The notes beneath the pieces were generated by a model, which did not search any database, had not been told where the DNA came from, and saw nothing but the letters and a program-made list of their open reading frames with translations. Below are positions 1-64,000 of a DNA stretch of 64,000 nt, one piece after another. The position numbers were made by a program, and so were the translations under genes. The stretch's first letter is position 1. Each line of letters starts with the position of its first letter. This stretch comes from Nonomuraea polychroma. Lineage in GTDB: Bacteria; Actinomycetota; Actinomycetes; Streptosporangiales; Streptosporangiaceae. The stretch spans positions 9,327,501 through 9,391,500 of the forward strand of contig NZ_SAUN01000001.1 in NCBI RefSeq assembly GCF_004011505.1, in the 5' to 3' direction.

Positions 1-1199
1 GCCGCGTCGATCGCGTCCTGCTCGACGATCACAGAGATGCGGATCTCCGAGGTGGAGATCATCTCGATGTTGACCCCCGCGTCGGCGAGGGCCGCGAAGA
101 ACGTCGCGGTGACGCCGGGGTGCGAGCGCATGCCCGCGCCGATCAGCGACACCTTCCCGATCTGGTCGTCGAACAGCAGCGACTCATAACCGATCTGGGC
201 CTGGACCTTCTTGAGCGCTCCCAGGGCCGTCTGGGCGTCGGCCGTGGGGAGCGTGAAGGAGATGTCCGTGCGGCCGGTGGCCGCGGCCGAGACGTTCTGC
301 ACGATCATGTCAATGTTGATCTCGGCGTCGGCCAGCGTTTTGAAGATCGAGGCAGCCTCGCCGACCTTGTCGGGAACCCCGACAACGGTGATCTTGGCCT
401 CGCTCCGGTCGTGTGCGACGCCGGAGATGATCGGCTGCTCCATCTCGGTTCCTTCGTCGGTGTAAGGGTCGGAGACGACCCAGGTGCCTTCCTTGGTGCT
501 GAACGAGCTGCGTACGTGAATCGGCAGGTTGAACCGGCGCGCGTACTCGACGCAGCGGAGATGCAGGATCTTGGCGCCGCAGGCGGCCATCTCCATCATC
601 TCGTCGTAGGAGATCCTGGGGATCTTCCTGGCCGGCGGCACGATGCGCGGGTCGGCGGTGAAGATGCCGTCCACGTCGGTGTAGATCTCGCACACGTCGG
701 CCTCCAGGGCCGCCGCCAGCGCCACCGCCGTCGTGTCGGAGCCACCACGGCCCAGCGTCGTGATGTCCTTCGTGTCTTGCGAGACGCCCTGGAACCCGGC
801 CACGATCGCGATGTGACCCTGGTCGATCGCCTCACGGATGCGGCTCGGCGTCACGTCGATGATGCGTGCCTTGCCGTGCGTGGAGTCGGTGATCACACCG
901 GCCTGCGAGCCGGTGAACGAACGGGCCTCGTGGCCGAGGTTGGCGATCGCCATCGCCAGCAGGGCCATCGAGATGCGCTCGCCGGAGGTCAGCAGCATGT
1001 CGAGCTCGCGTGCCGGCGGCAGCGGCGACACCTGCTCGGCCAGGTCGAGCAGCTCGTCCGTCGTGTCACCCATGGCGGAGACGATCACGACCACGTCGTT
1101 GCCGGCTTTTTTCGTCGCGACGATCCGCTGCGCGACCCGCTTGATGCAGGACGCGTCGGCGACGGACGAACCACCGTACTTTTGCACAACGAGCGCCAC
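1..1199 (-). CDS. lysC: Aspartate kinase (3' end beyond window)
   Basis: Phosphorylates L-aspartate, the first step of the lysine, threonine, methionine and diaminopimelate pathway. The N-terminus [15 protein letters not shown] is the amino acid kinase signature, [21 protein letters not shown] is the conserved substrate loop region, and the C-terminal third carries ACT regulatory domains ([25 protein letters not shown]). The start is GTG at 1199 with GGGAGA just upstream. About 399 residues are visible of a family length near 420, so only the extreme C-terminus is missing at the left window edge. It lies downstream of recR and a DUF5063 gene, the usual actinobacterial order, and asd would be expected next, outside the window. 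The ACT domains imply feedback control by pathway amino acids. Confidence 0.96.
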
Positions 1200-1285
1200 G
1201 AGAGTCTCCCGGTCTGGACTGTGAGGTGCCAGTCTACTTGGGGCTCTCTCATGGGCCGGAGGGTCATACCACCATATGGGACGGA

Positions 1286-1816
1286 TCAGACCGTGGTAGC
1301 CTCCTCGGCCACGTCGAGGCGCGAGTGCGCGGCCAGAGCCTGCAGCGCGCGCATCGCGGCGCCCGCGTGGTTGCCCCAGGTGTTGAAGTAGGAGTATTGC
1401 CACCACCACAACGCCTCATGGGGACGGCCGGCGTGGTAGTGACGCAGGCCGTGGATGAGGTCGGCGGCGACCGCGGTCAGGTCGTCGGACAGCCGGTACG
1501 GCGTGACGCCGGTGTCCTTGTACGGGTCGAACACCTCGGCGTAGTCGTCGACGGGCCCGAGCCGCTCGGCCAGCGCCGTACGCACGCCGTCGATGTCAGG
1601 GTCCTCGCTCATCGGCGGCTCGTAGTTGCCGGCGAGGATCACGTCCCTGTTCGCGCCGAGCTTGGCACCGGCCAGGCTCACCTGGGCGACCTCGACCAGC
1701 AGCAACGACCAGATGGCGTCGCCGCCCTCGCCGCCGGCGACCCTGGTCAGGCCGTCCACGTAGTCCTGCGCGTGCCTCGAGATCTCCTCCGCCAGCGTGC
1801 TCCACTCGTCAGACAT
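1286..1816 (-). CDS. DUF5063 domain-containing protein
   Basis: A 176-residue cytoplasmic protein of unknown function in the DUF5063 family. It is rich in tryptophan and tyrosine near the C-terminus ([19 protein letters not shown]), a recognisable feature of the family. No signal peptide, membrane segment or catalytic motif is visible. The start at 1816 overlaps the end of recR by 8 nt, so the two are probably translated from one message. The family is regularly found between recR and aspartate kinase in actinobacteria, which suggests a conserved housekeeping link, but nothing in the sequence shows what it does. Confidence 0.85.
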
Positions 1817-2408
1817 CCAGCAGCCTCCGTCCTTCGAACGCGCGGCCCAAGGTCACCTCGTCGGCGTATTCGAGGTCACCGCCGACAGGCAGACCGCTGG
1901 CCAGTCGTGTCACTTTGATGCCCATCGGTTTGACCAGACGGGCTAGGTAGGTAGCCGTCGCCTCACCCTCGAGATTGGGGTCCGTGGCGAGGATGAGCTC
2001 GGTGACCCGGCCATCGGCCAGGCGCGTCATGAGCTCGCGAATGCGCAGGTCGTCGGGGCCGATGCCGTCGATCGGGCTGATCGCGCCACCGAGCACGTGA
2101 TAGGTGCCGCGGAACTCGCGGGTCTTCTCGATCGCCACGACGTCCTTCGGCTCCTCGACCACGCAGATCACGTGCGTGTCGCGGCGGGTGTCGCGGCAGA
2201 TGCGGCACTCCTCCTCCGAGGCCACGTTGCCGCACACCCGGCAGAAGCGGACTTTCTCCTTGACCTCCAGCAATGCGTGCGCCAGCCGTTTGACGTCGGC
2301 CGGGTCGGCCGCCAGCAGGTGGAACGCGATCCGCTGCGCGCTCTTGGGACCGACGCCGGGCAGCAGGCCGAGCTCGTCGATCAGGTTCTGGACGACCCCT
2401 TCGTACAT
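1809..2408 (-). CDS. recR: Recombination mediator RecR
   Basis: A 199-residue RecR, normal length. It works with RecO and RecF to load RecA on gapped DNA. The order is as expected: an N-terminal helix-hairpin-helix ([20 protein letters not shown]), a four-cysteine zinc finger (CRVCGN...CRIC), and a Toprim domain ([28 protein letters not shown]). It sits 2 nt after the YbaB-like gene, which is its usual upstream partner, and overlaps the DUF5063 gene by 8 nt, so the three genes look like one transcription unit. Confidence 0.97.
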
Positions 2409-2410
2409 GC

Positions 2411-2761
2411 CTAGAATCCTGGCAATTGTCCGAGGCCGCCGCCACCCAACCCCTGGGCCAGCGGGCCGAGTTTCTCCTGCTGCAGGTCGGCGGCCGCGCG
2501 TACGGCATCGCGGACGGCCGCGATCACCAGGTCGGCGATCGTGTCCGCCGTGTCCTGCGGATCGCCGGCGTCGATGACGCTCGGATCGATCTTGAGCTCG
2601 AGCAGCTCACCCGAACCGTTGACGACGGCCGTGACCAGGCCGCCGCCTGATGAGCCCTCGATCTGCGCGTCGTTGAGCTCCTGCTGGGCGCTCACAAGCT
2701 GCTGCTGCATGAGCTGTGCCTGCTCCAGCAGCTGCTGCAGGTTGACATCCCCTGGGTTCAC
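2411..2761 (-). CDS. YbaB/EbfC family nucleoid-associated protein
   Basis: A 116-residue DNA-binding protein of the YbaB/EbfC family. It begins with a glutamine-rich coiled helix ([20 protein letters not shown]), followed by the beta-strand core ([20 protein letters not shown]) and a glycine-rich tail. The GTG start at 2761 is chosen because GAGGAG lies 7 nt upstream and the protein then matches family length; a longer in-frame reading to 3007 has no homology. It is the first gene of the ybaB-recR-DUF5063 unit. The family binds DNA as tweezer-like dimers and is generally encoded between dnaX and recR. Here a regulator gene on the other strand separates it from dnaX. Confidence 0.92.
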
Positions 2762-3151
2762 CGTCGTGCGCTCCTCGTGGCTCCGCGTTCTTGACTGCCA
2801 CGAGCCTACGGTGTTTGGGCGGCGACATGCACTGGGACGTCCCCATGTTTCGTCACCGACCGCCGTCCTGCGTGGACATTTACACCTGATGTGCCGCGTG
2901 GGGCTGATGTTCCGCGTCGCTTCGCGGCCCAGTGTCGTGTTTTGGCCGGGTCCCGGCCCCCCTCCAGTGTCCGAGACCCGGCCATTGCGCCGGCGGAGCG
3001 GCCGCACCGCGCCGACGCTCGGGAGTGCACGCTAGCGAGGGCAACGTTGCATACGCGTTGCGTTCATTCAACCACCCTGCGCAATCACTAGAACCGGTTG
3101 CAAAGATGGACGGTAAGGCGGATGCTACTAGTTGACTACTTGGAGTGACCG
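2762..3151. promoter_or_regulatory. Divergent intergenic region with GCAACG/CGTTGC repeats
   Basis: 390 bp without a gene separates two divergent starts. It must contain the promoters of the ybaB-recR unit and of the GAF-domain regulator. At 3041-3050 there is a perfect palindrome GCAACGTTGC, followed at 3054-3062 by a second CGTTGC half-site (CGCGTTGCG). Further GCAA-type half-sites lie near 3083 and 3098. These could be operators for the adjacent regulator, but this is inference. No recognisable small ORF or RNA is seen here. Confidence 0.4.
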
Positions 3152-4642
3152 ATGAGTTACGCCCATCTCGACGCGTATTCCCGCCTACTACGCGGAGCGT
3201 ACGAAGCCGCGGTGACGAAGCACGCGTGGCCGGAGGCGCCGCGCCGCCAAATCGAGGCGTCCTGGCATCGTTCGCTCGCGGCGGGAATCGATCCGGAGGG
3301 CACGAGCGCGCCTCTGGTCTTCGACCTGGACTACATCGACGACATCCGCCAGGCCCACCCCCTGCAGCCCTTGCTGCCCCTCATGTCCCAGACGCTCGCC
3401 GGCCTGGCCGACGAGATCGGCCACGTCATGATCGTCACGGATGCCCACGGCCGGGTGCTGTGGCGCGAGGGCAACACCGCGATCCTGCGGCGCGCCGACC
3501 AGATCGGCCTGGCCGACGGCCACCAGTGGGAGGAACGCAAGGTCGGCACCAACGGCATCGGCACCGCGCTCGCGATGGGCCGCCCGATGCACGTCTACTC
3601 GGAGGAGCACCTGATGCGGGTGCTGCACGTCTGGTCGTGCAGCGGCGCGCCGATCGTCGACCCGGACTCCGGCCGGATCATCGGATGCGTCGACATCAGC
3701 GGCACCGCACGCACCCTGCACCCCGCCACCGTCGCCCTGGTAACGGCCGCGGCCAAGCTCGCCGAGAGCGAGCTCGCCCTGCGCATGCACGAACGCGACG
3801 AGCGCCTGCGCCGCCGCTACGAGTCCCTGCGCGGCCGGCCCGGCATCCTGCTCTCCCCGACCGGCCGCGTCATCTCCGGCGACCCAGGCGGCCGGCTCGG
3901 CGACCGTGTTCCACTCATGGACGGCACGCACGCGGACGACCCGGATCCGCCACTCGTGTTTCCCGCCCACCCCGGCGAGCGCCTGCGCGCGTCCGGGCAG
4001 CGCATGATCCTGCGCGACGGCACGGTGGGGCTGCTGGAGTCGTTCGACGACGGCTACCTGCTGCGTACCGTTCCCACCGCTACGCCGCCGGCGCTCGCCC
4101 TGTCGTTCCTCGGGGACAGACCGCCCTCTGTCACTCTGGGAGACCGCGAGCAGCCACTGTCGCTCCGGCACGCCGAGATCCTCGCCCTCCTGGCGCTGCA
4201 CCCCCACGGGCTGACGGCCGAGCAGCTCTCGTTCCACATGTACGGCGACTACGGCAACCCCGTGACGATCAGGGCCGAGATCCACCGGCTGCGGGCGCAG
4301 CTGGGGAACGCGATCGCGGCTAAACCGTACCGGCTGGCATGCCCGGTCGAGGCCGACTTCCTTGCCGTGCGGCGCCATCTCGCGGCGAAGGACCCGGCCG
4401 CGCTGGCGCGCTCGTACACGGGGCCGCTGCTGCAACGTTCGGAGTCGCCGGAGATCCGGCGGGAGCGGGACGAGCTGGAGGCCCAGGTCAGGGCTTGTCT
4501 GCTGCGGTACGGCTCTCCCGAGCACCTGTGGGCGTACGCCCAGACCACCAATGGGCGCGACGACTACGAGATCCTCGAACGCCTCGCCGCCCTTCCCCCC
4601 ACCGACGCCCGCTCCGCCGCCGCCCGCACGCGGCTGGCCTGA
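3152..4642 (+). CDS. GAF domain-containing transcriptional regulator
   Basis: A 496-residue soluble regulator. Residues about 70-220 form a GAF sensor domain with the motif KVGTNGIGTALAMGRPMHVYS followed by SCSGAPIVDPDSGRIIGCVDISG. This is the arrangement seen in the N-terminal half of AcoR-like regulators, but no sigma-54 AAA+ domain follows. The C-terminal part (about 330-400; RHAEILALLALHPHGLTAEQLS, VTIRAEIHRLRAQLG) resembles an OmpR/SARP-type winged helix. Actinobacterial relatives often sit beside aldehyde or alcohol dehydrogenase genes; none is present here. The ATG at 3152 has GGAG 7 nt upstream. It is transcribed against dnaX and interrupts the usual dnaX-ybaB neighbourhood, which suggests local insertion. 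The ligand is unknown. Confidence 0.75.
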   Translation: MSYAHLDAYSRLLRGAYEAAVTKHAWPEAPRRQIEASWHRSLAAGIDPEGTSAPLVFDLDYIDDIRQAHPLQPLLPLMSQTLAGLADEIGHVMIVTDAHGRVLWREGNTAILRRADQIGLADGHQWEERKVGTNGIGTALAMGRPMHVYSEEHLMRVLHVWSCSGAPIVDPDSGRIIGCVDISGTARTLHPATVALVTAAAKLAESELALRMHERDERLRRRYESLRGRPGILLSPTGRVISGDPGGRLGDRVPLMDGTHADDPDPPLVFPAHPGERLRASGQRMILRDGTVGLLESFDDGYLLRTVPTATPPALALSFLGDRPPSVTLGDREQPLSLRHAEILALLALHPHGLTAEQLSFHMYGDYGNPVTIRAEIHRLRAQLGNAIAAKPYRLACPVEADFLAVRRHLAAKDPAALARSYTGPLLQRSESPEIRRERDELEAQVRACLLRYGSPEHLWAYAQTTNGRDDYEILERLAALPPTDARSAAARTRLA

Positions 4643-4869
4643 TGGTGTTCGTTCGTTTCCTCTCTTTGTGCTCCCTGATGCCTGCGTCTTGATCGCGCCC
4701 GGGCGCGAGAGTCGGCGTTCCTGGTTTCTTTACGGCGGGGCCGAGGGAGCCGCCGCCCGCCGCCGTCGCGACCGCCCGTCCGTTCAACGCTCCTCGGGCC
4801 GTTCGGGTGCGGACCGTTACGTCGCGCGCTTGCCCCCGCTGAGCGGCCGCCTGGGACCCACCGGCTTGG

Positions 4870-7347
4870 TCAGGTGTGGTCGATTTCGCCGATCACTCGG
4901 GCGCCGAGCTCACGTTCCAGGAGCGCCATGCCGGAGACCGCGTCCACGTCGGCGTCGGCGTCGTTCAGGGGGTCGACATCATCTTCCGGCCCCTTGTTGC
5001 GACCGGGAACGGTCTCCGGCCACGCCGCGCCGCCACTGCGACCTGACGACGGAGAACGGGGACCTGCCTGGGCCGCCGCCTTCGCCGCCGACCTCGCGGC
5101 GGCGAGGCCCGCGCCGGGAGAGGAAGCGGCGGCAGGCACGGTCCGGGTCGGATCCGGGCCCGGGGGCATGCCCGGGCCGGGATCGTCGGGGGCGTCGGGC
5201 CAGGACTCGTCCGTGGTCTGCCGGCCCGAAGGCTGAGCGGAGCCGCCCTGCGTGCCCTGGTCGTCGTGAGAGGAGCCGGATGAGGCCGTATGTCCTGGGG
5301 AGTCAGGCACGCTTGGAGAAGCGGGTGCGCCCTGGGCACCCGAGGAGTTCTGGGAGCCTGCTGACGCCGCCGGGGTGCCGCTGTGCGTGTTTTGAGTGCC
5401 TTGAGTGCCTTGAGTGCCGGTCGCCAGCCCGGTGCTCTGGGCGGGACCCGGTCCGCCTGGTGAGGCGGGAGCGCCGTGGGAGGGCGGCTGCGGGGGACGG
5501 CCTCGGGACGGCTGCGGGCCCGGGGCGTTGCCCACGACGGCCTCGACGCGCCAGGCGCCACCGAGCACGTCGCTGAGCGCGCTGGCCACGACGGCGTCCT
5601 TGCCACCGCCCGTGAAGTTCTTCATCGCGCCGACCTGGCTGAACCCGAGCGTGACCAGGTTGCCTTCCACGCCCACCACCTGGGCGTTGGTGCTCACGTT
5701 GGCCCAGACCACGATGCTGCGCTGCTTGAGCGCGGCCAGCACGGAAGGCCACTGCTGCTGCATGACCCCCAGACCGGTACCGCCCTGCCCGCCACCGGAA
5801 GCCGGAGCGCCACCGGCGGGCGCCTGCGTACCCCCGGAGGAACCCTGGGGGGAGGAAACCTGCGCGCCGCCGCCACTGCTGCCGCTGCCGGACGCCTGCA
5901 TGCCGCCACCGGCCGCTGTCGGGGACGCCGGCCCCCCGCCACCCGCAACGGAAGCACCGGGGCGGGCAGGCTCGGGCCAGTCGTCCGCCGCACCCGCCGA
6001 TGCGGCGGCAGGAGCCTGAGCCGGCTGAGCACCCGCAGGCGGTTGAGCGGGGGCCGCAGCGCCGACGTGAGACTGGGCACCAGTGTGCTGCTGCTGCACT
6101 GGGACGCCATGGGCGGCGACGGACTGCTCGGCCGCCGTGCCCGGAGAAGCCGGCGTACCCGAAGAAGCCCGGGCGGCCATCTGGGCGACCGCGCCGCCAC
6201 GTTCGAGGCGTTCGAGGCGGGCGAGCAGGGCCTCCTCACCGTCCGAGGCGGCGGGAAGCAGGACCCGGGCGCACATCAGCTCCAGCAACAGCCGCGGTGA
6301 CGTGGCACCGCGCATCTCGGTGAGACCGGCGTTGAAGACCTCGGCCGCCCGGGTCAGCTCGGCGCGCCCCATCGAGGCCGCCTGCTGGACGAGCCGCTCC
6401 AGCTCATCGGCGGGCCGGTCGAGCAGGCCGCTGGAGGCCGCCTCGGGGACGTTGGCGAGGATCACCAGGTCGCGGAAGCGCTCGAGCAGGTCAGAAGCGA
6501 AGCGGCGGGGGTCGTGGCCGCCCTCGATCACCCGGTTGACCGTGTGGAACACCTGGCCGCCGTCGCGGGCGGCGAACGCGTTGACGACCTCGTCGAGCAG
6601 GTCGCCGTCGGTGTAACCGAGCAGGGATACGGCCTTGGCGTAGGTGATGCCGTCTTCCTCGGCCCCGGCCAGCAACTGGTCCAGGATCGACAGCGAGTCA
6701 CGCGCGGAGCCGGCGCCCGCACGTACGACGAGGGGCAGCGCGTTCGGCTCGAAGGGCACGTTCTCGGAGGTGAGGATCTCCTCCAGCAACCCGCGGAGGG
6801 TCGCGGGCGGCATCAGCCTGAACGGGTAGTGGTGCGTACGCGACTTGATCGTGCCGATGACCTTTTCCGGCTCGGTCGTCGCGAAGATGAACTTCAGGTG
6901 CGGCGGGGGCTCCTCGACGAGCTTGAGCAGCGCGTTGAAACCCTCGCGGGTCACCATGTGCGCCTCGTCGATGATGTAGATCTTGTAGCGCGCCGACACG
7001 GGGGCGAAGAACGCCCGCTCACGCAGGTCGCGCGCGTCGTCCACACCACCGTGCGAGGCGGCGTCGATCTCGATGACGTCAAGGTGGCCGGGCCCGGTCG
7101 GCCCGAGCGCGACACACGACTCGCAGATGCCGCAGGGGTCGGGCGTCGGGCCCTGCTCGCAGTTGAGGGAACGCGCCAGGATGCGCCCGCTGGAGGTCTT
7201 GCCACACCCGCGGGGGCCGCTGAAGAGGTAGGCGTGGTTGATGCGGCCCGTACGCAGCGCCTGCCGGAGCGGGTCTGTGACGTGCTCCTGACCCTTGACC
7301 TCGGCGAAGGTCCCGGGTCGGTACTTGCGGTAAAGCGCAAGGCTCAT
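4870..7347 (-). CDS. dnaX: DNA polymerase III subunits gamma and tau
   Basis: An 825-residue clamp-loader ATPase that loads the sliding clamp and links the replicase core. The N-terminal AAA+ module has Walker A GPRGCGKTSSGR, a zinc-binding insert (CEQGPTPDPCGICESC) and Walker B YIIDEAHMV, then the collar domain to about residue 370. A long low-complexity Pro/Gly/Ser/Gln-rich region follows, with an embedded tau-type domain around residues 550-630 (WPSVLAALKQRSIVVWANVS). The start at 7347 (MSLALYRKYRP) matches the family. An upstream in-frame start at 7398 would lie inside the SRP RNA and is rejected. No obvious slippery frameshift site for making a separate gamma was recognised. It ends 227 nt from the convergent GAF regulator. 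Confidence 0.96.
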   Translation of the reverse strand: MSLALYRKYRPGTFAEVKGQEHVTDPLRQALRTGRINHAYLFSGPRGCGKTSSGRILARSLNCEQGPTPDPCGICESCVALGPTGPGHLDVIEIDAASHGGVDDARDLRERAFFAPVSARYKIYIIDEAHMVTREGFNALLKLVEEPPPHLKFIFATTEPEKVIGTIKSRTHHYPFRLMPPATLRGLLEEILTSENVPFEPNALPLVVRAGAGSARDSLSILDQLLAGAEEDGITYAKAVSLLGYTDGDLLDEVVNAFAARDGGQVFHTVNRVIEGGHDPRRFASDLLERFRDLVILANVPEAASSGLLDRPADELERLVQQAASMGRAELTRAAEVFNAGLTEMRGATSPRLLLELMCARVLLPAASDGEEALLARLERLERGGAVAQMAARASSGTPASPGTAAEQSVAAHGVPVQQQHTGAQSHVGAAAPAQPPAGAQPAQAPAAASAGAADDWPEPARPGASVAGGGGPASPTAAGGGMQASGSGSSGGGAQVSSPQGSSGGTQAPAGGAPASGGGQGGTGLGVMQQQWPSVLAALKQRSIVVWANVSTNAQVVGVEGNLVTLGFSQVGAMKNFTGGGKDAVVASALSDVLGGAWRVEAVVGNAPGPQPSRGRPPQPPSHGAPASPGGPGPAQSTGLATGTQGTQGTQNTHSGTPAASAGSQNSSGAQGAPASPSVPDSPGHTASSGSSHDDQGTQGGSAQPSGRQTTDESWPDAPDDPGPGMPPGPDPTRTVPAAASSPGAGLAAARSAAKAAAQAGPRSPSSGRSGGAAWPETVPGRNKGPEDDVDPLNDADADVDAVSGMALLERELGARVIGEIDHT

Positions 7348-7383
7348 GCGACCATCCCGCCTGCGAGGGGGCTCCCAACGAAG

Positions 7384-7473
7384 AGACCCCCCGCACACCC
7401 GCCAGAGCCCGCTTATCCTTGCTGCCTTCCGGCCCTGGGGAGGTTCACAGGATGACGCCGCGCGAGGGGTCCT
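7384..7473 (-). ncRNA. ffs: Signal recognition particle RNA, small bacterial type
   Basis: On the minus strand the hallmark SRP RNA core is present: GGCCGGAAGGCAGCA followed by AGGATAAGC, the domain IV tetraloop region bound by Ffh. The ends pair: the 5' segment GGACCCCUCGCGC (7472 downward) is complementary to the 3' segment ending at 7384, giving a 12-13 bp closing helix. The length of about 90 nt fits the small SRP RNA class. It lies 37 nt upstream of dnaX and beside a tRNA-Ser, a common actinobacterial neighbourhood. The ends are set from the helix and are accurate to a few nucleotides. Confidence 0.93.
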
Positions 7474-7579
7474 TTGACAGTCTAGCCGGACGCGGCAGTG
7501 CTCGCTCCACGCTCGCGCTACGGGTGAACGCGAAAAAACGTGGTCTGCGTACGCCCGTGAGTCCGGTAAGCTCGACGGC

Positions 7580-7667
7580 GGAGGATTCGCCTAGTGGCCG
7601 AGGGCGCACGCTTGGAAAGCGTGTATAGGGCAACCTATCGGGGGTTCAAATCCCCCATCCTCCGCCA
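7580..7667 (+). tRNA. tRNA-Ser (anticodon GGA), CCA encoded
   Basis: The acceptor strands GGAGGAT and ATCCTCC pair, with discriminator G at 7664 and an encoded CCA at 7665-7667. The anticodon stem CACGC/GCGTG closes the loop TTGGAAA, giving GGA. A long variable arm (around TATAGGGCAACCTAT) is typical of serine tRNA, and the T-arm is GGGGG-TTCAAAT-CCCCC. The 3' half of this tRNA is the attachment site of the neighbouring integrative element. Confidence 0.97.
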
Positions 7668-7674
7668 GCTCAGA
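7611..7674 (+). repeat. attL: 3' half of tRNA-Ser used as integration site
   Basis: This 64-bp segment from the anticodon loop through the CCA end and 7 nt beyond recurs at 12780-12843 in the same orientation with a single mismatch (T to C in the T-loop). The tRNA itself is intact on this side. Such a duplicated tRNA 3' half is the footprint of site-specific integration by a tyrosine recombinase, and an integrase fragment lies directly next to it. Confidence 0.88.
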
Positions 7675-7708
7675 GGGGTTGTGCCGTGATCATCGGTACA
7701 ACCCCTCT
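7672..7708 (+). terminator. Stem-loop terminator after tRNA-Ser
   Basis: AGAGGGGTTGT and ACAACCCCTCT form an 11-bp perfect stem with a 15-nt loop, followed by TGCTTT. It lies 5 nt after the tRNA CCA end and would also act at the 3' end of the convergent integrase remnant. Confidence 0.7.
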
Positions 7709-7731
7709 TGCTTTGGGTCTCAGTGTGGGTC

Positions 7732-7986
7732 TCAGTTGGCCTCTTCGGGGCTCCTTTCCGCCTCCCACATGAGACCCCCGACCTGCCTGGCCACGGTCTG
7801 CCGGATGCCGTCTGTCACGTGCTGGTACCGCGCCGCCATGCCCGAGCCTGACCACCCCATGATGGACATGACGGTTCGCTCGGGCACGCCGAGGATGAGC
7901 AGCACCGTGGCGGCGGTGTGGCGGGCGTCGTGAAGACGGCCGTCCCATAGGCCAGCGGCCTTCAGCAGGACAGGGGGCGGCGTCCT
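7732..7986 (-). pseudogene. Tyrosine recombinase (integrase), C-terminal fragment
   Basis: About 85 residues remain of a site-specific integrase. The catalytic block is clear: LHDARHTAATVLLILG (Box II His-x-x-Arg), GVPERTVMSIMGWSGSGM (the H/W position), and YQHV carrying the nucleophile tyrosine. Everything N-terminal to about residue LLKAAGL is missing: the arm-binding domain, core-binding domain and first catalytic arginine. The frame stays open further upstream, but that sequence is antisense to a methyltransferase remnant and has no integrase similarity, so a deletion joined the two. Its position beside the tRNA attachment site identifies it as the former integrase of this element. Confidence 0.8.
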
Positions 7987-8023
7987 CAGTGTTACAGCAG
8001 GCGTGCTCGTGCGATCTTCTACA

Positions 8024-8412
8024 CCAAGATCTGCGTACTCGGCGGAAACCGAGAACAACATCATGAACGCGTACTGCGCGCGGCCCGCGATCATAACCCT
8101 TGCCGGAGACGTGGCCGGCCGCCGGATCCTGGACGCCGGCTGCGGCTCAGGCCCCTGTCCGCCGCACTACGCGACCACGGTGCCGTCGTCACCGACATCG
8201 ACGCCAGCGCCGGGATGCCGGCATTGGCCAGGCGGCGGCTCGTGTCGGTGAACCACCCTCTCGTGGAGCACCTGAGCCGGAATCCTCGACCCAACTATTT
8301 CGCGACCATCGGCTATACCGACGAATGGACGTTCAACGGACAGTCCTTCCCGATGAGCTTCTGGCGCAGGCCGCCCTCCACGGCCGGCTCGGGGACGTAC
8401 TGGGCGGGATAG
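8024..8412 (+). pseudogene. SAM-dependent methyltransferase remnant
   Basis: Pieces of a class I methyltransferase are visible. AYSAETENNIMNAY and RRILDAGCGSGP (the SAM-binding motif I) are in one frame. After a frameshift near 8150 the sequence continues as HGAVVTDIDASAGMPALARRRL, then jumps to VNHPLVEHL, NPRPNYFATIGYTDEWTFNG and MSFWRRP, which belong to the C-terminal third of the family. The central 80 or so residues are absent, so there is an internal deletion as well as the frameshift. The 5' end is also missing at the junction with the integrase fragment. Confidence 0.65.
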
Positions 8413-8475
8413 AGCACTTCCGAGCCGCCGCTCTGCGCCTTTGAGGCGGCCTGCTGATGATCGTGAGGAGCGCCA

Positions 8476-9405
8476 TTACTCCGGCAGCCGCCCTAGATCG
8501 GATACCGGCCCGATGTGAGCAAGCTTGTCGGGGTTGCCCACCGCGTGGATCGCGCGGACCACACCGTCGGCGATGTCGAGCTCGACCACACCGATCACGC
8601 GGCCTTCGGAGTCGTACTTGACAGCGCCCGGACGGCCGTTGATCCAGGCCGGCCGGAGGGAGACGCCCAGGGTCCCGCCTCGGCGGAACACCCCGAGGAG
8701 CAGCCGTATGACAGCCAGCCGCCCGGCCAGCCGACTTCCGAAGGCCCGCACCTTGCCGCCCCCGTCCCCGTGGAGCACCACGTCAGGTGCGAGCATGCCG
8801 AGCAGCGCCTCCATATCGCCGCCCTCGGCGGCCACGAAGAACCTACGCGCAAGTTCCTCACCTTCCGCCCGCCGCTCGCGGGACAGCGCGCTGCCGACGA
8901 CCTGCCCTCCAGCGGCGATGCGCTGCCGGGCACGGGCGAAGATCTGCCGGCAGTTCACCTCTGTCTTGCCGGTGATTCCCGCCACCTCGGGATAGCCGTA
9001 CCCGAACACCTCACGCAGCATGAACACGGCCCGCTCCACCGGCGAGAGCGACTCCAGCAGCACCAAGAAGGCCATCGACAGCGAGTCGGACAGCTCAGCG
9101 TGCTCGGCCGGTCCGGGCATGTCGGCGAGCACGACGACCGGCTCCGGCAGCCACTCGCCGACATAGGTCTCCCGGGATACCCGCGCCGAACTCAGGTAGT
9201 TGAGGCCCAGTCGCGTCACGGCCGTGGTCAGGTACGCCTTCAGATTGTCGATCACGGTCCCCGCCTGGTACGCCCGGGTCAGACCGAGGAACGCGTCCTG
9301 CACGATGTCCTCGGCATCGCCCACGGACCCGGTCATCCCGTAGGCGATGGAAAACAGCAGCGGCCGGTAGCCGACAGCCTCTCTCTGAGCCGTTGATCCA
9401 AGCAC
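8476..9405 (-). CDS. ECF41-type RNA polymerase sigma factor
   Basis: A 309-residue extracytoplasmic-function sigma factor. Sigma-2 (AYGMTGSVGDAEDIVQDAFL) and sigma-4 (LSPVERAVFMLREVFGYGY, EVNCRQIFARARQRI) are followed by a SnoaL/NTF2-like C-terminal domain with the DGGGK motif (residues 214-218) and the NPDKL motif (291-295). These two motifs define the ECF41 group, in which the fused domain controls activity in place of an anti-sigma factor. The GTG start at 9405 has GGGAGGA 5 nt upstream; a TTG further upstream overlaps that ribosome site and is rejected. ECF41 genes typically sit beside a carboxymuconolactone decarboxylase/AhpD-like gene, which is exactly the divergent neighbour here, followed by DoxX. 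Confidence 0.93.
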   Translation of the reverse strand: MLGSTAQREAVGYRPLLFSIAYGMTGSVGDAEDIVQDAFLGLTRAYQAGTVIDNLKAYLTTAVTRLGLNYLSSARVSRETYVGEWLPEPVVVLADMPGPAEHAELSDSLSMAFLVLLESLSPVERAVFMLREVFGYGYPEVAGITGKTEVNCRQIFARARQRIAAGGQVVGSALSRERRAEGEELARRFFVAAEGGDMEALLGMLAPDVVLHGDGGGKVRAFGSRLAGRLAVIRLLLGVFRRGGTLGVSLRPAWINGRPGAVKYDSEGRVIGVVELDIADGVVRAIHAVGNPDKLAHIGPVSDLGRLPE

Positions 9406-9573
9406 GGGATTCCTCCCCAACTCGCGTACGGCCGTGCCCGGCCGCGCCCTTCTGCCGGCCCCCCTCGTCGAGGACGCTTGCGCATGACGTACCGCAGGGT
9501 AGCCGAGGAGCGTTGCCGTGGATCAGCCGCGTGGCGCCCGCACGGGAAGGGAGACGCACGTCACATTCGTCGC

Positions 9574-9600
9574 CGTCACAGGCTGGCGGACTTCCCTGTC
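9574..9600 (+). promoter_or_regulatory. Candidate ECF41-dependent promoter
   Basis: CGTCACA at 9574-9580 and TGTC at 9597-9600 are separated by 16 nt and lie 40 nt upstream of the AhpD-like start. From memory, ECF41 promoters carry TGTCACA at -35 and CGTC at -10, so each box differs by one base. The position between the divergent sigma gene and its usual target supports the assignment; no experiment does. Confidence 0.45.
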
Positions 9601-9639
9601 CTAGAGGGGCGACAACGAAACAACGACAAGGAGAGCACG

Positions 9640-10112
9640 ATGGATGCTCGGTTGAACCTCTTCGCCACCCGGTCGCGGGCAAGTCTCTGAAGCACATCGT
9701 GGCCGCGGGCAAGGTGGCCGCGGATTCGACGCTGCCGCCCGTGACGCGCGAGCTGGTGTTGCTGCGCGCCAGTCAGATCAATGGGTGCGCGGTCTGCGTG
9801 AACATGCACAGCAAGGACGCCGCGCACGCGGGGGAGACCTCCACCCGTCTCAACCTGGTCGCGGCCTGGCGGGAAGCCACGGTGTTCACCGAGGCCGAGC
9901 GCGCCGCCCTGGAGCTGGCCGAGCAGGGTACCCGCATCGCTGATGCGGCCGGTGGCGTCAGCGACGAGGTCTGGGCGAATGCCGCCAAGCACTACGACGA
10001 GGACCAGCTCGCCGCCCTGGTGTCCCTCATCGCCCTCATCAACGCCGTCAACCGCGTGAATGTCATCACCCGGCAGCCCGCCGGCGACTACCAGCCCGGC
10101 CAGCACGGGTAA
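9640..10112 (+). pseudogene. AhpD-like carboxymuconolactone decarboxylase family protein, frameshifted
   Basis: The ATG at 9640 has AGGAGA just upstream and begins MDARLNLFAT, the normal N-terminus of the ECF41-associated alkylhydroperoxidase family. The frame then runs into a stop at 9690. The rest of the protein (VAGKSLKHIVAAGKVAADS, ELVLLRASQINGCAVCVNMH with the CxxC pair, AHAGETSTRLNLVAAWREA) continues in the next frame. A single missing base around 9669-9672 explains it. The family uses the two cysteines for thiol-dependent peroxidase chemistry. The remainder is intact, so either the loss is recent or this is a sequencing error. It is divergent from the ECF41 sigma gene and upstream of DoxX. 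Confidence 0.8.
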
Positions 10113-10269
10113 CGAGCAGGACCGGCCCGGGTCCTACCTGGCATCAGTACAGCCTAGAGACCGCTTGCAGTGGGCCATGGCGTGCCTGGGCACCCCCGCA
10201 CAGGCCCCCTTTCACCGCTTCCGATGCCAAAGATCGGATACGCCTACAACCCGTATCAGGAGAAATCTC

Positions 10270-10653
10270 ATGAACCTCGCTCTGTGGATCTGCGCTGGAT
10301 TGTTGGCCGTTGTCCTCCTCACCGGTGGCGTCGGCAAGCTGGTCGTGCCCCAGGAGAAGATGGCCGCCATGCGCGGCGCGGGATGGACCGCGGACTTCAG
10401 CGTCGGGTTCCTGAAGATCCTCGGGACCATCGAGGTCCTGGGAGCGGTGGGACTCATCCTGCCCGCCGTGACCGGCATCGCGCCAGTTCTGGTGCCGGTG
10501 GCGGCAGTCGGTGTGGTGGTGCTGATGGTCGGTGCGATGATCACGCACCTGCGCCGTGGTGAGGTCATGTCTGCCGCGGGAAACCTGATCTACCTTGCCC
10601 TGGCCGCCTTCGTGGCGTGGGGCCGCTTCGGCCCCGAGTCCTTCGTCGGCTGA
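10270..10653 (+). CDS. DoxX family membrane protein
   Basis: A 127-residue integral membrane protein with about four hydrophobic segments (ALWICAGLLAVVLLTGGVGKL, FLKILGTIEVLGAVGLILPA, VLVPVAAVGVVVLMVGAMI, LIYLALAAFVAWGRFG). The conserved DoxX features GGVGKL after helix 1 and EVLGAVGL in helix 2 are present. DoxX proteins are found with ECF41 systems and in redox-stress membrane complexes. It lies 157 nt after the AhpD-like gene and could be part of the same regulon. The ATG at 10270 is preceded by AGGAGAAAT. Confidence 0.85.
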   Translation: MNLALWICAGLLAVVLLTGGVGKLVVPQEKMAAMRGAGWTADFSVGFLKILGTIEVLGAVGLILPAVTGIAPVLVPVAAVGVVVLMVGAMITHLRRGEVMSAAGNLIYLALAAFVAWGRFGPESFVG

Positions 10654-10748
10654 ACCGCAATGATCAATTCGGTGAAGGGCCGGCCGCCGTGCCTCCGCTC
10701 GCCCCGCATGGCACTGAGCACTTCCGCCACCGAGAGATGAGAAATCGT

Positions 10749-11812
10749 ATGTTTAAAAGGCAACCTCGGACAGTCGCGTCCATCGCCGCTCTGGCTCTCG
10801 GCGCGGTGTTGACCCTCGCGGCCTCGCCGTCGCTCCCGGTGACGGCCGAGACCGGCCCCGCTCCAGCGGCACGATCAAGCCGTCGGCGGCCACGGCGGCA
10901 CCCGCCTTCCCGACGTTCGTGCGTCTGCCGGCCGATCAGGCGGCGCATCCGGACGCGCGCCAGGAATGGTGGTACGTGGTCGGCCATGTCAACGCCTCTG
11001 GCCACCGGTTCCGCTACCAGGTCACGATCGGCGGCGGCAACAACCCGCAGGCCATGATCGCGATCGCTGACAAGACGACCGGCGCCTTCTACACCGAGAG
11101 CAAGAGCTACGCGCTCGACCAGACCAGGTTCTCCGCAACCGAGCTGGACATCCGCACGCCGACGGCGACGCTGTCCGGGCCCATGGAGGCGATGCGCCTG
11201 CGCGCCACGCTGCCGGTGGGCGAGATCGACCTGACGCTCAGGGCGCAGGGGGCCCGTGCTGTACAACAACGGGACCGGGCTGATCCCCTTCCTCGGCGGC
11301 ACGAGCTACTACTACTACTCCCTGCCCAGCCTGGCGACGCAGGGAACGCTCAGAGTGGACAACCACACCTATCCGGTGACCGGCGAGTCGTGGCTGGACC
11401 GCCTGTGGGGCACCTGGAACTGGAGCACCATGCGGAAGTGGACCTGGATGGCCGTGCAACTGTCCAACGGTGACCGGATCAACCTCTGGGACCTGTTCGC
11501 CGAGGGGAGCGATTCCCCTACGCGACCCTGCTGCGCGGGGACGGAACCCACGAGGTCGTCGCGGTGAATCCGCTCGCCGACACCACCTCCGGCTTCTGGA
11601 CCAGCCCCACCAGCGGACAGCGGTACGGCACGCGGTGGATCGTGAACATCCCCGCGCTGGATACCAGCCTCACCGTCACCTCCAAGCCGGGACACGAACT
11701 CCAGAGCGCCTTCGGCGGCCTCTACGAGGGCGCGGCCACCGTCACCGGACGGTACCGGGGCAACCCGATCACCGGGCAGGCGTTCGTCGAACAGAACGGC
11801 AACTGGCGATAG
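10749..11812 (+). pseudogene. Secreted lipocalin-like (CrtC/AttH family) protein, three frameshifts
   Basis: The N-terminus MFKRQPRTVASIAALALGA is a signal peptide. Homology to the carotenoid 1,2-hydratase/AttH family is read in successive frames: HPDARQEWWYVVGHVNASGH, then LIPFLGGTSYYYYSLPSL with WLDRLWGTWNW, then TTSGFWTSPTSGQRYGTRW. Frame changes occur near 10863, 11250 and 11510. The family hydrates or modifies hydrophobic molecules; members in actinomycetes are secreted and mostly uncharacterised. With three breaks the gene cannot be expressed as one protein. It belongs to the decayed tRNA-Ser element. Confidence 0.72.
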
Positions 11813-11976
11813 CGCCGCAGACAGATACCTGGCCCCGAACGGCCCCGAACGGCCAGTTCCGCCCCATCGCCACACCACACCTCAAACCCTCCTAGGCGCT
11901 CCGCGTCGGCGCCTCCACCGGCCCAGGCCGATCCACCGTGCTCCGGCTCCACCCGGGACGATCGAAAGGATCCTCA

Positions 11977-12351
11977 ATGTCCGTCCGTCTCCTGCTCGCC
12001 ACACCCGAGGCCGTGCAGCTCTCCGTCGCCGCCGCTGGTTACGACATCGGCTCCGGGCGCACGCTGCCCAGCGTGGCCGTCGTGGTGGGACTGATCAGCG
12101 TGGTCATCGGTGGGCTGGCCCGAGCCCGCTCCGCGGGTCGTATCGGCGTCGGCAACCGGCGCGCCGGCGCCGTCACGGCCCTGGCGCTCGGGCTGACCAG
12201 CCTGATCATCGGCGGACTGCATGCGGCCAACTCCGCCGGCGGCTTCGGCACCGGCAACGGGCTGGCCGGGGCCATCTTCGCCCTGCTGCTCGGGCTGATC
12301 GGCATGGTCCTGGGTGGGCTGGCCCTGCCCCGCTCCCGCCGCACCACCTGA
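11977..12351 (+). CDS. DUF6223 family membrane protein
   Basis: A 124-residue protein made of a short leader and three repeats of a glycine-rich hydrophobic segment, each of the type VALxLGLIxxVIGGL followed by xARSAGxxGxGN (VGLISVVIGGLARARSAGR; LGLTSLIIGGLHAANSAGG; LGLIGMVLGGLALPRSRR). It should cross the membrane three or more times. It matches the DUF6223 family as I recall it; no function is known. The ATG at 11977 has AAAGGA 9 nt upstream. It is the last intact gene before the right attachment site. Confidence 0.7.
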   Translation: MSVRLLLATPEAVQLSVAAAGYDIGSGRTLPSVAVVVGLISVVIGGLARARSAGRIGVGNRRAGAVTALALGLTSLIIGGLHAANSAGGFGTGNGLAGAIFALLLGLIGMVLGGLALPRSRRTT

Positions 12352-12779
12352 CCCGGCCAAGGCTCGGCTTCACCGTCGCCTTCGACGCCGGATCCACCCT
12401 CAGAGCTCGGGCCGCTGTGGTCCGGGTCAGCAGGTGGCGTGCAGCACGCGAGCAGCCCGGCGCGCACTCGCGCCGCTGAGGCTCGACATGGGCGACATTG
12501 AGGGCCGGCCAGCTTGCTGGGCCTCAGTCCAGCACCTTGAACCACATCGACAGCAGGGTGTACTTGTGCTTGGTCTCTACGGCCTCCCTGCGGCCAAATC
12601 ACACACAAAAGGTTGTAACACCCGGAAGCCCTCCTAGTGTTACAGCCCAATCCGCCTCCGGCGGGGTCTCATTCAGGGTCTCAGTTCACCCCTGTGCAGG
12701 GGTGTTCACTGGGGTCCCCGCCTGGCTCTTCGCCCCAGGTGAAGACCGTTGTGACCAGCGGTGAACGAAGGTCCGCAGA
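12352..12779. other. Non-coding right end of the tRNA-Ser element
   Basis: 428 bp with no supportable gene. It contains two hairpins (ACCCCTGTGCAGGGGT near 12688-12703 and a CTGGGG/CCCCAGG pair near 12709-12739). It also contains GGGTCTCATTCAGGGTCTCA at about 12665, which resembles GGGTCTCAGTGTGGGTCTCA beside the integrase stop at 7714. The resemblance suggests related sequence at both ends of the element, possibly recombinase arm sites or a second integrase remnant. Confidence 0.4.
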
Positions 12780-12843
12780 CTTGGAAAGCGTGTATAGGGC
12801 AACCTATCGGGGGTCCAAATCCCCCATCCTCCGCCAGCTCAGA
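12780..12843 (+). repeat. attR: partial copy of tRNA-Ser 3' half
   Basis: Matches 7611-7674 at 63 of 64 positions, from CTTGGAAAGC through the CCA and GCTCAGA. It lacks the 5' half and D-arm, so it is not a tRNA gene. One T-loop base has changed from T to C. Confidence 0.88.
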
Positions 12844-13143
12844 AGGCGTGAGCGACCAAACACAGCACCCCTGGCTCTCGTAACCGAACTCCAGCAGGCC
12901 ATCGGCGTTGGTGGACAGCTCCTTTGCGGGACGGATTAAGTTCTGGACGCCGAGAACTTGTGGCCGCCCCTGAGCGAGCCGATAGAACACGGCCAGGGCC
13001 TCAGGGACGCGGACCGATGGCGTGGCCGACACCGCATCGACGCGCTCGTCCGTCCTCCACTCGCTCCGACCGGGCCGGACCGTGCCGAGGCAGAGGAAAC
13101 CTACCTCCAGCCGGACGAATAGATAGATCGACCTGATAGCCAT
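12844..13143 (-). pseudogene. SMI1/KNR4 (SUKH)-like protein, cut at attR
   Basis: On the minus strand the segment VPEALAVFYRLAQGRPQVLG, then LIRPAKEL and GLLEFGYESQGCCVWSL reads like the core of actinobacterial SMI1/KNR4-type (SUKH) proteins. These are commonly immunity proteins of polymorphic toxins. The similarity stops just as the frame enters the tRNA-derived repeat. The C-terminal part is therefore missing, and the frame continues meaninglessly through attR. The assignment rests on pattern recognition of about 60 residues. The N-terminal 40 residues are unusual and may not be real. Confidence 0.45.
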
Positions 13144-13246
13144 AGAGCTTTGTCAGAGGACCCCATTTCTGCCGGTTAGACCGCAGAGCCACGGTCCTGC
13201 ACCAGCATGCTCGGGCACGTTCACGGCCGGGCCCTACGATCGACGG

Positions 13247-13873
13247 ATGGGGCTTGACTACAGCTACGAGCTTTACCTGCATCGCCGCAATGCGGTCGGC
13301 GTGTTGCGCGACCTGGCCACCGACAGAACGGCCGGTCATGACTCCAATGGGCATACCGTAGTTGAGCTACCGGAGGCGCAGCACCTCGTGATGCCGTTCA
13401 CCAGCGGATTCACCAGCGGGCGAATCCAGCCCCTGGGCCCCGAACTGGCGCTGGATCTGACGATCCGCTTCGCCGAAGACCAGCATGTCCTCGACTATGC
13501 CAAAGGCCGCTCGATCCTCGCAGAGGACACCGACTTCCGGTGGTCCACCGACGCAGACAGCCGACGGCACTATGACGTCGGCTACATCTACCTCACCGTG
13601 CACGAGGCATCATGGCTGCGCCCTGATTACCTGGAACTATGCTTCACGGCAGCCACGAGCAGCATGAGTTGTCTGTTCCGGGACTCGGTGTCAACCCGGA
13701 ACTTCTTCGCCACCTTGACGATCCGCAACTCAGGGCTGCTCTGCGTGCTCGATGTGGAAGACGACGGGAAGATCGTGGTGTCGGTGGGGAACCGGCGACT
13801 GTTCGAGCCCGTGCCCGGGGCACGGTGGGCCTCGCTTCCTGACCTGCTGTGCGCGTACAACCTCATCCCCTGA
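13247..13873 (+). CDS. Hypothetical protein
   Basis: A 208-residue soluble protein that I do not recognise. It begins MGLDYSYELYLHRRNA and contains several beta-strand-like stretches (YIYLTVHEASWLRPDYLELCF, FFATLTIRNSGLLCVLDVED). No signal peptide, membrane segment or catalytic motif is apparent. The start at 13247 lies 100 nt beyond the SUKH-like remnant, on the opposite strand. The opening MGLDYSYE recalls small actinobacterial hypothetical proteins often near toxin-immunity loci, but that link is a guess. Confidence 0.65.
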   Translation: MGLDYSYELYLHRRNAVGVLRDLATDRTAGHDSNGHTVVELPEAQHLVMPFTSGFTSGRIQPLGPELALDLTIRFAEDQHVLDYAKGRSILAEDTDFRWSTDADSRRHYDVGYIYLTVHEASWLRPDYLELCFTAATSSMSCLFRDSVSTRNFFATLTIRNSGLLCVLDVEDDGKIVVSVGNRRLFEPVPGARWASLPDLLCAYNLIP

Positions 13874-14067
13874 TCAACCCCACTGTCGCACCCCTGCAGC
13901 AGGGAGCCGCACCCACATCAGATTAGGCACTTTCGTCCTGAGCTGCGGCCGTCTTCGACTGTGACCTTCGGCGGTGGATGGCGTGGCATCTTGCTGCTAC
14001 GTGGAGCCCATAACGAGGGCATTCGGGCCGGGTCAACCTCGGGCGTATTCCCCGCGTCGTATCCTCT

Positions 14068-15402
14068 GTGGATCTTGCCAGGCTCCGGAGGCTGCGCGTC
14101 GCGGCCGCGGCCGTCACCCTGATGTTCACCCTCGGCGGCGTGTCAGCCAAACTGCACCGGCTGCGGGACCAGCGCGAGCACCTGGCCACCAAGAAACAGC
14201 ATCAGGAACGGCTGCTGGCCGGCCTGGCGCCCGCCGACCCCCGCGTCGCCGAACTGGCCCCGGCGTATGAGGTCATCGCGGTGGAGCATGAGCGGGTCTG
14301 CGCGCGCATCCGCAACCTGAACAGGGCGCTGGCCTGGTCGGCGGCCCGCTGGGCAGTCGACCACGCCCTCGCCGCCGGGGCGACGGTCATCTATCTGGAG
14401 GACCTGGCCACCCTGGAAGCGCGCGGGCGCCGGGGACGGGCGAACGCGCGCCTGTCGGGACAGGTATGCGGGCAGGTCGTGGCGGCGATCCGGCATCTGG
14501 CGGCCAAGCGCGCGATCGCCGTGGTCACCGTCCCGGCCCGCGGCACCTCCCGATACTGCCCCCGCTGCGGTGACGGCACCTCGATCCTGCGGCATTGCCC
14601 GGCCCCGGACCGGCTCACCGAACGGGGCTGGGCGTGGGCGCACTGCCCAGCCTGCGGCCTGTCATGTGATCGGGACTGGGCGGCGGCCGAACGCATCCTC
14701 GCGCGCGGCCTGCTCGGCCAGCAGGCCACCCGCACCGAACGCACCACCGGCACCCGTGCCATCCGGCAGGTGGTGGAGGGTAACGTGGCCCGCGCCCGCC
14801 GCCCCCGCAAGACGACCCGGGCCGCCCGCCGAGCCCGCCGCACCCGAACCGACCTACACCCCCGCCCAGAGACGCGGGACAGATCCAAGAACCGGCCCAC
14901 CCCGAAACGCCACACCCGCACCCCGAAGAACCCTTCGATGGCCTCCAGCCGTGTGCCGGACCGGCGCACGGTGCCCGCCCCACCCCCCAACAGGGGTGGA
15001 CAGCGTCCGGCGGGCCAAGCACCCCAGGCGACCCGCCCACCCGCGGGACGTACAGGGCTTGCACGCGATCCTCACCACCGGACCGGCTTCCACCACGTCG
15101 CGGCCACCCCCGTACTCCCCCTGGGAGACTACGCAGACGGCCCGCCAGGCCACGCCCACCCGATTTGCCAGAAATACTCAGGTAAACACAGAGAATCGCA
15201 GACGCTCGAATGTCCGAGCCTTACAGCATCGAGGCGATGCCGCAGTCGGTCTCCGTCGCCCGGATCTGCATGTGGATCCAGGCGGGCTTGGGGCTGGTCG
15301 GTCTGTTCCTGCTGTTCATACTGCTGGGGAGCGCGCCTGCGGGTGCCATTGGAGGCGCCCTGCTGCTCGCTCTCTCCATTCCGCTCGCCACGATCCTGCT
15401 GA
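14068..15402 (+). pseudogene. TnpB-like (IS200/IS605 OrfB) protein, N-terminally truncated
   Basis: An RNA-guided-nuclease-like transposon protein fragment. Visible are the RuvC-II region with its glutamate (ATVIYLEDLATLE), a four-cysteine zinc ribbon (RYCPRCGDG and HCPACGLSC), and the RuvC-III aspartate (DRDWAAAERI). The N-terminal helix-turn-helix, the OB-like domain and the RuvC-I aspartate are absent: the frame opens at GTG 14068 with only about 60 residues before the middle helices. The C-terminal 200 residues are Arg/Pro-rich low complexity and run 190 nt into the next gene, so the original end is probably lost too. No TnpA neighbour and no clear guide-RNA end was identified. Confidence 0.6.
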
Positions 15403-15605
15403 TCGGGCTCCTGGCGAGCAGGATCGGCTCGCGCCGCGGCTGGGTGCGCACTGCCGGGCTGGTCGTCGAGTTCCTGCTGATCCTGCTGGGGATCTGGGAG
15501 GTGCTCGGCGGGGCCGGCTTCGGAAACGTGCTGGGCGTGTTGCTGGCCGCAGTGGTGTTCGGGCAGTTGTGCAGGTCTTCGTCGGCGATGTGGTTCGACC
15601 GGTGA
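15210..15605 (+). CDS. Small integral membrane protein
   Basis: A 131-residue protein with four hydrophobic helices (ICMWIQAGLGLVGLFLLFILL, GGALLLALSIPLATILLIGLL, AGLVVEFLLILLGIWEVL, NVLGVLLAAVVFGQL) and short polar ends, so it is an inner-membrane protein. No family signature is recognised. Many actinomycetes encode similar four-helix proteins of unknown role. It starts inside the arginine-rich tail of the TnpB remnant, which supports that tail not being real coding sequence. It ends 41 nt before the convergent LysE gene. Confidence 0.7.
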   Translation: MSEPYSIEAMPQSVSVARICMWIQAGLGLVGLFLLFILLGSAPAGAIGGALLLALSIPLATILLIGLLASRIGSRRGWVRTAGLVVEFLLILLGIWEVLGGAGFGNVLGVLLAAVVFGQLCRSSSAMWFDR

Positions 15606-15646
15606 GGGGCGGGCCCCTGGCTTCCCTCCGGAGGCCAGGGGTCTGC

Positions 15647-16288
15647 TCAGGCGCTCACGAGGGCCTTGGAACGGTCGGTCGCCATGTGGATCGCGAAGCC
15701 GCCGAGCACCGTGCCCATGACGTAGCGCTGGATCCGCAGCCAGAGCGGGCGGCCGAGCAGGAACGCCGCCAGGCTTCCCGCCGAGATCGCGATCAGGCCG
15801 TTGACCGTGGTGGCGACGACGATCTGCACCGATCCGAGCGCCAGGCTCTGCAACAGCACGTGGCCCATGGCCGGGTCGATGAACTGCGGGAGCAGCGACA
15901 GGTACAGGATCGCGATCTTGGGGTTCAGCAGGCAGGTCAGCAGGCCCATCGCGAACAGCTTGGGCGGGCGCTCGGCAGGGAGGTCGCGTGTCTGGAAGGC
16001 CGACGTGCCGCCCGGCTTGACGGCGTTCCAGGCCAGCCAGAGCAGGTAGGCGGCGCCGGCCAGCTTGAGCGCCGTGTACGCGGCCGGCACGTAGGCGAAG
16101 ACGGCCGTCAGGCCCAGGCAGGTCGCGGTGAGGTAGACGGTGAAGCCCAGGAAGACGCCGGTGAGGGAGATCAAGCCTGCCTTGCGGCCCTGGGCGATCG
16201 AGCGTGAGATCAGATAGATCATGTTCGGGCCGGGCGTGAGCACCATTCCCAGCGAAACCAGCGCAATTCCTATCAAGGCACCCGTCAT
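15647..16288 (-). CDS. LysE/RhtB family amino acid exporter
   Basis: A 213-residue, six-helix exporter. The N-terminus carries the family motif GMVLTPGPNMIYLISRSIAQGRKAG, with a second conserved segment LLTCLLNPKIAILYLSLLPQF. Length and layout are standard for RhtB-type translocators, which export homoserine, threonine, leucine or other amino acids. The substrate cannot be deduced. It stands alone on the minus strand, facing the small membrane gene and divergent from the zinc metallopeptidase pair. Confidence 0.92.
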   Translation of the reverse strand: MTGALIGIALVSLGMVLTPGPNMIYLISRSIAQGRKAGLISLTGVFLGFTVYLTATCLGLTAVFAYVPAAYTALKLAGAAYLLWLAWNAVKPGGTSAFQTRDLPAERPPKLFAMGLLTCLLNPKIAILYLSLLPQFIDPAMGHVLLQSLALGSVQIVVATTVNGLIAISAGSLAAFLLGRPLWLRIQRYVMGTVLGGFAIHMATDRSKALVSA

Positions 16289-16429
16289 GGCGGCAGATTA
16301 GCTGACACGTATGACGTGGCCTTGGACTGCCCCCTCGGCCCGCCCGCTGGAATGGCCTTCGAAGGGCCCTTTGTCCCGTACCGTGCGTATTGGATCCACT
16401 ACGGGGGAGAAGTGCCTCGGGGGGGAGAC

Positions 16430-17380
16430 ATGCAGTTCGACGACGATGCGCAACTCGACCCGTCGCAGGTCGAGGACGTGCGGGCCGGTGGCCCGCAGCG
16501 AGGCGGGGGCGGCGGCGGCATGCCGGGCGGCTGCATGGTGCCGATCGGCGGCCGGGGCGGTGGCTGCCTGCTGTTGATCCTGGCGGTGGCGGGGCTGTTC
16601 CTGTTCGGGGTCGTCCCTTCGCCGTTCACCGGGGACGAGGGCGGTCAGCAGGGCGGCGGCCGGCTGCCCAGCCCACCGCCGCAGGCGACCCCGAGCGGCA
16701 ACCTGGCCGAGCGCTGCCGCACCGGCGCCGACGCCGACCAGTCGGAGGACTGCCGGATCGTGGGCACGGTCAACAGCATCCAGGCCTACTGGCGGCAGGC
16801 GTTCGAGGAACGCGGGCGCAGAGCGTATTCACCGGCCAAGACCGTGCTGTTCTCACAGGCGGTCAACACCGCCTGCGGCATGGCGGACTCCGCCGTCGGG
16901 CCCTTCTACTGTCCCGGCGATCGCAAGGTCTACCTCGACCTGACCTTCTTCGGCACGCTCCAGCGCGACTTCGGCGCCGAGGGCGGCCCGTTCGCCCAGG
17001 CGTACGTGGTCGCCCACGAGTACGGGCACCACGTCCAGAACCTGCTCGGCACCATGGACAAGGTCGGCAGGAACAACCGGCCCGGCGCCGACAGCCCGTC
17101 CGTACGCCTGGAACTGCAGGCCGACTGCTACGCCGGCGTCTGGGCGCACAACGCCGTCAAGACCGGCTTCTACCGGGCCCCGTTCTCCCAGCGCGACATC
17201 GACGAGGCGCTCAGCGCGGCCGCGGCGGTCGGCGACGACAGCATCCAGCGCCGTTCCCAGGGCCGCGTCACCCCGGACGCCTTCACGCACGGCACCTCTC
17301 GCCAGCGCGAGAAGTGGTTCAGCACTGGCTACGAGTCCGGCGATCCGACGCGGTGCGACACGTTCTCCGGAAGCATCTAG
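16430..17380 (+). CDS. Neutral zinc metallopeptidase, YpfJ family (copy 1)
   Basis: A 316-residue membrane-anchored zinc metallopeptidase. A charged start (MQFDDDAQLDPSQVEDVR) is followed by a glycine-rich stretch, one transmembrane helix (CLLLILAVAGLFLFGVV), a Pro-rich linker and the catalytic domain. The zinc motif is VVAHEYGHHVQNLLG (HExxH), followed by LELQADCYAGVWA, which supplies the third ligand. The ATG at 16430 is chosen because the second copy starts the same way. A longer reading from 16316 lacks homology, and the ribosome site (GGGGGAG) is close. It lies 53 nt upstream of a paralogue and is probably co-transcribed with it. The substrate is unknown. Confidence 0.9.
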   Translation: MQFDDDAQLDPSQVEDVRAGGPQRGGGGGGMPGGCMVPIGGRGGGCLLLILAVAGLFLFGVVPSPFTGDEGGQQGGGRLPSPPPQATPSGNLAERCRTGADADQSEDCRIVGTVNSIQAYWRQAFEERGRRAYSPAKTVLFSQAVNTACGMADSAVGPFYCPGDRKVYLDLTFFGTLQRDFGAEGGPFAQAYVVAHEYGHHVQNLLGTMDKVGRNNRPGADSPSVRLELQADCYAGVWAHNAVKTGFYRAPFSQRDIDEALSAAAAVGDDSIQRRSQGRVTPDAFTHGTSRQREKWFSTGYESGDPTRCDTFSGSI

Positions 17381-17433
17381 GCGTCCCTTTGGGGCAGTGG
17401 TCCGTGCGGGCACCCCCGGAAGGAACGTCAGCG

Positions 17434-18267
17434 ATGGACTTCAGAGACCAGGTCGACCTCGATCCCTCGCAGGTGGAGGACGCCGGTGGCGGCGGCCGGC
17501 TCTCTGGCGGCGGCTTCCCGGGCGGCATGGTCATCGGTGGCGGCGGCATCGTCAGCCTGATCCTGCTCGTGCTGGTCTTCGTGCTGAACAACGTGGGCGG
17601 CGGCACCGAGCCCGCGCAGCATCAACCTCCGTCGAACCTGTCCGACCAGTGCCAGACGGGCAAGGACGCCGACCAGTCGGAACGGTGCCGCGTGGTCGGA
17701 GTGGTCAACAGCATCCAGGACTACTGGAAGCGCGAGATCGCGGAGTATCGCCCGTCCAAGACCGTGCTGTACTCGGGCAGCTTACGTACCGGCTGCGGCG
17801 CGGCCAGCTCGGCCGTCGGCCCCTTCTACTGTCCGGGCGACCAGCGCGTCTACCTCGACCTGAGCTTCTTCGACGAGCTCCACAGCAAGTTCGGCGCCAA
17901 GGGCGGCCCGTTCGCCCAGGCTTACGTCATCGCCCATGAGTACGGGCACCACGTACAGGACCTTCTCGGCCAGCTCGAGTCGGGCAGCTCGGTCCCCGTC
18001 GAGCTCCAGGCCGACTGCTACGCCGGAGTCTGGGCCCGCAACGCGGTCACCACCGGCTTCTACGAAAAGCCCTTCACCGAAGCGGAAATCTCCGAAGCCC
18101 TCGACGCCGCCGCCGCGGTGGGCGACGACAGAATCCAGCAGCGCACCCGCGGCAGAATCGATCCTGAATCGTTCACCCACGGCTCTTCTGAGCAACGCGT
18201 CGCCGCCTTCCAGCGCGGCTACGAAAGCGGCGCGCCCGGCGACTGCGCGCAAGCCGACCTGGGCTGA
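17434..18267 (+). CDS. Neutral zinc metallopeptidase, YpfJ family (copy 2)
   Basis: A 277-residue tandem paralogue of the preceding gene. It has the same architecture: start MDFRDQVDLDPSQVED, Gly-rich stretch, transmembrane helix (IVSLILLVLVFVLNNVGG), then the peptidase domain with VIAHEYGHHVQDLLG and VELQADCYAGVWA. It lacks about 20 residues between the zinc motif and the third-ligand motif compared with copy 1. The ATG at 17434 has GGAAGGA 9 nt upstream. Similarity extends over the whole length, so this is a gene duplication, and divergence suggests it is old. Confidence 0.9.
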   Translation: MDFRDQVDLDPSQVEDAGGGGRLSGGGFPGGMVIGGGGIVSLILLVLVFVLNNVGGGTEPAQHQPPSNLSDQCQTGKDADQSERCRVVGVVNSIQDYWKREIAEYRPSKTVLYSGSLRTGCGAASSAVGPFYCPGDQRVYLDLSFFDELHSKFGAKGGPFAQAYVIAHEYGHHVQDLLGQLESGSSVPVELQADCYAGVWARNAVTTGFYEKPFTEAEISEALDAAAAVGDDRIQQRTRGRIDPESFTHGSSEQRVAAFQRGYESGAPGDCAQADLG

Positions 18268-18364
18268 CTCCGGGGCTGACTGCGGGGCTGTTTCCAAGGG
18301 CTGACTCGTGGGCTGACGAGGCCGGATAGCGCAAGGATTCGGATTCTCTCCTAAAATCGGTGGG

Positions 18365-18661
18365 GTGATCTTCAAGCTTGTCGGCGACGGACGCCCTTAT
18401 CCCGAACACGGTCTGACGAACCGAGAGTGGGCGCAGATTCCTCCACGGCAGGTCCGGCTCGACTCTTTGATCACGACGAAGGCCATGCTGGACCTGCACT
18501 CGCTGCTCGCCGCCGACTCCACCTTCTACGGGGATCTTTTCCCGCACGTGGTCCAGTGGCAGGGCGAGCTCTATCTGGAGGACGGTCTGCACCGCGCGTT
18601 GCGCGCGGCCCTGCACCAACGATCGATCCTGCACGCCAGGGTCCTCGAACTACCCAACTGA
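18365..18661 (+). CDS. Conserved actinobacterial 98-residue protein (VapB-like in databases)
   Basis: A 98-residue soluble protein starting at GTG 18365 (MIFKLVGDGRPYPEHGLTNR). The segment IPPRQVRLDSLITTKAMLDL and the C-terminal GELYLEDGLHRALRAALHQR are conserved in actinobacteria. As I recall, relatives carry an automatic label of VapB-family antitoxin. No toxin gene is next to it, and the ParB/VapB fold is not obvious from the sequence, so a toxin-antitoxin role is doubtful. A strong terminator follows directly. Confidence 0.7.
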   Translation: MIFKLVGDGRPYPEHGLTNREWAQIPPRQVRLDSLITTKAMLDLHSLLAADSTFYGDLFPHVVQWQGELYLEDGLHRALRAALHQRSILHARVLELPN

Positions 18662-18667
18662 GAAAGG

Positions 18668-18700
18668 AAAAGGGAGCCGCGATTCGCGGCTCCCTTTTGT
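18668..18700 (+). terminator. Rho-independent terminator
   Basis: AAAAGGGAGCCGCGA and TCGCGGCTCCCTTTT form a near-perfect stem of about 15 bp with a minimal loop, ending in TTTTGTTG. It lies 7 nt after the stop of the 98-residue protein. Confidence 0.9.
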
Positions 18701-18766
18701 TGTGTCAACCCTCAGGAGTGCTCGGGCGTCACAGCAGCATCTTTCAACATCGTTTTGGAGAATGCC

Positions 18767-19534
18767 GTGTCCTACCCGCAGCAACCGCCTGGGCAGCAGC
18801 CACCTCATGGACACGGATACGGATACGGCTACCAGCCGCCGCATCCTGAGAAGGGCAATCTCGGCGTGATCCTGCTGCTGGCCATCGGCCTGCCGCTGCT
18901 GCTGCTCGGCGGCTGCGGCGCGGTGTTCTTCGTACTCACGGCCGACCAGAGCAGCGTCGCCGCACGCGAAGCACTCGAGACGGAGGCCGACGAGGATCCG
19001 CCGGACATACAGCTCGATCCGGGCACCGCGCCACCGCCGAGCACCGCGCCACCGCCGAGCGCCGCGCCTGAGCAGACCACGGCACCCGAGCAGACCACCG
19101 TCCAGGAGCAGCAGGCGGCCAAGATCGGTGACGCCATCACCCTGGAAGGCAACGACCCGGGGCTCAAGGTCGCCGTGACCGTCAACCAGGTCTTCTCCCC
19201 CGCGACCCCGGCCGACACCTTCACCAAGCCCCAGACCGGCAAGCGCTTCGTGGCCGTCGAGGTGACGCTCACGAACCAAGGCCAGGCCGTCTACAGCGAC
19301 TCACCGACGAACGGGGCCATGCTGATCGACGCCGAGGGCCAGCAGTACCGGGCGGCGATCATCGCCGACGTGCGGGAGGGCCAGTCGTTCGGCGGCTCGG
19401 CCACGATCAACACCGGTGACAGCAGGAAGGGCGTGATCGTGTTCGAAGTGCCGGAGGCGGCCAGGCCGGCCAAGTTCCAGTTCGCGCTCAACAGCGGCTT
19501 CGCGGACCAGAAGGGCGAGTGGCAGCTGGGCTGA
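18767..19534 (+). CDS. DUF4352 domain-containing membrane-anchored protein
   Basis: A 255-residue cell-surface protein. A Pro/Gln/Gly/His-rich cytoplasmic head (YPQQPPGQQPPHGHGYGYGY) is followed by one transmembrane helix (LGVILLLAIGLPLLLLGGCGAVFFVL). A Pro/Thr-rich linker with repeats of APPPST and PEQTTA comes next, then a C-terminal DUF4352 immunoglobulin-like domain (FVAVEVTLTNQGQAVYSDSP; KGVIVFEVPE). GTG 18767 is preferred over the upstream TTG because GGAGA lies at 18757-18761. DUF4352 proteins are often lipoproteins or surface proteins of unknown role. The gene lies between two terminators and is monocistronic. Confidence 0.88.
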   Translation: MSYPQQPPGQQPPHGHGYGYGYQPPHPEKGNLGVILLLAIGLPLLLLGGCGAVFFVLTADQSSVAAREALETEADEDPPDIQLDPGTAPPPSTAPPPSAAPEQTTAPEQTTVQEQQAAKIGDAITLEGNDPGLKVAVTVNQVFSPATPADTFTKPQTGKRFVAVEVTLTNQGQAVYSDSPTNGAMLIDAEGQQYRAAIIADVREGQSFGGSATINTGDSRKGVIVFEVPEAARPAKFQFALNSGFADQKGEWQLG

Positions 19535-19543
19535 GCGCAACGT

Positions 19544-19575
19544 GAAAGGGCCCCCGAACTTCGGGAGCCCCTTCG
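19544..19575 (+). terminator. Rho-independent terminator
   Basis: GAAAGGGCCCCCGAA and TTCGGGAGCCCCTTC pair with one or two mismatches in the stem. It starts 10 nt after the DUF4352 stop codon. There is no strong T-run, so efficiency is uncertain. Confidence 0.75.
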
Positions 19576-19583
19576 CGACGAGC

Positions 19584-19602
19584 GGTGGTGGGATTTGAAC
19601 CC
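19584..19602 (+). repeat. tRNA-Ser(CGA) 3'-end fragment, putative attachment remnant
   Basis: GGTGGTGGGATTTGAACCC is identical to 26804-26822, the T-arm and acceptor end of the minus-strand tRNA-Ser(CGA). No D-arm or anticodon arm accompanies it, so it is a fragment. The following 220 bp (to the EamA remnant) hold no gene I can support. The orientation is the same as in the intact tRNA, as expected of a duplicated integration core. Confidence 0.55.
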
Positions 19603-19819
19603 GTCCACCTACCCCTTCGGGCCTGTGATCATGCGCAGACTACCCGGTAGGGGCGGACGTATCCAGACTCTCCCGGACGGATGCGGACTGGCCCGGACGC
19701 CTCGTTCCCCCAAGTGGGGAGCAAAAGGATCTTGTACGGCCTCACCGCCGAGACTCCCCCAGTGGGCGGCCAAAGTGAAAGCCAACCGTATGGCGTCTCC
19801 GTGAACAAGGGGCCACCGA

Positions 19820-20058
19820 TCACAGAGCCGTGGGTTCTTGGGATCTTCCCGCCAACGCGGCACCGATGACGATCGCTGCCAGGCCCACAACGGTCGAGAA
19901 CGTCAACCGTTCCTGCGATAAGACGACTCCAAGCACCACAGCGAAGGCCGGAGACAGATAAAACGCGAGAGCCGCGTGGGCCGGTCCTACATGGCTGATC
20001 AAGGTGTAGAACAGGACGAGGGTTCCGCCGGTGCGCACCACGCCCAGCACTAGCAAGG
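19820..20058 (-). pseudogene. EamA/DMT family transporter, C-terminal fragment
   Basis: About 75 residues remain of a drug/metabolite transporter. The last three helices are recognisable: [39 protein letters not shown] followed by SQERLTFSTVVGLAAIVIGAALAG, then a short tail. The N-terminal seven helices are missing. The fragment is joined in frame to the last part of a broken alpha/beta hydrolase, so a deletion fused two genes. Confidence 0.7.
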
Positions 20059-20758
20059 CAGCGGGCACACGGTCAGCCCGGCCGGGAGCGTGGTGGCAGG
20101 GCTCAGTCTGGTCCGGATCCGTTCCATCTCCTCCCGGCTGCCTCCGAGGTTGGCGCCCGTGGCGACCACGTACCGGACCGGGAAGGTCACACCGTCCAGG
20201 ACCGGGCCGATGGCGGCGCAGATCTCGATGAGCTCGATGTTGCTCTGGGCATGCTCCTCGACGGACATCTTCGCGTACAAGTGCAGGGGACGCAGCACCG
20301 GAAACAGCCAGCCCACCGGCGAAACAGCCCCCTGATCCGTTCCGGGGTGACGGTGTCGGCCCACCCCCACGGGTAGGCGCCGTCCACGGACACCACCCCC
20401 AGGACGCGGTCCGGATTCCGGCCGGCCCAGTGCAGCGCGACCGGCGCGCCGTAGGACCAGCCGACCAGAAGCGGCCGGTCCACGCCCCTGGCCGCAAGGA
20501 CGGCGTCGATGTCACGGAAGTGCGCCTCGAACGAAGCGGCTGCGGCCGAACGCTTGATCGGCCGCGGGCCCGCATGTCGTAGGTGATGTGCTGGTAGTCG
20601 CTGCCGAGTTCGGCGATGACGCGCCGCCAGTACGACTGAGTGGCGAACTGGCCATTGAGGTAGACCACGCAACGACCGGGCCCACCGGTGTCGGTCACGG
20701 CCGGCGCGGTGTTGTCGACCGGCACCATGCCGGTCCAGGAGGCGTTGAAATTGGTCAC
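20059..20758 (-). pseudogene. Alpha/beta hydrolase, two frameshifts
   Basis: A serine-hydrolase-fold protein read in three frames. The N-terminus GGPGRCVVYLNGQFATQSYW, HITYDMRARGRS is followed after a shift near 20550 by [20 protein letters not shown] and [17 protein letters not shown], where GWSYG is the nucleophile elbow with its serine. After a second shift near 20310 comes [20 protein letters not shown] and [20 protein letters not shown]. The catalytic acid and histidine region is truncated at the EamA junction. The gene is not functional. Confidence 0.72.
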
Positions 20759-20807
20759 CCGTTCAGCGTGCACCCTGACCTGAGGTCAAGGTCAAACCCC
20801 AATTAGC

Positions 20808-21236
20808 TCAGGGATGGAGACGCCCTTCCAGGGAAACGGCGGCGCTTATCGTGGTGCCTTCTCCCCGTACGCCATTGACCGTGAGGCGGCCGCCTAGTCC
20901 GGCGACTTCGGCTCGCCGGCCGCGTAGACGGGCCTGGAACACGTCCGCCGACATCCCGGAGTCGTCATAGCTGACGGTCAAGCGCAGCCCGCTGGGGACC
21001 GCGGTGAGGGCGATGGAGACGGTACGGGCCTGTGCCTGCCGTTCCACCTCCTGCAGGACATCACGGATCGTGCCATGGACGATCTCGGTAATCACGGTGG
21101 GAAGCGGCTGTTTCGGCAGAGCCCATATCTCCACCGTGATCCCGGTCTGCAGCGACCATTCCGCCAAGTAGTCCGCCAAAGCCTGAGAGGCTGTGCGGCT
21201 GCCTGATTCGAGTTCTCCATGTGAGCTGTTGATCAT
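20808..21236 (-). CDS. Histidine-kinase-type ATPase domain protein
   Basis: A 142-residue protein consisting almost only of a GHKL ATPase module of the NarL-type kinase class. HGTIRDVLQEVERQAQARTV occupies the N-box position (with the usual Asn-Ala replaced), LTVSYDDSGMSADVF is the G1 box and AEVAGLGGRLTVNGVRGEGTTISAAV the G2 box. No dimerisation or phosphoacceptor histidine segment and no membrane helix are present. It could be a stand-alone ATP-binding regulator or the surviving tail of a sensor kinase. Its start at 21236 and complete frame allow expression, but the variant N-box makes ATP binding uncertain. Confidence 0.6.
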   Translation of the reverse strand: MINSSHGELESGSRTASQALADYLAEWSLQTGITVEIWALPKQPLPTVITEIVHGTIRDVLQEVERQAQARTVSIALTAVPSGLRLTVSYDDSGMSADVFQARLRGRRAEVAGLGGRLTVNGVRGEGTTISAAVSLEGRLHP

Positions 21237-21308
21237 CTACTTCTTCCCTTGCTCGTCACCGGTCAAGTGCGCCTGAGCAGGCCGTACGGAGTAGTTGCGC
21301 GGGAACGG

Positions 21309-21809
21309 TCATCGCTCGAGCCATGCCTGCTCGGAGGTGAACTTGCAGGGCCACTGGATCGCCTTCTTGCCCTTGCGCTTCTCGCCGCTCCCGATGGCGA
21401 GGCACATGCCTGTGGCCCTGTTCTGGAGCCGCTCCAGATGGTCATCGTTGTAGATCCACTGCTGCGCCAGTCCGCCGTCCGTGCACGGCCACTGGATCGC
21501 GACCTTCCCCTTCTTCTTCTCACCGCGCCCGATCGCCAGGCACAGCCCGGTCTTGACGTTCACGAGCCGGCGGTCGGGCCGGTGGATCCAGCGCTGCTCC
21601 TTGCCCCCGGTGCAGGGCCACTGGATCACCGGTTTCGCCGCTTTCACCTCTCCCCGGCCCACGGCCAGACACATGCCGGTCGCGCCGTTGACGTATGCCC
21701 GGCCGGGTCCGGCGGAGGCCACGGCGGCTTGTGCGGACGCGGTGGGCGGCAGGGACAGCACGGTCAGGGCGGTCACCACCACGGCGGCGGTCGTGGAGCT
21801 CGTGCGCAT
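21309..21809 (-). CDS. Secreted ricin-type beta-trefoil lectin domain protein
   Basis: A 166-residue exported protein. The signal peptide is MRTSSTTAAVVVTALTVLSL, with cleavage after TASAQA likely. The mature part is one beta-trefoil with three repeats of about 40 residues, each containing GMCLAVGRGE-, GLCLAIGRGE- or GMCLAIGSGE-like turns followed by IQWPC and a Q/W pair (the QxW-type motif of ricin B lectins). No enzymatic domain is attached. The start at 21809 follows AAAGGA by 6 nt; a longer frame to 22139 lacks homology. It probably binds carbohydrate outside the cell. Confidence 0.87.
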   Translation of the reverse strand: MRTSSTTAAVVVTALTVLSLPPTASAQAAVASAGPGRAYVNGATGMCLAVGRGEVKAAKPVIQWPCTGGKEQRWIHRPDRRLVNVKTGLCLAIGRGEKKKGKVAIQWPCTDGGLAQQWIYNDDHLERLQNRATGMCLAIGSGEKRKGKKAIQWPCKFTSEQAWLER

Positions 21810-22278
21810 GGATGTCCTTTCGCAGGTGGTCGATCGACAGGGGGACGGGATCACGAGACTGGTCGCGATCATCAGCAGTCGCTGATCTCGATCGGTGGGC
21901 AGGCCGGGACAGGTCACACGTCTGTGTGCCGGCTCCCGGCAGTCTCGGCGGGCAAGCGGTCCCGTGACCGCTTGCCCGCCGAGGCCTGTGGCACCAGGAT
22001 CGTGGCGACAAGATTGTTCGGCACCCCCGATCAGGCAGGCAAACAATGCTTTTCCCGGCAGAACGGTTCCGCTCCGCGCCTCCTCAGCCGGTGGCAGCGG
22101 CTCCTGATACCGACCGACCTTCCGGCGGGCTCTTGTCACTGGCCATGTGCGTGTCGCTCACGCGCGCAGGCATTCGGGTCTGCAACGCAGGCGATCGGCG
22201 AGCCGGGGTCAACAGGTGATGTGATCAGCGAGCGCGTCTGAACCGTCTTCGTCGTCCAGTGAATGGAGTCCCGTAACG
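21810..22278. other. Divergent intergenic region, no gene seen
   Basis: 469 bp between the lectin start and the nSTAND start. It must hold promoters for both. I see no conserved small ORF, RNA or strong palindrome in it. Confidence 0.4.
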
Positions 22279-25200
22279 GTGGCAGGCCGTCGTGAAGGTC
22301 CGGTGGATCCGGCAGCGGGACCGGTTCAACGCTTTGCTTCGGAGTTACGCAAGCTGCGCCAGGAAGCGGGCGGCCTCACCTATCGGGCCATGGCCAAGCG
22401 TGCGGGTTATTCGGTCACCACGCTGTCGCAGGCGGCGGCGGGTGAGCGTCTGGCTTCGCTGCCGGTCGTCCTCGCCTTTGTGGAGGCCTGCGGCGCAGAC
22501 GTCTCCGCATGGGAGCGCCGCTGGCAGCAGGTCGCGCATGAAGTGGCCCGCGAGAGGGCGGATGATGACGGTGCCGCCGGGCCGTACCTTGGCCTGGCCC
22601 CGTACGACACGGACGATTCCGGTCGTTTCTTCGGGCGGGAGCGGCTCGTCGAGGAAGTGCACGTGCTGCTTCGACGGCATCGTTTCGCCGCGGTGTTCGG
22701 CCCTTCGGGCAGCGGCAAGTCGTCCCTGTTGCGCGCGGGGCTTGTGGCTGCCGCATGTGGGGAGACGACATCCACGGGCGAATCCTTCGGGCAGAGCTGG
22801 ATCCTCACACCGGGTGAGCACCCGATGCGGCACGCCGACCGGCTCCTCGCGGGCGGGGGCGACTCCGACATGCTGATCGTGGTCGACCAGTTCGAGGAGG
22901 TGTTCACGCTCTGCCGGGACCAGCGTGAGCGGGGGCAGTTCATCGACCTGCTGCTCAACGCGCGAGATCCGCAGAGCCGGATGAGAGTGGTCATAGCGGT
23001 GCGCGCCGACTTCTACGGGCGATGCGCCGAGCACCGCGAGCTCACCGGCGCCCTGCGCGAGGCCAATGTGCTGGTGGGGCCGATGCACCAGGTAGAGCTC
23101 AGGGAAGCGATCATCCGGCCGGCCATGGCCGAGGGCTTGACCGTGGAGCGGGCGCTGACGGCCGCGATCGTCGCCGACGTCGCCGAGGAGCCGGGGGCGC
23201 TGCCGCTGATGTCGCACGCGCTGCGGGAGGTCTGGCGCCGCCGTACGGGGAAGATGCTGACGTTGGACGCCTACGAGGGCGTGGGCAGAGTCCATGGGGC
23301 GATCAGCCATACCGCGGAGGAGCTCTATGCCCGGCTGTCGCCGGCACAGGCGAGGATCGCCCGGCGGATCCTGCTCAGGCTGATCAATCCGGGCGAGCAG
23401 GCTCAGGACACCCGCCGTCCCGCCGCCCGGGCGGAGCTGGACCCGTATGGGGAGGCGGACACGGCGCTGGTCATCGAGCAGCTGGCCGGGGCCAGGCTGC
23501 TCACGCTGCACCAGGACACCGTGGAGCTCGCGCACGAGGCCTTGATCGAGTCGTGGCCGCGACTGCGTGGCTGGGTGGACGAAGGCCGGGATCGCCTGCG
23601 AGCCCATCGGCAGTTGACCGAGACGGCCAAGGCGTGGGAGGCGCATGGCCGGGATGCCGGGCTCCTCTACCGGGGCACCCGCCTGGCCGTCGTCGACAAG
23701 CTGTTCATCGAGCCGGAGAACCGTGGCGACCTCACGCCCCTGGAACGGGACTTCGTTGAGGCGAGCGCGGCACTGGCCCGGCGCACCTCCCTGGTGCGGG
23801 TCGCTGTCTCGGCCGTTCTGGTGGTCTTGCTGGTCGCCTCCATGGTCGCGGCGGGAGTCGCCATCCGGCAGGCCGGTCTGGCCGACGATCGGCTGGCGGA
23901 GGCGACGGCCCGGCTGGCCGCCAGGCGTGCGGCCGCCCTGCGGATGAGCGACCCGAAGCTGGCCCGCCGGTTGAGCGCCGCGGCCTGGCGGATCGCCCAG
24001 GTCCCCGAGGCCAAGGGCGAGCTGATCGACTCGATGGCGCTGCCCTTGGTGGACGTCGTCACCGCCCCGTACGACGCGACGGGCTTGGTGCATGGGCTCA
24101 GCGTGGATGGCACCAGGCTGGCCGTCTACACACCCGGTACGGCGGCCGAGCCGGGCGCACTGCGCGTGCTTGACCTGGCCACGAAGAAGGAGGTCGCGAG
24201 CGCGATATGGAGGGAGCCAGATGTATTGGAATTGGTGTGGAGTCCTGACGGCCGTACGGTGGCGGTGGGCGACGCGGCCGGCACACGGCTGTGGACCGTC
24301 GGCGGCGAACGCCTGACGGACCTCAACGCGTCGTTCCCCGACCTCGACCCCACAAGGTTCAGCCCGGACGGGCGCTTTCTCATCGGGGTCCGCGATGGCA
24401 GGTACGAAGCCTGGAGCGTCGCGGACCGGACACGCGTGCTCGCCGAGCCGATCAGGGCCATCAGCCCGGACGGCCGGCTGGCCCTGGTCATCCCGGCGAA
24501 AGCCAACGAACTGTCGAGCATCGTGCTGTCCCCCGACAACGGGACGAGCTCGGGGCGGAGGGCGGAACTCTGGGACATCGAGAAGCGCAAGCCGCTCAGG
24601 GCCCCCTGGCTACCGGAAACCGCCACGGAAGGCGTGTTCAGCCCAGATGGGAAGCACCTGGCCGTCCCCACCAACGACGGTATCCGGCTGTGGGAAATCT
24701 CCTCGGGCAAGGAGGTCCTAAGCCCGCTGCTTCCGCCTTCGGAACGTGTGGAGTTCAGCGCCGACGGCCGATTCCTGGCCGGGACGCGGGGTGGGGGGTC
24801 GGCGGCCCTGTGGCGGGTGGACGACGGCATGCTGCTGATGAACTCCTCGCTTCACTCCGACGTTGTGGCAGCCGAGCCCCGTTTCTCGCCGGATGCCCGG
24901 TATCTCCGGATGATCGGCCAGCACGGCACGGTGAACGTCCTGGACATCTCCCCCTACACCCGCCCCGAGGTGCTCGCGCCGGGAAGCGGCAAGCGACTGT
25001 TCAGCCCCGACGGCCGCCTCCTGGTGACGGCGCATCGCCGAAAAGGCAGGGCCGAGGTGCGCATATGGGATGTCGCCGCGCGGACACCCGTGAGCGGCCC
25101 GCTACCCGTCGACGATCTCCCTGAAGAGGACCCTGCGGAGACGGCGTACGCCCCGGTGTTCAGCCCCGATGGGCGCACGCTTGCGCTCACCCACCCCGCG

Positions 25201-26007
25201 TCCCCCGTGGTGACCTTGTGGGACGCCACGAACGGCCGCAACATCGGCGCACTGCGCGTCCGGAGACAGGGAGCCGTCGGAGTCTTGCCTGTGGCCTTCT
25301 CACCCGACGGCAGAACCGTCGCGGTCGTCCCCCTTCTCCCGAGCCCAGACAACGAAGCGGGGTTCGATGACCTGACTTTCGACGACCTCGAGCTGTGGGA
25401 CGTGAGAGCTCGAAGATGGATCCGCACCGTCTCCGGTGCGGGATCAGGGGTTCTGATCTTCGAGCCGGACGGGCGCCGGTTGCTCGTGGACGGATCCGAC
25501 AAGGGGCGAATCCTGGTCGATACGGCCACCGGAGCGATACGCCAGCACTCATCCGACGCCCGCGCCGAGGGAGAGATCCTCTTCATCGAGAACAGAGCCG
25601 CGATCGGCGGCGATGACGGGCGTTTGACGTTCTGGGACAGGGAGTTGCGCAGGCCTTTGGCCCCGCCGCAGATCGCGGACACGAAATCGATCATGGCTCT
25701 TGTCCCTTACCGGCAGGGCGGGCTACTCGCCACGGTCGGCAACGGGGGCGATTCAGGCATCCAGCTGTGGGACTGGCGGGGATATCAGCGGATCGCCGCA
25801 CCGATCAGCTACACCACCCAGTCCGTGCCGGCCGTGGCATTCAACCGGACGGCTCTCCTCGTCTCATCCGCCGACGGGGCCTTACGTGAGATCACCGTCG
25901 ATCCCGGCACTGCCACCGCCGTGATCTGCCGCCGGGACGGCGGCCTGTCCCCGTCCGAGTGGCAACAACACATCCCAGAACTGGCCTATCAAAAGACCTG
26001 CCACTGA
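22279..26007 (+). CDS. HTH-nSTAND NTPase with C-terminal beta-propeller repeats
   Basis: A 1242-residue signal-transduction STAND protein. Residues about 15-65 are a Cro/C1-type helix-turn-helix (LTYRAMAKRAGYSVTTLSQA). The nSTAND1 NTPase follows from about 101 (GPYLGLAPYDTDDSGRFFGR), with Walker [10 protein letters not shown] at 141-149 and Walker B MLIVVDQFEEVF near 205-216. Winged-helix and arm segments follow. A single transmembrane helix (VRVAVSAVLVVLLVASMVAAGVA) lies near 510-535. The remaining 680 residues form WD40/TolB-like repeats, each with FSPDGR and LWD/LWE motifs. GTG 22279 has GGAG upstream. Such proteins act as ligand-triggered oligomerising switches, and relatives serve in anti-phage defence, but this one is uncharacterised. 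The N-terminal HTH suggests DNA binding or adaptor recruitment at the membrane. Confidence 0.9.
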   Translation: MAGRREGPVDPAAGPVQRFASELRKLRQEAGGLTYRAMAKRAGYSVTTLSQAAAGERLASLPVVLAFVEACGADVSAWERRWQQVAHEVARERADDDGAAGPYLGLAPYDTDDSGRFFGRERLVEEVHVLLRRHRFAAVFGPSGSGKSSLLRAGLVAAACGETTSTGESFGQSWILTPGEHPMRHADRLLAGGGDSDMLIVVDQFEEVFTLCRDQRERGQFIDLLLNARDPQSRMRVVIAVRADFYGRCAEHRELTGALREANVLVGPMHQVELREAIIRPAMAEGLTVERALTAAIVADVAEEPGALPLMSHALREVWRRRTGKMLTLDAYEGVGRVHGAISHTAEELYARLSPAQARIARRILLRLINPGEQAQDTRRPAARAELDPYGEADTALVIEQLAGARLLTLHQDTVELAHEALIESWPRLRGWVDEGRDRLRAHRQLTETAKAWEAHGRDAGLLYRGTRLAVVDKLFIEPENRGDLTPLERDFVEASAALARRTSLVRVAVSAVLVVLLVASMVAAGVAIRQAGLADDRLAEATARLAARRAAALRMSDPKLARRLSAAAWRIAQVPEAKGELIDSMALPLVDVVTAPYDATGLVHGLSVDGTRLAVYTPGTAAEPGALRVLDLATKKEVASAIWREPDVLELVWSPDGRTVAVGDAAGTRLWTVGGERLTDLNASFPDLDPTRFSPDGRFLIGVRDGRYEAWSVADRTRVLAEPIRAISPDGRLALVIPAKANELSSIVLSPDNGTSSGRRAELWDIEKRKPLRAPWLPETATEGVFSPDGKHLAVPTNDGIRLWEISSGKEVLSPLLPPSERVEFSADGRFLAGTRGGGSAALWRVDDGMLLMNSSLHSDVVAAEPRFSPDARYLRMIGQHGTVNVLDISPYTRPEVLAPGSGKRLFSPDGRLLVTAHRRKGRAEVRIWDVAARTPVSGPLPVDDLPEEDPAETAYAPVFSPDGRTLALTHPASPVVTLWDATNGRNIGALRVRRQGAVGVLPVAFSPDGRTVAVVPLLPSPDNEAGFDDLTFDDLELWDVRARRWIRTVSGAGSGVLIFEPDGRRLLVDGSDKGRILVDTATGAIRQHSSDARAEGEILFIENRAAIGGDDGRLTFWDRELRRPLAPPQIADTKSIMALVPYRQGGLLATVGNGGDSGIQLWDWRGYQRIAAPISYTTQSVPAVAFNRTALLVSSADGALREITVDPGTATAVICRRDGGLSPSEWQQHIPELAYQKTCH

Positions 26008-26059
26008 CGACACCCCGCGAGAAACGGGGCGACGCATCATCTACCCGGACGTCCTTGAT

Positions 26060-26575
26060 CCTGCAGGATGGATTGGGGATCGGGACAGGCCCAGGGTGAT
26101 GACGTCGCGCAGGCGTGGCCGCCGGGCGGGCCGGAGGCATGCAGATCCACGAAGAGCTGGCCTTGGGGAACCGGCGGCGCAGCCTATGGGCCAGCCGCAG
26201 CGCGAATGCCGTCTTACCGACCCGGGCCATGCCGGAGACGACGATGGTCGCGATCCAGCCCGGCTCCTCGCCTGCCACAGCGCCTCGTGCGCCCCCGCGA
26301 GTTGTTCCTGCCGGCCGACGGAAACAAGCCGGATCCGGCGGCAACCGGGCGGGCCGAACGACGACCGGCCTGCAGACTTTCGGGGCGCGCGCCAGCGTCC
26401 TCACCCGGCTTGCGTTGGCGAGGATGTGGCTGTGCAGTCGCCGCAGCTCGGTGCCGGGCTCGACGCCGATCTCGCTGTTCAGCAGCGTGCGGTTCGCAAA
26501 GCCCGGGCGATACCGGTGGGCAGGCCCACGCCGGAAGGCGGGATGCGCACCACTGTCGCCTTCCCGCCGCGCACC
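26060..26575 (-). pseudogene. AfsR/SARP-type regulator fragment
   Basis: On the minus strand, pieces of a large SARP regulator remain. The end of the BTAD domain is NSEIGVEPGTELRRLHSHIL. It is followed by a degraded linker (VVVRPARLPPDPACF) and the start of an NB-ARC domain with the P-loop GMARVGKTAFALRLAHRL. After a frameshift near 26180 the next strand, GQLFVDLHASGPPGGHA, is in another frame. The DNA-binding domain and most of the NB-ARC and TPR parts are gone. Confidence 0.62.
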
Positions 26576-26587
26576 TAGCGTTGGTGG

Positions 26588-26680
26588 GTGGCCGCCTCTC
26601 GCGACGGTGTCGTGGTTCTCGACGAGCAGGCGGAGGCGTACTACGGGTTCGGCCAGGACGGGAACCAGATGTGGCGAGAC
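26588..26680 (+). pseudogene. PqqD-like fragment
   Basis: A GTG at 26588 opens a frame reading RDGVVVLDEQAEAYYGFGQD followed by GNQMW. This has the pattern of the PqqD/RRE fold used for peptide-precursor recognition (a hydrophobic strand, LDE, then Y-x-LN-x-x-G-x-x-W). It is only about 30 residues long and no RiPP gene is near, so it is probably a relic. The match is short and uncertain. Confidence 0.3.
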
Positions 26681-26799
26681 CGAGCGGCTCCAGTTACCGG
26701 AACCGCATTCCAAGATCGCCCGGAGGTTCGTTCCCCCATGATCTTGTTATGCGAAGGGCCTCCGACCTGTTGATGCAGGTCGGAGGCCCAACTTAGCGG

Positions 26800-26886
26800 C
26801 GGTGGTGGTGGGATTTGAACCCACGGATGAGTTGCCCCATCACACGCTTTCGAGGCGTGCGCCCTCGGCCACTAGGCGACACCACC
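26800..26886 (-). tRNA. tRNA-Ser (anticodon CGA)
   Basis: The acceptor strands GGTGGTG and CACCACC pair, with discriminator G at 26800 and no encoded CCA. The anticodon stem CACGC/GCGTG closes loop CTCGAAA, giving CGA. A long class II variable arm (GATGGGGCAACTCATC) and T-arm GTGGG-TTCAAAT-CCCAC are present. It lies 14 nt downstream of tadA on the same strand orientation, so the two could be read through. Confidence 0.96.
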
Positions 26887-26896
26887 GCGAATGAGC

Positions 26897-27352
26897 TTAC
26901 CGGATCCGCCGAGTGGCAAAGAACTGCTTTAGGAGCGCCGAGCACTGCTCCGCCAGCACCCCCATGACGACCTCCGGCCGATGATTGAGCCGGCGATCGC
27001 GTACGACGTCCCAGAGCGAGCCCACGGCCCCACCCTTCTCGTCGACGGCCCCGTACACGATCCGATCGACCCTGGCCTGCACCGCGGCCCCGGCGCACAT
27101 CGTGCACGGCTCCAGCGTCACCACCAGCGTGCAGCCGCCGAGCCGCCATTGCCCGCGCGCCGCGGCCGCCTGCCGGAGTGCGAGGACCTCGGCGTGGGCG
27201 GTCGGGTCGGCGGTGGACTCGCGGTCGTTGCCCGCCGCGGACAGGACCTCGCCGTCCGGCCCGAGCACCACCGCGCCCACGGGGACCTCCTCCCTGGCGG
27301 CCGCCGCGACGGCCTCCTCCAGGGCCAGGCGCATGGCCTCCTCGTGGGTCAC
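26897..27352 (-). CDS. tadA: tRNA-specific adenosine deaminase
   Basis: A 151-residue deaminase that converts A34 of tRNA-Arg to inosine for CGN decoding. Zinc ligands and the catalytic glutamate are visible in TAHAEVLALRQ (HAE) and LEPCTMCAGA (PCxxC). Length and order are normal. It is the third gene of a run with two related associated proteins upstream (14-nt gap) and lies just upstream of tRNA-Ser(CGA), a combination common in actinobacteria. Confidence 0.96.
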   Translation of the reverse strand: MTHEEAMRLALEEAVAAAAREEVPVGAVVLGPDGEVLSAAGNDRESTADPTAHAEVLALRQAAAARGQWRLGGCTLVVTLEPCTMCAGAAVQARVDRIVYGAVDEKGGAVGSLWDVVRDRRLNHRPEVVMGVLAEQCSALLKQFFATRRIR

Positions 27353-27365
27353 GGGTCCGGCGGGG

Positions 27366-27842
27366 TCACCGCAGCCGGTCGAGCTCGTCGGCGAACGACA
27401 GCCGCTCGGCGATCACCGACAGGATGTCGGCCGGCAACATGCCCTCTTCCATACTGAGCTCCAGCAGCTCTTCCGAGCTCACACCCAGGTCGCTGAGCAG
27501 CTCGAAGTCGCCGGCCGGGCGTATGCCGAGGCCGTTGCCCTCCTTGTCCGGCGCCACCCCGGCGAACTCGGCGAACAGCTCGCCCAGGCTGTCGGAGACC
27601 ACGGCGTGCACGTCGGACAGAAACACGCGTGGTTCTTCCTCGCCCCGGTAGCGGACGATCGCGAACCATTCGTCCTCGACCTCGACGCACAGCAGGGCCA
27701 GCTCGTCGCCGGTCAGCCCCAGCGCCTCCATGACGGTGTCGCCGAAGTCGTCGATGATCTCAGCATCACTCAGATCGACCTCTGCACCGCTCCAGCCGTT
27801 GGAGGTCCTGACGAAGGCCGCAGAGAAGGTGTTGGACGCCAT
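27366..27842 (-). CDS. tRNA adenosine deaminase-associated protein (copy 1)
   Basis: A 158-residue acidic soluble protein. It matches the actinobacterial family always encoded beside tadA. The central strand pattern DEWFAIVRYRGEEEPRVFLS and the C-terminal helix pair FELLSDLGVSSEELLELSME, then LPADILSVIAERLSFADEL, recur in the next gene upstream. Its function is unknown; conserved linkage suggests a partner or modulator of TadA. The ATG at 27842 has GGAG 8 nt upstream. A longer frame to 28130 overlaps the paralogue and is rejected. Confidence 0.85.
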   Translation of the reverse strand: MASNTFSAAFVRTSNGWSGAEVDLSDAEIIDDFGDTVMEALGLTGDELALLCVEVEDEWFAIVRYRGEEEPRVFLSDVHAVVSDSLGELFAEFAGVAPDKEGNGLGIRPAGDFELLSDLGVSSEELLELSMEEGMLPADILSVIAERLSFADELDRLR

Positions 27843-27859
27843 GTCCGCGCTCCAGGGGG

Positions 27860-28375
27860 TCAGCCGAAGACCGATTCGATGGCACGCTCGAACGGCTCGG
27901 AGAAACCGAGCCGCGCGGCGATGCTGGACAACACATCTTCGGGAAGCAGATCGATGTCGCCGGAAAGGATGCCCAGCTCCATCTCGTCCAACCCGAGATC
28001 GGCGAAGATCGACAGATCTCCGGCCGGGAGCACGGTCTCCTCGTCCTGAAGGATCTCGTCGAGCTCCTCCTCGTCCGGCACGGGCACGTCGAGGTAGTCG
28101 AGCACCTGGCGGGCCAGGGGAAAGTCCCATGAGGCGGCGATGTCGGACAGGAAGACGCTGACCCGATCGCCCAGCACCCTCAGCGCCACGAAGAACTCGT
28201 CCCCCACGGCGACCAGGCCGATCGTGCCACTCTCGCTGGGCTGCTGCCGCAGTGCGTGGATCAGCCCCTTCAGGTCGGAGGTGAGTATGACGGGCAACAG
28301 CTCGGCATCCCAGCGCTCGTCCTCGCGATAGACCACGATGGCGAAGTCGAGCGCGTCTTCGTCTGTCATCGTCAT
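27860..28375 (-). CDS. tRNA adenosine deaminase-associated protein (copy 2)
   Basis: A 171-residue acidic paralogue of the following gene, 17 nt upstream of it. Shared features are DEFFVALRVLGDRVSVFLSD and the C-terminal pair LSIFADLGLDEMELGILSGD, then LPEDVLSSIAARLGFSEPF. The ATG at 28375 is preferred; GTG 28381 and ATG 28369 are alternatives in the same frame. It is the first gene of the unit ending with tadA. Confidence 0.83.
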   Translation of the reverse strand: MTMTDEDALDFAIVVYREDERWDAELLPVILTSDLKGLIHALRQQPSESGTIGLVAVGDEFFVALRVLGDRVSVFLSDIAASWDFPLARQVLDYLDVPVPDEEELDEILQDEETVLPAGDLSIFADLGLDEMELGILSGDIDLLPEDVLSSIAARLGFSEPFERAIESVFG

Positions 28376-28522
28376 TCCCACCCGACCTCTGACCCGACAG
28401 ATATCACCAGCACCTAATCGTTCCAGACCCGGCCACTAGGCGTGTGCCTCTCCGACCAAATTGTGATCAAAACCAAAACCGCGAGGTGCTGCCACGTGCC
28501 CCACAAGATAGCGTTGTCCTCT

Positions 28523-29161
28523 ATGGAGACCCTCGTCGTTGATCATCCGCTCGTGGCGCACAAGCTCACCACGCTGCGTGATGCCCGCACCGACTCGCCG
28601 ACCTTCCGCAGGCTGGCGGACGAGCTGGTGACGCTGCTGGCGTACGAGGCCACCCGGGACGTGCGGGTCACCGACATCACCGTCGAGACGCCGGTCGCGC
28701 CCGCCACGGGCGTGCATCTGGCCAGGCCCTACCCGCTGGTCGTGCCGATCCTGCGGGCCGGGCTCGGCATGCTCGACGGCATGACGAGGCTGCTGCCCAC
28801 GGCCGAGGTCGGGTTCCTGGGCATGATCCGCAACGAGTCCACGCTCCAGGCGGAGACGTACGCCACACGCCTGCCCGACGACCTGTCCGGTCGGCAGTGC
28901 TTCGTGGTCGACCCCATGCTGGCCACCGGCGGGACGCTGGCGGCCGCCGTGCAGTTCCTGTTCGACCGGGGAGCCGTGGACGTAACGGCCATCTGCCTGC
29001 TGGCCGCCCCCGAGGGACTGGCGTATATGGACAAGGTGTTCGCCAACTCCGGCAAGCCGATCCGCGTCGTGACCGCCGCCCTCGACGAGCGGCTCAACGA
29101 GCACGGCTACATCGTGCCCGGGCTCGGCGACGCCGGCGACCGCCTCTACGGCGTCGTCTGA
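28523..29161 (+). CDS. upp: Uracil phosphoribosyltransferase
   Basis: A 212-residue salvage enzyme converting uracil and PRPP to UMP. The family N-terminus [20 protein letters not shown], the PRPP-binding motif [17 protein letters not shown] and the C-terminal uracil-binding segment [14 protein letters not shown] are all present. The start is set at ATG 28523 by homology. No good ribosome site precedes it, so it may be leaderless or weakly translated; GTG 28496 is an alternative. It is divergent from the tadA unit. Confidence 0.95.
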
Positions 29162-29253
29162 CCACTACGGAGCGGAATTCCCTCACTCTCCGTCGCCACT
29201 TCGTTACATAATGTGGTTGAGTGGGTACGAAGAGACAGGAAGGCAACTTCCGC

Positions 29254-29529
29254 ATGCGCGTGGGGGAGCATGATGAGCTACATGCCCGGTGCCGAGGTGT
29301 CCTCGTGAACGAGCACATCGAGGCGGATCCGACTCCGTACGCGGAGATCGAGGCATTGCTGCGCGAGGAGTTCGCCGGTGTCCACTCCACGACCACCGTA
29401 ACGCGCTGCGTGGAGGCAGCGCACTACGGCGCGCTGGAGGTCACCGGCTACGCGCATCCCAGCCTTGTCGAACGCATCGCTCGCAAGCACCTCCACGTCC
29501 TGGCCCTGGTGGCCAGCGAACGCGGCTAA
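29254..29529 (+). CDS. Small three-helix-bundle type protein
   Basis: A 91-residue soluble protein. The C-terminal 60 residues (YAEIEALLREEFAGVHSTTT, VTRCVEAAHYGALEVTGYAH, LVERIARKHLHVLAL) fit the actinobacterial three-helix bundle dimerisation family as I recall it; no function is known. ATG 29254 has AGGAAGG about 10 nt upstream; GTG 29221 is a possible longer start. It lies between upp and a small membrane protein gene. Confidence 0.65.
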   Translation: MRVGEHDELHARCRGVLVNEHIEADPTPYAEIEALLREEFAGVHSTTTVTRCVEAAHYGALEVTGYAHPSLVERIARKHLHVLALVASERG

Positions 29530-29625
29530 CAAGATCAGAACCAACCCGCTAAGACACCTTTACCCCGGCATCGGGGTGGGTAATGTATAGGTCGGGTGGA
29601 GTGGGTAAGTGGCACGGAGGCGACA

Positions 29626-29784
29626 GTGCAGGTCAAAAAAGTCCTCACCTACGGTGGTATCGCATTTGTGGCGTACTACCTCTTGGCCCGACCAGCTGAC
29701 GCCGCTGACGCGGTGAAGGGGGCGTTCGACACGGTGTTCAACGCGGCCGACTCCCTGGCCCAATTCGTGAACAATCTCTCATGA
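29626..29784 (+). CDS. Small single-pass membrane protein
   Basis: A 52-residue protein (MQVKKVLTYGGIAFVAYYLL at the start) with one hydrophobic helix and an amphipathic tail ending SLAQFVNNLS. GTG 29626 is preceded by GGAGG at 5 nt. Its stop overlaps the start of the PH-domain gene by 4 nt (ATGA), so the two are translationally coupled. It probably works with that protein at the membrane. Confidence 0.78.
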   Translation: MQVKKVLTYGGIAFVAYYLLARPADAADAVKGAFDTVFNAADSLAQFVNNLS

Positions 29785-30314
29785 GACTTGTGACCCACGG
29801 GGACTCCGCCCCGGCGTCGGTCAGTCGCTACCTTCTCCCCACCGAACAACAACACCTCATGGTGCGGCGCCACCCTGCCGTCCTACTCCGCCCTGTCGCC
29901 GAGGTGTTCGCCGGTCTGATCATCGCCGGCCTCCTCAGCAAGTTCTTCGGCGACAACCAAGGAGGCGGCACGGCGCTGGTCGTCGTGTGGTGGTTGTGGC
30001 TTCTGCTGTTGATCCGTTTTGTATGGAAAGTCGCGGAGTGGTCAGTCGATTACTTTGTGGTGACCTCAAAACGGATGTTGCTCACCACGGGCCTCATTAC
30101 TCGCAAGGTCGCGATGATGCCCTTGACCAAGGTCACTGACATGAGCTTCCAGAGAACTCTCCTTGGGCGCATGCTCGGTTACGGTGAGTTCATCCTGGAA
30201 TCGGCCGGCCAGGACCAGGCTCTGTCAACGGTCGAGTACATTCCGTATCCGGAGACCCTGTACCTCGAGGTCTGCCAGATGCTTTTCCCCAGCAAGGACG
30301 ACGGCGACGATTAA
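29781..30314 (+). CDS. PH domain-containing membrane protein
   Basis: A 177-residue protein with two transmembrane helices (LRPVAEVFAGLIIAGLLSKF; ALVVVWWLWLLLLIRFVW) followed by a bacterial PH domain of the bPH2/DUF304 type (DYFVVTSKRMLLTTGLITRK, VAMMPLTKVTDMSFQRTLLG, GYGEFILESAGQDQALSTVE). The W-x-x-D-YFVVT entry to the domain is typical. Its role is unknown; family members are thought to act at membranes. It is coupled to the 52-residue membrane protein upstream. Confidence 0.85.
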   Translation: MRLVTHGDSAPASVSRYLLPTEQQHLMVRRHPAVLLRPVAEVFAGLIIAGLLSKFFGDNQGGGTALVVVWWLWLLLLIRFVWKVAEWSVDYFVVTSKRMLLTTGLITRKVAMMPLTKVTDMSFQRTLLGRMLGYGEFILESAGQDQALSTVEYIPYPETLYLEVCQMLFPSKDDGDD

Positions 30315-30365
30315 TCTCTAGGTGGAGAATTCTTCACGCGGGGATACCAGATTCGGCTACTTCAT

Positions 30366-30376
30366 GCAATCATTGC
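30366..30376. promoter_or_regulatory. Palindrome upstream of HTH-TPR gene
   Basis: GCAATCATTGC is a perfect 11-bp palindrome (centre C), 35 nt before the ATG of the XRE-type regulator and close to the expected promoter. It may be its own operator. Confidence 0.3.
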
Positions 30377-30410
30377 GTGTTGTTGACCCTTCCCCGCCTT
30401 GAGAGATGAG

Positions 30411-31754
30411 ATGCCGAGTCAGGGAACCATCGGTGACCGCGTCCGAGGATTGCGGCTTAACAGGCGGATGTCGCAGGCCCAGCTGGCCGGACCCGACCTG
30501 TCTGACAGTTATGTCTCGCTCATTGAGTCGGGCAAGCGCACGCCGACTCCTGTCGTGGCTCGGCTGCTGGCCGAGCGGCTCGGATGCACGACCGAGTTCC
30601 TCCTTCACGGGATCGAGCCTCGGCAGCGCATCGACACCGAGCTCGGGCTGCGCCACGCCGAGCTCGAGCTCCAGCACGGTGACGCCGCCGTGGCCGCCGA
30701 CCGCTTCACGGAGATCGTGAAGGCGGCCGACGAGGAAAACGCCATGCTGACCGCGCAGGCCCGGTTCGGCCGGGCACGCGCTCTCGAGGCCCAGGGTCGG
30801 CTCGGCCAGGCGGTAGAGGCCTTCGAGCGCCTGCGCAGGGAGGCCGCGGCCCACCCCGAGCGGCTGGCCGACCTCCCACTCACGATCGCGCTGAGCCGCT
30901 GCTACCAGCGGGCCGGTGACCGGCTGCGCGCTCGCGACCTGGCGTCGTACGCGCTGGAGCAGGCCGAGCGGCTGTCCATCACCGAGGGCGAGATCGCCGT
31001 CGACCTGGCCACCGCGCTCATCGAGGCACGTGGCGAGCGTGAGAGCGACTCCCCCGAGCTTGCCTACGTCAAGCGCGTGCTGGACACGACCGGCGTTCCT
31101 CAGGTTATGGACCGTTCCGGAGAGATTCGCGCGTTGTGGCACGCGAGTGCCGCGGCGGCGGCAGGCGAGGATTCTGCGCTGGCCGTGCGCCTGGCCGACG
31201 ACGCGATCATGGCGGGTCGCGAGTCCCGGCTCGCGCTGCAGCTCGCCCGGGCCGCCATGCACTGGTCCAGGATGCTGACCGCGCCGATCGAGGAGGCCGA
31301 GGGGCTCGTTTCGGCCGCCTCCCGCGTCTTCGCCGGCTTCCCCGCCGCCACGCGCGAATACGGCGAGAGCCTGATCGTGCACGCGCGGGTCCGGCTGCGG
31401 GCCGGCGACCCCGCACGGGCCGCTGAGCTGGCCGGTGCGGCGTTGGAGCAGTCACCCGACCACGCGGGCACCACGCCTGCCGAGGCGCATCTCGTGCTCG
31501 CCACCGTGGCGCTCGACGAGGGCCGGGAGGCTGCGGCAGACCTCGCCACGGCTCACCGGATGCTGAGCGCGCTGGACCGGCCGGTGTTCGGCTCGGATCG
31601 GCAGGTGGCCCGCTGCTGGCGCGAGCTGGGCGACCTCTACGGCAGGGTCGGGTCCGTGGCGCAGCAGACGGCGGCATATCGTAAGGCCCTCGAAGCTGCC
31701 GGAGTTCGCTCTGCCATGGCGGGAGTGACGGCTGACGCCATAGTTTCTCGCTGA
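30411..31754 (+). CDS. XRE-family HTH regulator with TPR repeats
   Basis: A 447-residue cytoplasmic regulator. Residues about 5-65 form a Cro/C1-type helix-turn-helix (IGDRVRGLRLNRRMSQAQLA, DSYVSLIESGKRTPTP). The rest is an array of tetratricopeptide-like helices (for example ALEAQGRLGQAVEAFERLRR, LGDLYGRVGSVAQQTAAYRK). This is the layout of peptide- or partner-sensing regulators. No quorum peptide gene is visible nearby. The ATG at 30411 is preferred over TTG 30399; the ribosome site (GAGATGAG) is weak. Confidence 0.88.
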   Translation: MPSQGTIGDRVRGLRLNRRMSQAQLAGPDLSDSYVSLIESGKRTPTPVVARLLAERLGCTTEFLLHGIEPRQRIDTELGLRHAELELQHGDAAVAADRFTEIVKAADEENAMLTAQARFGRARALEAQGRLGQAVEAFERLRREAAAHPERLADLPLTIALSRCYQRAGDRLRARDLASYALEQAERLSITEGEIAVDLATALIEARGERESDSPELAYVKRVLDTTGVPQVMDRSGEIRALWHASAAAAAGEDSALAVRLADDAIMAGRESRLALQLARAAMHWSRMLTAPIEEAEGLVSAASRVFAGFPAATREYGESLIVHARVRLRAGDPARAAELAGAALEQSPDHAGTTPAEAHLVLATVALDEGREAAADLATAHRMLSALDRPVFGSDRQVARCWRELGDLYGRVGSVAQQTAAYRKALEAAGVRSAMAGVTADAIVSR

Positions 31755-31805
31755 TCCTCCGGAGAGCTCCAGATTTGGCTTTTGAGTCTGGAATAATTAG
31801 GGTCT

Positions 31806-31834
31806 ACCAGTCATTGACTCATAGGATGATTGGT
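31806..31834. promoter_or_regulatory. Inverted repeat upstream of GntR regulator
   Basis: ACCAGTCAT (31806-31814) and ATGATTGGT (31826-31834) are inverted 9-bp arms with one mismatch and an 11-nt spacer. The half-site centres are two helical turns apart, and the repeat lies 20 nt before the start codon. A GntR dimer could bind here to repress its own gene. Confidence 0.4.
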
Positions 31835-31853
31835 TTCCCGGAGGAGGCGGACT

Positions 31854-32528
31854 GTGAGTCTGCGTACGGCGCAGCGAGCTTCGCTCGTCGACCAGGTGAT
31901 CGACCAGCTCAAAGAGCAGATCACCTCAGGGTCGTGGCAGATGAACGGCAAGATCCCGACCGAGACCGTGCTCGCCGAGCAACTCGGAGTGGGTCGTAAC
32001 ACCGTTCGGGAGGCCGTACGCGCGCTCACGCACGCCGGGCTGCTTGAGTGCCGTCAGGGGGACGGCACTTACGTCCGGGCGACCAGTGAGCTGTCCGGCG
32101 CCATGCTGCGGCGGCTGAAGCAGGCCGAGCAGCTGGAGATCCTGGAGGTACGCCGGGCGCTCGAGGTCGAGTCGGCGCGCCTGGCCGCCACCCGGCGCAC
32201 GGACGAGGACATCGTCCGCATCGAGGCGGCGCTGGCCGAGCGGGACCGCGCATGGGAGCTGGACGACCCCGACTCCTTCGTCGAGGCCGACCTGGCCTTC
32301 CACATGGCGGTCGCGCACGCCACGCACAACCTCGTGCTGATCGACCTGTACGAGGACTTCTCCGCGGCCCTGCGCGCCAGCATCACTGCCGCGGGCACGT
32401 CGCTCAACAAGAGCTACATCCCGCACGACGCGATCGCCCGCGCCATCGCGGCCGGCGACGCGGCGGCGGCGGAGCGGGCGGGTCACGCCTGCATGGAGCA
32501 CATCCTCATCGCCCTCACGGAGTCCTGA
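31854..32528 (+). CDS. FadR-subfamily GntR transcriptional regulator
   Basis: A 224-residue repressor. The N-terminal winged helix is typical (IPTETVLAEQLGVGRNTVRE, ALTHAGLLECRQGDGTYV). It is followed by an all-helical FCD ligand domain with metal-ligand positions (EADLAFHMAVAHATHN, HDAIARAIAAGD, GHACMEHI). GTG 31854 has GGAGGAGG 6 nt upstream. Ligand unknown; no transporter or catabolic operon is adjacent. Its 3' end overlaps the convergent NmrA gene by 14 nt. Confidence 0.93.
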   Translation: MSLRTAQRASLVDQVIDQLKEQITSGSWQMNGKIPTETVLAEQLGVGRNTVREAVRALTHAGLLECRQGDGTYVRATSELSGAMLRRLKQAEQLEILEVRRALEVESARLAATRRTDEDIVRIEAALAERDRAWELDDPDSFVEADLAFHMAVAHATHNLVLIDLYEDFSAALRASITAAGTSLNKSYIPHDAIARAIAAGDAAAAERAGHACMEHILIALTES

Positions 32529-33354
32529 GGCGATCTGCGTAGTCACGCGCGAAGTCGGTGAACGACCTGCCGGGGCGGCCCATCACGTCGGCGAACGTCG
32601 GGGTGGTGTAGTCGCCCCAGCCCTGTGCGTACGCCGTCAGGTATTCCTTGGTGACCGCGGCCACCCACTCCGGCAGCCCGGCCGCCAGCATCGAATGTCG
32701 TGCCTCGTCCGGCGTGACCGGCTGGTAGGCGATCGGCCCGCCGTACACCTCCCCCAGCGCCGTCGCCGCGTCCCGCAGCGAGATGCTGGCCGGGCCCGTG
32801 AGAGTGTAGGTCTTGCCCTTGTGCGGCGCCGGATCGCGCAGGACCGCGGCGGCGAAGTCGCCGATGTCGCGTACGTCGATCGGGCTCAGCCTGCCCTCGC
32901 CCGTCGCACCGTAGAGCGTGTCGCCGTTCACCGAGCCGAAAAGGTTCTGCATGAAGAACGCCGGGCGGATGACGGTCCAGTCGAGGCCAGAGGCCGCGAG
33001 CTCGACGTCGGACAGGGCGTGCAGCCGGCCGTTACGGGTCGGGGCGTCGTGGGCGGCGCCGATGGCCGACATGCGCACGACGTGCCCCACTCCGGCCTTT
33101 CTTGCGGCCCATACGGCGTTCATGCTGGCGTGGGGTGCCTGGGGGCCCATCGCGGTCAGCAACCACAACGTGTCAACGCCCTTGAACGCCTGGTCGAGCG
33201 TGGTGGGGTCGTCCAAGTCGCCGACCGCCACCTCCACGCCGGACGGCGCCTTCGCCGCATCACGCACCAGGACCCGCACGTCCTCCGTGCCTGCCAAGGA
33301 CTGCAGCACAGCGCTGGAAACGGTGCCGGTGGCACCGGTGATCAAGATGGTCAT
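32515..33354 (-). CDS. NmrA-like NAD(P)-binding protein
   Basis: A 279-residue Rossmann-fold protein of the atypical SDR/NmrA group. The dinucleotide motif is ITGATGTVSSAVLQSL. Conserved segments include GVDTLWLLTAMGP, HVVRMSAIGA and LDWTVIRPAFFMQN. Such proteins are NAD(P)H sensors or quinone/azo reductases. The start overlaps the stop of the upstream ABM gene by 4 nt (ATGA), and both lie divergent from a MarR regulator, which likely controls them. Confidence 0.9.
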   Translation of the reverse strand: MTILITGATGTVSSAVLQSLAGTEDVRVLVRDAAKAPSGVEVAVGDLDDPTTLDQAFKGVDTLWLLTAMGPQAPHASMNAVWAARKAGVGHVVRMSAIGAAHDAPTRNGRLHALSDVELAASGLDWTVIRPAFFMQNLFGSVNGDTLYGATGEGRLSPIDVRDIGDFAAAVLRDPAPHKGKTYTLTGPASISLRDAATALGEVYGGPIAYQPVTPDEARHSMLAAGLPEWVAAVTKEYLTAYAQGWGDYTTPTFADVMGRPGRSFTDFARDYADRLRTP

Positions 33355-33638
33355 CGTATGGTCCCCTCTTCCATGGACACGAGCTCGTCGATCAGGTCGA
33401 AAAAGGCCCGGATGCCGGGCAGGTTGGCGCCCTTGGCGCGGGAGTCGGCGAAGTCCTCCGGCGTGCGCCACTCCACGATGTCCAGCCACTCGTCGTCGGA
33501 CACGTGGACCAGCTTGGCGCCCAGGAATCCCGCCCGATCGGCCTGGAAATCCGCGATCATCGCCGGGCGGGCCGCCAGGAGCTGGTCGGCACGGTCCGGC
33601 GCGACGCGGAACCTGGCGAGTTCCACCGTTGTCGTCAT
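33351..33638 (-). CDS. Antibiotic biosynthesis monooxygenase (ABM) domain protein
   Basis: A 95-residue dimeric alpha-beta barrel protein (VELARFRVAPDRADQLLAAR, LVHVSDDEWLDIVEWRTPED). ABM members oxidise aromatic polyketides or quinones, or degrade haem, without cofactors; here the substrate is unknown. The ATG at 33638 matches family start. It is coupled to the NmrA gene by a 4-nt overlap, and the promoter region faces a MarR regulator across a 63-bp gap. Confidence 0.82.
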   Translation of the reverse strand: MTTTVELARFRVAPDRADQLLAARPAMIADFQADRAGFLGAKLVHVSDDEWLDIVEWRTPEDFADSRAKGANLPGIRAFFDLIDELVSMEEGTIR

Positions 33639-33660
33639 GACATGGAGAATATAGTAAGAA

Positions 33661-33687
33661 TTAGTGACGGTCAAGATTAGTGACTAA
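33661..33687. promoter_or_regulatory. MarR operator candidate
   Basis: TTAGTGACTAA at 33677-33687 is a palindrome around a central G. A direct copy of its left part, TTAGTGAC, lies at 33661-33668, 16 nt apart start to start. Both fall in the 63-bp gap between the ABM and MarR starts, so bound MarR would block both promoters. Confidence 0.5.
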
Positions 33688-33701
33688 AGGGAGGGTGTGA
33701 G

Positions 33702-34178
33702 GTGCGCAGGAGCCAGCGCAAGCAGGAGGAGCCCGATCTCGGCATCCTGTCCAGCCGGGCCCTTTTCAGCCTGCAGCGGGAGCTCTTCACCAGGCTGAGC
33801 GAGCAGGGACATCCGCGGCTACGGCCGCGGCACGGTGCGGTGATGGCGTACTTGGACGAGGAAGGCAGCAGGGCCACCGACCTGGCGGCTCAGTCGGGCC
33901 AGCACAAGCAGGTGATCGGCACCCTGCTCGACGAGCTGGTCGAGCTCGGATACGTCGAGCGCCGGCCGGACCCGGCCGACCGGCGCGCCAAGCTGATCGT
34001 GCCCACCGAGAAGGGGCGCGACCACATGGTCAAGTCGGACGCGATCATCGCCGCGATGGAGGCTGAACATGCGCGGGCGGTGGGTGAGCAGGCGTACGCG
34101 GACTTCAAGCGGGTCTTCAAGAAGGTCGCCGACCGCCAGACCGGCAAGGGCCACGACGACACACCGCACCCAGATTGA
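33702..34178 (+). CDS. MarR family transcriptional regulator
   Basis: A 158-residue winged-helix repressor (RPRHGAVMAYLDEEGSRATD, LAAQSGQHKQVIGTLLDELV, GYVERRPDPADRRAKLIVPT). The wing motif DPADRRA is characteristic. GTG 33702 has GGGAGG 8 nt upstream. It is divergent from the ABM-NmrA pair, a common arrangement for oxidant- or phenol-responsive MarR loci. Confidence 0.93.
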   Translation: MRRSQRKQEEPDLGILSSRALFSLQRELFTRLSEQGHPRLRPRHGAVMAYLDEEGSRATDLAAQSGQHKQVIGTLLDELVELGYVERRPDPADRRAKLIVPTEKGRDHMVKSDAIIAAMEAEHARAVGEQAYADFKRVFKKVADRQTGKGHDDTPHPD

Positions 34179-34588
34179 CCCCCGAGGACCTGGCCACCTC
34201 GCCCGCGCCTCCCAACGCCGACCTTCCAACGGGCCGCCGCTCCCGCCATGTGTGCCGCTGCCCTCCCCCTGTGCGTGCCGCAGCGACGGGCGCAGGCGTC
34301 GCAGCCGCCGACGGTGACCGCGGACACCGGACACAGAGCGTCGCGCGACTCAGGGCCGCAGGCGTGGGCCGGGGACGCGGGCGCGGGAGGTGCCGGAGCA
34401 CGGGTGCGCGACCCGGGAATGCCACGATCCGAGGCGGTCGGCCGACGCTTGTAGGGAGGCACCGGTGCCCGTGCGCCGTTGCGGCGGCCGACCCCGTGCG
34501 GGTCAGAGGGCGTCTCCCTGGAGGCCCTCAGCCCCGCACGACGGGTGGCGCCCACTTGGCCCCGCCGTAAAAAAAGAAAAAAGAAAGA
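34179..34588. other. Gap between MarR and dnaN paralogue, no gene seen
   Basis: 410 bp of high-G+C sequence between convergent genes. Open frames here are arginine/proline-rich and unlike real proteins. A run of A-rich sequence (AAAAAAAGAAAAAAGAAAG, 34568-34586) lies just beyond the dnaN stop. I see no RNA or repeat. Confidence 0.35.
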
Positions 34589-35686
34589 TCACTGCTGGCG
34601 GAGGGACATCACCAGATAGCGGAAAGATGGGGCGCCGTCGCCAGGGACGTCCTGGATGAGAGCGGGCCTGGTCGGCGACTCCATGTTGATGCGGGCCAGG
34701 TCGCTCTCGATCCCCACCAGCCCGTCCAGCAGGAACTGCGACTGGAAGGCGATCTGGATGTCCTCACCACGCAACTCGCACTCGACCACCTCGGTCCCGC
34801 GCCCGATGTCGCCGCCACCCGCCTGGATGAGCACCTGTCCCTGCGTGAACGACAGCCGGATGGCGGTGTTGCGCTCGGCCACCAGCGCAACCCGCTTGAT
34901 CGCGTTGACGAACGCCGTCACCGGCACGTCGGCCCTGATCGACCAGTCGCTGGTCAGCCTGGCACGGTAGTCGATGAACTGCTCGTCGAGCAGCCGCACC
35001 GTCGTGCTGCGTCCCACGCTCTCGAACCCGGCCACCCCGTCGCCCATCGCGATCGACACCTCGCCGCCGCGCAGCGACTTGGCCACCTCGACCAACACCC
35101 GCGCCGGCACCATCGCGGAGACGGCAAGGTCAGGACCGGCCGGGCGCCAGGCGAAGTCGCGCGCGGCGATGCGGTAGCGGTCGGTCGCCGCCATCGCCAC
35201 GGACTCGCCCTCGATGTCGACCCTGATGCCGGTGAGCATCGGCAGCGTGTCGTCGCGGCTGGCGGCGGGCGCGACCTGGCCCACGGCCGAGGCGAACACA
35301 CCGCCGCCGACGGCGCCGATGGCGGGCGGCATCGTGGGCATGGTCGGGAAGTCCTCGACCGGCATCGTGACGAGCCCGAACTCCGCGCTGCCGCAGGTCA
35401 GAACCGCCTCGGGACCTTCGGTGACGATCTCCACGTCGTCGGCGGGCAGGCTCCGGCTGATCTCGGCCAGCAGCCGGCCGGGAATGAGCACGCGGCCTTC
35501 CTCGGCCACGTCGGCGTCGATCACGGCCCGGGCGGAGACGTCATAGTCGAACGCGGACAGGCTCAGGTCCTCGCCTGCCTCCAGCAGGAGCCCGGACAGG
35601 ACGGGCACCACAGGGCGGCTGGGCAGGACTCGGGCAGCCCACGCCACCGCCTCTGCCAGTACATCGCGGTTAACCCGGATTTTCAC
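34589..35686 (-). CDS. DNA polymerase III beta subunit (sliding clamp) paralogue
   Basis: A 365-residue sliding-clamp protein with all three clamp domains (MKIRVNRDVLAEAVAWAARV; TLPMLTGIRVDIEGESVAMA followed by ATDRYRIAARDF; FQSQFLLDGLVGIES). It is not next to dnaA or recF, so it is probably a second clamp; the canonical dnaN should be at the origin. The C-terminus ends YLVMSLRQQ instead of the usual YLLMPVR(L), which changes the edge of the partner-binding pocket. The hydrophobic cleft segments otherwise look intact. It stands alone, with no replication gene nearby. It may compete with or specialise relative to the main clamp. Confidence 0.88.
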   Translation of the reverse strand: MKIRVNRDVLAEAVAWAARVLPSRPVVPVLSGLLLEAGEDLSLSAFDYDVSARAVIDADVAEEGRVLIPGRLLAEISRSLPADDVEIVTEGPEAVLTCGSAEFGLVTMPVEDFPTMPTMPPAIGAVGGGVFASAVGQVAPAASRDDTLPMLTGIRVDIEGESVAMAATDRYRIAARDFAWRPAGPDLAVSAMVPARVLVEVAKSLRGGEVSIAMGDGVAGFESVGRSTTVRLLDEQFIDYRARLTSDWSIRADVPVTAFVNAIKRVALVAERNTAIRLSFTQGQVLIQAGGGDIGRGTEVVECELRGEDIQIAFQSQFLLDGLVGIESDLARINMESPTRPALIQDVPGDGAPSFRYLVMSLRQQ

Positions 35687-35760
35687 CTGTTACACCCCTT
35701 CGTCGCGCCGTGCCTCTATGAAAATAGCCCAGAGGACCGACAACCCAAGGCGAGTCCAGC

Positions 35761-35865
35761 GAGGCCCGTTCAACCGCTGCTGCTGAGGTCCAGGCGCGGT
35801 CCGTTCAACTGTGGCTGCTGAGGTCCAGGCGCGGTCCGTTCAGCTGCGGCTGTTGAGGTACGCGA
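35761..35865 (-). repeat. 35-bp tandem repeat, three copies, at 3' end of response regulator gene
   Basis: Units at 35761-35795, 35796-35830 and 35831-35865, each centred on CCGTTCAACTG/GCTGCTGAGGTCCAGG with a few differences. The third copy includes the last nine codons and stop of the response regulator; the other two are downstream duplicates of it. Copies 2 and 3 are most alike. This looks like replication slippage. Confidence 0.75.
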
Positions 35866-36493
35866 GCACGGCCAGCACCCGCCGGTTGTCGTCGTCCGAC
35901 GGCGCGAGCCCCAGCTTGGCGAAGATGTTGGCGGTGTGCTTGGCCACGGCGCTCTCGCTGAGGTAGAGCCGCTGGGAGATCGCCGCGTTGGAGCGGCCCT
36001 CCGCCATGGCCTCGAGCACCTCCCGCTCGCGAGGCGTGAGCGCGGCCAGCGGCTCGTGCCTGGCGTTGCTGGCCAGCAGCTTGGCGATGACCTCCGGGTC
36101 CATGGCGGTGCCGCCCGCGGCGACCCTGCGTACCGCGTCGATGAACTGCTCGGCGTTGAAGACCCGGTCCTTGAGCAGGTAGCCGATGCCGCCCGAGCCG
36201 TCGGCGAGCAGCTCGCGGGCGTACAGCTGCTCGACGTGCTGGGACAGCACGAGAATCGGCAGGCCGGGCACCGACGTCCTGGCCGCGAGCGACGCCTGCA
36301 GGCCCTCGTCGGTGAACGTCGGCGGCAGCCGCACGTCGACGATCGAGACGTCCGGGCGCAGCTCCAGCAGTCCCTTGAGCAGCTCCGGGCCGGACTCCAC
36401 CGCGGCGACGACGTCGAAGCCGTGGGCCTGCAGCAGGTGCACCAGGCCGTCTCTGAGCAGGTAAAGGTCCTCGGCGATGAGCACCCGGTTCAT
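35840..36493 (-). CDS. LuxR/NarL-type response regulator
   Basis: A 217-residue two-component regulator. The receiver has acidic pair AED near the N-terminus, phosphoacceptor aspartate in VSIVDVRLPP and lysine in GYLLKDRV. The C-terminal LuxR helix-turn-helix is LTPREREVLEAMAEGRSNAA, RLYLSESAVAKHTANIFAKL. The start overlaps the kinase stop by 4 nt (ATGA). It should control the divergent ABC exporter. Its last codons form part of a 35-bp tandem repeat. Confidence 0.95.
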   Translation of the reverse strand: MNRVLIAEDLYLLRDGLVHLLQAHGFDVVAAVESGPELLKGLLELRPDVSIVDVRLPPTFTDEGLQASLAARTSVPGLPILVLSQHVEQLYARELLADGSGGIGYLLKDRVFNAEQFIDAVRRVAAGGTAMDPEVIAKLLASNARHEPLAALTPREREVLEAMAEGRSNAAISQRLYLSESAVAKHTANIFAKLGLAPSDDDNRRVLAVLAYLNSRS

Positions 36494-37923
36494 GAGCACC
36501 AGGGCCTGGTCGGGGTCGCCTCCGCCATCCAGCGCTCCCGGTTGTGCGTGGCGGGGATACGAATGGCCATGGTGTGCATGGTAAGCCCGAGCGCGATCAT
36601 GCCGATGATCGTCGGCCACTGCCAGACCTCGGGAAGATGCAGCGCCAGGAACCAGGACTTCTCGTCGAAGCCGATGATCTTGAAGATGGCCGGCACGAAG
36701 CCCTGCGGGAACGTCGGGCACCAGGCCGTCGCCCACAGGAAGCCGAGCAGGAGCGCCTTCCGCCTAGGGAGCCTGCCCAGGTCGCCCGACCAATGTTGGG
36801 GCAGCGCCTTGGGCAGCTCCATCGTCACCGTGGTGGGACCGCCGGGCGGGCTGTTCAGTGCGAGCACCCCGTCGAAGGCGGCCAGCCGCCGCTCGATGCC
36901 GGACAGGCCGCTGCCCTTGGCCGGGTCGGCGCCGCCCATGCCGTCGTCGGTGACCGTGATGCGCAGGTCGGGGCCGTTGGAGCTGATGTCCACCGTCGCC
37001 GACGCGGCATCGCCGTGCCGGGCGGCGTTGGACAGCAGCTCGCTGACGGCGAAGTACGCCGCCGCCTCGACCGGCGCCTCCGGCCGGTGCGGCAGGTCGA
37101 CGTCCACGGTGACCCGCATCGGGCTGTCCAGGGCCAGGGCGCGGACGGCGTCGCCGAGCCCGCGTTCGGCCAGCACAGGAGGATGGATGCCGCGGATGAC
37201 CCTGCGCAGCTCGGTCAGCGTGTCCGAGGAGGTGTCCCTGGCCTTGGCCACCAGCGCCTTGGCGGCCGCCGGGTCCTTGTCCATCAGCTCCTCGATCGCG
37301 CCGAGCGTCATCCCGATCGCGACCAGCCTGGCCTGGGTGCCGTCGTGCAGGTCGCGTTCGATCCTGCGCATCTCGGCCGCCTGCGAGTCGGTCGCCAGGT
37401 TGCGCGTGCGCTGGAGGTGGCTCACCTGGCCGGCCAGGCGGCTCGCCGCGGTCGCGCCGAGCAGCAGGTTGCTCCAGAGCGCGTAGAATCGCAGGCCCAG
37501 CTCGGGGACCAGGACGAACAGCGGCAGCAGCACCGCCTTGACCAGGGGGTCCAGCAGCAGCCAGAGACCGTCGCGCCAGGTCGCCGGGTCGGTGAGCAGC
37601 CACTTCCAGCGGTCGTTCCACGCGGGGATGCGTGGCGTCCTGTAGAGGGTGCGGTCCGAGCGGTACAGCCCGTCCGGTCCGGGCACGGGCGGCGGCGGCT
37701 TGGGCAGGTACGGGGCCTCGATCGGACTGCCTGTCCACGCGCGCATGAGCCGCCTGTTGAGCTCGGCCATCCGCCTGACCATCCGGACCTGCGGCGGGAA
37801 CAGGAACACCATGCCCATCGCCACCGACAGGATCAGCATGACGCCGGCCAGGAGGATCAGCGGCACCTCGACGACGAGCAGCGCCAGCAGTGCCGTGACC
37901 TGACCTAACCTCCGCACGAGCAT
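36490..37923 (-). CDS. Sensor histidine kinase (NarL/DesK class) with C-terminal membrane extension
   Basis: A 477-residue membrane kinase. Two N-terminal helices (VTALLALLVVEVPLILLAGV, LILSVAMGMVFLFPP) and a further hydrophobic pair around 155-200 precede the HisKA_3 segment RRIERDLHDGTQARLVAIGM with its phospho-histidine. The ATPase follows (AVSELLSNAARHGDA; VTDDGMGGADPAKGSGLSGI). After the ATPase there are about 85 extra residues with two more hydrophobic segments (KALLLGFLWATAWCPTFPQG; TIIGMIALGLTMHTMAI), which most family members lack. It is co-translated with the response regulator and divergent from the exporter. Confidence 0.92.
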   Translation of the reverse strand: MLVRRLGQVTALLALLVVEVPLILLAGVMLILSVAMGMVFLFPPQVRMVRRMAELNRRLMRAWTGSPIEAPYLPKPPPPVPGPDGLYRSDRTLYRTPRIPAWNDRWKWLLTDPATWRDGLWLLLDPLVKAVLLPLFVLVPELGLRFYALWSNLLLGATAASRLAGQVSHLQRTRNLATDSQAAEMRRIERDLHDGTQARLVAIGMTLGAIEELMDKDPAAAKALVAKARDTSSDTLTELRRVIRGIHPPVLAERGLGDAVRALALDSPMRVTVDVDLPHRPEAPVEAAAYFAVSELLSNAARHGDAASATVDISSNGPDLRITVTDDGMGGADPAKGSGLSGIERRLAAFDGVLALNSPPGGPTTVTMELPKALPQHWSGDLGRLPRRKALLLGFLWATAWCPTFPQGFVPAIFKIIGFDEKSWFLALHLPEVWQWPTIIGMIALGLTMHTMAIRIPATHNRERWMAEATPTRPWCS

Positions 37924-38032
37924 GCCTTCAGTCTGCGCCGGCAGGGGCGGCCCGGTCACTGCACTTAGGTACACCCTTGCCGGGCATCTAACGAGATTCC
38001 GCGACGGATTACGCGTTCCTAGCGTCGATGAC

Positions 38033-38938
38033 ATGAAAATCATCGAGGTCAGGAACCTTCGGAAGCAGTATCCGAACCACCTGGCGGTCGAGGACGTGTC
38101 GTTCGAGGTCGCCGAGGGCGAGATCTTCGGCATCCTGGGCCCGAACGGCGCCGGCAAGACCACCACGGTGGAATGCGTCGCGGGCCTGCGGCGGGCGGAC
38201 GCCGGCACCGTACGGGTGACCGGTCTGGACCCGCGCCGGAACAGGGACGAGCTGCGCCAGGTGCTGGGCATGCAGCTGCAGAGCGCCGCCCTGCCAGAGA
38301 AGATCAAGGTGTGGGAGGCCTTGGACCTCTACGCCTCCTTCTACCCCGGCCCGGCCGACTGGACCGAGCTCATGGAGAAGGTCGGGCTCGGCGACAAGCG
38401 CGACACCGCGTTCAAGAAGTTGTCCGGCGGGCAGCGTCAGCGGCTGTCCGTGGCGCTGGCGCTGATCGGCCGCCCCCGTGTGGCGGTGCTCGACGAGCTG
38501 ACGACCGGGCTCGACCCGCAGGCCCGCAGGGACACCTGGGAGCTGGTCCAGCAGGTACGCGAATCCGGGGTGACGATCGTCCTGGTCACCCACTTCATGG
38601 AGGAGGCCGAGCGGCTCTGCGACCGGCTCGCGCTCATCGACGCCGGCAAGGTGATCGCCACCGACACGCCTGCCGGGCTGGTGGCACAGGTGGGCGGGGA
38701 GCAGCGGGTGCGGTTCCGGCCCTCGGCGCCCGTGGCGGACGGCGTGCTGCTGGCCGTGCCGGAGGTACGCGAGGTGAGCAGGAACGGCAACCAGATCGTG
38801 GTCAGCGGCTCCGGCAACCTCGCCCCCGCGGTCACCCTCGCCCTCGCCCGGCACGAGATCGTTCCCGCAGACCTGCGTATCGAGCAGGCCACGCTCGACG
38901 ACGCGTTCCTCGCGCTCACAGGAAGGAAGTTGGCATGA
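38033..38938 (+). CDS. ABC transporter ATP-binding protein (drug exporter type)
   Basis: A 301-residue ATPase of the DrrA/ABC-2 export class. Walker A is GPNGAGKTTT, signature LSGGQRQRL, Walker B VAVLDELTTGLDP, and the H-loop histidine is in LVTHFMEEAERL. The C-terminal 80 residues form the DrrA-like accessory domain. The ATG at 38033 is only 110 nt from the divergent kinase start. The stop overlaps the permease start (ATGA). It is probably induced by the two-component system on the other strand. Confidence 0.94.
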   Translation: MKIIEVRNLRKQYPNHLAVEDVSFEVAEGEIFGILGPNGAGKTTTVECVAGLRRADAGTVRVTGLDPRRNRDELRQVLGMQLQSAALPEKIKVWEALDLYASFYPGPADWTELMEKVGLGDKRDTAFKKLSGGQRQRLSVALALIGRPRVAVLDELTTGLDPQARRDTWELVQQVRESGVTIVLVTHFMEEAERLCDRLALIDAGKVIATDTPAGLVAQVGGEQRVRFRPSAPVADGVLLAVPEVREVSRNGNQIVVSGSGNLAPAVTLALARHEIVPADLRIEQATLDDAFLALTGRKLA

Positions 38939-39666
38939 GGAAGATCCTCATCGTGGAGGCCAAGCTGCACCTGCGTGACTGGCCGTACATGCTCTTCACC
39001 ATTGGCCTGCCGGTCGGCCTGCTGGTCGTCCTGGGGCTCACCATCCCGACGATGAGCAAGATCGGCGCGGGCGGGCTGCGGGCGGTGGACACGCAGTTGC
39101 CGAGCATGATGACGCTGCTCTCCCTGCTGGTGCTGGCCTGCAACGTGGTGCCGGCGGTGTTGTCGACGTACCGCGAGCAGGGCGTGCTCAGGCGGATGTC
39201 GACGACACCCGTGCATCCGGCGCGGCTGCTGGCCGTGCAGTTGCTGATCAACCTGGCGGCCGGGGTGGTCTCCACGACCATCCTGATCGTGTCGGCCCGG
39301 CTGGTGTTCGGCGCGGCGATGCCGCGGCAATGGGCCTGGTTCGTGCTGGTCTTCCTGCTCGGCACCGCCGCGTTGCTGGCGATCGGGCTGGTGATCGCCG
39401 CGCTCGCGCCCAACGGCAAGGCCGCGCCCGGGATCGGGTCGGTGGTGATGTTCCCGCTGATGTTCCTCGGAGGGATGTGGGTGCCGCGCGAGGTGATGCC
39501 GGACGCGCTCCGTACGGTCAGCGACTTCTCCGTGGCGGGGCCGGTCGCGCAGGCGCTCAGGGACACGTGGGCCGGCCAGGCCCCGCAGCCGCTGCACCTG
39601 GCGGTGATCCTCGGCGGGCTGGTGTTGTTCGGAGGCCTGGCCGCGCGCGTGTTCCGATGGGAGTGA
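38935..39666 (+). CDS. ABC-2 type transporter permease
   Basis: A 243-residue permease with six hydrophobic segments (for example YMLFTIGLPVGLLVVLGLTI, LLSLLVLACNVVPAVLSTYR, WFVLVFLLGTAALLAIGLVI, VVMFPLMFLGGMWVPREVMP). The REQGVLRRMSTTPV coupling motif after helix 3 is typical of DrrB-like exporters. It forms the exporter with the preceding ATPase and overlaps it by 4 nt. The substrate is unknown; lipophilic antibiotics are usual. Confidence 0.93.
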   Translation: MRKILIVEAKLHLRDWPYMLFTIGLPVGLLVVLGLTIPTMSKIGAGGLRAVDTQLPSMMTLLSLLVLACNVVPAVLSTYREQGVLRRMSTTPVHPARLLAVQLLINLAAGVVSTTILIVSARLVFGAAMPRQWAWFVLVFLLGTAALLAIGLVIAALAPNGKAAPGIGSVVMFPLMFLGGMWVPREVMPDALRTVSDFSVAGPVAQALRDTWAGQAPQPLHLAVILGGLVLFGGLAARVFRWE

Positions 39667-39675
39667 CCGGTGGGA

Positions 39676-40590
39676 CTAGCGCCCGGCCCAGACCGGGCGC
39701 GCGCCGGTGACGTTGGTCATCAGCGAGTAGAGCGAGGTCGAGGCGGCGATGAACAGGCGGTTGCGCTTGGGACCGCCGAACACCAGGTTCGCGGTGGCCT
39801 CGGGCAGTTTGAGCCGGCCGATCAACGTGCCGTCGGGGTCGTAGCAGAGCAGCGCCTTGCCGGCCGCGACCCAGATCCGGCCGGTGTCGTCCAGCCGCAT
39901 GCCGTCGAAGACGTCGTCGCCGCCGCCCTCGGCGAAGACTTTCCCGCCCGCCAGGGTGCCGTCCTCCCGCACGTCGAACACGCGCAGGTGCCGCTCCCTG
40001 GTGTCGGCCACGTAGAGCAGGCTCTCGTCCAGCGAGAACGCCAGGCCGTTCGGGCGGACGAAGTCGTCGGCCACGACGCGTACCTCGCCCGTCACCGGAT
40101 CGGTCCGGTAGACGTGGCAGCCGTCGATCTCCTGCTCGGCGGCGTGCCCCTCGTAATTGCTGAGGATGCCGTACGGCGGGTCGGTGAACCAGACGGAGCC
40201 GTCGGAGCGGACCACCACGTCGTTGGGGCTGTTGAGCCGCTTGCCCTCCCACCGGTCGGCGATCACCGTGATCGAGCCGTCGTGCTCGGTGCGGGTGACG
40301 CGGCGGTTGCCGTGCTCGCAGGAGATCAGCCGGCCCTCGCGGTCGAGCGTGTTGCCATTGACGTAGCCGGACGGCTGGCGGAACGGCCCGACCGCGCCCG
40401 TCATCTCGTCCCAGCGCAACATCCGCTCGTTGGGGATGTCGCTCCACACCAGGAAACGGCCTGCGGGAAAGTACACAGGACCCTCTGACCAGCGGGTGCC
40501 GGTGTAGAGCACCTCGATCACATCGTCGCCGGCGACCGCGGCGAACCGCTCGTCGAGCACCTCGAACTCGGTGGGGATCGTTTTCGTCAT
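39676..40590 (-). CDS. SMP-30/gluconolactonase family protein
   Basis: A 304-residue six-bladed beta-propeller lactonase. The metal-site residues of the family are visible: Glu in TRWSEGPVYF, Asn in LNSPNDVVVRSDG, Asn in VRPNGLAFS and Asp in LLYVADTRER. It hydrolyses sugar or other lactones; the substrate is not deducible. The start is set at ATG 40590 with GGTGGG upstream; GTG 40602 is an alternative. It lies only 35 nt from the divergent Lrp-type regulator, which may control it. Confidence 0.9.
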   Translation of the reverse strand: MTKTIPTEFEVLDERFAAVAGDDVIEVLYTGTRWSEGPVYFPAGRFLVWSDIPNERMLRWDEMTGAVGPFRQPSGYVNGNTLDREGRLISCEHGNRRVTRTEHDGSITVIADRWEGKRLNSPNDVVVRSDGSVWFTDPPYGILSNYEGHAAEQEIDGCHVYRTDPVTGEVRVVADDFVRPNGLAFSLDESLLYVADTRERHLRVFDVREDGTLAGGKVFAEGGGDDVFDGMRLDDTGRIWVAAGKALLCYDPDGTLIGRLKLPEATANLVFGGPKRNRLFIAASTSLYSLMTNVTGARPVWAGR

Positions 40591-40625
40591 GGCACCCACC
40601 ATACGCCGTTCGGTTTGCGAGAGAA

Positions 40626-41078
40626 ATGACGAGATATCATCCTGTGGTGGACGATATCGACAGGATGCTGATCGACCTGCTCCAGGAGGACGCGACGCAG
40701 TCGTACGCCGTCCTCGGCCGGGCGGTGGGCCTGTCCAGCGGCGCGGCCCACGAGCGGGTGCGCAAGCTGCGCGAGCGAGGCGTGATCAGGCGGACCACGA
40801 TCGAGGTCGACCAGGCCGCGCTGGGGCGCGCCGTGACGGCGTACGTGCTGGTCGAGGGGAGCACGTGGATGGGCGACAGCGCCGACCGGCTGGCGGCGAT
40901 CCGCGAGATCGAGGAGGCGCACGTCATCGCCGGGCCCGCGTCTGTGCTGCTCAAGGTCCGTACGGCGGGCACGAGGGAGCTGCAGGACGTGCTGCGGCGG
41001 GTGTTCGAGGTGGACGGCGTGACAGGGACGCAGACGGTCGTCGTCCTGGAGACGTTCTTCGAACGAACCCTCAAGTAA
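40626..41078 (+). CDS. Lrp/AsnC family transcriptional regulator
   Basis: A 150-residue regulator with an N-terminal helix-turn-helix (DIDRMLIDLLQEDATQSYAV, LGRAVGLSSGAAHERVRKLR) and a C-terminal RAM/Lrp ligand domain (IREIEEAHVIAGPASVLLKV). ATG 40626 is used, but GTG 40644 or 40647 would give the shorter N-terminus seen in relatives. No good ribosome site precedes any of them. It is divergent from the SMP-30 gene and 9 nt before soxR. Confidence 0.9.
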   Translation: MTRYHPVVDDIDRMLIDLLQEDATQSYAVLGRAVGLSSGAAHERVRKLRERGVIRRTTIEVDQAALGRAVTAYVLVEGSTWMGDSADRLAAIREIEEAHVIAGPASVLLKVRTAGTRELQDVLRRVFEVDGVTGTQTVVVLETFFERTLK

Positions 41079-41087
41079 GCTCCAGGT

Positions 41088-41606
41088 ATGACCAAGGTCG
41101 CCTGGAACGCCAAGGAGCTCACTGTCGGGCAGCTGGCCGAGCGCAGCGGCGTCGCTGTCTCCGCCCTGCACTTCTATGAGGCCAAGGGGCTCATCAAGAG
41201 CCGTCGTACGGCCGGCAACCAGCGCCGTTACGGGCGCGACAGCCTGCGCAGAGTCGCCTTCATCAGGCTGGCGCAGCGCATCGGGATCCCGCTCAAGACC
41301 ATCAAGGACGCATTGGCGGAGCTACCGGACCAACGCACACCCACGCGCGACGACTGGGCGAGGCTGTCGGCCGCGTGGCGGAGCGAGCTGGACGATCGCA
41401 TCCTGCAGCTGCAGCGGCTGCGGGACGACCTGACGGACTGCATCGGCTGCGGCTGCCTGTCGCTCGACCGGTGCCCCGTGGCCAACCCGTACGACCGGCT
41501 TGGAGACGAGGGGCCGGGCGCGCGACGCATCGACACCAAGCTGTGCCCGCCGGAGCTCGCGCAGGTCTGCTGCTCGGCGGAGCCGGCCGCCGTGGGCGGG
41601 CAGTGA
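41088..41606 (+). CDS. soxR: Redox-sensitive transcriptional activator SoxR
   Basis: A 172-residue MerR-family regulator. The N-terminal HTH is [20 protein letters not shown] with the SoxR-type YEAKGLI. The [2Fe-2S] cluster motif [12 protein letters not shown] (CxxCxCxxxxxC) is complete. It senses redox-cycling compounds and in actinomycetes usually activates a small set of oxidoreductase and efflux genes. No SoxR box was identified nearby. It follows the Lrp gene closely and may be read through from it. Confidence 0.95.
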
Positions 41607-41609
41607 TCG

Positions 41610-42083
41610 TCAAGCCTTGATCGGCCGGGCCTGGCGGGGTGTCTCGGCCGGCGGGACGATCAAGGTGGGCCGGTGCGCGTGGTGCAGCACGTGGTTGGAG
41701 ACGCTGCCGAGCAGCACCGACCTCGCCCCCGCCAGGCCGCGGGAGCCCGTCACGATCAGCGAGGCGTCGACCTCGTCGGCGACGTCCACGATGGTCTTCC
41801 AGATCGACTCGTTGCCGGCGACCGCCCGATAGCTCACGTCGGCGAGCCCAGACGCGATCGCCAGCTCGGCGCCCTCCCTCGCGTGCTGCTCCGCCTGGGC
41901 TTCCGCCTCGTCCCCGGTGTCAGGGTCGATCGCGGCCGCGGCCAGCGGGTACCGGCGCAGTTGGACGAGCAATGGCTCCCACACCGTCAGAACGACGGTC
42001 GGCTCGGCCGAGAGATGCTTGGCGGCGAACTCGATCGCGGTCCGCGCGTCAGCCGAGCCATCGTAGGCGACAAGGACGGTCAT
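41610..42083 (-). CDS. Universal stress protein (UspA family)
   Basis: A 157-residue single UspA domain. It begins MTVLVAYDGSADARTAIEFA and ends with the ATP-binding motif VTGSRGLAGARSVLLGSVSN followed by RPTLIVPP (G-2x-G-9x-G-S/T). This indicates the nucleotide-binding class. It is convergent with soxR at a 3-nt gap. Confidence 0.93.
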   Translation of the reverse strand: MTVLVAYDGSADARTAIEFAAKHLSAEPTVVLTVWEPLLVQLRRYPLAAAAIDPDTGDEAEAQAEQHAREGAELAIASGLADVSYRAVAGNESIWKTIVDVADEVDASLIVTGSRGLAGARSVLLGSVSNHVLHHAHRPTLIVPPAETPRQARPIKA

Positions 42084-42401
42084 GGCGTGCTCCTCTTCCC
42101 TTCAGTCATCCGCTAGAGCACCGACGTGATCACTCCCATTCCGTAGGTCCTTGTCTGGTTCGTCACATCGACTCGGACCAGTGGTGTCCCGAGGTGTCGC
42201 CCCTGGGAACCTCCCGGGCTCGAGTCAGCATCCAATGGACGCTCGCCTGCTCTGCAGTGCGCTCCGGCGGCACCGTTGCTGTACGCGGCAGTGACCCTGA
42301 TCATGCTCCAGATCGCCGCCCATCCGACGAGGCTTGATTGGTACGGAGATCCTGGGATTGTGGTCCTTGGCCGATCTGGACAGGGCTAGCTCCTGTAGTG
42401 G
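42084..42401. other. Gap between Usp and PAP2 genes, no gene seen
   Basis: 318 bp between a minus-strand start and a minus-strand stop. It should contain the promoter of the Usp gene. No supportable ORF, RNA or repeat is visible. Confidence 0.35.
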
Positions 42402-43238
42402 CTACGTGTGAAGCGGTGAGCCCGAATGCCGGGATCTCGCCTTACGCCGGCGCTCGACGAGGAAGCCCCACACTGATGCGGCAGCGATGGCGACAACGAG
42501 CAACACGGCGCTTCCGGCAACGTCGAGCACGTAGTGGTTCCCCGTGGTGAGCACGACTGCCGTCATGCCTAGGGGGAACACCCACGACAACAGCGCCAAT
42601 CGTGGATGGGAGGCCCGCAACGCGTACCAAACGGCGTACGCGCACCACAGCGACCATCCCACGTGCATGCTGGGCATGGCCGAATAGAGGTTCTGGCCGC
42701 TTCCGATCTGTCGTGAGGCATGGCCGCCCAGGATGTCGTGCTCGGCAATGATGTCGACGACGCCCGGCAGAGCGAACCGTGGCGGCGACATGGGCAGCGC
42801 CCAGAAGACGGGCAGCACGAGGACGGCCATCGCGACGAGGGTCCGGCGGACCTTGACGTAGACATCGGCGTGCCGGACGAAGACCCACACCAGCACACCG
42901 ATGATCGCGACGTAGTACAGGCGGTAGTAGTACACCGCCGGCTGGATCAGGGCCGAATGCTCGGTCAGCCACTGGTTGGCCCTCAGCGCGATGTCCAGGT
43001 GGAGGGCGTGCTCTATGGATTGCAGGGTCAGCGCGTTGGCGGTGGCGGCCGCGACGTCCTTCCCGGCAGCGGCATGAAGCCGCGAGAAGAGCAGGATCAC
43101 GAGCAGCAGACCGACCACTTCAACGAGCGCGGCGGGGCGCCCACGTACGCTCTCGTCGAGCGCGCCCGACCGGACCCGCTCGATCAGGCGCGAGGATCGG
43201 CCGGTGGCAACCTCACGCCACCAGCGGACCCTATTCAT
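42402..43238 (-). CDS. PAP2-family membrane phosphatase
   Basis: A 278-residue membrane protein with about six helices. The PAP2 catalytic motifs are present: motif 2 SAMPSMHVGWSLW with the histidine, and motif 3 TTGNHYVLDVAGS with the nucleophile histidine. This layout resembles the actinobacterial inositol phosphorylceramide synthase-like and phosphatidylinositol-related subgroup. The substrate is probably a lipid phosphate. It stands alone. Confidence 0.88.
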   Translation of the reverse strand: MNRVRWWREVATGRSSRLIERVRSGALDESVRGRPAALVEVVGLLLVILLFSRLHAAAGKDVAAATANALTLQSIEHALHLDIALRANQWLTEHSALIQPAVYYYRLYYVAIIGVLVWVFVRHADVYVKVRRTLVAMAVLVLPVFWALPMSPPRFALPGVVDIIAEHDILGGHASRQIGSGQNLYSAMPSMHVGWSLWCAYAVWYALRASHPRLALLSWVFPLGMTAVVLTTGNHYVLDVAGSAVLLVVAIAAASVWGFLVERRRKARSRHSGSPLHT

Positions 43239-43335
43239 TCGCCCCGCGCTCCATATCTAGAGATCCGCTCGCGACCTCCCCACATTACGGACGGTCGGAT
43301 CGCCCGTACCGGGCGACCACTTCATGGGAAACAGG

Positions 43336-43425
43336 TCAGAAGAAGTGTGCACCGATCTCGGCCTGTAACCGCTCGGCCTCAGACGGATCGTCTTCCCCCG
43401 GCAGGGGTGCCGCTGGCTGGCCCAT
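43336..43425 (-). CDS. Possible 29-residue small protein
   Basis: A short frame beginning ATG at 43425, with AAGGGTG 6-8 nt upstream, encodes MGQPAAPLPGEDDPSEAERL, then QAEIGAHFF. Composition is natural (acidic, helical second half) and unlike the surrounding out-of-frame noise. No family is recognised. It lies in the 358-bp gap between the PAP2 start and the DUF2268 promoter, which otherwise holds no gene. Confidence 0.3.
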   Translation of the reverse strand: MGQPAAPLPGEDDPSEAERLQAEIGAHFF

Positions 43426-43558
43426 GTCGTCACCCTTCTGGTGAAGGTCGGTCCGGCTGCGTACGGGTCCACAGCCGTCCCTGGCACGGTAGTCCAGCCG
43501 CTTGGGACCGCTCCCGGTTGCGTCCGAGGCCGTACTCTCGACGAGGAGCGCCGCTGGT

Positions 43559-43589
43559 TTGACCTTGACGCTGCGTCAACTTCTAGCAT
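43559..43589 (+). promoter_or_regulatory. MerR-type promoter with 19-bp spacer
   Basis: The -35 TTGACC (43559-43564) and -10 TAGCAT (43584-43589) are separated by exactly 19 bp, the long spacer typical of MerR-controlled promoters. The spacer contains the dyad TTGACGCTGCGTCAA (43565-43579). The start codon of the DUF2268 gene is 8 nt beyond the -10. A MerR-family gene follows in the same unit and is the likely regulator. Confidence 0.75.
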
Positions 43590-43596
43590 CGGGGCC

Positions 43597-44481
43597 ATGT
43601 CGATCACCGTTCTTGACACCTACTCCGCCATGAGGCAGATCCTGCTGGCCCCGGTCGCGGACCGCGTTGACCTGCTGCGTTCGATGCTGGAGGCCAACAG
43701 GGGCATGTACCGCTACAACCCCGGCGAGGTCGACCTGGTGGCCATGCACCTCGAAACATCCGGTTTCCCCATCGACCGCGACGAGGAGCGTTGCCTCGAC
43801 GCGCTCGAAACCCTGGCGGCGGCCGGAGCCTGGGAGCGGATGCAACGCGCGCTCGACGACGCTCTCGCCGTACTGCTGGAGGCGACGCCGGGGCTGGAGG
43901 CCCCGGACATCACCGTGCTGTTCGTCCTCGGCGATCCGGCTGACAAGCATTTCATGGGTCCCTGCAAAGGATTGACCGGTTTCGGCGGCATCTCGGGCAA
44001 CATCGCCATCACGTTCTGGCCCTTTCCCGAGAACGTGGAGCGGCTGGAGGCCACCGCCGTGCACGAACTGCACCACAACCTGCGGTGGGGCCCGGGCGGG
44101 GTCGTGTGGGACCCGATGACCGTCACGGTCGGCGATCACATCGTCGGCGAGGGCCTGGCCGACGCCTTCGCCCGCCAGCTCTACGGCGACGAGCTCGGCC
44201 CCGCCCGCATCGGCGTGCCGCACCTGCACGACGACGAGGTCTTCAGCAAGGTGCTCACCGGGCTCGACGTGACCGGCATGCACAACTTCACTGCCTGGGT
44301 GCACGGCGACCCCAGCGCCGAGCGCTTCGGCCTCACCCCGGTGGGACTGCCGATGGGTGCCGGGTACGCCGCGGGCAACAGGCTGGTCGACACCTACCTG
44401 GCGGCGACCGGGCAGACGGCGGCGCAGGCCCTGCACGCCGACAGCTCGGAGATCATCGCAGCCACGCTCCGCCGCGAGTAA
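43597..44481 (+). CDS. DUF2268-type putative Zn-dependent protease
   Basis: A 294-residue cytoplasmic protein. The zinc motif TAVHELHHNLRWG (HExxH) is followed by a downstream glutamate in GEGLADAFARQLYGDE, the HExxH-E arrangement of DUF2268 metalloproteases. GFGGISGNIAITFWP precedes it as the edge strand. No signal peptide. It lies directly behind a MerR promoter, with the -10 only 8 nt from the ATG, so the message is nearly leaderless. It is 10 nt upstream of a TipA-like MerR gene, forming a two-gene unit. Confidence 0.85.
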   Translation: MSITVLDTYSAMRQILLAPVADRVDLLRSMLEANRGMYRYNPGEVDLVAMHLETSGFPIDRDEERCLDALETLAAAGAWERMQRALDDALAVLLEATPGLEAPDITVLFVLGDPADKHFMGPCKGLTGFGGISGNIAITFWPFPENVERLEATAVHELHHNLRWGPGGVVWDPMTVTVGDHIVGEGLADAFARQLYGDELGPARIGVPHLHDDEVFSKVLTGLDVTGMHNFTAWVHGDPSAERFGLTPVGLPMGAGYAAGNRLVDTYLAATGQTAAQALHADSSEIIAATLRRE

Positions 44482-44491
44482 CACTGGAACG

Positions 44492-45250
44492 ATGGAGTGG
44501 ACGATCCAGGAACTCGCGACGAGGGCCGGCATCACCAGCCGCACCCTGCGTCACTACGACCGCGTCGGGCTCTTGGCCCCGTCCCGGGTCGGCGCGAACG
44601 GGTACCGCTACTACGACCCGGGCGCGGTCGCCCGGCTACAGCGGATCCTGCTCATGCGCCGGCTCGGCATGAGCTTGCCGGACATCGCCAAGGTCCTGGC
44701 AGACGAGGTGGACACGTGCGAGGGGCTCCGCGTCCACATCGCCGCACTGGAGGAGGAACGGGACCGCATCGAAAGGCAGATCCGCTCTGTGCGTCACACG
44801 CTCGAGGCCCTGCAGGCGGGGGCGGAACCGCGGATGGACGTCATGCTGGCGGGGTTCAACGACCGTTACAAGGACGAGGTGATCTCACTCTGGGGCGAGC
44901 GCGCGTTCCAAGTGAGCAACGACTGGTGGCACGGCAAGACCCTTGACCAGCAGCTGGCCTGGAAGCAGGCCACCGAAGACCTCGTCGCCGCATGGGTCGC
45001 CGCGGCGAGGGCCGGGATCTCTCCGACCTCGGCGCGTGCCCAGACGCTGGCCGCCCGGCACGTCCGGTGGCTGAGCGAGATCCCCGGTACGCCCACGGCG
45101 GACGGCAATCGGGAACAGTCGATCGCGATGGTGAAGGGCCTGGGGGACATGTACGTCGACGACCCCCGCTTCGCCGGCATGTACGACGACGCCGCGGGGG
45201 CGGCGTTCGTCCGCGACGCACTGCACGCGTACGCGCGGACCCAGATGTAG
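44492..45250 (+). CDS. MerR family regulator with TipAS ligand domain
   Basis: A 252-residue regulator. The N-terminal MerR helix-turn-helix is TIQELATRAGITSRTLRHYD, GLLAPSRVGANGYRYYD. A coiled coil follows (residues 75-110, ALEEERDRIERQIRSVRHTL), then a TipAS domain (GFNDRYKDEVISLWGERAFQ; FAGMYDDAAGAAFVRDALHA). TipAS binds thiopeptide-type or other bulky antibiotics and triggers activation. It likely binds the dyad at 43565-43579 and autoregulates the unit with the DUF2268 protease. Confidence 0.93.
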   Translation: MEWTIQELATRAGITSRTLRHYDRVGLLAPSRVGANGYRYYDPGAVARLQRILLMRRLGMSLPDIAKVLADEVDTCEGLRVHIAALEEERDRIERQIRSVRHTLEALQAGAEPRMDVMLAGFNDRYKDEVISLWGERAFQVSNDWWHGKTLDQQLAWKQATEDLVAAWVAAARAGISPTSARAQTLAARHVRWLSEIPGTPTADGNREQSIAMVKGLGDMYVDDPRFAGMYDDAAGAAFVRDALHAYARTQM

Positions 45251-45255
45251 CTGTC

Positions 45256-45303
45256 TTGGCGGCTCCGCGCTCCGTGTCACCTTGATGGTTCCGCGCTTGG
45301 TGT
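45256..45303. repeat. Direct repeat copy A (pair with 52114-52161)
   Basis: 48 bp centred on CCGCGCTCCGTGTCACCTTG, matching 52114-52161 at about 43 positions in the same orientation. The two copies bracket the glycoside hydrolase/GtrA block. The rest of the 45251-45490 gap has no gene; origin of the repeat unknown. Confidence 0.65.
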
Positions 45304-45490
45304 GAGGTAACCACCTTTGGCCTGTCAGGGGATGCCGCGCGCCGGGTCGGCGTCGACGGCCAGCAGCGTCACATCGACGCGAAGCCGACGCCCGAACCGC
45401 GTCGGCGAGTGACGCGACACCGCAACGACGCGCCGCCGGACAGCCCGCCGCCAGCGTCAAGTTCCACAGCCGGAAACTGTACGAGGTAGG

Positions 45491-46930
45491 TCACGGGGTG
45501 GCGTTCAGCAGGTCCAACGCACTGTGCTGCCGGGCCGCGTCCATGCGGTCGAACGGTCCGGCCCAGCTCAGTCCGTACGCGTCGATGCTGTTGCGGTCGC
45601 TGGCGTACGCCCGGTCGGCCTGCCGTCGAAGGTAGGTGGTGTAGGCCCCGCCGGTCACCGTGTTGAGCTCACCGATCCCGCGGATGAACGCGCCCTTGAA
45701 CGACGGTCCGTCACTGCCGCAGCCGTTACTCTCGCATGGTTCGCGCAGGATGCCGCCCGGATTGAGCGATGGACTGGTGGTGGCCGCATCGGCGATGCGG
45801 CGGGCCACGGCGAGTGCGTTGGTGTCGCCGGTGAGTTTGTTGAGCTGGACCAGTCCGTTGACGAGCACGCCCTGGTTGTAGGTCCAGGCCACGTCGCCAT
45901 TGTTGCGGCAGGTGCTCATGTTGATGCCGTCGTTCACCAGGTTCGAGCTGTTGATCATTCCGGTGCTCTGGAACCAGCTCCAGCCGGCCTGCGCGCGTTG
46001 GCGATATGTCTGGTCACCGGGGATCCGGTAGGACAACGCAGCGTTGAGCTGAATGTAGAGGCTGTTGGCGATGGCGTTCTTGGTCAGCCGATCGGTCTTC
46101 CAGTAGACACCGCCCCCGCACCTGGTATCCCAGAAGCTGAACATGTGGTCCGCGTCGGCCCGGGCGGTGTTGAGGTAACGGACGTCCTTTGTGAGGTCGT
46201 ACGCGGCGACCCAGGCCAGACCCCACCAGCCGGTGTCGTCGATGAATTCGTTGCGAAATTCGCCCTGGTGGGAGCCGCGCTGCTTGTCGTACGTGTTGGC
46301 GATCGTGTACTGGTAGCTGGCCATCCCGCTGACCCGGATGTTGTCGATGATCGCGGTGAGGGCATTGGCGCTGTTCCACCAGCCGGTGGTGTCGAACAGG
46401 CCAGTGCCCTGGTTGTAGGCCGTCATGAGCGCGGTCGCCGCGGCGGTGCGCCGGTCCCAGGCGTTCCAGGTGCTGCGGGCCCACGCGGTGCAGGCGATCT
46501 CGGGCCGGTCGCCCGCCTTGCCGCAGGCGCGTAGCACGCCGACGCCGCGGGTCGCCCAGTCATCCACATTGAACATCGCGGTACGCCAGCCGCCGGCGCC
46601 GGCCGGGATCGTGATGTTGCCGAGCCGGCTACCCGAACCCCAACTGCGCCCGCCGTCGAAGGACCGGTCGAGCCATGCCTCGTCGCCTGGCCGACCAGAC
46701 TGGATCGACGCCCATGCCATCGCATCGACGTCGTTGACGTGCAAGGTAAGCCGGCGCCCGTAGAGGGTGGCGGTGACGGGCTGCCGTTCGGACGGCGCCA
46801 GGGCCGGGTCCCGCCCGTCGCAGAACCTGTTGCAGATGGCGGCGTTCGCCGCTGCGCCGGCCGCGAAGCCCGGTCCGGTGAGCGCCATGGCGGCACCGAT
46901 CGCTGCGGCTTTGAGCCAGGAAAGCGACAC
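45491..46930 (-). CDS. Secreted glycoside hydrolase family 76 protein
   Basis: A 479-residue exported protein. A signal peptide (SLSWLKAAAIGAAMALTGPG) precedes an N-terminal region of about 130 residues and then the GH76 (alpha/alpha)6 domain. The catalytic aspartate pair lies in EFIDDTGWWGLAWVAAYDLT. Other conserved segments are NQGTGLFDTTGWWNSANALT, DTRCGGGVYWKTD and WTYNQGVLVNGLVQL. GH76 enzymes cleave alpha-1,6-mannan backbones, so a yeast or actinobacterial mannan is the probable target. GTG 46930 has GGAGGA upstream. It is 100 nt downstream of the GH27 gene, possibly in the same operon. Confidence 0.9.
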   Translation of the reverse strand: MSLSWLKAAAIGAAMALTGPGFAAGAAANAAICNRFCDGRDPALAPSERQPVTATLYGRRLTLHVNDVDAMAWASIQSGRPGDEAWLDRSFDGGRSWGSGSRLGNITIPAGAGGWRTAMFNVDDWATRGVGVLRACGKAGDRPEIACTAWARSTWNAWDRRTAAATALMTAYNQGTGLFDTTGWWNSANALTAIIDNIRVSGMASYQYTIANTYDKQRGSHQGEFRNEFIDDTGWWGLAWVAAYDLTKDVRYLNTARADADHMFSFWDTRCGGGVYWKTDRLTKNAIANSLYIQLNAALSYRIPGDQTYRQRAQAGWSWFQSTGMINSSNLVNDGINMSTCRNNGDVAWTYNQGVLVNGLVQLNKLTGDTNALAVARRIADAATTSPSLNPGGILREPCESNGCGSDGPSFKGAFIRGIGELNTVTGGAYTTYLRRQADRAYASDRNSIDAYGLSWAGPFDRMDAARQHSALDLLNATP

Positions 46931-47030
46931 AGGATCCTCCAGACAGACGTGCTCATGATGATGGGATCGCGGCCAGCAGCGCCCCGAGGCCACCGGCCTC
47001 GATGCTCATGGGTAGACCTTCGTGGAGGCA

Positions 47031-49130
47031 CTAACAGACCAGGCGGGCGTCCGCCCAGTTGGCGTGGTCGTAGTTGACGCCGTCGCCGCCGTCGCCGGCC
47101 ACCAGGTGCAGCGTCGTGCGACCCGAGATGCCGACGTCCACCTGCACCGGCGACGTCGTGGTCACCGACGGACTGGTGTACACCGTCACCCCGTCGGCGA
47201 CGAGGGAGAATACGACGCTTCCCTGGCCGGCGGTCTCCGCGTCGATGCCGAGCACCGCGGTGAACCGGCTGCAGCCGCTCACCCCGAGTGCGACGTCTGC
47301 CGTGGCGTGCACGCCGACACCCTTCGGATAGAACACGCCGTTGACTGTCTGCACGCTGCCGTCAGATGTGAGCTGCTCACCGTTGGACTGGTCGCGCTCG
47401 GCCGCTCCCCAGCCGTTCGTGGACGATGTCCAGGCGCGGTCGGAGGCGAACGAGCCGGTGCCGGTGCCGCCGCAGACGAGAGTCGCGTCGCCCCAGTCGG
47501 CGTGGTCGTAGTTGGTGTCGTTGCGTGCGTTGGTCACCCGCAGTTCCAGGGCCAGGTAGCCGCCGGTCGACACCGCCAGCCTGGTGGGAGCCTGTCCACC
47601 GCTCTTCACCGCGGTGTAGCCGAGCAGCCGCCCGTCGCCATAGACCGCGAAGCGTGCGGAGCCGTTGCCGCCGCTCTCGGCGTCGATGCCGACCTGCGCG
47701 CTGAAGGTACGGCAGGCGCGGCCCAGATAGACGTGGACGGAGGAGTCGGCGTGGACGCCGATTCCCTTCGCGAACGTGGTGCCGCCGATGCTGATCGTGC
47801 GGCCGTCGCCGGCGCCCTGTTCGCCGTTGGACCGGTCGCGTTCGGCCGGGCCCCATCCGTTGGACGACGCGAGCCAGGTCAGGTCGCTGACCTGCAGCGT
47901 GCCCGATGCGGGTGCCGCGGCGAGCGTGCCGGCGCGGGTCACGCGGTACATCGCCACGCCGTGCGACGGGACGGTCGCGGAGACGCTGCCGGTCGAGGTT
48001 GTGGTCGCCTTCGACCAGAGGTCTTTTAAGGTGTACTGGCTGGAGCCGCCGATGCCCAGTGCGGCCGCCGTGGTCGCCACCGTCGCTGCGGCGCCGGTCC
48101 GGTTGAGCAGCACCACGGCGACCGAGCCGTCGCTCATCGGCTTCGCCCACACCTCGGTCTCGCCGAAATCGGCCACCCGGCGCCCCTGCGAGCCGCCCCA
48201 GTCCTGGTTGACCGCGATCACGTCCGCGTTCTTCACAATGGACAGTGTGCTGGCGGAGACCGAGCGCAGGTCGTTGCCGAGCAGCAGCGGCGAGGACAGC
48301 AGCGCCCACAGCGAGAAGTGCGTCGTGTATTCCGCCTGGGTCATGCCGCCGTTGCCGACCTCCAGCATGTCGGGGTCGTTGTAGAAACCCTTGCGGGCGA
48401 ACGGTTCGAGGCCGGCCTGCTGGTCGAGGATCGAGGCCATGCTGGCCCACGAGTCGTTGATGTCGTCGGTGGTGCGCCAGACGACCCCGCCGACCGTGGG
48501 GGCGAACAGCCACGGCTCGGCGAGGCCCCAGTTGCAGATGCTGTACACGATGGCGCGGCCGGTGGCCCGCAACGCCTCACCCATGGCCCGGTAGCGGTCG
48601 GCGTCGGGACGGTTCTGGTGGTTGCAGTTGTCGTATTTGAGGTAGTCGACCTCCCAGGCGGCGAAGGTCTGCGCGTCGATGGTCTCGTGGTCGAGGCTTC
48701 CTGGCAGTCCCTGGCAGGTGGCGGTGCCGGCGGACTCGTAGATGCCGAGCTTGAGTCCGCGGGCGTGAACGTAGTCGGCGAGGGCCTTGATGCCGCCCGG
48801 GAAGCGGGTCGGGTGCGGCTGGAGGCGGCCCTGCGCGTCACGCGTGCCGGCCATCCAGCAGTCGTCGATATTGACGTACCTGTAGCCGGCATCGCGCAGT
48901 CCGGTGCTGACCAGCGCGTCGGCCGTGCTCCTGATCAGGTTTTCGTCGATGTTGCAACCGAAGCGGTTCCAGCTGTTCCAGCCCATCGGGGGTGCGGTGA
49001 GCGGGCCGGGCGGGGGCGTGGCCGAGGCAGCGGCCGGGGTGGCGGTCGGCCCGGCGACAACGATGAGGGTTGCGGCGGCCAGGACGGTGGCGAGCACGGC
49101 GGTGCGGAGGATGCGGACGAGGGAATGCAT
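47031..49130 (-). CDS. Secreted GH27 alpha-galactosidase with two NPCBM domains
   Basis: A 699-residue exported enzyme. The signal peptide spans about residues 1-35. The GH27 barrel runs from about 47 (PPMGWNSWNRFGCNIDENLI), with nucleophile D167 in VDYLKYDNCN and likely acid/base D223 in RTTDDI. A C-terminal beta domain ends near 395. Two NPCBM (novel putative carbohydrate-binding) domains follow, each ending in a YDHADW or YDHANW motif (GVHADSSVHVYLG; GVHATADVALGVSG). It removes terminal alpha-galactose or beta-arabinopyranose. The ATG at 49130 has AGGGAG upstream. A LacI-type operator lies 27 nt upstream. Confidence 0.94.
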   Translation of the reverse strand: MHSLVRILRTAVLATVLAAATLIVVAGPTATPAAASATPPPGPLTAPPMGWNSWNRFGCNIDENLIRSTADALVSTGLRDAGYRYVNIDDCWMAGTRDAQGRLQPHPTRFPGGIKALADYVHARGLKLGIYESAGTATCQGLPGSLDHETIDAQTFAAWEVDYLKYDNCNHQNRPDADRYRAMGEALRATGRAIVYSICNWGLAEPWLFAPTVGGVVWRTTDDINDSWASMASILDQQAGLEPFARKGFYNDPDMLEVGNGGMTQAEYTTHFSLWALLSSPLLLGNDLRSVSASTLSIVKNADVIAVNQDWGGSQGRRVADFGETEVWAKPMSDGSVAVVLLNRTGAAATVATTAAALGIGGSSQYTLKDLWSKATTTSTGSVSATVPSHGVAMYRVTRAGTLAAAPASGTLQVSDLTWLASSNGWGPAERDRSNGEQGAGDGRTISIGGTTFAKGIGVHADSSVHVYLGRACRTFSAQVGIDAESGGNGSARFAVYGDGRLLGYTAVKSGGQAPTRLAVSTGGYLALELRVTNARNDTNYDHADWGDATLVCGGTGTGSFASDRAWTSSTNGWGAAERDQSNGEQLTSDGSVQTVNGVFYPKGVGVHATADVALGVSGCSRFTAVLGIDAETAGQGSVVFSLVADGVTVYTSPSVTTTSPVQVDVGISGRTTLHLVAGDGGDGVNYDHANWADARLVC

Positions 49131-49156
49131 TCCGACTCCCTGGATGCGACGCGCCG

Positions 49157-49170
49157 TGAGAGCGCTCTCA
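49157..49170. promoter_or_regulatory. LacI/CebR-type operator palindrome
   Basis: TGAGAGCGCTCTCA is a perfect 14-bp palindrome differing by two symmetric bases from the CebR-type site TGGGAGCGCTCCCA. It lies 27 nt before the GH27 start, in the 221-bp gap shared with the divergent GH28 gene. A LacI-family repressor probably controls the hydrolase genes; its gene is not in this window. Confidence 0.75.
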
Positions 49171-49351
49171 GGAAAGAACCTTTACCATCAGCTTCATTGC
49201 TGTCAATGTCTACATGAGTCGATGCGTTCACCGGCCCGCCGCAACCCTCGGGCGTTTACGCAGGTGTTTCGTATATGTGAATCCGGATTACCTAAAAGTA
49301 ACAGTTTGCTAACGTGACGGATCGCGATGGAATGCACGGGAGGACATTCGG

Positions 49352-50977
49352 ATGAGACCTCGCCCGCCCGGATTAGCCGGTTATTACCGCATGGCTGCCG
49401 TCGCAGCGACGCTGCTTGTCACGGTCGCAATGACGGCGTTGGTGATGCCGCATGCCGCGAAGGCGGCGCCCGCCGCGCTGCAGGTGTATCCCGTTGCGTC
49501 GATCTACCCGGCCTCGGTGGACTACCGTCTGATGGTGAACGGGCAGACCGTGCCGGTGATGCGGTATGCCGGATACGACATCGCGCAGTTCGCCATGGGT
49601 GCCGGCACGGCCACCATTGCCGTCACCAAGATCAACAATACCGCCATCGGCTCCTACAGCATCAGTCCGGCGAAGCTGAACCTCGCCGCCTCGGTCAGTG
49701 GTCCCACGCTCACGTTCACGGTGCCGAACGACGAGTACCTGATCGTCAAGGTCGACGGCCGTCCCCGACTGGTCATCGCGATCGATCCCGCGGAGACCGA
49801 CCGGCCGCCGTCCAACGGCACCGGCATCTTCAACGTCCGCAGCGCCCCGTACTCCGCGCAGCCCGGCACCGCGTACTCGACCGTCGCCTTCCAGAACGCG
49901 CTCAACGACGCCGCTGCGTGGGGTACGGCCAACGGCAGGCAGGGCACCGTGTACGTGCCCGCGGGCGTCTACACCGTCGGCAACCTCTACCTGCGCAGCG
50001 ACCTGGCGTTCTACCTCGAGCCGGGCGCGGTGCTGCGCTATACCGGCGAGCGCGCCCACTACGCCGCACACTCGCACAAGGACTCGCAGCAGCGCGACCT
50101 CACCTGGTTCATTTCGACCCGCTACTCCACGCGAAACATCTCCATCTACGGCCGGGGCGTCATCGACGGCAACGGCATGGCGTCTCTAGCGCCGGGCAAC
50201 CTGGGCGTCAACCTGCTTGTCCCGATCTACACCGACCGCTTCACGCTGGACGGCATCACGCTCCGCGAGTCGAGCAGTTGGGCCCTCATGCCCACCAGGT
50301 CGTCCAATATGACGTTCCGGAACCTGAAGATGTTCAACCGGTTCGACATGGGCGAGAACGACGGCATCGACGTTATCGAGTCCACCGACGTCACCGTCAC
50401 GCACGCGATCGGCATCGGGCTGGACGACCCGTTCACCACCAAGACCTGGGGCAGCGACGTCGACCTGTTCCGCAACGTCCCCGGCGATCCGCGTCCGCTC
50501 GACGGCGTCGTGTTCGACGACCTGGTCAGCTGGACCTACTGCTATGGGATCAAGGTCGGCCAAGGGGTGGTCCAACCGCAGAGCAACGTCACCTTCCGAC
50601 GCGTCGTCGTCTACGACGCCGCCGTGGGCATCGGCGTCCATCACAAGTACGGCGCCGCGAGCGCCACGAACATCCGGTTCGAGGACGTGGACATCGAGCG
50701 GCTCAGCTTCACCAACGACAGCAACCGGACCTGGCTGGCCCTGTGGATCGGGGCCAACCTCGGCGTCGGCCCTATCGACCAGGTCAGGGTGGCGGACGTG
50801 CGGGTCCGCGACGCGGGCACCACACCCGCGCGTATCAACGGGCAGCCCGGCGCGCCGATCACCGGCGTGACCCTCGACCACGTCGTGATGCCCGGTAGCA
50901 CCAGCCCGGCGACCACGCTGCAGCAGATGAACCTTACCAACCTGTCCCACCACGGACCTATCACGATCATCTCGTAG
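49352..50977 (+). CDS. Secreted GH28-like (polygalacturonase-type) beta-helix protein
   Basis: A 541-residue exported protein. After a signal peptide (MAAVAATLLVTVAMTALVMP) comes an N-terminal beta domain of about 110 residues, then a right-handed parallel beta-helix. GH28-type features are GENDGIDVIESTDVTVTHAI and GIGLDDPFTTKTWG (the aspartates of the active site) and YCYGIKVGQGV. The classical GDD-C motif is altered to LDDPF, so the specificity is not standard pectin. The ATG at 49352 has GGGAGGA upstream. It is divergent from the GH27-GH76 pair, and the shared gap holds a LacI-type operator. Confidence 0.85.
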   Translation: MRPRPPGLAGYYRMAAVAATLLVTVAMTALVMPHAAKAAPAALQVYPVASIYPASVDYRLMVNGQTVPVMRYAGYDIAQFAMGAGTATIAVTKINNTAIGSYSISPAKLNLAASVSGPTLTFTVPNDEYLIVKVDGRPRLVIAIDPAETDRPPSNGTGIFNVRSAPYSAQPGTAYSTVAFQNALNDAAAWGTANGRQGTVYVPAGVYTVGNLYLRSDLAFYLEPGAVLRYTGERAHYAAHSHKDSQQRDLTWFISTRYSTRNISIYGRGVIDGNGMASLAPGNLGVNLLVPIYTDRFTLDGITLRESSSWALMPTRSSNMTFRNLKMFNRFDMGENDGIDVIESTDVTVTHAIGIGLDDPFTTKTWGSDVDLFRNVPGDPRPLDGVVFDDLVSWTYCYGIKVGQGVVQPQSNVTFRRVVVYDAAVGIGVHHKYGAASATNIRFEDVDIERLSFTNDSNRTWLALWIGANLGVGPIDQVRVADVRVRDAGTTPARINGQPGAPITGVTLDHVVMPGSTSPATTLQQMNLTNLSHHGPITIIS

Positions 50978-51309
50978 CGGCTCGTGCAAGGGCCGCGAAT
51001 CCCGCTGAGCAGGGCCCGCCACCAGGCCAGCACCCCGTACCAGGCGAAAACGACACCGGTTCTCGGCGCATGCCCCCTCCTGGAAGGTGATGGTCGTACG
51101 CCCGCGCGGGGACGCCCCACCGGCGGTGGCCGCGTTGCTGCGGCACATCAGGTAGCTTTCCGCCCTCAACTGGGCAAGAGCCAGCCGCGGTTCTGCCCCG
51201 TGACCGGGCGTGCGTTATCAAAGCTCATGATCACGCGGATCTGTCGGTCAGGTACGGTTCCAGCCGGACAAGCCGTGTCCGTAAATCTTGTTACCAGGGT
51301 GTTCGACCG
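50978..51309. other. Gap between GH28 and GtrA genes
   Basis: 332 bp with no supportable gene. It contains the left copy of a 28-bp direct repeat (51210-51237). Confidence 0.35.
51210..51237. repeat. 28-bp direct repeat, left copy (pair with 52000-52027)
   Basis: The sequence around TTATCAAAGCTCATGATCAC is repeated at 52000-52027 with one mismatch in the same orientation. The two copies flank the GtrA gene at a 790-bp distance. Origin unknown; the ends of a lost insertion element are possible. Confidence 0.7.
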
Positions 51310-51870
51310 GTGAGAAGATCGGGCGTGCTCCGAATAGCAGACGCAGTACTCGCCAGATTGCCGGAACCGCTGCACGCACTTGCGCTGAAGCACCGTGAAC
51401 TGCTGAAGTTCGCGGTGGTGGGTGGAACAGCGTTCTTAGTGGACAACACGGTGTTCTATGGGCTGAAGCTGACCATTTTGGAACCGAAGCCGGTGACCGC
51501 GAAGATCATCGCGGTGCTCGTGGCGACGATCGTGTCCTACGTGTTGAACCGCGAATGGTCGTTCCGGACCAGGGGCGGCCGCGAGCGCCGTCACGAGGCG
51601 GCGCTGTTCTTCCTTGTCAGTGGCGTCGGTCTAGTGCTCAGCTCCGCGCCGCTATGGATCTCCCGGTACGTATTTCGTCTGGAGACCCCGGATGTGAGCC
51701 TGGTGACCCAGGAGATCGCCGACTTCATGAGCGCGCAGATCATCGGCACGCTGATCGCCATGGTCTTCCGCTTCTGGGCGCTCCGGAAGTGGGTCTTCCC
51801 CGACGAGAAGACCCAGTCCGGCAGCGTGCGACTGGCTCCCACTCCCGATTCCACGGACGAGGCGGCTTGA
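51310..51870 (+). CDS. GtrA family membrane protein
   Basis: A 186-residue four-helix membrane protein of the GtrA/DPMS3 family. The sequence LLKFAVVGGTAFLVDNTVFY is the family N-terminal helix, VSYVLNREWSFR the conserved loop (Asn-Arg-x-W-x-Phe), and FWALRKWVFP the C-terminal counterpart. GtrA proteins flip or assist flipping of polyprenyl-linked sugars for wall glycans. GTG 51310 is used; GTG 51325 is an alternative. It is flanked by the 28-bp direct repeats. Confidence 0.9.
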   Translation: MRRSGVLRIADAVLARLPEPLHALALKHRELLKFAVVGGTAFLVDNTVFYGLKLTILEPKPVTAKIIAVLVATIVSYVLNREWSFRTRGGRERRHEAALFFLVSGVGLVLSSAPLWISRYVFRLETPDVSLVTQEIADFMSAQIIGTLIAMVFRFWALRKWVFPDEKTQSGSVRLAPTPDSTDEAA

Positions 51871-51999
51871 TGGCAGCGAATCCAGAAGCCGTTTCGGCGG
51901 TTGGACTGCTTCATGCCGCTGCTGCGCCCCATGAGCCCGGCCTCGCGGACGACCGCCGAATAGATAGCAAACAAAGTCCAGTAAGTCCGACATCACGGA

Positions 52000-52027
52000 G
52001 CGTTATCGAAGCTCATGATCACGCGGA
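52000..52027. repeat. 28-bp direct repeat, right copy (pair with 51210-51237)
   Basis: Centred on TTATCGAAGCTCATGATCAC; one A-to-G difference from the left copy. It lies 130 nt after the GtrA stop. Confidence 0.7.
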
Positions 52028-52113
52028 CTTGCTCACGGAATCGCGGATTCTACACGTGCCAATTGTAGGTTCCGTGTTTCGGTGTCACATGCTGGTCCTG
52101 TGAGCTGGGCGTT

Positions 52114-52161
52114 TTGGCGGTTCCGCGCTCCGTGTCACCTTGATCATTCCGCGCTTGATGT
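52114..52161. repeat. Direct repeat copy B (pair with 45256-45303)
   Basis: 48 bp matching copy A at about 43 positions, same orientation, 6.86 kb away. In the minus-strand frame both copies read KRGxIKVTRSAEPP, so the repeat may derive from a coding sequence. Confidence 0.65.
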
Positions 52162-52286
52162 CATTTCCTCGGCGTCCGGCGGAAACAGCACACCGTGCAA
52201 CGCCCGAAACCCTGGGTCTCCTGGCCTGAAAGCCTTGGACCGTGGAGGAAACGGGCGGGCTGCCCATCCGGCTACTGTTGCTCCGC

Positions 52287-52788
52287 ATGACGCATACCGA
52301 GATGGAGATCACCGCGGAGTTGGTGCGGGGTCTGCTGCGCGATCAGCACCCCGACCTGGCCGATTACCCTGTGAGGCTCGGCGCGCGGGGCTGGGACAAC
52401 CAGCTCTGGCGGCTCGGCGACGACCTCGCCGTCCGGTTGCCCTGGGCGACGCAGGACGCGGACGAGCTGCTGCGCAAGGAGCACACCTGGCTGCCGCCCT
52501 CGCCCCGCGCTTCCCGCTGCCGGTTCCCGTCCCGCAGCGCCTCGGCGAGCCCTCCGCTCTGTTTCCGCGACCCTGGATCGTCACCACCTGGGTGCCGGGC
52601 GAGCCCGCCGACCGCGCCCCCGTCACGCGCGCCGCGGAGGCCGCCGACGCCCTGGCCGCCTTCCTGACGGCGCTGCACCAACCCGCACCCGATGAGGCGC
52701 CCGCCGGCCGCTTTGGCCGCGGAGGGTCGCTGGCCGACTGCTCTGCGGGGTTCGCCAAGCAGCTCGCCGAGGCCATCGAGATGGGGCT
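52287..52788 (+). pseudogene. Aminoglycoside phosphotransferase family protein, 5' part
   Basis: N-terminal lobe of an APH-type kinase: ITAELVRGLLRDQHPDLADY, GARGWDNQLWRLGDDLAVRL and ADELLRKEHTWLP. A one-base loss near 52497 shifts the frame, after which it continues PRFPLPVPVPQRLGEPSALF, WIVTTWVPGEP and FAKQLAEAIEMGL. At 52788 it is cut by a 5.63-kb element. The catalytic half resumes at 58421. Joining ATG-GGG-CT to C-ATC-CCC-GAC gives EMGLIPDP in frame. The gene therefore has two lesions, a frameshift and the insertion. Confidence 0.85.
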
Positions 52789-52828
52789 CGGGGCTCGACG
52801 AGCAACGGAACGAAAAGTCTCGGTTTCC
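52789..52828. repeat. Left terminal inverted repeat
   Basis: Outer end starts CGGGGCTCGACGAGCAACGG. It is the reverse complement of 58381-58420 with one mismatch at position 52795. The inner 33 bp (52796-52828) are perfect. Confidence 0.9.
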
Positions 52829-52843
52829 AAGGTCTCCGAGCAC

Positions 52844-52876
52844 CAAAACCGAGACTGGTCGTTCCAATGCTCGTCA
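52844..52876. repeat. Internal diverged arm of the inverted repeat
   Basis: About 26 of 33 positions match the right arm in the same orientation. With the left arm it forms an 81-bp hairpin at the left end. It may be a relic of a short palindromic element from which the larger unit grew, or it may act as a terminator. Confidence 0.6.
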
Positions 52877-53003
52877 GCCACATGGAGGCGCTGGTCAGAA
52901 GGGGCGCACGTGTGGTAACGGTTTGATCGCTTACCCGACCGCGAAGCGGTGCGGTGTCCTAATTTGCCGCCTATGCGGTGGAGTTCCTGACCGATGCCGG
53001 CCT

Positions 53004-53021
53004 GAGTTAAAGATGAGTTAA
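53004..53021. promoter_or_regulatory. Direct repeat GAGTTAA x2, OmpR-type site
   Basis: GAGTTAA at 53004-53010 and 53015-53021 lie 11 nt apart, one helical turn, as in tandem half-sites of OmpR-family regulators. A further GTTA follows at 53031. The site is 50 nt before the lipoprotein start and is probably bound by the response regulator of this operon. Confidence 0.5.
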
Positions 53022-53070
53022 GCAAATCTGGTTAGCTTCTTTTAAACCCTTGTCCAGCATGCTGCGGGGC

Positions 53071-53529
53071 ATGGCGAACATAAAGATTGCCCTGAAGGGA
53101 GCAGCCTTCCTCGCTACCTCAGTGGTCCTCGTGTCATGCGGCGGTGGCCCCGGGGCGCAGGGAGACTCCGGTGATCAGGCGAAGTACGCGGCGTGCCTGC
53201 GGGATCAGGGTCTCACCGTCACGGAGCGGAGCGACGGGCTGGACATCAAGGCGGACTCCCCGGAGAAGAGCAACGCGGCCAAGTCGGCCTGTAAGCAGTA
53301 CGCCCCGGCCGGTGAGGAGGTGTCGCCCGAGGACAAGAAGCAGGCGATGGACACCGCGCTCCAGTACGTCGCGTGCATGCGCAAGGCGGGAGTCGACATG
53401 CCGGACCCGAAGCAGGATCCTGACGGCGGTGTCGCTGTAAAGCTGCCGGACGGGATGACCGAGGACACGCCGGTGGTTCAGCAGGCGCAGAAGGCGTGCA
53501 AGGAGCAGGCTCCTGGGAACTCCGAGTGA
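53071..53529 (+). CDS. Putative lipoprotein
   Basis: A 152-residue exported protein. The leader ALKGAAFLATSVVLVSCGGG has a lipobox with Cys as the lipidation site. The mature part has four further cysteines in a repeated pattern (KYAACLRDQGL ... SACKQY; QYVACMRKAGVDMP ... ACKEQ), suggesting two similar helical halves with disulfides. This resembles actinobacterial proteins encoded with MacB-type ABC operons. ATG 53071 is used; ATG 53059 is an alternative. The stop overlaps the next start (GTGA). It probably senses or sequesters a compound at the surface. Confidence 0.78.
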   Translation: MANIKIALKGAAFLATSVVLVSCGGGPGAQGDSGDQAKYAACLRDQGLTVTERSDGLDIKADSPEKSNAAKSACKQYAPAGEEVSPEDKKQAMDTALQYVACMRKAGVDMPDPKQDPDGGVAVKLPDGMTEDTPVVQQAQKACKEQAPGNSE

Positions 53530-54566
53530 GGCGCACGGCGGTGCTGCTGAGCGGCGTAGCGGTGATCGGAAGCGGGGCTGTGGTGGGGTTCATGAACCTC
53601 CCCGGTCGTACGGCAGCGCCGGCGTCGAGCCCCAACGGTGCGCAGACGTCGTCCGTGCCGATCACGCGTTCCGACATGGTGGACACCAAACAGGTCAGCG
53701 GCACCCTCGGGTACGCGGGCCGCCGCATCCAGCCGAACCGCGCCAGCGGGGTGGTCACGGCCACCCGCGCCGAGGGAACGGTGGTGCGTCGGGGCGGCTG
53801 GCTGTACAAGGTGGAGGGCAAACCGGTGTTCCTGATGTATGGCGCCGTCCCGATGTATCGGCGCCTTGGTGTCGGCACCACAGGCCCGGATGTCCAGCAG
53901 CTGGAGCTGAACCTGGTCAAGCTGGGATACAAGTCCGGCACGGTCGACAAGACCTTTACCGCTGTGACCGCCCAGGCGGTGTGGGCCTGGCAGCGCGATA
54001 AGGGGCTGGTGGCGACGGGCAGGGCGGAGGTGAGCCAAGTGATCTTCTCGAGGGGCGCGCTTCGGATCGCGGAAAACACCAAGGAGGCGGGGGATGCCGC
54101 TGAAGGTTCGGTGGTGACAACAACCAGGACCGAACGGGCTATCACCATCAAACTGGAGACCTCCAACCAGCAATTCGCTCGAAAGGGCGCCAGGGTGAGG
54201 GTGCAACTGCCGGACGGCAAGAAGGTCGCTGGAACGATCTCCTCTGTCGGGACCATCGCACGGCCCGGGAAGGATGCGGACAGTCCGGCAACGATCGATG
54301 TCAGTGTCAAGGTCGGCGGCGAACTGGGCAGGCTGGATCAGGCGCCGGTCACGGTCGAGCTACGAACCGGGCGCCGCAAGGACGTGCTGTCGGTGCCGGT
54401 CGAGGCACTGATCGCGCGAGAAGGCGGCCAGTACGGTGTGCGGGTGGTGCAGGGCGGGACCCGGCAGGTGGTGCCGGTCGAGACGGGCCTGTTCACGGGG
54501 AGCCGTGTCGAGATCTCTGGTGCCGGCCTGTCGGAGGGCGTGAGAGTCGAGGTTCCCAAGCTATGA
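53526..54566 (+). CDS. Peptidoglycan-binding adaptor of MacB-type ABC exporter
   Basis: A 346-residue membrane-anchored adaptor. One N-terminal helix ([20 protein letters not shown]) is followed by a beta domain. A PG_binding_1 domain follows ([39 protein letters not shown]), then HlyD-like beta-barrel segments ([40 protein letters not shown]). In Gram-positive bacteria such proteins replace the periplasmic adaptor and may anchor the pump to the wall. The GTG start overlaps the upstream stop and the stop overlaps the ATPase start. Confidence 0.85.
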
Positions 54567-55264
54567 CCGCCGTCGTCGAGCTGACCAAGGTGACCAAGGA
54601 GTTTCCCGGTGGCGTTCTGGCGCTGCGAGGAGTGGATTTGCGCGTGGATACCGGAGAGCTGGTCGCCATGGTCGGCCCTTCCGGGTCGGGCAAATCGACC
54701 CTGCTCAACATGATCGGTACCTTGGACCGGCCAACGCAGGGCCAGGTGCGCATCGCCAGCTACGACGTGGCGCAGCTGAGCGATCACGAGCTGTCGGCGC
54801 TGCGTGCCCAGCACATCGGGTTCATCTTCCAGCAGTTCCACCTCGCGGACGGAGTTTCCGCTCTCGACAACGTCGCTGACGGTTTGCTATATGCCGGGGT
54901 GGCGCGGCGTGAACGCCGGCGACGGGCGGGTGAGGCATTGGAGCGTGTCGGCCTGGCGGATCGGCTGGAGCACCGATCGAATCAGATGTCGGGCGGGGAG
55001 CGGCAGCGGGTCGCCGTGGCCCGCGCCGTGGTCGGGGAGCCGTCGCTGGTGTTGGCCGATGAGCCGACCGGCAACCTTGACACCGCATCAGGGGCAGAGG
55101 TTCTTGCGACGTTGCGGAATCTGAACGCCGCCGGCGCCACCGTGGTGATCATCACGCACGACCTGGAGGTCGCGGCCGCCGCGCCACGCCGGATCCACAT
55201 CCGTGACGGCCTGGTCGTCGCGGATGAGGCCTCCGAGGCCGGCGAGATTGGAGCTCTCCGATGA
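54563..55264 (+). CDS. ABC transporter ATP-binding protein (MacB/LolD type)
   Basis: A 233-residue ATPase. Walker [14 protein letters not shown]-loop [18 protein letters not shown], signature [14 protein letters not shown], Walker [15 protein letters not shown] and H-loop ITHDLEVA are all present. The sequence is of the mechanotransmission class that pairs with FtsX-like permeases. It is coupled to both neighbours by 4-nt overlaps. Confidence 0.95.
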
Positions 55265-56463
55265 CGGATCGGATCGGCAAAGCACGGCTGACCCCGGCCC
55301 GGATGAACCTGGAGGATGTGGCGCGGGTGGGTGTGGCGGGGCTACGGGCCCGGCCCACGCGGGCCGTGCTGTCCGCGTTGGGGATCGCCATCGGCATCGC
55401 GACCATGGTGGCGGTGCTGGGCATCTCCTCCTCCAGCCAGGCTCGCGTCATGGAGACCCTGGATGAGCTGGGGACGAACATGTTGACCGTCGCCCCCGGC
55501 AAGCAGTTCTCCGAGAAGAAAGCCAGGCTGCCGAAGAACGCGGGCCGGATGATCCGGGGCGTGGAGCATGTCGCCATGGCCGGTCAGACCGGTGATACCG
55601 GCAAGGCCATCTACCGCAACGATCGCATCCCTTCGACGCGCACCGGTGGCCTTCAGGTCCGCGCCACATCCCTGGATCTGCTGGAGGTCCTGCAGACCCC
55701 TGTCCACAGCGGAAGGTGGCACGATGCGGCCACCGCGGCGCAACGCACCGTGGTGCTGGGATCCACGGCCGCCACACGGCTCGCCGCCACCGCCGGAGAC
55801 TCGGTGTGGATCAACGGTCAGTGGTGGACGGTGATCGGGGTCCTGGCCGAATCGCCACTGGCGGAGGACGTCGACGTGGCCGCGCTGGTCGGCTTCGCCG
55901 CGGCGGATGCCTTCCTCGGTTTCGATGGACACCCGACCTTGGTCTACACGAAGATCGCTGAGGAGAAGGTCACGGAGGTCAGGGCGTTGCTGAATCACGC
56001 GGCGAACCCGGAGCATCCAGAAGAGGTCACGGTCAGCCGCCCCTCCGACGCTCTGGAGGCGAGGGCCGCGGTGGCGGGGGCATTCACCAGCCTGTTGCTT
56101 GGTGTCGGCGGCGTGGCCCTGCTGGTGGGCGGGGTCGGCATCGCCAACACGATGATCATCTCGGTACTGGAGCGGCGTCGTGAGATCGGCCTGCGTCGCG
56201 CGCTCGGGGCCACCACCGCCCAGGTTCGCATCCAGTTTCTCGCCGAATCCCTGATTTTGGCCGGGGCGGGCGGGCTCACCGGCTCGCTGTTGGGAGTGGT
56301 CGGCACCATCGGGTTCGCGCTGACACAAGGGTTGCCGCCGGTCGTGCCCACGTGGGTGATCGGCGGCGGACTCGGCGCCACACTCGCCGTCGGCGCCATC
56401 GCCGGACTCTACCCGGCGATGCGGGCCGCTCGGATGTCGCCGACGCTGGCCCTGTCCGCCTGA
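55261..56463 (+). CDS. MacB-type ABC transporter permease
   Basis: A 400-residue permease with one N-terminal helix ([20 protein letters not shown]), a large extracellular MacB_PCD domain (residues about 60-250) and three C-terminal FtsX helices ([60 protein letters not shown]). The [18 protein letters not shown] motif is typical. It forms a pump or lipoprotein/antibiotic-release machine with the ATPase and adaptor. The exact substrate is unknown. Confidence 0.94.
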
Positions 56464-56500
56464 GACGTACCATGACGACCGACATCCAGGAGCATCGAAC

Positions 56501-57190
56501 ATGCGCGTGCTGGTTGCCGAAGATGAGAAAGGCCTGGCCGACATCATCGGCACCGGGCTGCGCAAGGCCCGGATGGCCGTGGACGTCGTCTATGACGGGG
56601 ACGCGGCCCTGGAACGGGCGATGACCAATGAATACGACGTGATCGTGCTCGATCGGGACTTACCCGAGATCCACGGTGACGATGTCTGCCGGAGGCTGAT
56701 GGAGGCGCAGGTCCCCGCACGGATCATCATGCTCACCGCCGCGGGTGACCTGTGGTCGAAGGTGGAGGGGCTGAGCCTGGGTTCTGACGATTACCTCGCC
56801 AAGCCCTTCGACTTTCCCGAGCTCGTCGCCCGGATCCGAGCCCTGGCACGGCGGGTGCCGACCCGGCTCCAGCCGGTTCTGCAGATGGCGGGCATCACCC
56901 TGGACCCCGCCTACCACGAAGTGCATCGCAACGGGCGCTACGTGGCTCTGAGCCCCAAGGAGTTCACGGTGCTGGAGGTCTTCATGCGGTCGGGCGGAAG
57001 CGTCGTCAGTGTCGAGGATCTGCTGGAGAAGGCATGGGACGAGAACGTCGACTACTTCACCAACTCCGTGCGGGTAACGGTGGCGACGCTGCGCAAGAAG
57101 CTGGGACCGCCACCGGTAATTCAAACCGTGATCGGAGCGGGCTACCGTCTCGTCGCCCCTGGCCACGGAGCACCGTCAGGGTCCGGCTGA
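56501..57190 (+). CDS. OmpR-family response regulator
   Basis: A 229-residue two-component regulator. The receiver carries AEDEKGLADIIG (acidic pocket), phosphoacceptor Asp in DVIVLDRDLP and the lysine in DDYLAKPFDF. The winged-helix domain follows (LSPKEFTVLEVFMRSGGSVV, VRVTVATLRKKLG, TVIGAGYRLV). It lies 37 nt after the permease. It likely binds the GAGTTAA repeats at 53004-53021. Confidence 0.95.
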   Translation: MRVLVAEDEKGLADIIGTGLRKARMAVDVVYDGDAALERAMTNEYDVIVLDRDLPEIHGDDVCRRLMEAQVPARIIMLTAAGDLWSKVEGLSLGSDDYLAKPFDFPELVARIRALARRVPTRLQPVLQMAGITLDPAYHEVHRNGRYVALSPKEFTVLEVFMRSGGSVVSVEDLLEKAWDENVDYFTNSVRVTVATLRKKLGPPPVIQTVIGAGYRLVAPGHGAPSGSG

Positions 57191-58314
57191 CCGCGCTCTA
57201 TGCCAGCCCCTTCCTCATCATGGCCGTGGTCATGCTGCTCGCGGTGAACCTGCTGCTCAGCAGCGCGCTTGGGGTGAGCGTCTCCGTCTCGGGCCGAGCA
57301 CCTCAGCCCTCGGCCGCCGGGGCGCCGACCCGGGGCGAAGTCGACCAGGAAGCGGTGTTCCAAGGCCACCTTCAGCTGCAGTATGAACTCCTGAGGTACC
57401 AATGGGCCGCCACCGCGATCATCATCGCTGTCCTGACGGTGGTCTCCGTAATCCTGGGCTGGTGGCTGGCCGGACGCGTCCTGCGCCCGATTCGCAGCGT
57501 CACCTCCACGGCCCGCCGACTGTCCCTGTCCAACCTCCATCAGCGGATCGCGATGCAGGGCCCCGACGATGAGCTCAAGGAGCTCGCCGACACCTTCGAT
57601 GACATGCTCGACCGGCTCGAGCGCTCGACCGATGCTCAGCGCCGGTTCGCCGCCAACGCCTCCCATGAGCTCAAGACACCCCTGGCGCTGGACCGGGCGC
57701 TGCTGCAGGTGGCGTTCGGCGAACTTCCCGAGGAGATGCTGGAGGCCCGGGATGAACTCCTCGCCTCCAACAGCCGCCAGCATCGGCTCATCGACGGACT
57801 CCTGATGCTGGCCGCGGCAGAACACACGCTGACCAACGCAGAGCCCGTCGATCTGGCCGACCTGGCCCGGCGTGTCCTCTGCGAGCACCCCGGCGCGACG
57901 GTGGACCTGTCACCGGCCCTCACCTCCGGCGATCCCGTTCTGGTGGAGCGGTTGATCGCGAATCTCGTGGAGAACGCCGAGAAGTACAACGACCAGCGTA
58001 GGTTCATCGCCGTCCGGACCGGAACGGGCAATGGAGGCGCGGTCCTCACCGTGGAGAACACCGGGCAGGAGATTGCCCACGAGGTGGTGTCATCGCTGTT
58101 CGAGCCGTTCCGGCGCCTCACCAGCGACCGTACCGAGTCGGTGTCCGGCGCGGGCCTCGGCCTGTCGATCGTGGCCGCCATCACACGCGTCCACGGAGGC
58201 ACGATCGATGCCGTCCCCCGCACCGGCGGCGGCCTCGCCGTGACGGTACGACTCCCGGACATGGGGTCAGTGTTGAAAGCGCAGCTAAGGTTCTCAACGG
58301 GCGGCCGGGGGTAA
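57172..58314 (+). CDS. Sensor histidine kinase (start codon unclear)
   Basis: A membrane kinase of about 380 residues. It has two transmembrane helices (PFLIMAVVMLLAVNLLLSSA; AATAIIIAVLTVVSVILGWW) around a short extracellular loop of 60 residues, then HAMP (LRPIRSVTSTARRLS), phosphoacceptor FAANASHELKTPLALD and ATPase (NLVENAEKYND, VENTGQEIAHEVV, SGAGLGLSIVAAIT). Homology begins about VRVRLTALYA at 57175, but no ATG, GTG or TTG lies in frame between ATG 57034 (157 nt inside the regulator gene) and ATG 57220 (inside helix 1). The left boundary is set by homology. It may overlap the regulator or use an unusual start. Confidence 0.85.
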   Translation, partial: TVRVRLTALYASPFLIMAVVMLLAVNLLLSSALGVSVSVSGRAPQPSAAGAPTRGEVDQEAVFQGHLQLQYELLRYQWAATAIIIAVLTVVSVILGWWLAGRVLRPIRSVTSTARRLSLSNLHQRIAMQGPDDELKELADTFDDMLDRLERSTDAQRRFAANASHELKTPLALDRALLQVAFGELPEEMLEARDELLASNSRQHRLIDGLLMLAAAEHTLTNAEPVDLADLARRVLCEHPGATVDLSPALTSGDPVLVERLIANLVENAEKYNDQRRFIAVRTGTGNGGAVLTVENTGQEIAHEVVSSLFEPFRRLTSDRTESVSGAGLGLSIVAAITRVHGGTIDAVPRTGGGLAVTVRLPDMGSVLKAQLRFSTGGRG

Positions 58315-58380
58315 AGCAACGCAGCGACTCCACCCATGTGATCAGTTGCCGTGCGGGACCTGAATCGGCTCGAGCTGGCC

Positions 58381-58420
58381 GGAAACCGAGACTTTTCGTT
58401 CCGTTGCTCGTCGCGCCCCG
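58381..58420. repeat. Right terminal inverted repeat
   Basis: Begins GGAAACCGAGACTTTTCGTT and ends TCGCGCCCCG at the outer edge. It is the reverse complement of 52789-52828 with one mismatch. The next bases GCT repeat the left flank. Confidence 0.9.
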
Positions 58421-58841
58421 GCTCATCCCCGACCCGGACGCCGTCCGCGCTGTCTGGGACGACGCCGCCGCCGCGCCCAACTGGTCCGGCCCGGCGCTCT
58501 GGCTCCACGGCGACCTGCATCCGGCCAACGTCCTCACCGCGGACGGCACCATCTGCGGCGTGATCGACTTCGGCGACCTGTTCGCCGGCGATCCTGCCTG
58601 CGACCTCGCCGCCGCGTGGATTCTGCTGCCGGACGACACCGCCGACCTCTTCCACGCCGCCTACCAGCCGGCCCCGGACGCCGCGACCCTGCGCCGCGCC
58701 CGCGGGTGGGCAGTGCTCCGTGCCCTCAGCGGCCTCCTCATCGGCGAAGCCGGCGTCCGCGGCCGCCCAGGCGGCAAGCCCGCCTGGGGCCTACCCGCCC
58801 ACGCCGCGTTGCGGCGCCTCATCGCAACGGCCCATCGCTGA
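58421..58841 (+). pseudogene. Aminoglycoside phosphotransferase family protein, 3' part
   Basis: C-terminal lobe with the catalytic motifs: LWLHGDLHPANVL (HGDxHxxN with the catalytic aspartate) and CGVIDFGDLFAGDPACDLA (metal-binding DFG-like). It continues to a normal end (AALRRLIATAHR). It is cut off from its 5' part at 52788 by the TIR element. This half is intact in sequence but has no start of its own. The phosphorylated substrate is unknown; this subgroup is often not a true antibiotic-resistance enzyme. Confidence 0.88.
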
Positions 58842-58880
58842 TCGATCGCCTCTCCACACGCTCGAATACCTTCGCGCCGG

Positions 58881-58907
58881 ACCCCACCATGCTCGGCATG
58901 CTGGGGT
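58881..58907 (-). terminator. Hairpin directly after tniQ stop
   Basis: ACCCCACCATGC and GCATGCTGGGGT form a 12-bp stem with one mismatch around TCG, touching the tniQ stop codon. No T-run follows on the minus strand, so it may be a weak terminator. Confidence 0.45.
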
Positions 58908-61349
58908 CTACTTGCCTGATGTACCTGACAGACCTCCAAGCGGCTGACCAGCCAGTTCACTTGACAACCCCAGATAGCCTGCGAAGTCGGCCTTGGAGTC
59001 CATGGCTTTGCGGGTGCTGGCGCCACCGCTTGGGCGGAGCGGGATGCCCAGGTCATGGGCTCGGCGGGTGATGTAGTTGGTGCTGGTGCCCTTCTCACGT
59101 GCGATATCCGCTAGTGTCCTGCGGCGTGTGACGTACTGCTCGTATAGCCAGTCTGGGTCGATGGCGTTGTGGTGTTTGAAGTAGCGGCCGACCTTGCGTA
59201 GCTCGATGCCGTACTCCGCTGCGAGTCTGGTTACGGTGGCTTTCGATACGCCGATGTCGAGCGCGATGGTGCGCGCAGACTGATGTTCGTCGAGGTAGCG
59301 GCGGCGAAATTCCTCCTCCGTAAGTACTTGGCGGGCGGCGTGGCGCACTTGCCCAAGGGCACGGGCCTGGGCCGCGGTGAGCGGCGCAGCCGGAATCGGG
59401 TGTTCCTCCAGAACGAGACGCACGGCCTCGATGCTGACGCCGAGAGTCTGGGCGGCCGATCCGGCTGGGTAACGGCGTCCCCCGGTCAACTCGTGCAGGC
59501 GATCGATGTCGATGGTGGACGGGTCAGTGCCGGGCAGTTCGAGACCGTCGAGTAGGCCGAGCGGTGGCCACCAGACCACCGGTTCGCTCCGCAGCCCGCA
59601 TCCGCTGACGAAGTCGCGTGCGACTTGTTTGAGGGCGTCCGCGAGCTGCGGAGACCACACCTCAGTGAAGCGCTCTGCTTCTGAGCGGAAGGAGTACACG
59701 TCAGCGGTGGGAAAGTCGGGCGCATGGTTGACAGGCATGCCGCTGATCTGGCTGAACAGAACACATCGCGCGATACGGGCCCGTCGCCCGCCTCCTGGGG
59801 AATGGCCGGTTTGGCGGCAGATCTCCACCCATTGCTTGGCCGGTAGCAGGTTCGAGTAGTCCAGGGTGCGGCGGCGCTGGTAGTCGATGGGAATGTCGTT
59901 CTCGTCCAAGTAATGTGCGAGGCGAATCAGGGCTGTGGCGACCGGTTCCCAACACTGCCGATCGTGCAGCATCTGCAGTACGCGCGATAGTGACTTGCCG
60001 TCGCTGGCCGATCCGAGCATTGATGCAGCCGCGTCGAGTTCGAGTTTGGTTCCAACCAGAAGCACCCCCGCAGCCAGCACGGGTGCCAGGATGCGCTGGT
60101 AAGCGCCGCTGGAGGGGCTCAGCCGCACGGCCCATGACGGCCACAGCGCGGCGGGGAGTTTGTTTGAGCGCCGACTGACCTGCCGGGCGGTGACAGACGG
60201 AGGGGAGGGAAGCGCGACGGTTTGGTACCGCAGTTGGTCACTCGGGCGAAGCAATGGTCCGAGCGCGGCCAGTTGTATCGTCCGTAGAACCGTGCCGGTG
60301 CCTCGGCCCCAGCCTCGGATGGTGGTGGTCGTGGTCTTCTCAGATCCGTTGCGGGACTTACCGATCACCGTGCGTAGGGCGTGGGCGGCTGAGCTCAGCT
60401 GCGCCACGCCGAGCACCTGCATCGCGGCGATGACCGCGGCTGCCGTCATCGCCGATGTGGGCGGTGCCATGAACCCTGGGCGGCTCGCCTCCCGTCGCTC
60501 TGGCTCGTTGCTCGGCTGGGAGGTGATGTGGGCGTTGAGGATGTCGGCGGGAACCCTTGCCGCCAAGTCGTCAGCGCCCAGGTGGGTCAGCATCCGACTA
60601 GCAACTGCGCGCAGTTCGGAAAGCGCCACGGCGGAGGGCTGAGGATGCCGGTAATACTGGCCGAATTCTGCACGGTCGGTCTCGATCATGTTCGTGATCA
60701 GGCGTTGGGCCTCAATCGCGGGATGGCCCGTGGGCAGGCGGAGAGCCTCAGCCTGGGTGAGGTCCTGGTCGCATTCGCGCGGGGCGTCGGGGTCAGCGGT
60801 TCGGGGCGGGCGGGTGCCGCAGTGTCCCGGGATCGGCAGGCTGCGGCGAGAGAAGGGGCGTCTTCGTGTCAGGCGTCCACATCCTTGGCAGGTGTCCACG
60901 AGTAGGAGGGAGTGGTGGGTGCAGGCGAACGACCAGCCCAGGCGCCACTCCAGCTTCCATCGTCCGGCGCTCTCGGCCAGGCAGTCGGGGCAGTATCGCG
61001 ACCCGGTGCCCCGCCCCCATAGCCGGTGCCGGTTGACCTGCCGCTTCGCGCGATCGATCAACAGTGCTCGACCGTCGAAGTGCGCCAGAGTCATGGCATG
61101 CACACGCTGGTCGTCCAGGCCGGTGGCGAAGGCGATGCCGGCGGCTTCGCGCTCGCTCAGGGCGATGGTCCAGTCGCGGGGACGGGTCCAGCCGGGCGCC
61201 TCGTCCCCGGCCCTGGTTAACAGGCCGAGGCTGGAGAGCACATCGCCGTAGCTGGTTTGCGTCCGGTGCGCGAGTGCCTCCAGCCAGGAGTCCAGGGACT
61301 CTCCGGGAAGCGGTGCCATCCGGATCGGTAGCGTCCGCAAGGTGGTCAC
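58908..61349 (-). CDS. tniQ: TniQ/TnsD-like target-selection protein with HTH-rich C-terminus
   Basis: An 813-residue protein, long compared with a minimal TniQ. The N-terminal TniQ domain begins LPIRMAPLPGESLDSWLEAL and carries zinc-finger ligands C120, C123 (RYCPDCLAE), C143, H145/H146 (FACTHHSLLL) and C154, C157 (DTCQGCGRL). A central region of about 450 residues has no recognisable motif. The C-terminus carries helix-turn-helix units at about 625-650 (AAQTLGVSIEAVRLVLEEHP), 677-718 (ARTIALDIGVSKATVTRLAA) and 739-772 (TLADIAREKGTSTNYITRRA). These probably read the target DNA. GTG 61349 overlaps the tniB stop. TniQ bridges the target site and the AAA+ protein TniB. Confidence 0.88.
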   Translation of the reverse strand: MTTLRTLPIRMAPLPGESLDSWLEALAHRTQTSYGDVLSSLGLLTRAGDEAPGWTRPRDWTIALSEREAAGIAFATGLDDQRVHAMTLAHFDGRALLIDRAKRQVNRHRLWGRGTGSRYCPDCLAESAGRWKLEWRLGWSFACTHHSLLLVDTCQGCGRLTRRRPFSRRSLPIPGHCGTRPPRTADPDAPRECDQDLTQAEALRLPTGHPAIEAQRLITNMIETDRAEFGQYYRHPQPSAVALSELRAVASRMLTHLGADDLAARVPADILNAHITSQPSNEPERREASRPGFMAPPTSAMTAAAVIAAMQVLGVAQLSSAAHALRTVIGKSRNGSEKTTTTTIRGWGRGTGTVLRTIQLAALGPLLRPSDQLRYQTVALPSPPSVTARQVSRRSNKLPAALWPSWAVRLSPSSGAYQRILAPVLAAGVLLVGTKLELDAAASMLGSASDGKSLSRVLQMLHDRQCWEPVATALIRLAHYLDENDIPIDYQRRRTLDYSNLLPAKQWVEICRQTGHSPGGGRRARIARCVLFSQISGMPVNHAPDFPTADVYSFRSEAERFTEVWSPQLADALKQVARDFVSGCGLRSEPVVWWPPLGLLDGLELPGTDPSTIDIDRLHELTGGRRYPAGSAAQTLGVSIEAVRLVLEEHPIPAAPLTAAQARALGQVRHAARQVLTEEEFRRRYLDEHQSARTIALDIGVSKATVTRLAAEYGIELRKVGRYFKHHNAIDPDWLYEQYVTRRRTLADIAREKGTSTNYITRRAHDLGIPLRPSGGASTRKAMDSKADFAGYLGLSSELAGQPLGGLSGTSGK

Positions 61350-62473
61350 GCTCGCCGCCGCGCAGATCGTTTCGGCTTGCTGGTGTTCTTGCCGCCGGCC
61401 AGCAGAGCCTCCCACCGCGCCTGCTGATCTTGCGCGGCCCGGTCGAGTTTGATCGTGGTCATCAGCTCCAGGGTCAAGCGCTCCTCCCCGGTTCGGATCG
61501 CCCGCAGGCACGCTCGTTTGATCAGGGTCATCAGGGAGCCGATGTGCCCGTTGCAGCGGGCGTAGAGGTGATCGGACAGGTCGTCGGCGAGCATGCCGGG
61601 ATGCTTATCGGCCAGCACCAAGCGCTGTTCCAGGGAGAGCAGGAAGCTGCGCCACTGCGTGCGCCCGGCCTCGTCATCGATCGTGAACGGATCCAGATCA
61701 AGCGGGGTGACGCGGCGTTCGAGCTGCGGATCGTCGTAAAGGCCCTTGTCCTTCAAGCCGTGCCCGATGAAAAGGATCATCAGTGGGAACTCATTGGCGA
61801 TCGTCTTGAACTGGTTGGCCAGTTCGGTCCCGCGAATCGACCGGAATCGGAGGAACTGCAGGTCGTCGACCAGCAGGAGCCGTGACTCGCAGGACAGGGC
61901 GCAGTCTAGGGCGCGGGATAGGAACGAGTTCGCGGTCCCGCTGTTGCGCCCGGAGTGGGCGAAGAACTCCAGCATCGCCCAGTTGAAGTCCTTGACCGTG
62001 GTGTCGCCCATCATCCCGACCCGGATCACCGGCCACCGCTCGTGCCCGGCTGCGGTGAACCGGCCGTGCTCGCGGATCAGGTCGTTGTGGACGCGCTTGG
62101 CGAACGACAGTCCGACCGTGGTCTTGCCCAGGCCGGGGAACGCGTCGACGGCGGCCATCCCCTTGGCCTCCCAGTTCGGCTGGTCCAAGCCGGCCTGGAG
62201 GATGTCGGTCAAATCCGCGACGAGCTGGCTTGCCTGTGCGGTCTTGATCGGACGCAGGTTGGCGAGGAACCTGCGGCGCCACAGATCGTGCTCGGCCTTC
62301 GCCTCTGGGCTCAAAGCCTTGAGGCCGGACCTGGTCATGTCTGGAGGGCGGGGGAAATCCGGCGCCTCGGCGAACGTCGCAAAGCCTTCCTTCCTGGTCA
62401 GGGTCAAATCGTCGAGTGCAAGGGTCCTCCACGCTGGATCCTCCCGTGGCACCTGGACCTCAGACAGGATCAC
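61346..62473 (-). CDS. tniB: TniB/TnsC-like AAA+ transposition ATPase
   Basis: A 375-residue AAA+ protein. Walker A is AFPGLGKTTV (residues 111-120) and Walker B SRLLLVDDLQFLR. The sensor segment is ILFIGHGLKDKGL, and the C-terminal helical lid ends in a basic tail (KPKRSARRR). It polymerises on DNA and links TniQ-marked target to the TniA transposase. GTG 62473 overlaps the tniA stop by 4 nt and its own stop overlaps tniQ. Confidence 0.93.
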   Translation of the reverse strand: MILSEVQVPREDPAWRTLALDDLTLTRKEGFATFAEAPDFPRPPDMTRSGLKALSPEAKAEHDLWRRRFLANLRPIKTAQASQLVADLTDILQAGLDQPNWEAKGMAAVDAFPGLGKTTVGLSFAKRVHNDLIREHGRFTAAGHERWPVIRVGMMGDTTVKDFNWAMLEFFAHSGRNSGTANSFLSRALDCALSCESRLLLVDDLQFLRFRSIRGTELANQFKTIANEFPLMILFIGHGLKDKGLYDDPQLERRVTPLDLDPFTIDDEAGRTQWRSFLLSLEQRLVLADKHPGMLADDLSDHLYARCNGHIGSLMTLIKRACLRAIRTGEERLTLELMTTIKLDRAAQDQQARWEALLAGGKNTSKPKRSARRRA

Positions 62474-64000
62474 AGGTCCTCCAGGGCATCGGCGTAGAAG
62501 GACTCCTCGTCGAGTTCGGCATCCTCGCCAAGCACCCCGCCCTCGAAGTCTTCGGCGTCCGCGGCGTCATCGTCCCCGCCGATGTCGGCGGGCTCTCGCA
62601 CGAGCTCGCGCGGGGGCTGCTTGTCCCACTCAACGGCGAACGCGATCTGTTCCCTGGCCGCACGCAGCGCGATCCGCCGCTCGGCCAGCGTCATGCCCAG
62701 CCCCAACTGCCAGCGCTCGAGCAGTTCGGACACCGCCAGGCGGTCGTTGGAGTACGGGTGCTTCGTCGCGGCGAGCTTGCGACCGTACTCCAGAGCGTCC
62801 TCGCTCAGCGGGAAACTGCGGCTGGCCGCGTGCTCCCAATCCAGCTGGTGCCAGGTCCGGTCCAGGTCACGGAAGTAGGCGTGGTCGATGTCGTCCGGGT
62901 TGACCTGGATCGGCCACTTGCCGCCCAGATACGGGCTCGGGCGCCCGTCGAGGTAGAGACCAGGGCCGTTGTAGCGCCGACCGTCGATCTCGACCCCGTA
63001 GGGCTGGATGGTGCGCCACTTGGTCTCCAAGAACTCCAGCGCCAGGAATCTGTCCCGGGGAACCTCGATGTAACCGGCCCTGGCCATCCCGTGCTCGAAC
63101 ATCTGCGCTGGCGACATGCGCAGCCCCGGGACCGCCGGGTCGATCAGACTCGAGTGGGGTGTGAGGTGATAGGTCGCCGCGATCCATTGCCGGATCCGGT
63201 CGAACAATTCGTCGATGTAGTAGAACGCCTCCCGTTCAGGCGCCTCGCCCCGGGAGAAGAGATCCAGGCCCTTGTAGCCGGGCAGGGTGTGCAGCAGCCC
63301 TTCCCTCAACGTCTTGAAGAACCGTTCGACCGGCCCCTTGTCCCGGCCCGTCCGGAGCCGGACCGGCTGGATGGAGATGCCCATCCGGGCGCAGACGCTG
63401 CGCAGATGCTCTGAGACGTAGATCTTCCCGTGGTCGATCACCACGGTCTCGGGCACTAACGCGGGTCCTGCCGCCTTCGCCATCGGCCCATCGATCGCCG
63501 TCGGGTCGATCAGCACCGAACGGGGGATGCCGTGCTCGGGCCAGACCGCCTCGCGTGGCCAGTGCGCCGCGACCGGTAACGGCCGGTATGCCTGGAAGAG
63601 GGCCGCGGCCGCGTCCACCGCCTTCGTGGACACCGGCGTCAGCCGGATCCCCACGATGCAGCGGGTGTACCAATCCATCACGACGGTCAGCTCGCAGTTG
63701 ATCCACCGCAGAGTCACCGGATCCAGCGCGAACACGTCCAGCCGGGTGGTGTCCATCAGCAGGTACTCACCCGGCCGGGTCGGGCGCAGACGCCCGAACA
63801 CCTCCCGGGGCCGTCCGGCGATGTCCCGGTTCCGCTTCGTACTCAACCGGAACGTCGGGTGCTGCCGCTCCAGCGCTTCCAACGCCTCATATGCCTTGGA
63901 CTGGCCGGGCATGTCCACCGCGCCCTCACCGAATCGTGCGACCAGGCGTGCCCGCGTGCGTTCGATCACCTCGATGCGCTGCGGTTTGGACTGGTCGGTG
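62470..64000 (-). CDS. tniA: TniA/TnsB-like DDE transposase (5' end beyond window)
   Basis: At least 510 residues of a Mu-type DDE transposase; the N-terminal DNA-binding part lies outside the window. Counting from an internal GTG at 63969, the catalytic residues are D73 (YLLMDTTRLDVF), D179 (TVVIDHGKIYV) and E215 (KGPVERFFKTL). A Mu-C-type beta-barrel follows (VEIDGRRYNGPGLYLDG). The C-terminus is strongly acidic (DDDAADAEDFEGG), as in proteins that contact the AAA+ partner. The frame is open to the window edge. Confidence 0.93.
   Translation of the reverse strand, partial: TDQSKPQRIEVIERTRARLVARFGEGAVDMPGQSKAYEALEALERQHPTFRLSTKRNRDIAGRPREVFGRLRPTRPGEYLLMDTTRLDVFALDPVTLRWINCELTVVMDWYTRCIVGIRLTPVSTKAVDAAAALFQAYRPLPVAAHWPREAVWPEHGIPRSVLIDPTAIDGPMAKAAGPALVPETVVIDHGKIYVSEHLRSVCARMGISIQPVRLRTGRDKGPVERFFKTLREGLLHTLPGYKGLDLFSRGEAPEREAFYYIDELFDRIRQWIAATYHLTPHSSLIDPAVPGLRMSPAQMFEHGMARAGYIEVPRDRFLALEFLETKWRTIQPYGVEIDGRRYNGPGLYLDGRPSPYLGGKWPIQVNPDDIDHAYFRDLDRTWHQLDWEHAASRSFPLSEDALEYGRKLAATKHPYSNDRLAVSELLERWQLGLGMTLAERRIALRAAREQIAFAVEWDKQPPRELVREPADIGGDDDAADAEDFEGGVLGEDAELDEESFYADALEDL

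Follow-up and report, generated by a model that had tools for sequence, protein, structure and literature searches.

A Tn3-family mobile insertion cassette carries a sensor-and-pump operon in Nonomuraea polychroma

The window analyzed here, a stretch of 64,000 nucleotides from Nonomuraea polychroma, contains a phosphotransferase-family (PF01636) gene with an element of 5630 bp (positions 52790 to 58419 of the window) located within it. The 5' part of the interrupted gene (52305 to 52784, forward strand) shows PF01636 on the piece from 52493 to 52786 and no family on that from 52308 to 52490, the first third of the gene being out of frame with the remainder independently of the insertion. The 3' part (58425 to 58841, forward strand) again matches PF01636. 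In 18 of the 19 relatives' loci fetched, both flanks were uninterrupted; in the other, L060, the search yielded no right flank. Five of the loci (L050, L052, L056, L059, and L064) could be aligned up to the last base of each flank, and there the two flanks overlap by precisely 5 bases. An uninterrupted gene with a different junction in relatives would have spoken against the original prediction, which had placed the element inside a phosphotransferase gene; the loci instead bear the prediction out on this point.

At the edges of the element, a perfect 5-bp target duplication, GGCTC, is found at 52785 to 52789 (present in a single copy in the relatives' empty sites) and, by the same comparison, at 58420 to 58424. 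Directly inside it lie terminal inverted repeats of 39 bp that start with GGGG and match at 38 of 39 positions (52790 to 52828, forward strand, and 58381 to 58419, reverse strand). The prediction had described ends of 40 bp with one mismatch and a 3-bp duplication, GCT. While long inverted ends around some 5.6 kb were indeed found, the 40th pair is the C/G of the target duplication, and the 3-bp duplication was rejected on the basis of GGCTC at both edges and the 5-base overlap in the empty sites. The left end also forms, with a degenerate inverted copy of itself, a hairpin (52790 to 52882, forward strand; detected as an inverted-repeat pair) that folds much better than shuffled sequence (z -8.15; 200 shuffles). 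With a strict cutoff, such a self-copy was present at 7 and absent at 20 of 27 ends with this pattern, the window's own included, and the hairpin is not a general feature of these ends. No structured RNA from Rfam was matched in 52300 to 58900 up to an E value of 1, and a simple promoter scan found no promoter in the left arm.

Between the ends lie the six complete genes that had been predicted, all on the forward strand. The first (53074 to 53529, with the reading frame open from 53050) encodes a small secreted, lipoprotein-like protein with a lipobox, SVVLVSC, recognized by eye; it matches no Pfam family and has a relative in Bailinhaonella. It is followed by genes for a membrane-fusion or adaptor-like protein with a peptidoglycan-binding domain (53529 to 54566; PF01471), a MacB/LolD-type ABC ATPase (54563 to 55264; PF00005), a MacB-type FtsX permease that matched MacB structures (55261 to 56463; PF02687 and PF12704), an OmpR-type response regulator (56501 to 57190; PF00072 and PF00486), and a histidine kinase with HAMP, HisKA, and HATPase_c domains assigned from Pfam (57187 to 58314; provisional start codon). 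The best NCBIfam matches of the last two, VanR-O and VanS-O, respectively, fell below the cutoff. The MacB-type ATPase and permease, together with the adaptor, make up a MacAB-like pump, with the adaptor match being weak (RND_mfp, below the cutoff). Among solved structures, 5xu1, which we take to be the MacAB-like pump Spr0693-0694-0695 of Streptococcus pneumoniae, was the best match of the ATPase and the third best of the permease. Both systems have an adaptor, an ATPase, and an FtsX/MacB permease, whereas the cargo described here adds the OmpR/histidine kinase pair and the lipoprotein in the same gene row. Judging from the families of its proteins, the cargo most likely serves to sense an envelope-acting compound and, subsequently, to export it or respond to the damage.

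Where an autonomous Tn3 transposon would hold intact tnpA and tnpR genes, the element contains a tnpA stub and no complete transposase gene. The stub (52915 to 52996, forward strand) comprises the tnpA upstream region and approximately the first 8 codons, reading VEFLTD after a damaged start. It was recognized by alignment to L030 (82 bases aligned; score of 66, against 24 for the best of 5 shuffles) and L039 (39 bases; score of 48, against 25), both of which continue from the aligned part into Tn3 TnpA N termini. Past these damaged codons, the left arm switches to the cargo, and the remainder of tnpA, along with any tnpR, is gone. The claim that no transposase is present holds, then, for complete genes but not for this remnant. 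On the opposite side, a fragment of a DDE_Tnp_1_6 transposase gene, presumably IS1182-like, adjoins the right end on its inner side (58300 to 58382, forward strand); it is repeated in other genomes of the family, and the strongest matches end at 58382 to 58383. The junction that results, where the transposase scrap meets the right end, is common to the window's genome (G000) and to G038, G047, and G052 and is therefore old; part of the same scrap is also kept in G005.

The ends are assigned to a Tn3-family subgroup. As in that family, where terminal inverted repeats are about 38 to 40 bp long and begin with GGGG, the element has 39-bp ends with 38 matches, and 5-bp duplications accompany not only this element but also those in G038 (TCGCC) and G037 (TCAAC); the likeness to the end of Tn3 itself, counted by eye, we take to be about 25 of 38. 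The end pattern was present in 27 of 54 genus genomes, compared with 0 of 54 for a reversed control pattern. Ends of this kind (at least 27 of 38 matches) were seen at 5 of the 30 tnpA loci examined and not at the other 25, each locus extending only 1.5 kb past the match. One transposon of 7.2 kb, in G037 (L042:1689-8894), has ends of this subgroup (matching at 30 and at 31 of 38 bases) and also a 5-bp duplication; in contrast to the element, it encodes a serine resolvase and an intact TnpA of 1024 amino acids (PF01526; NF033527, 796 bits), and the pump operon is absent from its listed open reading frames. Through such relatives, the ends are shared with elements that encode a DDE_Tnp_Tn3 transposase. 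No such partner was found at home: the window's own genome has 24 Tn3 transposase matches, but a genome-wide search with the end pattern found no matching end beside tnpA within 3 mismatches and returned only the two ends of the element and one solo end at C1:2336751. Among eight of these transposase loci that were fetched, some of which miss the tnpA start, the best ungapped match to the end was 23 of 38.

Near-identical cargo (94.7 to 99.5%) was found at other sites in five further genomes, so that copies are known from two genera, Nonomuraea and Bailinhaonella. One of these, in G038 (L041:7480-13056; cargo 94.7% identical), is likewise a complete element; its duplication was read from the two TCGCC copies themselves, the listed relatives matching the left flank only to base 458 of 500. 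Since the same ends flank the same cargo at this second site with a different 5-bp duplication, and given the folding of the hairpin, the inverted ends are not a product of chance. The other four copies lack the left end (G047 and G052, both draft assemblies) or both ends (G005 and G082), so some copies moved or decayed by another route. At 99.5%, the identity of the cargo in G047 exceeds that of the slowly evolving rpoB gene (90 to 92%), which argues for recent spread; this contrast covers G047, G038, and G005, the rpoB sequences of G052 and G082 being scraps only. A plasmid or viral home was rejected among the collections searched, since megablast against 72,556 plasmid records gave no match and a 23-base word from the end had no exact counterpart in a viral contig collection.

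On these grounds, the element is a Tn3-family mobile insertion cassette, that is, passenger genes between Tn3 ends without transposition genes, and derives by internal deletion from a transposon of the Tn3 family. That it is of the Tn3 family and transposase-less, whenever tnpA was lost, we regard as highly probable. The core of the original prediction, a transposase-less transposon carrying a whole sensing-and-pump operon, is thus supported, with compatible ends bordering Tn3 transposase genes in relatives and the same cargo found elsewhere with both ends and its own duplication. How tnpA was lost is a separate matter. The element may have arrived as an entire Tn3 transposon, with ends, tnpA, tnpR, and cargo, and then lost tnpA and tnpR by deletion in place, never having moved without a transposase; this variant, compatible with the core of the cassette reading, is a realistic option to which we give somewhat less than even chances. 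It would explain the tnpA stub at the left, and the window, G038, and G047/G052 have different left junctions, as expected from independent deletions. However, the open reading frame lists of six copies, inspected by eye and covering the cargo sides in part, revealed no Tn3 transposase gene either within the ends or next to the cargo, and no intact transposon with matching ends and this cargo was found in the 288 of 341 family genomes that were scored, with one candidate per genome. Moreover, inspection of G038 by eye showed no tnpA stub, the left arm there leading straight into the cargo flank. Given the diversity of left junctions, the cassette may have arisen repeatedly or may have decayed at its site.

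It is unlikely that the cargo moved mainly by other means, such as recombination or other mobile elements, and that the Tn3 ends were a late addition. Four of the six copies do lack one or both ends, and the boundary CCCGCAACG is common to G038, G047, G052, and G082, each time beside different left neighbors; yet both complete copies have proper duplications, and the right junction is shared as described above. With regard to the same boundary, we speculate, as a long shot, that a self-contained operon for sensing and exporting envelope-acting natural products circulates among antibiotic-producing actinomycetes on a Tn3 cassette lacking a transposase, the left arm of which is repeatedly swapped at a single fixed boundary, CCCGCAACG, perhaps by a resolvase at a res-like site; if true, such swapping would re-equip one cargo with new Tn3 arms. 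An element from outside the Tn3 family with a 3-bp duplication, for example an IS-type element with captured cargo, has next to nothing in its favor beyond the GCT at both edges, which is part of GGCTC, and conflicts with the 5-base overlap in the empty sites, the 5-bp duplications in G038 and G037, and the occurrence of these ends on elements with a Tn3 TnpA.

As a Tn3-family cassette, the element would have inserted by replicative transposition, with nicking at the GGGG ends, cointegrate formation, and resolution. Lacking its own TnpA, it would need a matching TnpA in trans for further moves, such as that encoded beside such ends in relatives, e.g., G037. That two complete copies occupy different sites merely hints at such movement, and the window's copy is probably stationary now, because no tnpA of its own genome was found with a matching end beside it.

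The prediction had called the arrangement unusual; as a class, it is not, given that passenger genes on Tn3-family mobile insertion cassettes have been reported (PMC6304161 and PMC4133298). Cassettes of this type, such as those with Xanthomonas passenger genes, likewise have passenger genes between Tn3-family ends and no transposition enzymes, relying on the transposase of a related transposon (PMC6304161), whereas the present element resides in an actinomycete, carries a six-gene sensor-plus-pump cargo, and keeps a tnpA stub and a left-end hairpin. Similarly, TIMEs and TIME-COMPs have Tn3-type ends (38 bp) and 5- or 6-bp duplications and are mobilized in trans (PMC4133298 and PMC13367494). 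The element shares the type of ends and the 5-bp duplication with them. Unlike a TIME-COMP, with a TIME at each end, it has one hairpin arm on the left and a bare end on the right. With a TIME size of 262 bp (PMC4133298) and MITEs of 50 to 500 bp (PMC13367494), both assignments were rejected: the element measures 5630 bp, rather than less than 500 bp, and its right end has no counterpart of the 93-bp left hairpin arm. A search of the open-license literature for Tn3, transposon, and Nonomuraea together returned no paper.

With this element, the range of Tn3-family mobile insertion cassettes comes to include actinomycetes, here Nonomuraea, and copies of the cargo occur in Bailinhaonella as well. 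A complete regulated pump operon lies within such a cassette, where annotation by transposase genes would overlook it; the end pattern reported here provides a means to find others. Where the six cargo genes could be aligned, the five other copies contain no stop codon in the window's frame, and pN/pS is 0.22 to 0.33 in four of them and 0.83 in G047, where there are few changes. The permease gene in G082 contains one single-base gap, which suggests either a frameshift in that copy or a sequence error.

Within the window, which corresponds to C1:9327501-9391500 of an 11.52-Mb single-contig genome, the element spans positions 52790 to 58419 (5630 bp) and is flanked on either side by GGCTC. Its ends, GGGGCTCGACGAGC... 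and the inverse of GGGGCGCGACGAGC..., are identical at 38 of 39 bases. The original prediction had assumed a 3-bp GCT duplication and 40-bp inverted ends; however, GCT sits inside GGCTC, and the supposed 40th pair consists of the C and G of this target duplication. Together, the ends and the 5-bp duplication indicate that Tn3-type transposition put the element in place.

Empty sites were sought by comparing the left flank with 54 genomes of the genus, the best 20 loci (the window's own and 19 others) being retained. With the flanks aligned separately, an uninterrupted gene matching both of them was present in 18 of the 19 other loci; the exception, L060, gave no match to the right flank. The two flank matches overlap by 5 bases in the five loci where both reach the junction; in others they end a few bases before it because the relative's sequence differs there. 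In L062, the left-flank match stops 53 bases before the junction. As anticipated for the rejoined gene, the peptide EMGLIPDP was present at the junction in several relatives (e.g., L051 and L054). The interrupted phosphotransferase-like gene (52305 to 52784) also contains a frame shift within its first third, separate from the insertion, so that the target may already have been broken before the element landed, or there may be a sequence error at the frame change.

The end pattern, with up to three mismatches, occurs in 27 of the 54 genus genomes, and the reversed control pattern in none (0/54). In one relative, G037, two such ends (L042:1689-8894) with the duplication TCAAC enclose a 1024-aa protein matching PF01526 and NF033527 (796 bits, against a cut-off of 500), with a serine resolvase at the other side of the transposon. 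In another, G048, tnpA sequence lies between two inward-facing ends, 10.3 kb apart. Such an end (at least 27 of 38 bases) was found at 5 of the 30 tnpA loci examined and not at the other 25, each locus extending just 1.5 kb beyond the match; in G040, for example, a matching end lies farther away. Many other tnpA genes of the genus share only 25 to 60% identity with the G037 gene, so this type of end is probably characteristic of a subgroup of Tn3 elements.

Without a TnpA of its own, the element would now rely on a matching one supplied in trans; no TnpA with matching ends was found in its own genome among the Tn3 transposase matches, the fetched loci, and the genome-wide hits of the end pattern. 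tnpA may have been lost either before or after landing. The element is a Tn3-family mobile insertion cassette, a term from the Xanthomonas literature (PMC6304161), in this case with a large regulated cargo and actinomycete hosts. Elsewhere in the same genome, 23 of the 24 Tn3 transposase matches, many of them fragments, fall at C1:3.51-4.91 Mb, far from the window, and one Tn3-type end that fits the pattern stands alone at C1:2336751-2336783 (L191), with none of these matches near it.

The cargo (53074 to 58314) comprises six genes. The product of the first resembles a secreted lipoprotein and has no Pfam family; next come an adaptor-like protein carrying a peptidoglycan-binding domain, a MacB/LolD-type ATPase, a MacB/FtsX permease, an OmpR-type regulator, and a histidine kinase. 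MacB and 5xu1 are the nearest solved structures to the ATPase and permease, and the operon may sense and export an envelope-acting compound. Because the nearest NCBIfam models of the regulator (VanR-O) and the kinase (VanS-O) both scored far under their cut-offs, we do not claim vancomycin resistance.

A search of 341 family genomes, 288 of which were scored (with a single candidate per genome), found the cargo at about 95% identity or more in six, the window's own included; the next best match among those scored was 73%, over part of the cargo only. The copies in G047 and G052 (both 99.5%) have the right end and lack the left, and those in G082 (assigned to Bailinhaonella thermotolerans; 97%) and G005 (96%) have neither. 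The G038 copy (94.7%) has both ends and the duplication TCGCC, and interrupts an opposite-strand gene, apparently, as read by eye, a histidine kinase. In a scan of genome_contigs that may pass over the window's genome and those close to it, N. turkmeniaca and Nonomuraea sp. G32 were the only two records to contain the 23-base end word exactly. With rpoB only 90 to 92% identical to G047 (partial), G038, and G005, at least the G047 cargo copy is, by this comparison, too similar for vertical descent. Two rpoB genes are present in the N. polychroma genome (C1:8359275-8362565 and 10490546-10493854), their open reading frames being 1161 and 1167 aa long.

Read in the window's frame, the aligned cargo-gene parts of the five other copies contain no in-frame stop codons; the G082 permease has one gap column (a frameshift or sequence error) and the G005 ATPase nine. 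Relative to the window, cargo pN/pS is 0.22 (G038), 0.29 (G052), 0.30 (G082), and 0.33 (G005); the 0.83 of G047 derives from just 8 synonymous and 18 nonsynonymous changes.

In the left arm, positions 52915 to 52996 align to the upstream and start region of tnpA in a remnant in G036 (L030), and the last 39 of these bases also to one in G021 (L039). Both remnants continue as (MP)VEFLTDVEAAGYGR and similar; the window, reading VEFLTD after a damaged start, retains a tnpA stub of about 8 codons before changing to cargo flank at 52998. The first 80 bases of the G038 copy resemble the window's (86%), and no tnpA stub was seen in its left arm; its cargo flank begins at CCCGCAACG, a boundary common to G047, G052, and G082, with other DNA to the left. 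The left junction thus arose more than once. This cargo start (CCCGCAACGCTCGCCC) adjoins four different neighbors at the cargo loci of G052, G047, G038, and G082 (L022, L023, L041, and L126). No 5-bp duplication was seen by eye in G047 and G052; the shared boundary might, as a guess, come from a res-like crossover or else from a hot deletion end.

The first 93 bases of the element (52790 to 52882) form a predicted hairpin (z = -8.15), with a similar one at one end of the G040 and G050 elements and a weaker one, judged by eye, in G037. Such one-end hairpins in some Tn3 elements of the genus (window 52790-52882, L043:9894-9986, and L128:11718-11810) involve a degenerate inverted copy of the end about 55 to 90 bases inward. 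Seven of 27 tested ends, the window's included, passed a strict shuffle test.

In the right arm, positions 58300 to 58382 hold a short remnant of a DDE_Tnp_1_6 transposase gene that occurs in other family genomes, and this remnant directly abuts the 39-bp end. The junction is common to G038, G047, and G052, and G005 retains part of the remnant.

Finally, three minus-strand genes (58908 to 63999) adjoin the interrupted gene and extend past the window edge. One is TniQ-like (PF06527); the other two were named by eye as an AAA-type protein resembling TniB and a transposase resembling TniA. The three look like a Tn5053/Tn7-like transposition module.
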